A program made the position numbers and the translations under genes. A stretch of 24,172 bases of DNA, taken from a virus. Below are positions 1-24,172 of the stretch, in pieces (the stretch's first letter is position 1; each line of letters starts with the position of its first letter). The notes under the pieces are model-generated. The model saw only the letters and a program-made list of their open reading frames with translations, ran no database searches and had not been told where the DNA came from. The stretch is taken from IMG/VR virus record IMGVR_UViG_3300021247_000436, positions 1 to 24,172 of that record; one strand, written 5' to 3'.

Positions 1-165
1 AGAGTTAGTTTTAATTGGTTCTATTGCGAGAACTGCGGTGCTGAATTTGAAGACCCTGATAATACTATTAGAGATGCCTTTGACGAGGCAGACTTGCAAA
101 AATGTCCACAATGCGCTACAATTGAAGAACTAACCCTAGTAGAACTGGAGACCCTAAATGCCTAA
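1..165 (+). CDS. Small zinc-ribbon protein, 5' truncated by the window edge
   Basis: An open frame enters from the left edge and ends with TAA at 163-165, giving 54 visible residues; the start lies outside the window. Near the visible N-terminus is FYCENCGAEF, followed about 25 residues later by KCPQC. The two CxxC pairs are the pattern of a zinc ribbon, as found in many small phage proteins and in regulators of the FmdB type. The rest is acidic. No catalytic motif is visible, so a structural or nucleic-acid/protein-binding role is only a guess. The end overlaps the start of the next gene by 8 bases, so the first three genes look translationally coupled. Confidence 0.7.
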   Translation, partial: RVSFNWFYCENCGAEFEDPDNTIRDAFDEADLQKCPQCATIEELTLVELETLNA

Positions 166-337
166 GTATGCAATTATAGCCAAGCGAGAGACTCTATATG
201 AGTTTCAAATTGAGGCTGACTCTGAAGAAGAAGCAATTGAAGAAATGAACCGTATTGAACTCAGCGAAGATGTTGAGGAATATGCATATGATTGGTACCC
301 ACTAGAAATTGATGAGATTAACGAGGAGGAAGAATAA
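158..337 (+). CDS. Small acidic hypothetical protein (59 aa)
   Basis: The gene starts at ATG 158 inside the end of the preceding zinc-ribbon gene and stops at TAA 335-337, whose last A is the first base of the next ATG. It encodes 59 residues, starting MPKYAIIAKRETLYEF and ending in a run of acidic residues (DEINEEEE). The layout (a short beta-like start, then an EEEAIEEM helix) resembles the small phage proteins that carry an 'A.S.EEA' helix after two strands, such as the one at 2174-2320 in this window. I do not recognise a function. Overlaps at both ends make it a convincing real gene in a coupled run. Confidence 0.7.
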   Translation: MPKYAIIAKRETLYEFQIEADSEEEAIEEMNRIELSEDVEEYAYDWYPLEIDEINEEEE

Positions 338-687
338 TGGGAGCACGGATTAATTTTGTATTCAAAGACAGTGAGAAGGGGCCCATGGTTGTTCTATACA
401 GTCACTGGGGCCAGACTGAATGGGAGACTGACCTTGCTGCAGCCCTGGAGCATGCTCGTCCTCGTTGGTTTGATTCTTCATACGGTACACGTATGATTAT
501 TAGTTATCTTATGCAGCACGAGATTTTGGATGAGCATGGTTTTGGTATTTATGCCATTGACAATGACGGATACGAATTAGGTGAACAAACAGTGCTAATT
601 GATTTTACTAATAAAACTGTGACTGATAATGTATCTGTCGATTTTGATAAATTTGTGGCTGCTTATGCGCCATTAATCACAGCCTAG
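337..687 (+). CDS. Conserved-looking phage hypothetical protein (116 aa)
   Basis: The start ATG at 337 overlaps the previous stop by one base (TAATG). The 116-residue product begins with a strand-like segment (ARINFVFKD), followed by VVLYSHWGQTEWETDLAAAL, ALEHARPRW and an internal TRMIISYLMQHEIL helix. The arrangement of strand, 'SHW', helix and 'ARPRW' recalls small proteins common in actinobacteriophage genomes, but I cannot attach a function. There is no signal peptide, membrane segment or metal-binding motif. It closes the three-gene coupled run at the left edge; a GC-rich hairpin follows about 27 bases after its stop. Confidence 0.75.
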   Translation: MGARINFVFKDSEKGPMVVLYSHWGQTEWETDLAAALEHARPRWFDSSYGTRMIISYLMQHEILDEHGFGIYAIDNDGYELGEQTVLIDFTNKTVTDNVSVDFDKFVAAYAPLITA

Positions 688-713
688 GTTGGGTCCCTTG
701 GCTGATCAGGGAT

Positions 714-740
714 GGGGCAGGCTATTGGGTGGCTTGCCCC
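714..740 (+). terminator. GC-rich hairpin after the first gene run
   Basis: GGGGCAGGC (714-722) can pair with GCTTGCCCC (732-740): nine pairs with one G-T wobble, closing a 9-base loop. The hairpin sits between two genes. No U-tract follows, so this would be a non-canonical terminator, as is common in actinobacteria. Its 3' arm also overlaps a possible -35 (TTGCCC 734-739) placed 17 bases before TACAAT (757-762), so the site may be both an end and a beginning of transcription. Confidence 0.5.
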
Positions 741-762
741 TCCCTCACCTTTCTGATACAAT
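734..762 (+). promoter_or_regulatory. Possible promoter for the 780-1245 gene pair
   Basis: TTGCCC (734-739), 17 bases, then TACAAT (757-762). The start codon at 780 is preceded by an AAGGAG ribosome-binding site (768-773), so this transcript would have a short leader rather than being leaderless. Confidence 0.4.
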
Positions 763-779
763 GAACTAAGGAGATAACT

Positions 780-989
780 ATGCGACATAAAATGACAGAC
801 GAAGAAAGAGTTGCCGTTAAAATCTCTGCCCTTATATCTGACCTAAGACTTGACATTGAGAAGGTTGGCGTGTATATGGCAAGAGTTGGCGGTAATGTAG
901 TAAATCATAGACTAGACCTACTAACAGAAGTATCACAAGAGGAGAGAAGCAACCATGACATCAGAGCCAACCACTATACCCTATTCTAA
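780..989 (+). CDS. Hypothetical protein (69 aa)
   Basis: ATG 780 follows a good ribosome-binding site, AAGGAG at 768-773, seven bases upstream. The 69-residue product starts MRHKMTDEERVAVKISALI and looks mostly helical, with alternating charged and hydrophobic residues and no cysteine pairs or membrane segment. Its last 35 bases overlap the next gene (start 955) in another frame. No family is recognised. The ribosome-binding site and coupling support it as real; the unusually long overlap lowers confidence in its 3' end a little. Confidence 0.6.
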   Translation: MRHKMTDEERVAVKISALISDLRLDIEKVGVYMARVGGNVVNHRLDLLTEVSQEERSNHDIRANHYTLF

Positions 990-1245
990 GAAGTGTTTTA
1001 TCCTTGCAGACTTTTGGCTGAACTACAAGGATGAAGAAGACTTTGAGGATTTTGTAGCATACAATGACATTGGTTTGCCATTGGCTTTCATGATATCAGA
1101 AGATATTGTTTTGTCAACTACTGTTGCGGAAGTCTATGTCAACGAGGCTTGGGAGTTATTGTGTGCAGCCTTGCAGGTTGATTCCAAACAAGACTATGAC
1201 TCATTGGAAGATATGTTTATAGACGCTGGGGCTCAGGAAGACTAA
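955..1245 (+). CDS. Acidic hypothetical protein (96 aa)
   Basis: The ATG at 955 lies 35 bases inside the previous gene and is preceded by a purine-rich GAGGAGAGAAG stretch serving as ribosome-binding site. The product is strongly acidic and carries ILADFWLNYKDEEDFEDF near the N-terminus, then AYNDIGLPLAFMISED and EVYVNEAWELLCAAL. This strand-then-helix layout is typical of small cytoplasmic phage proteins with unknown roles; no catalytic or metal-binding motif is seen. It ends inside a long stem-loop (1227-1272), so its mRNA 3' end may be structured. Confidence 0.7.
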   Translation: MTSEPTTIPYSKKCFILADFWLNYKDEEDFEDFVAYNDIGLPLAFMISEDIVLSTTVAEVYVNEAWELLCAALQVDSKQDYDSLEDMFIDAGAQED

Positions 1246-1272
1246 CTATCCTGGGCCACGGCCCGAGCCCCA
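1227..1272 (+). terminator. Long stem-loop at the end of the 955-1245 gene
   Basis: TGGGGCTC (1227-1234) pairs perfectly with GAGCCCCA (1265-1272). Inside, GGGCC and GGCCC (around 1253-1264) form a second short stem. The structure spans the stop codon and is followed by AT-rich sequence but no clean U-run. It may be a non-canonical terminator or an mRNA-end stabiliser. Confidence 0.45.
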
Positions 1273-1399
1273 AACCTTATATCAAACCTTATTACGAAGA
1301 AGATCTAAATTTCCTGGAACTTTGGGATTACGAAGGACTATAAAATATCCTGGATGATACCAAACAATTGTTTGTTTGTCAAACCTTATATCAAACCTT
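1271..1399 (+). repeat. 20-bp direct repeat pair with TATCAAAC motifs
   Basis: The 20-mer CAAACCTTATATCAAACCTT occurs exactly at 1271-1290 and 1380-1399. A further partial copy, TATCAAACA, follows at about 1402-1410, just before the promoter of the 1427 gene. Intervening sequence (about 90 bases) holds no gene I can support. The repeats may be protein-binding sites controlling the 1427 gene or an outlying part of the origin region. Confidence 0.7.
1361..1374. promoter_or_regulatory. CAAACA-N2-TGTTTG inverted repeat
   Basis: CAAACA and TGTTTG are perfect inverted halves separated by AT. It lies about 41 bases upstream of the -10 of the 1427 gene. Related inverted repeats are at 1729-1743 and 1841-1856. 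Confidence 0.5.
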
Positions 1400-1414
1400 T
1401 CTATCAAACAATGA

Positions 1415-1420
1415 TATAAT
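1415..1420 (+). promoter_or_regulatory. Leaderless promoter (-10 TATAAT, extended TGA)
   Basis: TGA-TATAAT ends six bases before the ATG at 1427, so transcription should start at or next to the start codon. No ribosome-binding site is present. Confidence 0.7.
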
Positions 1421-1426
1421 TCTTAT

Positions 1427-1696
1427 ATGGGAAGAAATCATTTTGCAAACTATGCAAAACAATATCCAAAAGACTATCAGGCATTCTCTGACTCTATGTG
1501 GAATGGCTTTGTATCTATCACTAAGCATGTTCCTATAGTTAATCGTTTCTTTTCCTTTACCCCCGAGTTTTTAGAGGGCACAATAGATTACGAAGACCTG
1601 GACGCAGGCCAGGCCCTGGGCGAAGCCCTGGGGCAAGTGTACGGTTTTTCCCAGGGAGTACCAATAGATCCCTTTGATGATACCAAACCACTATAG
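1427..1696 (+). CDS. Hypothetical protein (89 aa), leaderless
   Basis: ATG 1427 sits six bases after a TATAAT, the leaderless arrangement repeated across this window. The 89-residue protein begins MGRNHFANYAKQYPKDYQAF and ends in a proline/aspartate-rich tail. The middle, ITKHVPIVNRFFSFTPEFL, is amphipathic rather than a clear membrane helix; the part after residue 55 contains the repeated words QALGEALGQ, encoded by repeated GGCCCTGGG-like DNA that is GC-rich against an AT-rich background. No family recognised. It is isolated between two repeat-rich noncoding stretches and flanked on both sides by CAAACA/TGTTTG inverted repeats, so an origin-linked or regulatory role is possible but unproven. 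Confidence 0.6.
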   Translation: MGRNHFANYAKQYPKDYQAFSDSMWNGFVSITKHVPIVNRFFSFTPEFLEGTIDYEDLDAGQALGEALGQVYGFSQGVPIDPFDDTKPL

Positions 1697-1728
1697 TATA
1701 AACACCTCTATATAAAACAATTGTTTTT

Positions 1729-1743
1729 CAAACATTTTGTTTG
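1729..1743. promoter_or_regulatory. CAAACA-N3-TGTTTG inverted repeat
   Basis: Perfect halves CAAACA (1729-1734) and TGTTTG (1738-1743). Just upstream, AAAACAATTGTTTT (1714-1727) is a perfect palindrome containing the same AAACAATTGTTT core as 1362-1373. Confidence 0.5.
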
Positions 1744-1836
1744 ATATATTTTAATTTAAAACAATTTATTAAATTTTATTACGAAATTCGTCAAAAAATC
1801 GTGGACATTTGTCATACGTTTTGTGTCAAAACAAAG

Positions 1837-1865
1837 TTGACAAACACCAATGTTTGGTATATAAT
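1837..1865 (+). promoter_or_regulatory. Consensus housekeeping-sigma promoter with an inverted repeat in its spacer
   Basis: TTGACA (1837-1842), exactly 17 bases, then TATAAT (1860-1865): a full consensus match. The spacer contains CAAACA-N4-TGTTTG (1841-1856), a perfect inverted repeat that would place a bound protein on top of RNA polymerase. No good gene begins at the expected start (about 1872); a 21-codon frame at 1897-1962 is possible but unsupported, so the transcript may be a noncoding or primer RNA for the origin region. Confidence 0.7.
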
Positions 1866-1971
1866 GCATGCCACATATGCTGGATATAAGAATATGAAGG
1901 TTTGGGAATGTTTGGATATGGGGTTTGGAAAAAGCGGCATTACGAACGGCCCTCCTTAAAGATGCGCTATA

Positions 1972-1998
1972 CTCCACTATCCTCCACTTCACTCCACT
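1972..1998. repeat. Three CTCCACT repeats on a 10-base period
   Basis: CTCCACT starts at 1972, 1982 and 1992, once per DNA helical turn, so the copies face the same side of the helix. This is an iteron-like array for a cooperatively binding protein. Confidence 0.65.
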
Positions 1999-2035
1999 TC
2001 TAGCGTGTCTAATAATATTATCAGTAAGATTAATC

Positions 2036-2056
2036 TGTGGATAAACCTGTGGATAA
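2036..2056 (-). other. Two tandem DnaA-box-like sequences
   Basis: TGTGGATAA at 2036-2044 and 2048-2056 is the complement of TTATCCACA, the classic DnaA box. The two lie in 12-base units (CTGTGGATAAAC, then CTGTGGATAACT). A third related box, TGTGTATAA (complement TTATACACA), is at 2123-2131. Confidence 0.6.
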
Positions 2057-2066
2057 CTATGATCAA

Positions 2067-2120
2067 AACCTTACAAATCAGACATTATGAACCTAACAAA
2101 GTATCTCCAAAACCTAACAA
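2067..2120 (+). repeat. Three AACCTWACAA repeats spaced by about two helical turns
   Basis: AACCTTACAA at 2067-2076, AACCTAACAA at 2090-2099 and AACCTAACAA at 2111-2120. Start-to-start distances are 23 and 21 bases. They lie between the tandem and the single DnaA-like boxes. Confidence 0.55.
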
Positions 2121-2137
2121 CCTGTGTATAACTCCTA

Positions 2138-2167
2138 TTGACAAACCACATATCACTACTCTATAAT
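2138..2167 (+). promoter_or_regulatory. Strong leaderless promoter for the 2174 gene
   Basis: TTGACA (2138-2143), 18 bases, TATAAT (2162-2167), then six bases to ATG 2174. This is one of the few leaderless starts here that also has a perfect -35. Confidence 0.7.
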
Positions 2168-2173
2168 TAGATT

Positions 2174-2320
2174 ATGAACATATACAAAATATCTCTATTA
2201 GATTATGACCGTGCATTCGATCTTGAAATGTTTGCATCAACTGAAGAAGAAGCCAAGGCTATGGCACTAAGAGAAGAACCTCATATGACTATCACAAAGG
2301 TTGTTTGTCTAACAGCATAG
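2174..2320 (+). CDS. Small hypothetical protein (48 aa), leaderless
   Basis: ATG 2174 follows a TTGACA/TATAAT promoter by six bases and has no ribosome-binding site. The frame stops at TAG 2318-2320. The product begins MNIYKISLLDYDRAFDLEMF and continues ASTEEEAKAMALREE, a strand followed by an acidic helix, then a final strand ITKVVCLTA. This strand-helix-strand plan resembles the 59-residue protein at 158-337, so the two may belong to one family of small phage proteins. Function unknown. It is convergent with the GIY-YIG gene at 2322, with only one base between the two stop codons. Confidence 0.65.
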   Translation: MNIYKISLLDYDRAFDLEMFASTEEEAKAMALREEPHMTITKVVCLTA

Positions 2321-2321
2321 G

Positions 2322-2654
2322 CTATATTTGCGGGGTATCAAGAGTCTTGATTGCCTTATTGACCATACGGATCAAACCTCTCTTAGTAACCTTACTTGCA
2401 TCAAATGTCTCCGTATATCCATTTTGAGGCATATCCTCCTTACGTAGGAAGTGTCCGTGTTTATCCCTTAATGTGTTTAGTACTATAGATTCTACGGCTC
2501 TTGCCTTATCCCCCTCGAAAAAATGCCAATAGGATACTAGGAGCCATCCTTTGGTCCTATGGGCTGCAAACCTTTTGCCTGAGATATCTGATATGCCTAT
2601 CTTGACAGCCTTGTGTACTGGACTGTATAAAATGTATAAAATAGACTCATTCAT
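2322..2654 (-). CDS. GIY-YIG family nuclease-like protein (110 aa)
   Basis: The N-terminus LYILYSPVHKAVKIGISD fits the GIY-YIG core (YIL...VKIGIS), followed by a conserved arginine in RFAAHRTKGW and a glutamate in ARAVESIVLNTLRD, the positions where this fold keeps its catalytic Arg and Glu. The LRKEDMPQNGYTETF block near the end matches small actinobacterial and phage GIY-YIG proteins of the T5orf172-like group, as I know them. Such proteins cut DNA or act as free-standing homing-type nucleases; the target here is unknown. The ATG (2654) lies six bases after a minus-strand TATAAT, so it should be leaderless. It sits directly downstream of a tRNA-Arg on the same strand. Confidence 0.75.
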   Translation of the reverse strand: MNESILYILYSPVHKAVKIGISDISGKRFAAHRTKGWLLVSYWHFFEGDKARAVESIVLNTLRDKHGHFLRKEDMPQNGYTETFDASKVTKRGLIRMVNKAIKTLDTPQI

Positions 2655-2660
2655 AGTATT

Positions 2661-2666
2661 ATTATA
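2661..2666 (-). promoter_or_regulatory. Leaderless promoter of the GIY-YIG gene
   Basis: Minus-strand TATAAT, six bases before the ATG at 2654. It lies five bases downstream of the tRNA-Arg 3' end, so the gene can be expressed separately from the tRNA. Confidence 0.65.
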
Positions 2667-2670
2667 CTTG

Positions 2671-2741
2671 CTTTGGGTGTTGGTTACGATCCAACGTTAT
2701 CAGGTTCGGAACCTGGAGTACTACCATTATACGAACCCAAA
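2671..2741 (-). tRNA. tRNA-Arg(CCG), atypical T-loop
   Basis: The minus strand folds as a cloverleaf: acceptor TTTGGGT/ACCCAAA (seven perfect pairs), D-arm GTAT-AATGGTA-GTAC, anticodon stem CCAGG/CCTGA with loop TTCCGAA (anticodon CCG at 2709-2707), T-stem GTTGG/CCAAC, discriminator G. Two features are odd: the outermost anticodon-stem pair is C-A, and the T-loop reads ATCGTAA, with A at the usual T54 and T at the usual A58. CCA is not encoded. A tRNA for the CGG codon is surprising in an AT-rich phage. The gene may be functional, decaying, or repurposed. Confidence 0.75.
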
Positions 2742-2750
2742 TAGATTTTA

Positions 2751-2774
2751 AGTATAGCATATATATGCTACAAT
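2751..2774. promoter_or_regulatory. Divergent promoter pair on a palindrome
   Basis: TAGCATATATATGCTA (2755-2770) is a perfect palindrome. On the plus strand TGC-TACAAT (2769-2774) lies seven bases before ATG 2782; on the minus strand TGC-TATACT (2756-2751) lies nine bases before the tRNA-Arg 5' end. One site therefore appears to drive both. Confidence 0.65.
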
Positions 2775-2781
2775 AAAGTTT

Positions 2782-3258
2782 ATGGAAATCAATAAGGTTA
2801 TTAAAAATGTCTTTACACAAGAACAAATTGCCTATCTAAATAACTTAGTTGAGTCTAACTATCACAATATAAAGTTAAATGCTGAAACAGATCGTGGACG
2901 AGATGACATTATGATAGATAGCAATATATCACAAGAGATTAAAGATGTCATAGCGCAGCACTTTGATGAAGGATATAGCATTTATCATATATCTTACTCT
3001 GACTATAACAATAATCATATAAATCCTAATCTTCCTGAGCATAGGGATCCAAACTACCCAGCAAACGCTCTTACCTTTGACTATCAGTTAAACGCTAATA
3101 TAGATTGGCCTTTATGTATTGAGAAAAAATGTTATAGCCTAGAAAACAACGATGCTATCATATTTGATCCTAAAAACCAAGACCATTACAGACCAGACCT
3201 AGAGTTTAAGACTGGTGATTATGTACGAATATTATTTTTCTATCTAAACAAGATTTGA
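2782..3258 (+). CDS. 2OG-Fe(II) oxygenase-like protein (158 aa)
   Basis: The 158-residue protein has the iron-binding triad of the 2-oxoglutarate/Fe(II) dioxygenase fold: His87-x-Asp89 in PEHRDP, a distal His135 in DHYRP and an arginine at 149 (YVRILFF) placed to bind 2-oxoglutarate. Spacing and the strands between them fit a compact jelly-roll. Such enzymes hydroxylate proteins, amino acids or nucleobases; the substrate cannot be read from sequence. It is the most divergent of the five oxygenases in this window, lacking the GGE(I/L) strand of the others. ATG 2782 follows TACAAT by seven bases, so it is probably leaderless. Confidence 0.7.
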   Translation: MEINKVIKNVFTQEQIAYLNNLVESNYHNIKLNAETDRGRDDIMIDSNISQEIKDVIAQHFDEGYSIYHISYSDYNNNHINPNLPEHRDPNYPANALTFDYQLNANIDWPLCIEKKCYSLENNDAIIFDPKNQDHYRPDLEFKTGDYVRILFFYLNKI

Positions 3259-3277
3259 CCTTTGTCCTGAAGTAGGC

Positions 3278-3283
3278 TATAAT
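3278..3283 (+). promoter_or_regulatory. Leaderless promoter
   Basis: TATAAT ends six bases before ATG 3290. Confidence 0.65.
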
Positions 3284-3289
3284 TGGTAT

Positions 3290-3460
3290 ATGAGTAAAAT
3301 ATACAGATCACTTATCAACGGAGCACCTTTTATACTGGCTATGGCTTTAGGTCTATCCTTTATGGATGCTCAGATTAACTATTGGAAGAGTGCATTTATT
3401 GCCCTCGCACTTTTGAACAGCGTTAAGTACCTACTAGATTACGAATACTCTAATGATTAA
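3290..3460 (+). CDS. Small membrane protein (56 aa), leaderless
   Basis: ATG 3290 to TAA 3458-3460. The product begins MSKIYRSLINGAPFILAMAL, continues through a hydrophobic stretch (residues about 12-25) and a second one (KSAFIALALLNSVKYLL), and ends DYEYSND. Two short membrane helices are plausible, with a positive N-terminus and an acidic C-terminus. No family recognised. The stop overlaps the next start in the form ATGATTAA, so the next gene should be translated from the same leaderless message. It heads the run of tiny proteins up to 4121. Confidence 0.6.
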   Translation: MSKIYRSLINGAPFILAMALGLSFMDAQINYWKSAFIALALLNSVKYLLDYEYSND

Positions 3461-3590
3461 AGAGTTGCGTATCAGAGACAGATATTGGGTCCACATGGGT
3501 TACTCTAAAGGCTTTGGGCTAGGCTTTCGTATTGATCGCTATCAGTTCAGCATAGACTTTCTATGGTTCTGGTTTAGCATTGAGTACTAG
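3453..3590 (+). CDS. Small hypothetical protein (45 aa)
   Basis: ATG 3453 overlaps the previous gene by eight bases; TAG is at 3588-3590. The product starts MIKELRIRDRYWVHMGYSKG and ends in an aromatic segment (FSIDFLWFWFSIEY). It alternates hydrophobic and polar residues like a small beta sheet. The aromatic content is striking for such a small protein, but no function follows. Context is the coupled run of microproteins from 3290 on. Confidence 0.55.
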   Translation: MIKELRIRDRYWVHMGYSKGFGLGFRIDRYQFSIDFLWFWFSIEY

Positions 3591-3687
3591 GCTAGTTATC
3601 TGTCCTAACTGTAAACGTGAGATTGAGGTTAGGTCAGGCTTTGCACACTTTACACTAACAAACCATATTAAGAAAGAACATAGATGA
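3580..3687 (+). CDS. Tiny C2H2-like zinc-finger protein (35 aa), TTG start
   Basis: A frame with a TTG start at 3580 (overlapping the previous gene by 11 bases) ends at TGA 3685-3687, itself overlapping the next ATG (ATGA). It encodes 35 residues with ICPNCKREIEV near the start and HFTLTNHIKKEH at the end: two cysteines then spaced histidines, a C2H2-type zinc-finger pattern. The start is the weakest part of the call, since TTG is the only usable initiation codon in the frame. Small zinc fingers like this often bind nucleic acid or protein partners. Confidence 0.5.
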   Translation: MSTRLVICPNCKREIEVRSGFAHFTLTNHIKKEHR

Positions 3688-3887
3688 TATACGATATTCC
3701 AGATCCATTTGCAGTATTCGTAGCAAAGAAGTATACTAATGCTAAGGGTCTTAAGTATGACTTCTTTACAGGTGAATGGTCTTATGATTGTGCTGCTTGT
3801 GGTGAACCATTAGATGCCCCGTCAAAAAAGATTATGACCAAAATACGTCTATACCATACTAGAAATGAGTGCTTAAATGGATACTGA
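3684..3887 (+). CDS. Small zinc-binding-type protein (67 aa)
   Basis: ATG 3684 overlaps the stop of the upstream zinc-finger frame (ATGA). The product starts MIYDIPDPFAVFVAKKYT and carries DCAACGEPLD in the middle and LYHTRNECLNGY at the end. CxxC followed by His/Cys about 25 residues later fits a treble-clef or zinc-ribbon module. The first 30 residues look like two strands packed against it. Function unknown; it belongs to the coupled microprotein run. Confidence 0.6.
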   Translation: MIYDIPDPFAVFVAKKYTNAKGLKYDFFTGEWSYDCAACGEPLDAPSKKIMTKIRLYHTRNECLNGY

Positions 3888-3999
3888 ACAAACTTTTGAT
3901 CAAGAGTTTAGTGTTGAAGAAACAGTCAGAGTTATTGTTGAAAAGGCTAAGGCTGAAGTAAAGTCCAAGTATGGAAACAAGAAAAGGCATAGACAGTGA
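3877..3999 (+). CDS. Small charged helical protein (40 aa)
   Basis: ATG 3877 overlaps the previous gene by 11 bases; TGA is at 3997-3999. The product starts MDTEQTFDQEFSVEETVRVI and ends in a basic tail (SKYGNKKRHRQ): acidic first half, basic second half, probably one long helix. The end overlaps the GTG of the next frame (GTGA). Function unknown. Confidence 0.5.
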   Translation: MDTEQTFDQEFSVEETVRVIVEKAKAEVKSKYGNKKRHRQ

Positions 4000-4121
4000 A
4001 AGAGCCTAAGATTATGCGTATGGACTGGCGTTCTGCAGGTTATTGGCCTGTATGGAAAGATGGTAAAAAGGTATGGGTGCCTAAAGATAAGGTAACAGAT
4101 AGCGAGTCGCAAGACTCGTAA
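3996..4121 (+). CDS. Small basic Trp-rich protein (41 aa), GTG start
   Basis: GTG 3996 overlaps the preceding stop by four bases (GTGA); TAA is at 4119-4121. The product begins VKEPKIMRMDWRSAGYWPVW and includes GKKVWVPKDK. The four tryptophans and the basic charge suggest a small binding module, but nothing more specific. Its last codons fall inside a perfect hairpin with a GCAA loop (4103-4118). Confidence 0.5.
   Translation: MKEPKIMRMDWRSAGYWPVWKDGKKVWVPKDKVTDSESQDS
4103..4118 (+). terminator. GNRA-tetraloop hairpin at the end of the microprotein run
   Basis: CGAGTC (4103-4108) and GACTCG (4113-4118) pair perfectly around the tetraloop GCAA, immediately before the TAA. No U-run follows, so this may stop transcription weakly or protect the mRNA 3' end. 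Confidence 0.5.
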
Positions 4122-4170
4122 TGTAGTTTAGTCTATCTATTTTGCGCCGAACTTAAAAACCGCAATGTGA

Positions 4171-4176
4171 TATAAT
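4171..4176 (+). promoter_or_regulatory. Leaderless promoter (extended TGA-TATAAT)
   Basis: TGA-TATAAT ends six bases before ATG 4183. Confidence 0.7.
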
Positions 4177-4182
4177 CATATA

Positions 4183-4320
4183 ATGATTGAAAACAGACCA
4201 GAAGATAAATGTCACTATTGCAGTGGCCCAGGACAATACACACAACGAGTAGGAGAAGATCCAGATTATTTTATGTCACTTGTTTGCAAGAGCCATCTTG
4301 TAATGGACACATCAGCCTAA
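4183..4320 (+). CDS. Small Cys/His zinc-binding-type protein (45 aa), leaderless
   Basis: ATG 4183 to TAA 4318-4320. The product contains DKCHYCSGPG and, 20 residues later, LVCKSHLVMD: CxxC plus CxxH, a zinc-finger pattern. Start codon choice is fixed by the -10 six bases upstream and the absence of any ribosome-binding site. Function unknown. It is independently transcribed, as are its neighbours at 4339 and 4802. Confidence 0.65.
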   Translation: MIENRPEDKCHYCSGPGQYTQRVGEDPDYFMSLVCKSHLVMDTSA

Positions 4321-4326
4321 CTATGG

Positions 4327-4332
4327 TATGAT
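4327..4332 (+). promoter_or_regulatory. Leaderless promoter (TATGAT)
   Basis: TATGAT ends six bases before ATG 4339. Confidence 0.6.
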
Positions 4333-4338
4333 TGATAT

Positions 4339-4464
4339 ATGAAAAATACTTATAAGTGTGCAGAATGCAAAACCTCTATTGTTATTGATACAAAGGTTCA
4401 TGAACTGCCAGAATCAATCATGTGTCCATGTGACAATGTAATGCCATTGGCATCATCTAAGTAA
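4339..4464 (+). CDS. Small zinc-ribbon protein (41 aa), leaderless
   Basis: ATG 4339 to TAA 4462-4464. It begins YKCAECKTSIVID and has MCPCDNVM near the end, that is CxxC followed about 19 residues later by CxC. This resembles the N-terminal zinc ribbon of FmdB-type regulators, though much shorter and with CxC as the second knuckle. A regulatory or structural role is plausible but not shown. One base separates its stop from the next ATG. Confidence 0.65.
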   Translation: MKNTYKCAECKTSIVIDTKVHELPESIMCPCDNVMPLASSK

Positions 4465-4465
4465 T

Positions 4466-4675
4466 ATGTGGTCTTGGGTCTTAGCCGTTATTGGCGTGTC
4501 TGGAATCTTTCTTGTTGGTCGTAAGACTATATGGGGATGGCTTATTCTGTGCGTCAATGAGTGCTTATGGATCCTTTATGCCCTTGCAACTAAGCAGTAT
4601 GGGTTTATTGCTATGGCTATAGCCTATGCAGCGGTCTACATAAAATCTTTTATTCATTGGAAGCGTGATGAATAA
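4466..4675 (+). CDS. Small multi-pass membrane protein (69 aa)
   Basis: The start at 4466 is one base after the previous stop. The product has two or three membrane helices: WSWVLAVIGVSGIFLVG, WGWLILCVNECLWILYALA and FIAMAIAYAAVYIKSF. The NECLWILYALATKQYGF signature is like small membrane proteins I know from actinobacteriophage genomes, distantly PnuC-like in look, but far shorter than a transporter. A basic C-terminal tail (HWKRDE) should face the cytoplasm. The function is unknown. Confidence 0.65.
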   Translation: MWSWVLAVIGVSGIFLVGRKTIWGWLILCVNECLWILYALATKQYGFIAMAIAYAAVYIKSFIHWKRDE

Positions 4676-4796
4676 GATATGTGTGTGCGGTAAAGAACTG
4701 CCATACGAAACAGAAGAGGATATTAGGTTTTTTAACATGTATCATAGTGTTTGCACAGATGATCAAAGTGTGTTAGATGTTGGTCTGGTATACTAA
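4668..4796 (+). CDS. Small Cys-rich protein (42 aa)
   Basis: ATG 4668 overlaps the end of the membrane-protein gene by eight bases; TAA is at 4794-4796. The product starts MNKICVCGKELPYETEED and has FFNMYHSVCTDD: CxC, then His and Cys, another probable zinc site. The last codons contain the -10 hexamer (TATACT) of the next gene. Function unknown. Confidence 0.6.
   Translation: MNKICVCGKELPYETEEDIRFFNMYHSVCTDDQSVLDVGLVY
4789..4794 (+). promoter_or_regulatory. Leaderless promoter embedded in the previous stop codon
   Basis: TGG-TATACT overlaps the 4668 gene's stop and ends seven bases before ATG 4802. Confidence 0.6.
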
Positions 4797-4801
4797 TAGT
4801 T

Positions 4802-5296
4802 ATGAATTTGAATCTAATTGCCTACCCTGGCCCCGCAAAAAATATTGCTGAAGCACATATTGAACAAAGAATTCAGGTGCAGCATGTACCTTTAAAGTTT
4901 AACTCTGAAGAACAAGACGTAAGTTTGATTGCTATCATTGAAGAGCCACAAACTTGTTTTGAAAGAGCAGATGGTGAACTTCAGTGCGAAGTTCTTATAC
5001 ATGTTTATAATAAACTAATAGAAGATTCTATGTCTGCTGAGTATATCTATCTATCAGATGATGTTATTAATAATACTGATTCTTTTATTTTGGATCTATT
5101 TGATAGGCTTGATTTAGATGAAGAAAATTATAAAAGAAAAACTAAAAGTGCCTCACTTAGAGATGATGTAATAAATAAAAAAACTCATGTGGAAAAGTTT
5201 AAAGAGTTTCAAAAGAAAGTAAGTGTTGAAAACCTTGATCTAACTAAATCATTGGAACTTTATAACATTATAAAAGAAAAAGCCATAAAACTGTGA
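4802..5296 (+). CDS. Hypothetical protein (164 aa), leaderless
   Basis: ATG 4802 follows TATACT by seven bases. The first half (IAYPGPAKNIAEAHIEQRI, VSLIAIIEEPQ, GELQCEVLIHVYN) reads as a beta-rich domain; the second half, from residue 100, is charged and helical (DLDEENYKRKTKSASLRDD and EFQKKVSVENLDLTKSLELY). No active-site pattern is recognisable. The gene overlaps the following nuclease gene by four bases (GTGA), so the two products may work together, for example as nuclease and partner. The name stays hypothetical. Confidence 0.65.
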   Translation: MNLNLIAYPGPAKNIAEAHIEQRIQVQHVPLKFNSEEQDVSLIAIIEEPQTCFERADGELQCEVLIHVYNKLIEDSMSAEYIYLSDDVINNTDSFILDLFDRLDLDEENYKRKTKSASLRDDVINKKTHVEKFKEFQKKVSVENLDLTKSLELYNIIKEKAIKL

Positions 5297-5718
5297 TTGA
5301 TAGTTTAAACTTTCAATCTGAATCTAAAAAATCTGGTGATGATTTTGAGGCGCTTGTGTTTGAAGATTTAAAACATCGTGGATTTAATGATATTGAAAAG
5401 AATGTTTATATGCCTGGAACAGGTTGTGAAGTAGACTTTTTAGCAAAAGGCTCTAAGTACGAGTATGTGGAGTGCAAGGGTGGCAAGAAGGGTGATGGCA
5501 AGAGACCTGGAGCCAAAAGAACTGATAATGTAAAAAAAGCAGTAGCAAATGGCTCTATTATGAAAAGAATATACGAGACAATGTACTACGTTGTATATTT
5601 TTCTGATACTCCAGAGCCAGGATCATATTCAGAACAGATGCTTGATATTGCTTTAAAGTATAAGATAATAGATGAAGTTAGATATCTTAAACCATTTGAT
5701 ACTGAGGATCATCAGTAA
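5293..5718 (+). CDS. PD-(D/E)XK restriction-endonuclease-like nuclease (141 aa)
   Basis: GTG 5293 overlaps the previous TGA. Residues around 16-20 (DDFEALVFEDL) supply the first glutamate of the fold, GCEVDFLAKG the aspartate (Asp48), and YVECKGG the E-x-K pair (Glu60, Lys62). This is the classic metal-binding core of restriction-endonuclease-like nucleases. At 141 residues it is a single domain. Possible jobs are Holliday-junction-type cleavage, host-DNA degradation or exclusion. The 3' end overlaps the convergent oxygenase gene by 32 bases, an unusually long tail-to-tail overlap. Confidence 0.75.
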   Translation: MIDSLNFQSESKKSGDDFEALVFEDLKHRGFNDIEKNVYMPGTGCEVDFLAKGSKYEYVECKGGKKGDGKRPGAKRTDNVKKAVANGSIMKRIYETMYYVVYFSDTPEPGSYSEQMLDIALKYKIIDEVRYLKPFDTEDHQ

Positions 5719-6238
5719 ACCAAATAGGTATTGCATATCTATTTTGAGTTGTTTTATTAACTCCATGCAAAGAATCTTTATCTCTGCAGTCAAATAATAC
5801 TAAATCTCCAGCCTGCGGTTTATAAGAAAACTCTATTTTTGGAAAAACAATTTCTCCACCAAATGCCTGATCATTTAAATATATTACACCGCTATATATG
5901 TAGTGAGATCCTTTACCACCATCAGTATCCATATGTCTAATTATGTTAGTATCTGGTAATTGTTTAGATAGCCATAGAGTAGATAAGTAAACATCATTTT
6001 TTTGATCGTGCAATTCTTTTGCTACTCTTCCCGCTTTTTCTGCAATACTCTTAAGATAAACACCCATATCACCAATAAAACTTAATGGATGGGTTGAGCC
6101 ATTCATTATATCTATACCAAATCTCATTAATCTTCTTTTAACTTTAGAGTTTGTTTCCTGGTCATTGTCTTCAATAAAAGTAATTATACTATTACATTCT
6201 TCTAGATCAATAAAATTTTTAATAACATATGGCTTCAC
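5687..6238 (-). CDS. 2OG-Fe(II) oxygenase, prolyl-4-hydroxylase type (183 aa)
   Basis: Complete triad: His102-x-Asp104 (RHMDTD), distal His158 (SLHGV), and Arg167 (NRYAI) for 2-oxoglutarate. FGGEIVFP and YKPQAGDLVLFD are the strands typical of prolyl-4-hydroxylase-like enzymes in phages and bacteria. Hydroxylation of a peptide or amino acid is likely; the substrate is unknown. The start is GTG 6238, six bases after a minus-strand TATACT, so it should be leaderless despite a non-AUG codon. Its promoter is half of a perfect inverted repeat shared with the divergent gene at 6274. Confidence 0.85.
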   Translation of the reverse strand: MKPYVIKNFIDLEECNSIITFIEDNDQETNSKVKRRLMRFGIDIMNGSTHPLSFIGDMGVYLKSIAEKAGRVAKELHDQKNDVYLSTLWLSKQLPDTNIIRHMDTDGGKGSHYIYSGVIYLNDQAFGGEIVFPKIEFSYKPQAGDLVLFDCRDKDSLHGVNKTTQNRYAIPIWFTDDPQYQMV

Positions 6239-6244
6239 TTTACA

Positions 6245-6267
6245 AGTATAGCATGGTCTGCTATACT
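6245..6267. promoter_or_regulatory. Divergent leaderless promoters in a perfect inverted repeat
   Basis: AGTATAGCA (6245-6253), TGGTC, TGCTATACT (6259-6267): nine perfect inverted bases. Each arm contains a TGC-TATACT extended -10. The right arm ends six bases before ATG 6274, the left arm six bases before GTG 6238 on the other strand. RNA polymerases could not occupy both together, so the two genes may be mutually exclusive. Confidence 0.75.
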
Positions 6268-6273
6268 AGAGTA

Positions 6274-6429
6274 ATGATCAAAATTTTTATAGAAGCGACC
6301 ATTGATTTAATCAAGCAATCATTTTGCTCACACAAAGAAACATTTGATGCTTCCTGTCCTTTTACAATGAGAACTTATACTACTTGCATAAAATGTACTA
6401 AAAATTTAAGATCAGTATCTAACTTATAA
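6274..6429 (+). CDS. Small Cys/His-rich protein (51 aa), leaderless
   Basis: I chose ATG 6274 over an upstream in-frame ATG at 6229 because TATACT ends six bases before it and the upstream codons run through the divergent promoter. The product has an N-terminal hydrophobic helix (MIKIFIEATIDLIKQ), then CSHKETFDASCPF and YTTCIKCTKNL, giving several Cys/His for a zinc site. Function unknown. It sits just before the tRNA array. Confidence 0.6.
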   Translation: MIKIFIEATIDLIKQSFCSHKETFDASCPFTMRTYTTCIKCTKNLRSVSNL

Positions 6430-6435
6430 GGTTAA

Positions 6436-6509
6436 GCACCAGTAGCCAAGTTGGTTAAGGCCCCGAACTCATAATTCGGTTATCGTAGGTTCAAGTCCTA
6501 CCTGGTGTA
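6436..6509 (+). tRNA. tRNA-Met or tRNA-Ile2 (anticodon CAT)
   Basis: Acceptor GCACCAG/CTGGTGT (first pair G-T), anticodon stem CCGAA/TTCGG with loop CTCATAA (CAT at 6470-6472), T-arm GTAGG-TTCAAGT-CCTAC, discriminator A. CCA is not encoded. The first pair is not the mismatch expected of an initiator, so it is elongator Met or a lysidine-modified Ile2; sequence alone does not decide. Confidence 0.85.
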
Positions 6510-6513
6510 CTAT

Positions 6514-6588
6514 ATCTCTGTAACTCAGTGGAAGAGTGACACCCTTCTAAGGTGTAGGTCGTAGGTTCGAATCCTACCAGGGATACCA
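6514..6588 (+). tRNA. tRNA-Arg(TCT)
   Basis: Acceptor ATCTCTG/CAGGGAT (one T-G wobble), D-arm ACTC-AGTGGAA-GAGT, anticodon stem ACACC/GGTGT with loop CTTCTAA (TCT), T-arm GTAGG-TTCGAAT-CCTAC, discriminator A, encoded CCA (6586-6588). It reads AGA/AGG, the arginine codons favoured by AT-rich phages. Confidence 0.9.
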
Positions 6589-6589
6589 A

Positions 6590-6663
6590 GCGAGTGTTGC
6601 ATAATGGTAGTGCACCATCCTTCCAAGTTGGTTGTGCCAGTTCGATTCTGGTCACTCGCTCCA
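6590..6663 (+). tRNA. tRNA-Gly(TCC)
   Basis: Acceptor GCGAGTG/CACTCGC, D-arm GCAT-AATGGTA-GTGC, anticodon stem CCATC/GTTGG with loop CTTCCAA (TCC at 6622-6624), T-arm GCCAG-TTCGATT-CTGGT, discriminator T, encoded CCA (6661-6663). One T-T mismatch sits in the anticodon stem. Only one base separates it from the CCA of tRNA-Arg. Confidence 0.9.
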
Positions 6664-6664
6664 A

Positions 6665-6736
6665 GGCTCCATCGTCTATCGGTTAGGACTCCAGATTTTC
6701 AATCTGGCAAGACGGGTTCGACTCCCGTTGGGGCTA
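6665..6736 (+). tRNA. tRNA-Glu(TTC)
   Basis: Acceptor GGCTCCA/TGGGGCT (wobbles), anticodon stem CCAGA/TCTGG with loop TTTTCAA (TTC at 6698-6700), T-arm ACGGG-TTCGACT-CCCGT, discriminator A. CCA is not fully encoded. Last of the four-gene array. Confidence 0.9.
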
Positions 6737-6742
6737 CAGTGG

Positions 6743-6748
6743 TATAAT
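6743..6748 (+). promoter_or_regulatory. Promoter with a leader and strong ribosome-binding site
   Basis: TGG-TATAAT lies 20 bases before ATG 6769, which has an AAGGGGG ribosome-binding site (6758-6764). Unlike most promoters here it is not leaderless, suggesting higher or differently timed translation of the iron-sulfur/tailoring cluster. Confidence 0.65.
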
Positions 6749-6768
6749 TATAAAAACAAGGGGGAAGC

Positions 6769-6984
6769 ATGAAAGAAGGAAGCATAGTAATGATTACAGA
6801 AGGTGATCATGAAGGTAAGGCAGCAACAGTTGTTAGTACAAATGATGTTGAGTCTGTTGTAAAGATTTTTAGAAGTGAAGAAACTTTGACCATTGAAGAT
6901 ACAAAACTAAAAAGAAGAAAAGCCTGTGTTTGTGGACAGTCACAAAGTTACCCATTTTGTGATGGATCACACGCTAATGGCTAG
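6769..6984 (+). CDS. KOW-like / CDGSH iron-sulfur fusion protein (71 aa)
   Basis: Residues 1-50 (EGSIVMITEGDHEGKAATVV and the strand after it) look like a small KOW/SH3-type beta barrel. Residues 53-68 read CVCGQSQSYPFCDGSH, an exact match to the CDGSH signature CxCx2(S/T)x3PxCDG(S/A/T)H, which binds a [2Fe-2S] cluster through Cys53, Cys55, Cys64 and His68. CDGSH proteins handle redox or Fe-S transfer; the KOW-like part suggests contact with nucleic acid or ribosome/RNA polymerase. I infer a redox-sensing or Fe-S donor role, possibly serving the nearby Fe(II) oxygenases. The start has a strong ribosome-binding site. The end overlaps the methyltransferase gene by eight bases. Confidence 0.8.
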   Translation: MKEGSIVMITEGDHEGKAATVVSTNDVESVVKIFRSEETLTIEDTKLKRRKACVCGQSQSYPFCDGSHANG

Positions 6985-7675
6985 AAAGCCTGTTCGTGGG
7001 CTGCAGCATGGAGAGGTAAAAACTTTTCAAGAAGATGAGATTGAAGACTCAGAAAAAATATCTCAATCTCAACTCAATAATACTAAAGTTTATTCTTCAA
7101 GAGAAGAGTACGCTAAAAGCGTTCCTGAAGGAATAAGGTATTTAGAGTTTGGTGTTGCATGGGGTTATTCTGCACAACTATTTATAGACACAGCAAAAGC
7201 ATCTCACGCATTACTAGTTGATTTATATAACCAAGACTTAAAGTGTTGGTCGTGGCGAAAGTTTGGTTCATGTCAGTGCGAGGGTTTCAAGCATGAACTC
7301 TTATATACCCCAGAAAATCATCAACAGTATATAATTGATAAGTTTAATTATCATCCAAATATTGCAACAATGAAAGGTGATGCTGTAAGTGTTGCTAAAC
7401 AATTAAATGGAAAATATGATCTTATCTATATTGATATTAGCAATGATAGGATTCAAACTAGAGATCTTTTATTAGAATCTTCAAGGCTTGTTCGTGTTGG
7501 TGGAGTTATTGGATTGAATGATTATTTAATTTATGATGGGGTAATAGAAGATCAGCCTTATGGTACATTCCAAACAGTTAATGAGTTCCTGCATTTAAAT
7601 AAAAACTGGATAGTAGATGCAATCGCCCTGCATAATCTAGGGTTCTATGATATTTATATAAAAAGGATATCTTAG
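6977..7675 (+). CDS. Class I SAM-dependent methyltransferase (232 aa)
   Basis: I place the start at ATG 6977 (overlapping the CDGSH gene by eight bases) rather than at an in-frame ATG 51 bases upstream, which would run deep into that gene. RYLEFGVAWGYSA (about residues 54-66) is the SAM-binding motif I, DLIYIDIS (about 150-157) the motif-II/IV strand, and LLLESSRLVRVGGVIGLND the late helix-strand of the Methyltransf_24 type, often found in glycan or O-methyl tailoring. The WSWRKFGSCQCEGF insertion is unusual. Substrate unknown; cluster membership suggests methylation of a hydroxylated product. Confidence 0.75.
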   Translation: MARKPVRGLQHGEVKTFQEDEIEDSEKISQSQLNNTKVYSSREEYAKSVPEGIRYLEFGVAWGYSAQLFIDTAKASHALLVDLYNQDLKCWSWRKFGSCQCEGFKHELLYTPENHQQYIIDKFNYHPNIATMKGDAVSVAKQLNGKYDLIYIDISNDRIQTRDLLLESSRLVRVGGVIGLNDYLIYDGVIEDQPYGTFQTVNEFLHLNKNWIVDAIALHNLGFYDIYIKRIS

Positions 7676-7684
7676 CAGTGATGC

Positions 7685-7690
7685 TATAAT
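7685..7690 (+). promoter_or_regulatory. Leaderless promoter (extended TGC-TATAAT)
   Basis: TGC-TATAAT ends six bases before ATG 7697. It gives the oxygenase/carbamoyltransferase part of the cluster its own start. Confidence 0.7.
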
Positions 7691-7696
7691 AGGTAT

Positions 7697-8290
7697 ATGC
7701 ATAGAATCCATATAGTTGAAAACTTTATATCTCCAGAAGATGCTGCAACTCTAATTGCTGAACAAAATAATCCTTCTGAAATAAATCCTTATCCAAAATA
7801 CTATAGCCAAAGATATGGTGGAACTTCTCTTCCATATAATAAAACTGTTATGGATATTATGATTAAGTATGGTCATAAATCAAATGAAATGCATCGTGAA
7901 CTTTATGGATTTAAGAATGATATTTATGTTTTTAAAGGTTTTGGCTCTCATTGGTCAACTGGTACAAAAGGTGATCTTCACATTGATGCACAAGGACCAG
8001 AGCCATGGATTGAATTTAGTACCATTATGTATTTAAACAATGAGTCAGAGTACGATGGTGGAAAGATATATTTCCCTAACCAAGACTTTGCATATCAACC
8101 AAAACAATACTCTGCTGTATTTTTTCCAAGTGCTGGCACCGAATACATACATGGAATTACAACAGTAACAAGAGGAGATAGGTACACTGCTTTATACATG
8201 CATACAAGTTTGCCTCAGCATGTAGATCCTGAATTCCACCCTGGGAAAAATGAGTGGAAAGCAAAGGACTACCCACTTGTTAGACTTTAA
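7697..8290 (+). CDS. 2OG-Fe(II) oxygenase (197 aa), leaderless
   Basis: Iron and cofactor residues are all present: His95-x-Asp97 (DLHIDAQ), distal His152 (YIHGI), Arg162 (GDRYTALY). DGGKIYFP and PSAG between them are the expected core strands. The C-terminal 25 residues (PEFHPGKNEWKAKDYPLVRL) extend beyond the core. Likely a hydroxylase; the substrate is not identifiable. It overlaps the next oxygenase gene, which is followed by the carbamoyltransferase, so hydroxylation followed by carbamoylation of the new hydroxyl is a reasonable reading of the order. Confidence 0.8.
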   Translation: MHRIHIVENFISPEDAATLIAEQNNPSEINPYPKYYSQRYGGTSLPYNKTVMDIMIKYGHKSNEMHRELYGFKNDIYVFKGFGSHWSTGTKGDLHIDAQGPEPWIEFSTIMYLNNESEYDGGKIYFPNQDFAYQPKQYSAVFFPSAGTEYIHGITTVTRGDRYTALYMHTSLPQHVDPEFHPGKNEWKAKDYPLVRL

Positions 8291-8945
8291 TGTTGAAGTT
8301 TTAGATCTTGGTATTGCATACTATACAGATGTTATTAAAGATCCAGCATCACTAATTAAACAAATTGAAGAGTTAGATGCTAAATATGCAGAGGACAATA
8401 AACCATTACAAACATCTGTTAAGCCATGGATTGCCTGGACATATGGTGAAGGCGAAAATAAATTAATGTTTTGCTGGCAAAAATTTATTCCACAAGTAGA
8501 GCACATACCTGCTAATGATGTTTACAAAGAAGAACAAACAAACATATCCTCTCAGTTGTTTGGTGCGCTTGATAAAACTCTTCATCATTACACCACAGAA
8601 CTCTATCCTTTTGCTGAAAAGAATATCAAGTCTAGAGAGCATACAATGCACTTACTAAAATATGATACCAGTGGTCATCTTCCTGCACACCAAGATCAAG
8701 GAATTAGTAGTCGTGTGCTCTCTGTTCTTCTTTATTTAAATGATGACTATGAGGGTGGAGAAATTGAGTTTAGACATTCTGGATTAAAATTTAAGCCTAA
8801 AGCAGGAAGTGTTTTATTCTTTCCATCTAATTTCTTGTATGTACATGAGGTATACCCAGTAACAAAAGGTCCTAGATATGCCCTTCCAAATTGGTATCAT
8901 AATATACCGTTAGAATTAAAAAGAGATTCTACTGGAGCAGAATGA
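8250..8945 (+). CDS. 2OG-Fe(II) oxygenase (up to 231 aa)
   Basis: The frame opens at ATG 8250 (ribosome-binding-like GGGAAAA), overlapping the previous gene by 41 bases. TTG 8277 is a serious alternative: AAAGGA lies eight bases before it and the overlap drops to 14. Counting from 8250, the triad is His147-x-Asp149 (PAHQDQG), His199 (YVHEV) and Arg209 (GPRYALPNWY). YEGGEIEF followed by KFKPKAGSVLFFPS is nearly the same as in the oxygenase at 16495, so these two are close paralogs. The gene overlaps the carbamoyltransferase by four bases (ATGA). Confidence 0.85.
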   Translation: MSGKQRTTHLLDFNVEVLDLGIAYYTDVIKDPASLIKQIEELDAKYAEDNKPLQTSVKPWIAWTYGEGENKLMFCWQKFIPQVEHIPANDVYKEEQTNISSQLFGALDKTLHHYTTELYPFAEKNIKSREHTMHLLKYDTSGHLPAHQDQGISSRVLSVLLYLNDDYEGGEIEFRHSGLKFKPKAGSVLFFPSNFLYVHEVYPVTKGPRYALPNWYHNIPLELKRDSTGAE

Positions 8946-10381
8946 AAATATTAGGAATTAATGAAACATCTCATGATGCGTCTGTATCTTTAATTGAGGA
9001 TGGAAAAATATTATTTGCTGGGCATGCAGAAAGATACAGTAAGCAAAAAAATGACTGGTACATCAATGATAGTTTAATAAAAGATGCTTTGCAATATGGT
9101 AGACCAGATTACCTAGCCTACTACGAAAAGCCCCTTCTAAAGGCTTCCAGACTGCTTTTAAAGGGTGGTTCTGGGGACTGGAAACCAAGATATGAACTAA
9201 ATAATATCTTTGGGAGACCAATACCAGTAAAATCATTTAAGCATCATTACTCGCATGCTGCTGCTGGTTACTATACTAGTCCTTTTAATGATGCGGTAAT
9301 AGTTGTGTTGGATGCTATTGGTGAATACAATACCTCTACCGTTTGGGTTGGCGAAGGCGAAAAGATCAAACTTAAGCATAAACAAAACTATCCAACTAGT
9401 TTTGGTTTATTTTATTCAGCCTTTACAGATTTAATTGGCCTTATGCCTAACCAAGAAGAGTACATTATGATGGGGATGGCAGCGTATGGAGACTGGAAGA
9501 GATACTATAAAGAAGTAGATGATTACTTCCCAAATTATCACACACAGAAATATAATTTTCACAAAGGTATTCATGACTGGGGTATGCCAATAAACGAACA
9601 GGATAAGTTTGATATTGCTGCTGCAGTTCAAGTTGTTTATACAACTAGACTAATGGAATTTATGAGAATGGCAAAACTAATCACTGGCAAAAAGAATCTT
9701 GTATTCATGGGTGGATGTGCCCTTAACTCATCAGCAAACACGTCTTTGTGGAATTTGTTTGATATGATCTGGATTATGCCTAATCCAGGAGATGCAGGCA
9801 GTTCTTTAGGTGCTGCAGCAGCCTTGTATGGAAAGCATATTGAGTGGAAAGATCCATACCTAGGACATGATCTTGGTGGAGACTACCCTGTTCAAAAGAT
9901 TGTAGATGCTATTTTAAAGGATGGTATTGCAGCAGTAGCAACAGGAAGAGCAGAGTATGGGCCAAGAGCATTGGGAAATAGAAGTATTCTTGCTGATCCA
10001 AGAGATCCAAACATCAAAGATAAAGTAAACATGATTAAAAAACGTGAACTATTTAGGCCATTTGCTCCAGTTGTTTTAGAAGAGTATGCACATAAATGGT
10101 TTGATATGGACTTTGCTTCACCTTATATGCAGTACACAGTTAAATGTCTACAGCCAAACAAAATTCCATCGGTAGTGCATGCAGATGGAACTTCTAGAGT
10201 TCAAACTGTCAATAGAAATGATCATCGTGGTCTGTGGAGAACTGTTAATAAGTTTTATTTAGAGACTGGTGTGCCAGTGCTTCTTAATACTAGTTTAAAC
10301 ATTAAAGGACAGCCACTGTTAAATGATGAAGCAGATGTTGTTCTTTGGGAAAAAACTTATGGACAAAGCATAATTAGATAG
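8942..10381 (+). CDS. NodU/TobZ-family O-carbamoyltransferase (479 aa)
   Basis: N-terminal ASKHA/Kae1-like domain: MKILGINETSHDASVSLIED at the start, the metal-binding KHHYSHAAAGYY (His101, 102, 105), and FMGGCALNSSAN around residue 260. C-terminal YrdC-like half with AEYGPRALGNRSILADPR (about 340-357), ELFRPFAPVVLEE and VPVLLNTSLNIKG. Known members transfer the carbamoyl group of carbamoyl phosphate, through a carbamoyl-adenylate, to a hydroxyl group on a sugar, antibiotic or, in some phages, on 5-hydroxymethylcytosine. It ends slightly before the usual C-terminal strand. Its start overlaps the oxygenase gene; its end overlaps the convergent RsmI-like gene by eight bases. Confidence 0.85.
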   Translation: MKILGINETSHDASVSLIEDGKILFAGHAERYSKQKNDWYINDSLIKDALQYGRPDYLAYYEKPLLKASRLLLKGGSGDWKPRYELNNIFGRPIPVKSFKHHYSHAAAGYYTSPFNDAVIVVLDAIGEYNTSTVWVGEGEKIKLKHKQNYPTSFGLFYSAFTDLIGLMPNQEEYIMMGMAAYGDWKRYYKEVDDYFPNYHTQKYNFHKGIHDWGMPINEQDKFDIAAAVQVVYTTRLMEFMRMAKLITGKKNLVFMGGCALNSSANTSLWNLFDMIWIMPNPGDAGSSLGAAAALYGKHIEWKDPYLGHDLGGDYPVQKIVDAILKDGIAAVATGRAEYGPRALGNRSILADPRDPNIKDKVNMIKKRELFRPFAPVVLEEYAHKWFDMDFASPYMQYTVKCLQPNKIPSVVHADGTSRVQTVNRNDHRGLWRTVNKFYLETGVPVLLNTSLNIKGQPLLNDEADVVLWEKTYGQSIIR

Positions 10382-11153
10382 GCATATTGCCATTCTTATG
10401 ATCTATTACAACAGTAATCTGATCCCAAATACTTCTTTCAGTTGTCTCAAAGTATTCCTTTAAATACCCAAATGTTCCACGAACAACTCTTTCATCTTCT
10501 TTTGTTAAGTTATAACAAAGTGCAGCATGTCTTTCTACTCCAAAGATCTTGCATGAATCTTCTAAGAACTCATTAATCTCTTCGCTTAGGACTGGATACT
10601 GACCTGCTTCATCAACCTTTTTTACATTTCTTAACACCAAAACAAGTGGAGTATGAAGATTTGCTCTATCCATTAAAAACTTAATCTTATCTTTTCTTTC
10701 ATATGGCAGAAAAGAATCAAAAGTAAAGTTGTGCATTGTTCCTGTAACTGCAACTGCAGCAATAGCAACTGATGGTCCTGGCGTAGCAGTGACCTCAACA
10801 CCAGCACGAATTGCTTTGCCAACTATATGCGATCCAGGGTCTGCAACCCCAGGCATACCTTCATCTGAAATTATGTGAACGTCTTCTCCATTGTCAAGTA
10901 GGGCCATAATCTTATCCATATTCCTTAATTCATAGGGTATTCCATCTGGTTCCCCCGCATTTGATTCAAACTCTATAGATATAATATTAGAATCTGGTCT
11001 AGTCATACCAAGAGAAGACCATATATGCTCAAATGCTTCTTCTCTTTCAATAACCAGATTTTTTGCGGTAGATATATATCTTTTTGCTCTTTCAGATGTA
11101 TCTTCCCAATTTCCTATTGGCAGACCAACTAAGTATAGTTTTCCCTTTTTCAT
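10374..11153 (-). CDS. rsmI: RsmI-like 16S rRNA (cytidine-2'-O) methyltransferase homolog (259 aa)
   Basis: The protein has the tetrapyrrole-methylase fold signatures in RsmI order: YLVGLPIGNWEDTSERA (about 7-23), ISDEGMPGVADPG (about 95-107) and TATPGPSVAIAAVAVTG (about 122-138). Cellular RsmI uses SAM to 2'-O-methylate C1402 of 16S rRNA in the ribosomal P-site. The length (259) is near the cellular one (about 280). Differences include a longer acidic stretch after residue 30 (EFESNAGEPDG) and a short C-terminus. Its ATG overlaps the stop of a 26-residue basic peptide (TAATG). The fold is secure; the substrate could have shifted. Confidence 0.85.
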   Translation of the reverse strand: MKKGKLYLVGLPIGNWEDTSERAKRYISTAKNLVIEREEAFEHIWSSLGMTRPDSNIISIEFESNAGEPDGIPYELRNMDKIMALLDNGEDVHIISDEGMPGVADPGSHIVGKAIRAGVEVTATPGPSVAIAAVAVTGTMHNFTFDSFLPYERKDKIKFLMDRANLHTPLVLVLRNVKKVDEAGQYPVLSEEINEFLEDSCKIFGVERHAALCYNLTKEDERVVRGTFGYLKEYFETTERSIWDQITVVIDHKNGNMPI

Positions 11154-11233
11154 TAGTATACGTATTTTCTAGGCTTTTTGAGTTCTTTCATTACTTTCCT
11201 AATACGATACCATCTAACTATTCTTTTAATCAT
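11153..11233 (-). CDS. Very small basic peptide (26 aa)
   Basis: A minus-strand frame from ATG 11233 to TAA at 11155-11153, too short for standard gene finders. It overlaps the SGNH gene end by eight bases and the RsmI-like start by one base, the tight coupling used elsewhere in this window. The peptide begins MIKRIVRWYRIRKVMKELKK: about half its residues are Arg or Lys, with aromatic residues spaced as in an amphipathic, RNA-binding-like helix. It could be a real effector or only a coupling device that carries ribosomes to the RsmI-like gene. Confidence 0.5.
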   Translation of the reverse strand: MIKRIVRWYRIRKVMKELKKPRKYVY

Positions 11234-12179
11234 TTGCTATTCCTCTTTTCTTTAGTTCGTTATAAAATAGATTATACACGTTTTTGTGAAATATCTTTCC
11301 AGGATGGACATCTCTTGCGTTTATCATTCCTTTTGGACATATACCTTGTGGGCAATATTCATCAATTAAATCTTTAGATATTTCATTTAATGCTAAAAAA
11401 CTATCGGAAAATATATCTGTATTTAGTATATTTTGCGTTTCATCATGTGCCCATGTTGACCATATAACCTTTGTTCCAATAAGTTTGCAATAGTTTAAAA
11501 AAAGATTCCACTCAACAACCCAATTTAAAAACTTGTCCATATATAATTCTTTATAGTTTAAATATTCTTTATCTCCTGGGAATGCAGGACTTTTTTGTTC
11601 AAAGGTCCAAAATTTTCTTTCAGAATTCCAAAAATAATTTCTTAATATATTTGGATGTAGCACAATGAAAACATCTGGTGCCCCATATTTTTTAACATAA
11701 ATAAGAAAATTACTAATTATGCTTTGTGTTCCAAGACCACCTTTTGCTAAATTAAAATACCCAGAAGTTTTTGTTGATCTAGATATTTCAGAATGCAGCA
11801 TATGAGACCATGTATCTTCTATGTTAGAACCAATACCCTCAGTATTTGAACAACCTGAAAATACTATATGAAGACCTCTATGATCTTTTTTAAAATTATC
11901 ACATCTAAAGAAATCCTGATTATACTTATATTCAATTGGCCAATCTTCTCTGTTTGTTTCTATGTTTTCATTAGGTACATGATCCATTACGTGGTAGTCA
12001 TCTATAAATTTATAATTATATTTTTTATATAAACTATTAAAATTATTTTGAATATTTTTTAAAAGTTCTTCTTTAGAAAACTTTTCATCAAAGTTAAAAA
12101 CCATTCTTTCAAAATCATGTATTCTTAAACTATTAAATGCATCAGTTTCATTTTCAATATAATAACTACTCATGTCCAT
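11226..12179 (-). CDS. SGNH-hydrolase-like protein, copy B (317 aa)
   Basis: HIVFSGCSNTEGIG carries the block-I serine (about Ser111) with GCS in place of the usual GDS. NLAKGGLGTQS gives the block-II glycine, VLHPN the block-III position, and DVHPG near residue 295 the block-V Asp-x-x-His-like pair. These are the catalytic blocks of SGNH/GDSL esterases, which deacylate sugars or other small groups. The first 75 residues are a poorly conserved extension. The protein is closely related along its length to the upstream copy A (12166-13101). The start at 12179 overlaps copy A by 14 bases; ATG 12173 is an alternative. Confidence 0.7.
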   Translation of the reverse strand: MDMSSYYIENETDAFNSLRIHDFERMVFNFDEKFSKEELLKNIQNNFNSLYKKYNYKFIDDYHVMDHVPNENIETNREDWPIEYKYNQDFFRCDNFKKDHRGLHIVFSGCSNTEGIGSNIEDTWSHMLHSEISRSTKTSGYFNLAKGGLGTQSIISNFLIYVKKYGAPDVFIVLHPNILRNYFWNSERKFWTFEQKSPAFPGDKEYLNYKELYMDKFLNWVVEWNLFLNYCKLIGTKVIWSTWAHDETQNILNTDIFSDSFLALNEISKDLIDEYCPQGICPKGMINARDVHPGKIFHKNVYNLFYNELKKRGIAND

Positions 12180-13101
12180 TTAACAGACCCCTTACCTTGA
12201 TCTCATCATAAAAATTGTTTGCCCACATATAATGTGAAACTGGTCCAGGGTGACTATCTCTTGCATATATATCTTTGTCACTTAAATTAAAATCAATAAG
12301 CAATTTAGATAACTCTGAAGCGCTATTATGGTTTTGAACCTTAACAAAAGAATCTTTAAAAATTCCAAGTTTTTTAATGTTGAGTTGATCTATTGCATCC
12401 CAACTACCCCAAACAAGTTCTACATTTAATGTTTTACAAATTTGTACAAAGTTTTCCCATACCTTGGCCCACGCTGCAAAAGAGGTAAAATATTCTTCTG
12501 GAGTTGTTTTTCTATCTTCGTTTAATTTTTGAGCCTGTACTTGATATGAAAATAAATTTTCTTCGTTTAAAAATTTATATTGCCTTTCAATGTTAGGATG
12601 CAATACAACAAAAACATCTGGCTTACCATATCTTTTTACATATTCTAAAAAATTTCCAACTATCTGATGATATCCGTTTCCTGCATGTGCTAAATTAAAA
12701 TATCCGCTAACTTTGTTGTTTTCGGATATTTGTTTATATAGTCTATAACTCCAAGTATCTTCTTGTTTTATTCCAATACCTTCACTTACAGAGCAACCAG
12801 AAAATACAATATGGACTCCTTCATGCTCTGTTTTAAAATGATCACATCTAAATAGTTCTGAGTTAAATTTGTACTCAACAGGCCAGTCTTCTCTACCCTT
12901 TGCAATTATTTCATGAGCAAAAGTATCCACAATGTGATACCCATCTTCCTGCTGATAACTATTATTGCCCATCCTAAAATTTTTCATTGATTGAATATAT
13001 TCTTTTTTATTCATATAGTATTTAGATGGTGGCAAACCAAACTCACCTATAGATAAAAATTCATTTAAATTATCTACTTTGTTAAAAGTAAGAGTATTCA
13101 A
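12166..13101 (-). CDS. SGNH-hydrolase-like protein, copy A (311 aa), TTG start
   Basis: HIVFSGCSVSEGIG (Ser104), NLAHAGNGYH (block II), VLHPN (about 167-170) and RDSHPG (Asp282, His284) mark the SGNH catalytic blocks. It shares REDWP(I/V)EYK, FRCD, GYFNLA and PDVF(I/V)VLHPNI with copy B, so the two arose by tandem duplication. Its TTG start (13101) directly follows the TAG of the 48-residue gene, with an AAAGG ribosome-binding site nine to ten bases away. SGNH enzymes in phages can edit host surface O-acetyl groups; that is an inference here, as neither signal peptide nor tail-attachment domain is seen. Confidence 0.7.
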   Translation of the reverse strand: MNTLTFNKVDNLNEFLSIGEFGLPPSKYYMNKKEYIQSMKNFRMGNNSYQQEDGYHIVDTFAHEIIAKGREDWPVEYKFNSELFRCDHFKTEHEGVHIVFSGCSVSEGIGIKQEDTWSYRLYKQISENNKVSGYFNLAHAGNGYHQIVGNFLEYVKRYGKPDVFVVLHPNIERQYKFLNEENLFSYQVQAQKLNEDRKTTPEEYFTSFAAWAKVWENFVQICKTLNVELVWGSWDAIDQLNIKKLGIFKDSFVKVQNHNSASELSKLLIDFNLSDKDIYARDSHPGPVSHYMWANNFYDEIKVRGLLNGHE

Positions 13102-13248
13102 CTATCGCTGGCCTTTGGGCTTTAACTGAGTAGTCTTGTTAAAATAGCGTTCAATTTTTGCTTTAATTGTTCCATCTTTACGCATTTTAACAATCCAACC
13201 ATCTTTAATTTGAGTGTCATTAAAAGACCCTGCTTTTTTCTTTGGCAT
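13102..13248 (-). CDS. Small basic protein (48 aa)
   Basis: ATG 13248 to TAG 13104-13102. The product starts MPKKKAGSFNDTQIKDGWIV and continues KMRKDGTIKAKIERY, lysine-rich with two short strand-like segments joined by a DG turn. It lies between the modular phage protein and SGNH copy A on the same strand, with no gap to the latter, so they are likely cotranscribed. A basic nucleic-acid- or capsid-associated role is only a guess. Confidence 0.6.
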   Translation of the reverse strand: MPKKKAGSFNDTQIKDGWIVKMRKDGTIKAKIERYFNKTTQLKPKGQR

Positions 13249-13250
13249 TG

Positions 13251-14396
13251 CTACTCCGCTCTATATGTGTTAGTGGTTGATCTTGTATAATCTTTTCCAA
13301 AATCTGCAAATAGTGCTTTGTTCTTTTCGCTTTCGACAATTCTTCTTGACCAAGAAAATCCAGCATCGCCACCCCAAGCAAGCCACATAATGTAACCATT
13401 AGAAGGGTTTGCTGTATTTCCCCAGTCCTTACCCTTTTTATCTACTTCATGGCGTGAGAAGTATGAGTACATTCTCTTAACGGTGCTAAGAGATAATGTT
13501 TCTCCTCTTGCTAATTGCCCTGCACGAGTCCAACCAACGGATGTACCAGCACCTTTGGCCTTGCCCTGTTCTTTAAATTTAATTGCACGACGTGCTGCAC
13601 TACGTGCTCCTGCTGGTGGAGAATATCCATCAGCCTTATTAACTGAGTCAGTATCATATTCTACTGTATCATCGTCTTCCCAAAGATCATTTGCTTTTGC
13701 TACTGGTACACAATTAGGAACCTTTTTTCCATTTGCTCCAGGTTTCATGCCACGCTGAACGTATCCGTCCCAACATGGTGCTTGCTTATTTAAATCTGGA
13801 CAGCAATCACTTTTCATTCCTTCTGATTGACATACAGGACAGTTTTCGCAGTTTACATTCAAGGACTTACATGTTTCACAGTCACAACCTTGATATGTTG
13901 ATGTTGGCATAATTGGATTTTCTGCTTTTCCAACTGATGCATCGTATGCTGCCATGGCCATTTCTGAATCTTCTTTTTCTTGTGGTAGTGGGTCAATAGG
14001 AACTATCAGTGACATCATACATCCCGTATATAAGTTTGTTGCTTCCCACATTCCATTTTCTTCTTGTTCAAATAACTGAATGAGTACCGCTGGATTTTCT
14101 GCAGATGCTTCAAGTGAGTACTCTCCTCCAGGAACACCAAGCATACCCTCACGCATTACGTGTACTACTTGACCAATATGAACCTCTTCATCTGATCCAT
14201 GCGCTGTCATGGCGAAATCGCCTTCTTGAATATTTGGCATTGCTTTACCTATGTTTCCTTCACTACGGTTAATTGCATATATCTGTCCTGCTGCTTCTGC
14301 TCTAGTTTTGTGGCAACCCATTACTTCTCCACCCTCTTTTACAGCAGGGTATCCTGAGCAACCGTAACTTCCTTTAGCACCTACACGATATGGCAT
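13251..14396 (-). CDS. Modular phage protein with C-terminal RAARR/SRHEVDK/WGGDAG domain (381 aa)
   Basis: Three modules are visible. Residues 1-50 hold CSGYPAVKEGGEVMGCHKT, a module seen at the ends of phage proteins. The middle has a Cys-rich section with several CxxC and CC pairs (CDCETCKSLNVNCENCPVC), then DGYVQRGMKPGANGKKVPNC, another recurrent phage module. Residues 255-360 contain ARSAARRAIKF, YSYFSRHEVDKK and IMWLAWGGDAGFSW, a domain I know from actinophage structural or head-maturation-associated proteins. The biochemical role is not established. ATG 14396 follows a TATAAT by six bases, so this is leaderless. Cys pairs suggest bound zinc. Confidence 0.65.
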   Translation of the reverse strand: MPYRVGAKGSYGCSGYPAVKEGGEVMGCHKTRAEAAGQIYAINRSEGNIGKAMPNIQEGDFAMTAHGSDEEVHIGQVVHVMREGMLGVPGGEYSLEASAENPAVLIQLFEQEENGMWEATNLYTGCMMSLIVPIDPLPQEKEDSEMAMAAYDASVGKAENPIMPTSTYQGCDCETCKSLNVNCENCPVCQSEGMKSDCCPDLNKQAPCWDGYVQRGMKPGANGKKVPNCVPVAKANDLWEDDDTVEYDTDSVNKADGYSPPAGARSAARRAIKFKEQGKAKGAGTSVGWTRAGQLARGETLSLSTVKRMYSYFSRHEVDKKGKDWGNTANPSNGYIMWLAWGGDAGFSWSRRIVESEKNKALFADFGKDYTRSTTNTYRAE

Positions 14397-14402
14397 GAAT
14401 TA

Positions 14403-14408
14403 ATTATA
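14403..14408 (-). promoter_or_regulatory. Leaderless promoter (extended TGG-TATAAT)
   Basis: On the minus strand TGG-TATAAT ends six bases before ATG 14396. It lies just after the tRNA-Gln gene. Confidence 0.7.
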
Positions 14409-14420
14409 CCACTATAATTG

Positions 14421-14491
14421 CTTCCCCTCATGGATTCGAACCACGATGACCACCTCCAAAGGGTGGCGTATTGCCGTTATACGAAGGGGAA
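14421..14491 (-). tRNA. tRNA-Gln(TTG)
   Basis: Acceptor TTCCCCT/AGGGGAA (seven perfect pairs), D-arm GTAT-AACGGCA-ATAC, anticodon stem CCACC/GGTGG with loop CTTTGGA (TTG at 14459-14457), T-arm CGTGG-TTCGAAT-CCATG, discriminator G. CCA is not encoded. One base separates it from the CCA of the upstream tRNA-Ile. Confidence 0.85.
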
Positions 14492-14492
14492 C

Positions 14493-14569
14493 TGGTAGGG
14501 CAGGTTGGACTTGAACCAACGACAACCACCTTATAAGAGTGGTGCTCTAACCAACTGAACTACTGCCCT
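14493..14569 (-). tRNA. tRNA-Ile(TAT)
   Basis: Acceptor AGGGCAG/CTGCCCT, D-arm GTTC-AGTTGGTTA-GAGC, anticodon stem CCACT/GGTGG with loop CTTATAA (TAT at 14535-14533), T-arm GTTGG-TTCAAGT-CCAAC, discriminator A, encoded CCA. It reads AUA directly, a codon that is frequent in AT-rich phage genes and poorly served by many bacteria. Confidence 0.9.
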
Positions 14570-14706
14570 ATGTTAACGCACCAAATAATATTTTCTGGTA
14601 GTTCTTGATGAGTTTCCCAAAAACTTTCATCATTAGAATCATCTAAACACTTCATACAAGTTTTTAGATTGTTAGATGAAGAGTCAAAAAGATCTGACCT
14701 AATCAA
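14560..14706 (-). CDS. Possible small protein running into tRNA-Ile (48 aa), TTG start
   Basis: A minus-strand frame starts with TTG 14706, overlapping the TGA of the gene before it (TTGA), and stops at TAG 14562-14560, ten bases inside the tRNA-Ile gene. The product includes LKTCMKCLDD, WETHQELPEN and IIWCVN, with cysteines fitting a small metal site. Translational coupling and lack of other content in this stretch support it; the non-AUG start and the overlap with a tRNA argue against. Without it, about 130 bases would be empty. Confidence 0.4.
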   Translation of the reverse strand: MIRSDLFDSSSNNLKTCMKCLDDSNDESFWETHQELPENIIWCVNIGQ

Positions 14707-14792
14707 TCTTGATCTACTTTATAAGTCATTGCAATATAGCATGCTATGTATCCAAGAAAAAATGCTGGGATAAGTAGTAATGAATGTATCAT
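14703..14792 (-). CDS. Small single-pass membrane protein (29 aa)
   Basis: ATG 14792 is preceded by a strong ribosome-binding site (AAAGGAG) and the frame ends at TGA 14705-14703. The peptide starts MIHSLLLIPAFFLGYIACYI and ends TYKVDQD: one membrane helix with a short polar tail. Such peptides are common in phages but their roles are mostly unknown. The good ribosome-binding site makes this a likely real gene. Confidence 0.6.
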   Translation of the reverse strand: MIHSLLLIPAFFLGYIACYIAMTYKVDQD

Positions 14793-14831
14793 GGTTCTCC
14801 TTTGTTATATAATAAGTATACACCAAAAGGT

Positions 14832-15098
14832 TTATGTAGTCAATCTTTTATGTGTTCTTATCCTGTGGCAGTTTGCACATACTACTTCACATTTTGCTAT
14901 TTCTTTTTTAATTGCTGCCCACGAAAAACCATCATGAATCATTCTAGATATATTATATTTTTTATCTTTAAGATGATCAAAGTCTAATATTATATGATTA
15001 TTTATTCCGCAGTCAACACAACCAGAAGACTCTTTTATTTCAGCAAGCCTCTTCTTATACTCTTGCTTGTTATATTGCTCTAACTCTTTGTTAGTCAT
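14832..15098 (-). CDS. HNH endonuclease (88 aa), leaderless
   Basis: I start it at ATG 15098, seven bases after a minus-strand TATAAT, rather than at an upstream in-frame codon at 15134. It contains CVDCG (Cys27, Cys30), the HNH core ILDFDHLKDKK (Asp39-Phe-Asp-His42), and CANCHRIRT (Cys74, Cys77, His78). The four cysteines hold a structural zinc and the D-H...H residues form the beta-beta-alpha metal active site. Small free-standing HNH nucleases like this are common in actinophages, as homing or DNA-processing enzymes. It lies next to a tRNA pair and a putative structured RNA. Confidence 0.8.
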   Translation of the reverse strand: MTNKELEQYNKQEYKKRLAEIKESSGCVDCGINNHIILDFDHLKDKKYNISRMIHDGFSWAAIKKEIAKCEVVCANCHRIRTHKRLTT

Positions 15099-15105
15099 TA
15101 ATAAT

Positions 15106-15111
15106 ATTATA
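15106..15111 (-). promoter_or_regulatory. Leaderless promoter of the HNH gene
   Basis: Minus-strand TATAAT ends seven bases before ATG 15098. Confidence 0.65.
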
Positions 15112-15240
15112 CCGCTAAATATTAAGAGCCCCACGTAGGCGATTCAAGCACAATGGCCCAGGTCGTATAGAATAGGTAACTAATCCATCCCAAGGTCCTA
15201 CGTGAGGCATACCAGGTATTTAGTGTCGCTGTCTCCCCCG
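15112..15240 (-). ncRNA. Putative structured RNA between Hsp20 and HNH genes
   Basis: This noncoding stretch has a long-range stem: on the minus strand GCCTCACGTAGG (15208-15197) can pair with CCTACGTGGGGC (15139-15128), 11 of 12 positions, enclosing about 57 bases. A minus-strand TATAAT at 15249-15244 would start a transcript near 15237 that covers the whole fold and runs to the HNH promoter. I found no tRNA cloverleaf or tmRNA landmark in it. A small regulatory RNA, a processed Hsp20 3' RNA or a DNA structure are all possible. Confidence 0.4.
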
Positions 15241-15243
15241 ACA

Positions 15244-15249
15244 ATTATA
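15244..15249 (-). promoter_or_regulatory. Possible promoter for the structured RNA
   Basis: Minus-strand TATAAT (overlapping TACAAT five bases upstream), just after the Hsp20 stop codon. No -35 match was seen. Confidence 0.4.
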
Positions 15250-15254
15250 TTGTA

Positions 15255-15671
15255 CTACCGAATTTCGATAGACTTTGGTTTCTTTTCTTCAGGAACAATG
15301 CGATCAACATTAATGTGTAGCATTCCATCCTTCAGTTCAGCACCAGTTACTTCCATGTATTCACCAAGAGCAAATGATCGTGTAAACTTACGACCAGCAA
15401 TTCCCTTGTGAACAACTTCTGCATCTGTTACTTCTGTAATCTCACCCTTAATAATAAGGCTTCCGTTGTCTACTGAGACATCAATGTCTTCTCTGGAGAA
15501 ACCAGCAATAGCCAAAGAAAGTCTATATGTATCTTCATCTAGTTTAAGAAGATCATACGGTGGGTATGATTGTGAGTTTACTTTGTGTGCGTGATTTAGG
15601 CGATTCAACTCTCTGTTGAAGCCAATAAAAAATGGATCATTAAAAAGATCCATAGCGAATGTACTTACCAT
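15255..15671 (-). CDS. hsp20: Hsp20/alpha-crystallin small heat-shock protein (138 aa)
   Basis: The protein resembles bacterial IbpA-type chaperones: YPPYDLLKLDEDTYRL opens the alpha-crystallin domain (about residue 37), AIAGFSREDIDV and NGSLIIKGE follow, and LKDGMLHINVDRIVPEE is the conserved final strand region. The C-terminal KPKSIEIR has the I-x-I motif used in oligomer assembly. It holds unfolding proteins in a soluble state, in phages perhaps aiding capsid assembly or protecting the infected host. It has a good ribosome-binding site (AAAGGGG) and a leader of about 50 bases; no CIRCE or HAIR operator was seen. Confidence 0.9.
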   Translation of the reverse strand: MVSTFAMDLFNDPFFIGFNRELNRLNHAHKVNSQSYPPYDLLKLDEDTYRLSLAIAGFSREDIDVSVDNGSLIIKGEITEVTDAEVVHKGIAGRKFTRSFALGEYMEVTGAELKDGMLHINVDRIVPEEKKPKSIEIR

Positions 15672-15728
15672 TTTATTCCCCTTTCAAGCGAATAAGTTAA
15701 TTTACCCCCCTAATGGGCAGGTATATAT

Positions 15729-15734
15729 ATTATA
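15729..15734 (-). promoter_or_regulatory. Promoter of hsp20, inside the upstream stop codon
   Basis: Minus-strand TGG-TATAAT overlaps the TAA of the sulfotransferase gene and lies within GGTATAATATATATACC, an imperfectly spaced inverted repeat. The predicted leader is about 50 bases. Confidence 0.55.
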
Positions 15735-16437
15735 CCAGAAGTTGTTTAAAAAGCCAATCTCCATCTTTAGGAGTTGGACTATATGTTTCCATACTGTATT
15801 CTGGAAATATTTTTGCAACCTCAGATGCAAATTCTTGAGACATTATAGTTTTCCATAAATCTGCATCACCTAAAAATACAATACCATCATTATATTTTTT
15901 CTTACTTTTTTCTATATCCTTTAGGACTACTTTAGCGCCTACGTAATCACTTAGGTTTTCTAACTCCCTTTGATCACCAGAAACTAATCTATCAAAACTA
16001 AAACATTCCCCATATGGTGCCCAGTCTGAAGTAATTTTTCTATAACTTGCAAACTGCTTGCTGCCAATGTAGGCTAAAAATTCTTCAGAGTTCGGTGTCA
16101 TTGTTTTAAATAGGTCTGAGTTAAACATCTTGTTGTCGGGCCAATCTGGACTAAACCCTCTATTATGCATAAATAAAATAGATAGTGCCTGACCTATAGG
16201 GTGCCTTTCTGTTGTAATTATTTTATTTAACTTTGCATACTCTAAAAGTTCTGGGTGCTTATTGTGTACATGAATCCCAACAACTGCGCTTGATCTATTT
16301 TTTATAGTTGGATGATCCCAAAAAGAGTTATCATACTTAGTAAATCTAGCAGTATATGATTGTGTAGCCAAAGCAATTGAGTCTACAAGTAGATGTGTGC
16401 CACATCTAGGCGGAGTTGAAATAAAAAAACCAGGCAT
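15730..16437 (-). CDS. Sulfotransferase-like protein 1 (235 aa), leaderless
   Basis: FISTPPRCGTHLLVDS (about residues 5-20) fits the 5'-phosphosulfate-binding loop of PAPS-dependent sulfotransferases, and ITTERHPIGQALSILF (about 73-88) the 3'-phosphate-binding strand and helix with its Arg and Ser. Such enzymes move sulfate from PAPS to a hydroxyl or amine of a glycan, lipid or small molecule. It is a cytosolic single-domain form. ATG 16437 follows TATACT by six bases, divergent from the oxygenase at 16495. Acceptor unknown. Confidence 0.75.
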   Translation of the reverse strand: MPGFFISTPPRCGTHLLVDSIALATQSYTARFTKYDNSFWDHPTIKNRSSAVVGIHVHNKHPELLEYAKLNKIITTERHPIGQALSILFMHNRGFSPDWPDNKMFNSDLFKTMTPNSEEFLAYIGSKQFASYRKITSDWAPYGECFSFDRLVSGDQRELENLSDYVGAKVVLKDIEKSKKKYNDGIVFLGDADLWKTIMSQEFASEVAKIFPEYSMETYSPTPKDGDWLFKQLLV

Positions 16438-16443
16438 TTAATA

Positions 16444-16471
16444 AGTATACCAGAAACAGTCATGGTATAAT
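16444..16471. promoter_or_regulatory. Divergent promoters for sulfotransferase and oxygenase
   Basis: Minus-strand TGG-TATACT (16449-16444) and plus-strand TGG-TATAAT (16466-16471) face away from each other, with TATACC and GGTATA as inverted halves 12 bases apart. The minus start is leaderless; the plus one has a 17-base leader with an AAAGGA site. Confidence 0.65.
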
Positions 16472-16494
16472 TATTGAAGAACAAAGGATGTGTC

Positions 16495-17202
16495 ATGGAC
16501 CAGCAAAGAATTGAAAATGCCAAAAGAGGCGTTACCGTTGATCAAAATGGTAAAGAGTTTAGTTTTACATCTCCATTTCCAGGAATGCACATATACGACA
16601 ACGTCTGGCCAAACTCAATGGATTTCTTTAACAAAACCCTAACAAAAGAATTTTGGGAAGAAAATAAAGATAAGCCTGGATATAAGCCATGGGTTAGAGA
16701 AGACTTCTTTGATAATGTAGAGTATACAAAAGAAAATGGTAAGCAGTCAGATACTTGCTGGGTATACAACTATCCAGAAGCAAATAAAGCATTTGGTGGA
16801 CCAATTAATTCTTATCTTTATCACTGGAATCTAGATCCTAAAAGCAGAGAAAGCCTACGCATATCAAGATTTTCTAATGGAGAATTTTTTGGAGCACACT
16901 CTGATGATACTCTTGCAACTCCAAGAACTGTATCAATGGTTTACTATCCAAACGATGATTACGAAGGTGGAGAACTAGAGTTCATACACTTTGGTGTAAC
17001 AGTTAAGCCAAAAGCAGGACAACTATATGTATTTCCATCAGCATATTCATATGAGCACAAGATCCTAGAAATTAAAGAGGGCAATCCTAGATGGACTGTT
17101 GTTTCATTTTTATATTTTGGTGATCAAAAAGAAACTCAAACTAGAAGAGATGGCTTAGGATTTCCATATAAGCCAGTCTTTACAGACTTATTTAGCATAT
17201 AA
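16495..17202 (+). CDS. 2OG-Fe(II) oxygenase (235 aa)
   Basis: Start chosen at ATG 16495, six bases after an AAAGGA ribosome-binding site; an in-frame TTG at 16474 is less likely. Triad: His135-x-Asp137 (FGAHSDD), His188 (YEHKI), Arg199 (NPRWTVVSF). DDYEGGELEF and VKPKAGQLYVFPS closely match the 8250 gene, so the two are paralogs. The 100-residue N-terminal part with many Trp, Asn and Pro residues is longer than in the other copies. A bidirectional terminator follows directly. Substrate unknown. Confidence 0.85.
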   Translation: MDQQRIENAKRGVTVDQNGKEFSFTSPFPGMHIYDNVWPNSMDFFNKTLTKEFWEENKDKPGYKPWVREDFFDNVEYTKENGKQSDTCWVYNYPEANKAFGGPINSYLYHWNLDPKSRESLRISRFSNGEFFGAHSDDTLATPRTVSMVYYPNDDYEGGELEFIHFGVTVKPKAGQLYVFPSAYSYEHKILEIKEGNPRWTVVSFLYFGDQKETQTRRDGLGFPYKPVFTDLFSI

Positions 17203-17204
17203 AA

Positions 17205-17238
17205 AATAGGCTAAGAGGTTTTATTCTCCTAGCCTATT
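17205..17238. terminator. Bidirectional intrinsic terminator
   Basis: AATAGGCTA-A-GAG (17205-17217) pairs with CTC-C-TAGCCTATT (17226-17238) around an eight-base loop, with one mismatch. CTTTTTT follows on the plus strand and AAAAAA precedes it, giving a U-run in either direction. It separates the oxygenase gene from the convergent minus-strand run. Confidence 0.85.
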
Positions 17239-17248
17239 CTTTTTTACT

Positions 17249-17518
17249 TTACTTCTTCTTTGGCGCAGCCTTCTTACGTGCTGGTGCCTTCTTAACAGTT
17301 GCCTTCTTTACTGCAGTATCAACTACTGATGCATCAGGCAAACGACCAAACGCTGTGTCATTTGGATTAATTGCTCTCAATGCTACTGGTGCAAGTGCAG
17401 CCAATAGTGAGTAAGCAAGCGTCTTAGGATCTGTAACCCCAGACATGTATAGTGCAAGTCCTGCACCAAGGACTGATCGTCCATATGATGCTAGTAGTGC
17501 CTTTAGTTGTTCATTCAT
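17249..17518 (-). CDS. Small membrane protein with Lys/Ala/Pro tail (89 aa), holin-like
   Basis: Start ATG 17518 with an AGGAGGA ribosome-binding site. Two hydrophobic segments, YGRSVLGAGLALYM and LAYSLLAALAPVALRAI, are joined by SGVTDPKT; the tail after residue 65 is lysine/alanine/proline-rich (KKATVKKAPARKKAAPKKK). Two short helices and a basic tail are what small holins look like, and proteins with this LALYMSG.TDPKT signature are common in actinophages, but no endolysin gene is in the window to support a lysis module. It is the last gene of the minus-strand run and ends at the bidirectional terminator. Confidence 0.6.
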   Translation of the reverse strand: MNEQLKALLASYGRSVLGAGLALYMSGVTDPKTLAYSLLAALAPVALRAINPNDTAFGRLPDASVVDTAVKKATVKKAPARKKAAPKKK

Positions 17519-17528
17519 ATTATTCCTC

Positions 17529-17687
17529 CTAGGATATGATTCGTGTTAGTACTGTTGCGCCAAGCCAAATACCAATAATTCCTGCAAGTCCTGCAAAAAC
17601 TGGTGGTGCTGGGACTGGCAATTTGAATGCAGCAAACACAATGCCACACCCAAAACCTGTTAGTGTTGATAAGATTATATCTTTCAT
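17529..17687 (-). CDS. XapX-like small membrane protein (52 aa)
   Basis: ATG 17687 overlaps the upstream TGA (ATGA) and the frame stops at TAG 17531-17529. The product starts MKDIILSTLTGFGCGIVFAA and continues FKLPVPAPPVFAGLAGIIG, then IWLGATVLTRIIS: two membrane helices linked by a conserved P-x-P-A-P-P turn and followed by an LG.WLG-like end. This is the pattern of the XapX domain (about 50 residues) found in many bacteria, whose function is unknown. In a phage it may contribute to membrane remodelling or lysis with the neighbouring holin-like protein. Confidence 0.6.
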   Translation of the reverse strand: MKDIILSTLTGFGCGIVFAAFKLPVPAPPVFAGLAGIIGIWLGATVLTRIIS

Positions 17688-18100
17688 CGTTCATCCTCTT
17701 CTGGTAGTAATTTCTTTAACTCTTCGTATGCCTCTGCTATTTTTTTAATAGAGTAGTAGTTTGGTTGCATAGATGTAATATCTCCATACTCTTTAAAATA
17801 TTCAATTTCTGGCTCTATATCATTAACAAACTTCTTGAGTCCACTTTGAACATTCTCTATGTATTCAAATGCCCAATCTCTTGACTGTGTCACAAAATTA
17901 AGAAAGCCTTCTGTTTTCTCTATATCCTTGTCATCTTTTGAGTTTAAAGATGTCTTTAGTATTTCATTTCTTTGAATAAGATCAATAATCTGCAATTTTA
18001 ATTTTATATTTTGATTACGCATCTTTATTAAATTAAAGATTGATCCAACAAAAGCAAACATAAATACACAAAATGCAATCAAACTAAAAACATCAGACAT
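17684..18100 (-). CDS. Membrane-anchored coiled-coil protein (138 aa)
   Basis: I use ATG 18100 (overlap of eight bases with the upstream gene, GGAGGA ribosome-binding site), not the in-frame codon at 18121. Residues 4-27 (FSLIAFCVFMFAFVGSIFNL) form one membrane helix; the following KMRNQNIKLKLQIIDLIQRN is a likely coiled coil, and the rest is charged helix. The layout (N-terminal anchor, long cytoplasmic coil) is like spanin- or membrane-scaffold-type phage proteins, but no specific motif decides. It is coupled to the XapX-like gene, with which it shares an ATGA overlap. Confidence 0.6.
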   Translation of the reverse strand: MSDVFSLIAFCVFMFAFVGSIFNLIKMRNQNIKLKLQIIDLIQRNEILKTSLNSKDDKDIEKTEGFLNFVTQSRDWAFEYIENVQSGLKKFVNDIEPEIEYFKEYGDITSMQPNYYSIKKIAEAYEELKKLLPEEDER

Positions 18101-18329
18101 CTGATCCTCCTTCACGAACAAGCATAACTATTGCTCCATTGTCTTCAAGTGCTTTTTTAACTCTTATCATATACTCAACCGCTTCAAACTTTTCTTCTCC
18201 AGATAAAGACATAAAATCTTTTTCTTTAGCAAGAACTGTTAAAAAATGTTCTTCATCAACTATATAAACATTAAAGTTTTTAGGTGGAGTTAGTGACCTA
18301 AAAGCACGTCTCATTGAATCTGTATACAT
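18093..18329 (-). CDS. Hypothetical protein (78 aa)
   Basis: ATG 18329 has an AGGATG-type ribosome-binding site. The product starts MYTDSMRRAFRSLTPPKNFN and contains VYIVDEEHFLTVLAKE and FEAVEYMIRVKKALEDNGAIV, an alternating strand and helix plan with no catalytic motif. The stop overlaps the next start by eight bases. I do not recognise it. It follows the WhiB gene on the same strand. Confidence 0.65.
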   Translation of the reverse strand: MYTDSMRRAFRSLTPPKNFNVYIVDEEHFLTVLAKEKDFMSLSGEEKFEAVEYMIRVKKALEDNGAIVMLVREGGSDV

Positions 18330-18338
18330 TTATTCATC

Positions 18339-18620
18339 CTAATCTAGCGTTAAGTATTTCCATGTTTGTGACCATATAGTTTTATCTTTATGCTTATTAA
18401 ATTCTCTAGAGATCTCGCCACCTTCTAAGTATACTCCACCCCAAACGCCCCACTCTTTTCCAGTAATACCAACAGCAAAGCATGACCTACTTATAGGACA
18501 TTCAGAGCATAGTTTATCTATTGCTGGTCTTAATAGTTCGTCGTCTTCGTACTTATCAAAAAATAAGTTAGTGTCATAGTCTAAGCAAGACGCTTCATCT
18601 TTCCATTCATGCTTTCCCAT
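18339..18620 (-). CDS. WhiB-family Fe-S transcription regulator (93 aa)
   Basis: Four cysteines in the WhiB order, Cys12, then CSECPISRSC (Cys38, 41, 47), ligate a [4Fe-4S] cluster; GVWGG (58-62) is the family's signature turn, followed by a charged C-terminal segment. WhiB proteins are essentially restricted to actinobacteria and their phages, where they bind the housekeeping sigma factor and alter promoter choice. This is the clearest host indicator in the window. A phage copy may act on host or late phage promoters, or interfere with the host's own WhiB proteins. The ribosome-binding site is weak. Confidence 0.9.
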   Translation of the reverse strand: MGKHEWKDEASCLDYDTNLFFDKYEDDELLRPAIDKLCSECPISRSCFAVGITGKEWGVWGGVYLEGGEISREFNKHKDKTIWSQTWKYLTLD

Positions 18621-18622
18621 AA

Positions 18623-18832
18623 CTACTCAACAAACTTTGAGGGAATATTCCATCCAGATCTTTCAGGAGAATAGCGAGATTCAATGTACCACTTTGAGTC
18701 AATAGCAACCCCTGCCTTTGATGTGCGACCCTTTTCTGATGGGTAGCGACTGACTACAGTCCAGCCATCCCAACTCAAAGACTTGTTTGACGCAACAATT
18801 TTTTCCATGTGTTCTAGTTCTTTAATAATCAT
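18623..18832 (-). CDS. Hypothetical protein (69 aa)
   Basis: ATG 18832 is preceded by a GGAAC site. The product has MIIKELEHMEKIVASNKSLS as N-terminal helix, then WDGWTVVSRYPSEKGRTS, AIDSKWYIESRY and GWNIPSKF, a beta-rich, Trp/Tyr-rich domain. This arrangement (helix, then WDGWTVV... and GWNIP) looks like a small conserved actinophage protein without known function. It abuts the WhiB gene with two bases between stop and start. Confidence 0.65.
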   Translation of the reverse strand: MIIKELEHMEKIVASNKSLSWDGWTVVSRYPSEKGRTSKAGVAIDSKWYIESRYSPERSGWNIPSKFVE

Positions 18833-18843
18833 TTTGTTCCATT

Positions 18844-19206
18844 CTAGTATCTAAAAATACCGATTTCGGTATTATTGTTTTCTGCTACGGCTACCAACGA
18901 AGAAACGGTTTCTTTTGGTTGGCTAAAGAATGCAAAATAGTTTACATCCTTTATGTTATCTTGAATCCAACTTGGTGGAATCTTAAAGGATTTAATTTTC
19001 TTGCCACGAGATTTCATTCCACGTTCTGAAAGATTTACAAACTCAGAGACCATGGAGTTTATTCTTGCTGGTCCAGCAGTATAAATGTAGAAGTGCTCAT
19101 CTTCATTTGACATACCAGACATTGCTACAGCCATTCCACGCAAAAATACGTTATAGTCTGTAAATTGGTTAGTTCCCTGAACTCCCACTATCATCTTTTT
19201 TCCCAT
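18844..19206 (-). CDS. Hypothetical protein, possibly Rossmann-like (up to 120 aa)
   Basis: The product begins MGKKMIVGVQGTNQFTDYNV and continues FLRGMAVAMS, HFYIYTAGPARINSM, and FKIPPSW. IVGVQGTNQFTDY followed by a helix and IYTAGPA recalls SLOG/YspA-like nucleotide-binding folds, but the match is only by eye. It overlaps the upstream gene by 38 bases; ATG 19194 is a good alternative start that would shorten the overlap. No catalytic motif is certain. Confidence 0.55.
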   Translation of the reverse strand: MGKKMIVGVQGTNQFTDYNVFLRGMAVAMSGMSNEDEHFYIYTAGPARINSMVSEFVNLSERGMKSRGKKIKSFKIPPSWIQDNIKDVNYFAFFSQPKETVSSLVAVAENNNTEIGIFRY

Positions 19207-19594
19207 CTCTAAGTTGATCTATTATGAACAACATCTTATCTAATTGTACCTTATCCATACCCATCGTGTCAACTACTGTTGTCGTATCTTTATCAACGCC
19301 CTCATTAGTCATTCGTGCTGTATAAAAAATATTATCTTTAATCCAGTAAGCCTCATCTTCAACAATGATCACTCTAAGATTTGTTTTATCAAAGTGCTTT
19401 CTTGTTTGAGTAATTTTTTTATTCTTCTTCAATGTATCTTTATTTAAAAAAGGATTAACTATGTGATGAATGCTGCTTTGACTATACCTATAAATGTTTA
19501 TTTTTTTTGTGCTTTTTTCTTCATGATAAAAGAATTTAGCAAAAATAAAAATTGCCAGCATCGTTATTAGTGATCCTAAAAAATACTTGGTCAT
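19169..19594 (-). CDS. Membrane-anchored hypothetical protein (141 aa), leaderless
   Basis: ATG 19594 lies six bases after a minus-strand TATAAT. The N-terminus MTKYFLGSLITMLAIFIFAK is a single membrane helix; residues 25-141 form a polar domain with KTNLRVIIVEDEAYWIKDNI, FYTARMTNEG and a helix MDKVQLDKMLFIIDQLRD. The tail is Gly/Ser/Asp-rich. Topology suggests a membrane-tethered domain; its side cannot be told with confidence. No family is recognised. It has its own promoter between the two minus-strand gene runs. Confidence 0.6.
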   Translation of the reverse strand: MTKYFLGSLITMLAIFIFAKFFYHEEKSTKKINIYRYSQSSIHHIVNPFLNKDTLKKNKKITQTRKHFDKTNLRVIIVEDEAYWIKDNIFYTARMTNEGVDKDTTTVVDTMGMDKVQLDKMLFIIDQLRDGKKDDSGSSGN

Positions 19595-19600
19595 GACTTA

Positions 19601-19606
19601 ATTATA
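19601..19606 (-). promoter_or_regulatory. Leaderless promoter (extended TGA-TATAAT)
   Basis: Minus-strand TGA-TATAAT ends six bases before ATG 19594. Confidence 0.7.
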
Positions 19607-19936
19607 TCAGGAATCTAGCAACATTATTCGAATGACTTCTTTAAGAGTAGCCTTCTTTGCATCATCTAATTTATCAACTTCGGTTGCACTAAATGCTTTT
19701 GGTGTTAATGTTACTTTTGGATTTTCTTCCATTGGATCTAGATTAATAAACCCATCACCCCACAAAGACATAATTTCTTCATGAAACATCGCCTGCTGAG
19801 TTTCATAAAGTTCTGGAGAAATTTCTTTTAGTTTATCAGTAAACTTATACAATGGCTCTCCAGTCTTCATGTCAATAGCAGCAACTTCCAAGGCACCATT
19901 TAAAATTAAAGCATCAATAAAATCATCTTCACTCAA
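19607..19936 (-). CDS. Paralog B of a tandem pair (109 aa), TTG start
   Basis: I start the gene at TTG 19936: GGAGG lies seven bases before it and the overlap with paralog A is only eight bases. An in-frame ATG at 19975 lies inside paralog A. Residues 7-40 (ALILNGALEVAAIDMKTGE, LYKFTDKLKEISPELYE) match paralog A. After that, the protein is longer, with WGDGFINLDPMEENPKVTLTPK and an acidic/basic helix. Function unknown. Both belong to what looks like an actinophage protein family. Confidence 0.65.
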   Translation of the reverse strand: MSEDDFIDALILNGALEVAAIDMKTGEPLYKFTDKLKEISPELYETQQAMFHEEIMSLWGDGFINLDPMEENPKVTLTPKAFSATEVDKLDDAKKATLKEVIRIMLLDS

Positions 19937-20156
19937 CGTTAATCCTCCATTGCATAATCTTTGGACCAGCGTCAATCATCTGATACATGTTATATTTAAA
20001 TGTTTGTTCAAGATCCTCATACATTTCTGGAGAAACAGTTTTTAATTTATCTGTAATTGTATACAGTGTTTCTCCAGAATCAATATCAAATCCAGATACT
20101 TCTAGTGCACCTTGCAAAACAAGATGCTCCATCAGTGCTTGATTTTTTATACTCAT
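19929..20156 (-). CDS. Paralog A of a tandem pair (75 aa)
   Basis: ATG 20156 overlaps the thioredoxin stop (ATGA). The sequence LVLQGALEVSGFDIDSGE followed by LYTITDKLKTVSPEMYEDLE aligns with paralog B along about 50 residues, including GALEV, TDKLK and SPE(L/M)YE. It lacks B's C-terminal 45 residues, so one copy lost or gained a segment after duplication. No catalytic residues are apparent. Coupling to thioredoxin and paralog B places it in the minus-strand operon. Confidence 0.65.
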   Translation of the reverse strand: MSIKNQALMEHLVLQGALEVSGFDIDSGETLYTITDKLKTVSPEMYEDLEQTFKYNMYQMIDAGPKIMQWRINVE

Positions 20157-20407
20157 TGCTCTCCAATAAAATCTAAAAAGTCTTGCTTTGTTTTTGCACC
20201 ATTCATTCTTTTAACTTCTAATCCATCTTTAAGCAAAATATATGTTGGTATAGACTTAATGCCAAACTTTTGTAATAGTTCTATTTCAGAGTCAGCATCA
20301 ACAAAAATAAAATCAATCACTCCATCACGTTTTAGTTCTTCTGCAACAGGTCTGGTTCTTTGACATGGATTACACCACTCTGCAGTAAAGTAAAGTACGT
20401 GGCTCAC
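20153..20407 (-). CDS. Thioredoxin-like protein (84 aa), GTG start
   Basis: TAEWCNPCQRTRP holds the active site Cys12-Asn-Pro-Cys15, and SIPTY (Pro54) the cis-proline. The usual thioredoxin strand LYFTAEWC and helix follow, but the length (84) is shorter than the roughly 105 of cellular thioredoxin, lacking the first strand and helix. It reduces disulfides, perhaps for ribonucleotide reductase or for the redox state of the Fe-S proteins here. GTG 20407 overlaps the nuclease stop by four bases (GTGA). Confidence 0.85.
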   Translation of the reverse strand: MSHVLYFTAEWCNPCQRTRPVAEELKRDGVIDFIFVDADSEIELLQKFGIKSIPTYILLKDGLEVKRMNGAKTKQDFLDFIGEQ

Positions 20408-20811
20408 TTGCCAGACTTCTTTCTAGCCTTTGCAAGAGCGTCAAAGTCTTTAACCTTGGTATCTCCTAGGTATCCCCAAGCATAACCATCATTGATCATC
20501 ATGTCATTGAGTGAGACGGTGTTTCCATCTACATATACCCAGCCTAAAATGCGACCATACTTTTCAGATGAGTCCATCTTCTCAGTCTTAATAATAACAG
20601 ACTTAGCATCCTTTAAGGCCTTCTTCAAATAGTCCTTAGCCTCTAGCCCAAGCGCCTTCTCAGCAAGGTCTTTAGTGCGAGACTCAGGTGTATCAATACC
20701 AGCCAATCTCACACGGGACGCAAATAGGATATCAAATCCCAAATCAATAAGAACGTCGATGGTATCTCCATCTACAACATTCTCTACTTTTCTTACATAG
20801 TATTCATACAT
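20404..20811 (-). CDS. Staphylococcal-nuclease-like (SNase) nuclease (135 aa)
   Basis: Start ATG 20811 overlaps the previous stop (TAATG) and has a GGGGGAG ribosome-binding site six bases before; an in-frame ATG 15 bases upstream is less likely. VVDGDTIDV (about 12-20), VRLAGIDTPES (Arg35, Asp40, Glu43) and EKYGRILGW (Arg87) are the catalytic and Ca2+-binding residues of the thermonuclease family, with NDGYAWGY the conserved end. No signal peptide, so it acts in the cytoplasm, possibly on host DNA or RNA. Confidence 0.85.
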   Translation of the reverse strand: MYEYYVRKVENVVDGDTIDVLIDLGFDILFASRVRLAGIDTPESRTKDLAEKALGLEAKDYLKKALKDAKSVIIKTEKMDSSEKYGRILGWVYVDGNTVSLNDMMINDGYAWGYLGDTKVKDFDALAKARKKSGK

Positions 20812-21014
20812 TACTTTCTCCCCCATTTAATATAGTTCCATCCACGCTCATGTGCGTAGTAAATAAATATTTTAACTACTGTTTCCCAAAATGCAATAGC
20901 CCCAGATAAAGTAGCATTACCTGTAAGGATGTAAGCAACAATAAATGAAGAAAGTGTTCCCCATATGCGATAACTCATTGCCTTAGCAAATGATCTAGCC
21001 CTTGTTACTGTCAT
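20811..21014 (-). CDS. DUF2061-type membrane protein (67 aa)
   Basis: RSFAKAMSYRIWGTLSSFIV, ILTGNATLSGAIAFWETVVK and YYAHERGWNYIKWGR match the DUF2061 pattern (R-x-x-K-x-x-x-x-R-x-x-GT, then E...K...YY.HER.W). Two membrane helices are predicted around residues 17-32 and 37-53, with charged signature residues near the membrane surface. Function is unknown; this family is found in bacteria and in phages, in the latter near nucleotide or nuclease genes. The stop overlaps the nuclease start by one base. Confidence 0.8.
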   Translation of the reverse strand: MTVTRARSFAKAMSYRIWGTLSSFIVAYILTGNATLSGAIAFWETVVKIFIYYAHERGWNYIKWGRK

Positions 21015-21117
21015 CTTTATCCTTAATATATAGTTGTGCTTCTTTATCAGCCCAATCGTTATTTAAAAAGAAATCAAATACCCATTTCTTTACGCTTTTG
21101 AGTAGCCGAAATAGCAT
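20995..21117 (-). CDS. Small amphipathic protein (40 aa)
   Basis: ATG 21117 (AGGAG ribosome-binding site nine bases before) lies inside the 3' end of the kinase/nucleotidyltransferase gene, and TAG is at 20997-20995, 20 bases inside the DUF2061 gene. The product starts MLFRLLKSVKKWVFDFFLNN and continues DWADKEAQLYIKDKDD: a basic amphipathic helix followed by an acidic tail. It fills the only gap in this operon. The overlaps and ribosome-binding site support it; the peptide has no recognised family. Confidence 0.5.
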   Translation of the reverse strand: MLFRLLKSVKKWVFDFFLNNDWADKEAQLYIKDKDDSNKG

Positions 21118-21826
21118 GAATGTCAACTCCTAAATCTACTTGTTCAATCTTATATCCTACATCACGACCATAAACAATATTAGTAATGTTAGGTACTTTG
21201 ATTACCATAGCCTTATCCATTACTGGGTCTTTGCTAATGAAGTCTTTGACTTGACTAAAGGATAGCGGGTCTTTTTCACTTGTGCCTTGAGTGTCCCGTA
21301 CTCCAAGCATTACTTGCCCTGTACGGTTCATAGCCTCTGCGTACAAGGCGTGGTGTCCCTCGTGCCAGGGTTGATAACGACCTAGCATAAGAGTTGTTGG
21401 CTTACGCCAGTCATATAATCCAAAAGTGCTGATTACAAGTTGCACTTCTTCTTCAATGGTTAGACCATCTTCAATGCGTAGGTCAGCCTTAGGTTGCTCC
21501 CAGATAGCATCTGTATTAGGAAAGCGACTCTCTTTAATACGGTCAACCCATATAAGAATGTCTGGCTTTCCAAAGGCTTCACGAGTCTGTTCAGTAGGGC
21601 AGATAAAGTCAGAGATAGTAATGAACCCCTGCTTACTTGTAAGGCGTGCTAGCGCACCCATACGGCGAGCCTGTTCAACTCTGTCCTCTGCGCTAAACCC
21701 TAAGTCTTTATTAAGGTCAGCACGTACATCATCTGCATTGAAATGAACTGCGTTAATACGAGCAGCAAGTTCTGTTGCTAGTGCAGTTTTACCTGCACCT
21801 GGTAGTCCTATAATTTGTATAATCAC
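21074..21826 (-). CDS. APS-kinase-like / HxGH nucleotidyltransferase fusion (250 aa), GTG start
   Basis: N-terminal half: Walker A GLPGAGKT (7-14) with FNADDVRADLNKDLGFSAED and EQARRMGALA match the adenylylsulfate-kinase family. C-terminal half (about 143-250): GRYQPWHEGHHALY with HEGH at 155-158 and ISATQKRKEMG near the end are the two signature motifs of NMN-adenylyltransferase-like enzymes (GRxQPxHxGH and ISxTxxR). Possible reactions are PAPS formation by the first domain and nucleotidyl transfer (for example to NMN) by the second. Two sulfotransferases in the window make PAPS supply attractive, though unproven. GTG 21826 has GGGGG four bases before it. Base composition looks higher in GC than neighbours. 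Confidence 0.75.
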   Translation of the reverse strand: MIIQIIGLPGAGKTALATELAARINAVHFNADDVRADLNKDLGFSAEDRVEQARRMGALARLTSKQGFITISDFICPTEQTREAFGKPDILIWVDRIKESRFPNTDAIWEQPKADLRIEDGLTIEEEVQLVISTFGLYDWRKPTTLMLGRYQPWHEGHHALYAEAMNRTGQVMLGVRDTQGTSEKDPLSFSQVKDFISKDPVMDKAMVIKVPNITNIVYGRDVGYKIEQVDLGVDIHAISATQKRKEMGI

Positions 21827-21837
21827 TTTGCCCCCAA

Positions 21838-22518
21838 TTATTTACTATAGTATTTTTTCTTCCAAAAAAACTTTCTATAGGGAGATTTTCCAATCTCTTT
21901 AATAATAGTATCATTTTCTTTTTGAGTGTGTGGGTCAAAGGCTATTATATCTGTATCCCAATTATCCCTTTTAATAGGTATAATCTGATACATAGGAGTT
22001 CCCTTAGGTATTACTCCCTCAAATTCAGACTTGATATAAAAAGGTATATTGGCAACTGGAAAATGAAAGAACTCATCAACATCCACTATGGCTGATACTG
22101 TTGTAAATGGCAAGTCTATACGGTTTAATGGGTGGGTAATTAGAGCGCTATAACCAACTGGCAGTTTAGGTATCCAGTACCTTTGCCATATGAACTCAGT
22201 ATCTTCGTACTCACCAGTATATGAAACAACACTTTTAGTTTCTCGTTTTTCAACTAAGGAAAGATTATGTTTAACTACTAATTCTATAGAGTCATCTATG
22301 CGTTTTACTTCTATATCTGCCCAAGTTACTTGAGTATACCCGCTGCTCATAGCATCAAAAAAAGGCAAACAAGATTTTAGATTAGGAACCTGTTTATTGG
22401 GTATAATTGATTTATACCATTCTGGAAGCAAAGATTTTGCTGGTAAAGGCGCAGAAGTATATTGACTTAAATCTTTTATTCCCTCAATAAAAAATAAAGT
22501 ATTTTCTAATGGCTCCAA
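21838..22518 (-). CDS. DUF6065-like phage protein (226 aa)
   Basis: LPEWYKSIIPNKQVPNLKSC, LPFFDAMSSGYTQVTWADIE, LPVGYSALITHPLNR and VDVDEFFHFPVANIPFYIKS are in the order expected of DUF6065-like proteins that I know from phage genomes, which are of unknown function. The beta-rich pattern with conserved prolines and aromatic residues suggests a cupin-like or structural fold. The start overlaps the sulfotransferase 2 gene by 13 bases, so the two should be cotranslated; function may be related to its substrate. I am moderately sure of the family, not of any activity. Confidence 0.55.
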   Translation of the reverse strand: MEPLENTLFFIEGIKDLSQYTSAPLPAKSLLPEWYKSIIPNKQVPNLKSCLPFFDAMSSGYTQVTWADIEVKRIDDSIELVVKHNLSLVEKRETKSVVSYTGEYEDTEFIWQRYWIPKLPVGYSALITHPLNRIDLPFTTVSAIVDVDEFFHFPVANIPFYIKSEFEGVIPKGTPMYQIIPIKRDNWDTDIIAFDPHTQKENDTIIKEIGKSPYRKFFWKKKYYSK

Positions 22519-23315
22519 AATGTAGCATCCCTATACTTATTAATTATATAAGGAGATAAAACATCTTCTGGTTTTTCTGATATTTTATTTAGAGACTTTC
22601 TTACATAATGCAAAGTTTTTGATTCACCAACGGCTTTATAATTATCAACTTCTTTTTTAACTATATTTTGAAAATCGTGTTCAAAATAATCAACCCCAAG
22701 AAACTTATATATACCTTTCATAATTTCTTTTGGATTATTCATTAAATTGTTATAGTCTACAAAGTGAAAGTTGTCTTTATGTTTTTCTTGCATAGCAAAA
22801 GATAAACCCATTACTGCTTTTGATACCTGATAGTCTTGACTCATAATAAATTCACACCTGGCATCATCTATTGGTAAATAAAATCTAGGATAAAAGTCTT
22901 TTTCTTCCATTAAATTATCAATAAATGGATTTGTTCTAGCCTCTTTAATATAAGATACTAAAATCTCTAAGATATTTCTTGTTGTAAAAATTATCTTTGG
23001 GTTGGGATTAATAGCATCTTTAAGTAAAGATAAGTTTGCTGGTGTTGCCCAGTATTTTTCTCTATCAAAAATAATAGATTGTTCTACATCTTCATACAGG
23101 CTATGCTGCATTCCCTTTAGAACATTCTTCAATGCTTCGTGATTTGGATTTCGTAAAGCATTAACATTCTGCGCATACTCCCTAACTATAGCCCAAGCCA
23201 AATCAGTCGTTGGACTTAGTGGGCTACTATAAAAAGCAGGATTTTGATTCAAAATAGAAGATAAAACTGTATTGCCACTTCTGGGCAAACCAGCAAGATA
23301 ATGAATTGTTTTCAT
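22506..23315 (-). CDS. Sulfotransferase-like protein 2 (269 aa), leaderless
   Basis: YLAGLPRSGNTVLSSIL (about residues 6-22) is the PAPS 5'-phosphosulfate loop and KIIFTTRNILEILVSY (about 105-120) the 3'-phosphate segment. The rest is largely helical with RFYLPIDDAR and NNLMNNPKEIMKGIYKFLG, a segment like the C-terminal substrate/dimer region of phage sulfotransferases. Only weakly similar to sulfotransferase 1. It precedes the DUF6065-like gene. ATG 23315 follows TATCAT by seven bases, consistent with leaderless initiation. Confidence 0.8.
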   Translation of the reverse strand: MKTIHYLAGLPRSGNTVLSSILNQNPAFYSSPLSPTTDLAWAIVREYAQNVNALRNPNHEALKNVLKGMQHSLYEDVEQSIIFDREKYWATPANLSLLKDAINPNPKIIFTTRNILEILVSYIKEARTNPFIDNLMEEKDFYPRFYLPIDDARCEFIMSQDYQVSKAVMGLSFAMQEKHKDNFHFVDYNNLMNNPKEIMKGIYKFLGVDYFEHDFQNIVKKEVDNYKAVGESKTLHYVRKSLNKISEKPEDVLSPYIINKYRDATFWSH

Positions 23316-23322
23316 ACAAAGT

Positions 23323-23328
23323 ATGATA
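23323..23328 (-). promoter_or_regulatory. Possible leaderless promoter (TATCAT)
   Basis: Minus-strand TGC-TATCAT ends seven bases before ATG 23315. It fits the TAnnnT form but is the weakest of the set. Confidence 0.45.
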
Positions 23329-23333
23329 GCAGA

Positions 23334-23510
23334 TTAGTCTACTGCTGGCTGCTCAAACACGCCATCAATATAACCTAGTCCAATATGGGCTGGGTTGGAA
23401 TCAGAATACTCAACACAGGTGTGTCCAGTTATTTCTTCTGCTATTTCTTTTGAATCACAAACAATTACATTTCTTACTTTGTTTTCAGAAATTACTGCAT
23501 AGTTTGCCAT
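23334..23510 (-). CDS. Small tail-associated-type protein (58 aa)
   Basis: ATG 23510 with AAAGGA ribosome-binding site; TAA is at 23336-23334. The product begins MANYAVISENKVRNVIVCDS, then ITGHTCVEYSDSNPAHIGLG and FEQPAVD. This VISE.KV.NVIV.D, T.V.Y.D.NPA.IG.Y pattern is common in short proteins or domains downstream of phage tail-fibre genes, often of unknown function (chaperone or fibre-tip candidates). It lies one gene away from the glycine-rich tail protein. Role inferred from context. Confidence 0.65.
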   Translation of the reverse strand: MANYAVISENKVRNVIVCDSKEIAEEITGHTCVEYSDSNPAHIGLGYIDGVFEQPAVD

Positions 23511-23512
23511 AT

Positions 23513-23683
23513 TTATATCCTTTCAATTTTTTGTCCTATTTGAACGCTTGAAATGCCATTAGGTGTTAGTTCAAATATGGTTTTATCTGGGTTGTCCTGT
23601 TGCGCTTCTTCCAAAGATAATGCAAACCAAGCATCGGTTACAATATTGTCTTTGTCTAGTATAGCGTAAAGTTTTTCTTTCAT
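23513..23683 (-). CDS. Small protein between tail gene and 58-aa gene (56 aa)
   Basis: ATG 23683 has an AGGAG ribosome-binding site (overlapping the end of the tail gene's region) and TAA lies at 23515-23513. The product begins MKEKLYAILDKDNIVTDAWF, then ALSLEEAQQDNPDKTIFEL and PNGISSVQIGQKIERI. The plan is strand, 'D.D.IV', helix and strands, like its neighbour at 23334, so both may derive from the same small tail-associated family. Function unknown. Confidence 0.6.
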   Translation of the reverse strand: MKEKLYAILDKDNIVTDAWFALSLEEAQQDNPDKTIFELTPNGISSVQIGQKIERI

Positions 23684-23693
23684 AGATAAACTC

Positions 23694-24172
23694 CTAGTAG
23701 TAAATATAAACTACGCCCTGCTTGCCAGCATTGCCAGCAACATTTTTTGTTCCTGATACACCATTCCCACCAGAACAATATGTTGATGAATTGAAAGCAG
23801 CATCTGCAGACCACGACATAACACCACCAGTTGTCGTAACCCCTGCAACTCCATTAGGGTCGCCAGCCGCTGCTCCTGGTTGGTTTGCACCAGCAGTTGG
23901 ACCACCGTTGCCGCCAGAACCACCAGTTGCTCTTAATCCAGCAAAAGAAGTAGTGCCTCCAGTGCCACCGTTACCACCAGTACCGTTGGTTGCGCCAGCA
24001 GTACCAGCAGTACCTGCTGCTCCAATTGTAACGGCTCTCATTGTCGGTGAAACAAAACCAGCAACTACACCACCACTACCACCTGCACCGCTTGAACCAG
24101 TTCCTGAATAGGGACCGCCACCAGTTCCTCCTCCGCCGCCTCCTGCTCCGTAAACCAAAGCATACATTACTG
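23694..24172 (-). CDS. Glycine-rich tail-fibre-type protein, N-terminal part outside the window
   Basis: The frame is open to the right edge; an ATG at 24167 could be internal, so the visible 157 residues are probably the C-terminal part. It is built of glycine-rich runs (GAGGGGGGTGGGPYSGTG, GTGGNGGTGGTTSFAG, GGSGGNGGPTAG), ending in KQGVVYIYY. In other phages such C-terminal sequences follow a tail-fibre or baseplate body and can form polyglycine-II lattices that bind the host receptor. YALVYGAGGGGGG is the usual junction between body and glycine tail. Its GC content is higher than elsewhere in the window, due to glycine codons. Receptor binding is inference. Confidence 0.65.
   Translation of the reverse strand, partial: VMYALVYGAGGGGGGTGGGPYSGTGSSGAGGSGGVVAGFVSPTMRAVTIGAAGTAGTAGATNGTGGNGGTGGTTSFAGLRATGGSGGNGGPTAGANQPGAAAGDPNGVAGVTTTGGVMSWSADAAFNSSTYCSGGNGVSGTKNVAGNAGKQGVVYIYY

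Follow-up and report, generated by a model that had tools for sequence, protein, structure and literature searches.

A 71-amino acid protein encoded in this virus record joins a KOW-like SH3 barrel to a CDGSH [2Fe-2S] motif, and the pairing is real, a known module placed in an apparently undescribed architecture. Judged from its sequence, the protein carries the complete cluster module of the CISD (NEET) proteins yet belongs to none of the seven types published for them (Lin et al. 2011, PMC3174974). Its function is read here, tentatively and at rather less than an even chance, as that of a docked [2Fe-2S] carrier serving phage iron enzymes, the oxygenases first.

Domain Structure of the KOW-CDGSH Protein

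The DNA analyzed, termed the window, is a whole IMG/VR virus record, 24,172 bases long, and its features are collected in Table 1. Translation confirms the coordinates and length given for the gene in the preliminary description, and the residues named there as the CDGSH signature (Cys53, Cys55, Cys64 and His68) are present and sit in the full CISD signature C-X-C-X2-S-X3-P-X-C-D-G-S-H. Both domains of the window protein score above the Pfam curated cut-offs, KOW (PF00467) with 24.6 bits against 22.3 over residues 4-33 and zf-CDGSH with 35.4 bits against 29.5 over residues 50-69; PHROGs and NCBIfam returned nothing informative for it. The combination of the two in one protein, as originally proposed, is backed by profiles, structure prediction and the family.

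The barrel is genuinely related to KOW domains, as profiles and predicted models show. With the CDGSH part excluded, a profile of residues 1-49 matches SPT5 in the PDB at 2.8e-5, plastid and bacterial uL24 at 0.002-0.007 and eS4 at 0.02, and the profile of the whole alignment matches SPT5 at 4e-6 over residues 3-50; scored singly, only 4/20 members match Pfam KOW at E 0.01. AlphaFold2 predicts for the window protein (mean pLDDT 92) five strands across residues 6-50 and a loop lobe formed by the CDGSH part, the N-terminal fold coming out KOW-like as had been supposed. The best Foldseek matches of the model are SPT5 KOWs, and VIA-align superposes it onto many of these with Z of 8.5-9.5 and about 1.1 Å over 50 residues. 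The model of the divergent member L135 (pLDDT 80) gives the same barrel. The KOW glycine is kept in the window protein and in about half of the members, being K, D, L or deleted elsewhere.

The five-strand SH3-like barrel is shared with the KOW domains of SPT5 and NusG and with uL24, to which it is related by profile matches and superposes within 1.1 to 1.2 Å over about 50 residues. The phage protein differs from these in having neither an NGN domain nor a ribosomal extension, in being acidic and in the iron-sulfur motif that follows the barrel. The same barrel is also seen in NdhS/Ssl0352, an SH3-like subunit of photosynthetic complex I (PDB codes 3c4s and 6khi; Z 8.7, 1.0 Å over 52 residues), although NdhS has no CDGSH motif and the sequence profile gives no match between the two. 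NdhS/Ssl0352 has a ferredoxin-docking role. Because the same barrel serves protein docking, the fold alone cannot signify RNA binding.

In each of the 21 gene copies examined the barrel has a net charge between -2 and -6, whereas the linker and CDGSH lobe together carry +3 to +6. The acidic barrel argues for protein docking rather than RNA contact, but the basic lobe may yet make contact with nucleic acid. In human SPT5, KOW4 has a positive patch by which it binds nucleic acids, and binding by KOW6-7 was not detected (PMC6076269). The redox-switched nucleic-acid- or ribosome-binding protein envisaged in the preliminary description thus gained no positive support, the barrel being net negative in every copy, unlike SPT5 KOW4.

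Table 1. Features of the window and of related CDGSH open reading frames in other virus contigs
Feature	Position	Strand	Remarks and basis
tRNA island Met-Arg-Gly-Glu	6436..6737	+	directly upstream of KOW-CDGSH gene
Extended -10-like promoter TGGTATAAT	6740..6748	+	between tRNA-Glu and gene; predicted
Ribosome-binding site AAGGGGG	6758..6764	+	from sequence
KOW-CDGSH gene	6769..6984	+	71 aa plus stop; ORF translation, Pfam
KOW/SH3-like five-strand barrel	6769..6918	+	residues 1-50; Pfam KOW, AF2 pLDDT about 95, VIA, barrel-only profile
Barrel strands, window protein			residues 6-9, 18-24, 28-33, 39-43, 47-50; predicted
Basic linker K48-R49-R50-K51	6910..6921	+	K51 invariant, K48 nearly so; alignments
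CDGSH module, 17 residues A52-H68	6922..6972	+	expected ligands C53, C55, C64, H68; Pfam zf-CDGSH, alignment of 20 sequences
Class I methyltransferase (Methyltransf_24)	6977..7675	+	ATG overlaps last 8 nt of KOW-CDGSH gene
2OG-Fe(II) oxygenase (PF13640)	5687..6238	-	Pfam
2OG-Fe(II) oxygenase (PF13640)	7697..8290	+	Pfam
2OG-Fe(II) oxygenase-like	8250..8945	+	clusters with other two by BLAST; HMM seed
Carbamoyltransferase (NodU/CmcH type)	8942..10381	+	
RsmI-like protein (TP_methylase)	10374-11153	-	homologues in most family loci
WhiB-like Fe-S regulator	18339-18620	-	
TGNTATAAT sites	1412, 4168, 6740, 7682, 16463	+	
TGNTATAAT sites	14403, 15729, 19601	-	
CDGSH-oxygenase ORF, L009	5136-5975		
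CDGSH-oxygenase ORF, L010	8635-9363		
CDGSH-oxygenase ORF, L018	6104-6940	-	
CDGSH-oxygenase ORF, L119	2756-3631		
WYL_2-CDGSH ORF, L007	9122-9490	+	123 aa

Comparison of the CDGSH Module with the CISD Types

CISD proteins are described by a 17-residue module, a preceding strand, a P motif (GP-Phi-X-Phi), a hydrophobic Phi1 and the pairing of two modules, and in the solved CISDs the P motif, with its proline placed as a lid over the cluster, and the hydrophobic Phi1 are conserved (PMC3174974). The universal residues C2, C4, (S/T)7, P11, C13, D14, G15, (S/T/A)16 and H17 are all found in the window protein and are invariant or conservatively varied across 20 members, except that position 7 is alanine in L001. 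The strand ahead of the module is predicted at residues 47-50 in the window protein and 48-50 in L135. There is no conserved GP in the KOW-CDGSH alignment, the P motif being present in viral type-4-like CISDs, and the hydrophobic Phi1 is absent, with residue 52 varying among A, L, N, S, K, R, T and P across the family. The lack of the GP P motif of the solved structures sets the protein apart from the seven types as a new CISD architecture and, if a cluster is bound, something else must cover it.

The nearest topology is that of the bacterial type 4 protein RsCISD with a complete 17-residue module, a strand directly before it and all strands N-terminal to the module, type 4 CISDs also having five strands ahead of the module (PMC3174974). 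The phage protein departs from type 4 in the lid-proline motif and Phi1 and in having a KOW barrel as its N-terminal domain. When KOW-CDGSH was aligned with the viral type-4-like proteins using hhalign, only columns 37-71 aligned, comprising the module with its preceding strand, and the homology did not extend across the whole N-terminal beta-sandwich of type 4. The type 5 and type 7 CISDs, fusions with the glutamate synthase FMN domain or DUF1271 (PMC3174974), similarly join CDGSH to another domain, but their CISD folds, of type 6 or type 4, are retained in full, which is not so for KOW-CDGSH. The solved CISD folds are all formed by a beta-sandwich with a lid proline, and a conserved family carrying the same module on a KOW barrel would mean that the module is portable. 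A type 4 CISD misread as KOW was rejected, since the barrel-only profile leads to KOW proteins, the P motif is missing and the alignment is confined to the module and one strand; the absence of CISDs from the top 50 rows of Foldseek or VIA is uninformative taken alone.

Family and Conservation

A single-sequence search returned one near-identical homologue, L001, with 92% identity. Screening virus contigs with a DNA pattern of the CDGSH signature located more than 100 loci, the open reading frames of which were sorted by eye, and an alignment search enlarged the KOW type to 34 loci (one of which, L154, is of another type) with about 20 distinct sequences on viral contigs of up to 123 kb. Across the approximately 20 members the invariant columns are K51, C53, C55, P62, C64, D65, G66 and H68, whereas barrel identity among the more distant members is 13-44%. 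The window and L001 genes are separated by 20 synonymous and 6 nonsynonymous codon changes (dN 0.05, dS 0.82), and dN/dS is below 0.25 in 6/6 close family pairs, showing that the gene is under purifying selection. The synonymous excess relative to L001 and the motif residues held invariant while the barrel diverges indicate that the fusion is more than chance. Neither a chance fusion nor a mis-assembly is compatible with about 20 members having the same architecture.

Genomic Setting

For most family members a same-strand tRNA island contains the gene or precedes it, and in the window the gene begins 32 nucleotides past tRNA-Glu. The ribosome-binding site reported previously is present, and the predicted promoter between the tRNA and the gene is an extended -10 element of which the 9-mer TGGTATAAT is kept in L001, several other members having TATAAT; a sigma-70 scan found no full promoter. 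Eight TGNTATAAT extended -10 sites occur in the window compared with 2.8 expected, most of them just 5' of genes and in the gene direction. The KOW-CDGSH gene is first in a block led by a predicted promoter, the genes of which across the family encode methyltransferase, oxygenase, sulfotransferase-like or carbamoyltransferase proteins. The methyltransferase start overlaps the gene end in the window, L001 and L122/L144 and is placed just past the stop codon in L141 and L143. Elsewhere the next gene is an overlapping oxygenase (L136) or is sulfotransferase-like by sequence with no Pfam match (L135 and L138). In the window two oxygenases and the carbamoyltransferase make up the block past the methyltransferase. 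The RsmI-like protein encoded on the opposite strand matches the model for the 16S rRNA C1402 2'-O-methyltransferase with E 5e-19, a score far below the curated cut-off. In L129 an S-adenosylmethionine decarboxylase (7453-7857, + strand) is found just upstream of KOW-CDGSH, at the place of the tRNA island in related phages.

Association with Fe(II)/2-Oxoglutarate Oxygenases

Oxygenases were counted by whole-record Pfam searches, which replaced a seed-biased count near the gene made with a home-made HMM. PF13640 is found in 16/16 family records searched with 2-7 copies each, compared with 6/36 thioredoxin-selected and 3/40 tRNA-selected virus records used as controls (9/76 together). Other virus records with CDGSH have it in 18/37, two KOW-type records having been removed from 39. 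The Fisher p values are 6e-12 for the family, where the records are related so that independence is overstated and 16/16 does not amount to 16 independent events, and 4e-5 for the other CDGSH records. Eight of the 11 KOW lineages have an oxygenase no more than 2.2 kb from the gene (expected 2.7, combined p 0.0015), the exceptions being L128, L134 and L135; for the other CDGSH kinds, the within-genome proximity of oxygenases is not significant (p 0.15). An RNA or ribosome role had been put forward for the protein, and these genomic associations favor iron-dependent modification enzymes instead.

In L009, L010, L018 and L119, representing at least three divergent sequences, CDGSH is N-terminal to and in one frame with a 2OG-Fe(II) oxygenase. 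Some of these reading frames could be two in-frame genes, with an internal ATG past the motif. In L007 a Sm-like SH3 barrel of the WYL_2 type (44.5 bits, cut-off 26.7) is followed by a C-terminal CDGSH. These fusions (L009, L119 and L007) resemble KOW-CDGSH in joining the phage module to another domain and differ in the partner and in the virus lineages that carry them. The WYL_2-CDGSH type, a second barrel-CDGSH architecture, occurs also in L021, L041 and L049. The phage CDGSH kinds thus comprise stand-alone proteins of 24-60 amino acids, tandem, type-4-like with GPILVKG, oxygenase-fused, WYL_2-fused and KOW forms. Open reading frames of 24-40 amino acids consisting of nearly nothing but the CDGSH motif recur in phage contigs (L005, L013, L015, L038 and others). 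KOW is the third phage CDGSH fusion partner after the 2OG oxygenase and WYL_2, a set that goes unmentioned in the searchable literature.

Proposed Function

The carrier model is preferred because of the CDGSH-oxygenase fusions and the co-occurrence, CDGSH in one frame with oxygenases in other phages being counted for it as a Rosetta-stone link. The protein would be a small soluble CISD-type [2Fe-2S] protein, probably a homodimer, with the KOW barrel in place of the usual beta-sandwich and a CDGSH lobe expected to hold a labile, solvent-exposed 3Cys-1His [2Fe-2S] cluster. The acidic barrel would dock the cluster lobe to a protein partner, and electrons, or else iron or the cluster, may then be passed to phage iron enzymes, the first recipients presumably being the accompanying Fe(II)/2-oxoglutarate oxygenases of the same modification gene block. 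The simplest role would be to keep the oxygenase iron ferrous. A precedent is mitoNEET, the CDGSH cluster of which is redox active and capable of electron transfer (PMC9490426). Against this reading, oxygenase-rich phages may simply carry both genes. The recurrent oxygenase link makes a prokaryotic CDGSH role testable in a small two-component system.

It is somewhat unlikely that the protein is instead a redox- or iron-responsive KOW regulator, in which the barrel, like the KOWs of NusG and SPT5, contacts the ribosome, Rho or RNA polymerase and the cluster state switches binding during infection, a proposal that replaces the RNA contact of the preliminary description with protein contact. The top barrel-profile matches (SPT5, uL24 and eS4) are transcription and translation KOW proteins, and in bacterial NusG a single surface of the KOW domain is the contact for both S10 and Rho (PMC7819879). 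The adjoining tRNA islands, the nearby RsmI-like rRNA methyltransferase and the second, Sm/SH3-type barrel fused to CDGSH in other phages (L007) also favor regulation, but the barrel of every member is acidic, the NGN domain is lacking and tRNA adjacency may merely mark where cargo genes sit. Furthermore, in the alignment column that we match to the aromatic residue with which E. coli NusG contacts S10 and Rho, family members have F, Y, L or C or lack the residue. The narrower proposal of a phage-specific Fe-S-gated NusG/SPT5-like KOW factor, whose labile CDGSH cluster would switch contact with the host transcription or translation machinery, is improbable; if true, the virus would couple gene expression to redox or iron state.

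A generic Fe-S or iron carrier, or a NO/oxygen sensor, for instance for phage WhiB or host Fe-S proteins, with the barrel a structural stand-in for the beta-sandwich, is likewise unlikely. Two different small barrels precede phage CDGSH motifs, as if any beta module suffices, yet the barrel here is a specific KOW relative; and the Fe-S regulator WhiB is encoded in 16/18 family records, but as it marks actinophages generally (PMC6802176) this co-occurrence is expected from the host. There is little probability of a small nucleic-acid- or protein-binding adaptor in which CDGSH forms a structural metal knuckle, with zinc or no cluster, as the absence of the lid-proline P motif and hydrophobic Phi1, the stand-alone phage open reading frames and the basic C-terminal lobe might suggest, since every ligand and structural residue in the cluster module is invariant, including P11 and the 3Cys-1His set, and zinc sites would hardly keep exactly this residue set.

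Distribution and Host

The supposition that the fusion is without precedent holds as far as the cellular, phage and open-literature searches reach. A search of 84,980 cellular species yielded no KOW-CDGSH; the junction DNA pattern used recalls 19/20 family members and is modeled on the viral linker, so that a cellular KOW-CDGSH with another linker could escape it; the three matches of one scan are not KOW-CDGSH. Among the matches listed for 398 genomes from the phylum of L156 there is no KOW-CDGSH, the coverage being almost only of the CDGSH end, with one tandem CDGSH starting at column 18. Isolated phages gave no KOW-CDGSH, the sole match being partial and insignificant, to one fecal contig. 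No report of a phage CDGSH or KOW-CDGSH protein was found in the open literature, a scope that leaves aside subscription papers and InterPro architectures.

WhiB has been used in earlier work as a marker of actinobacterial hosts (PMC6802176), and its occurrence in the family records therefore points to Actinobacteria as the probable hosts of these uncultured viruses. An ATG follows 6-7 nucleotides past the end of two of the extended -10 sites in the window, the spacing of leaderless genes, which fits an actinobacterial host.
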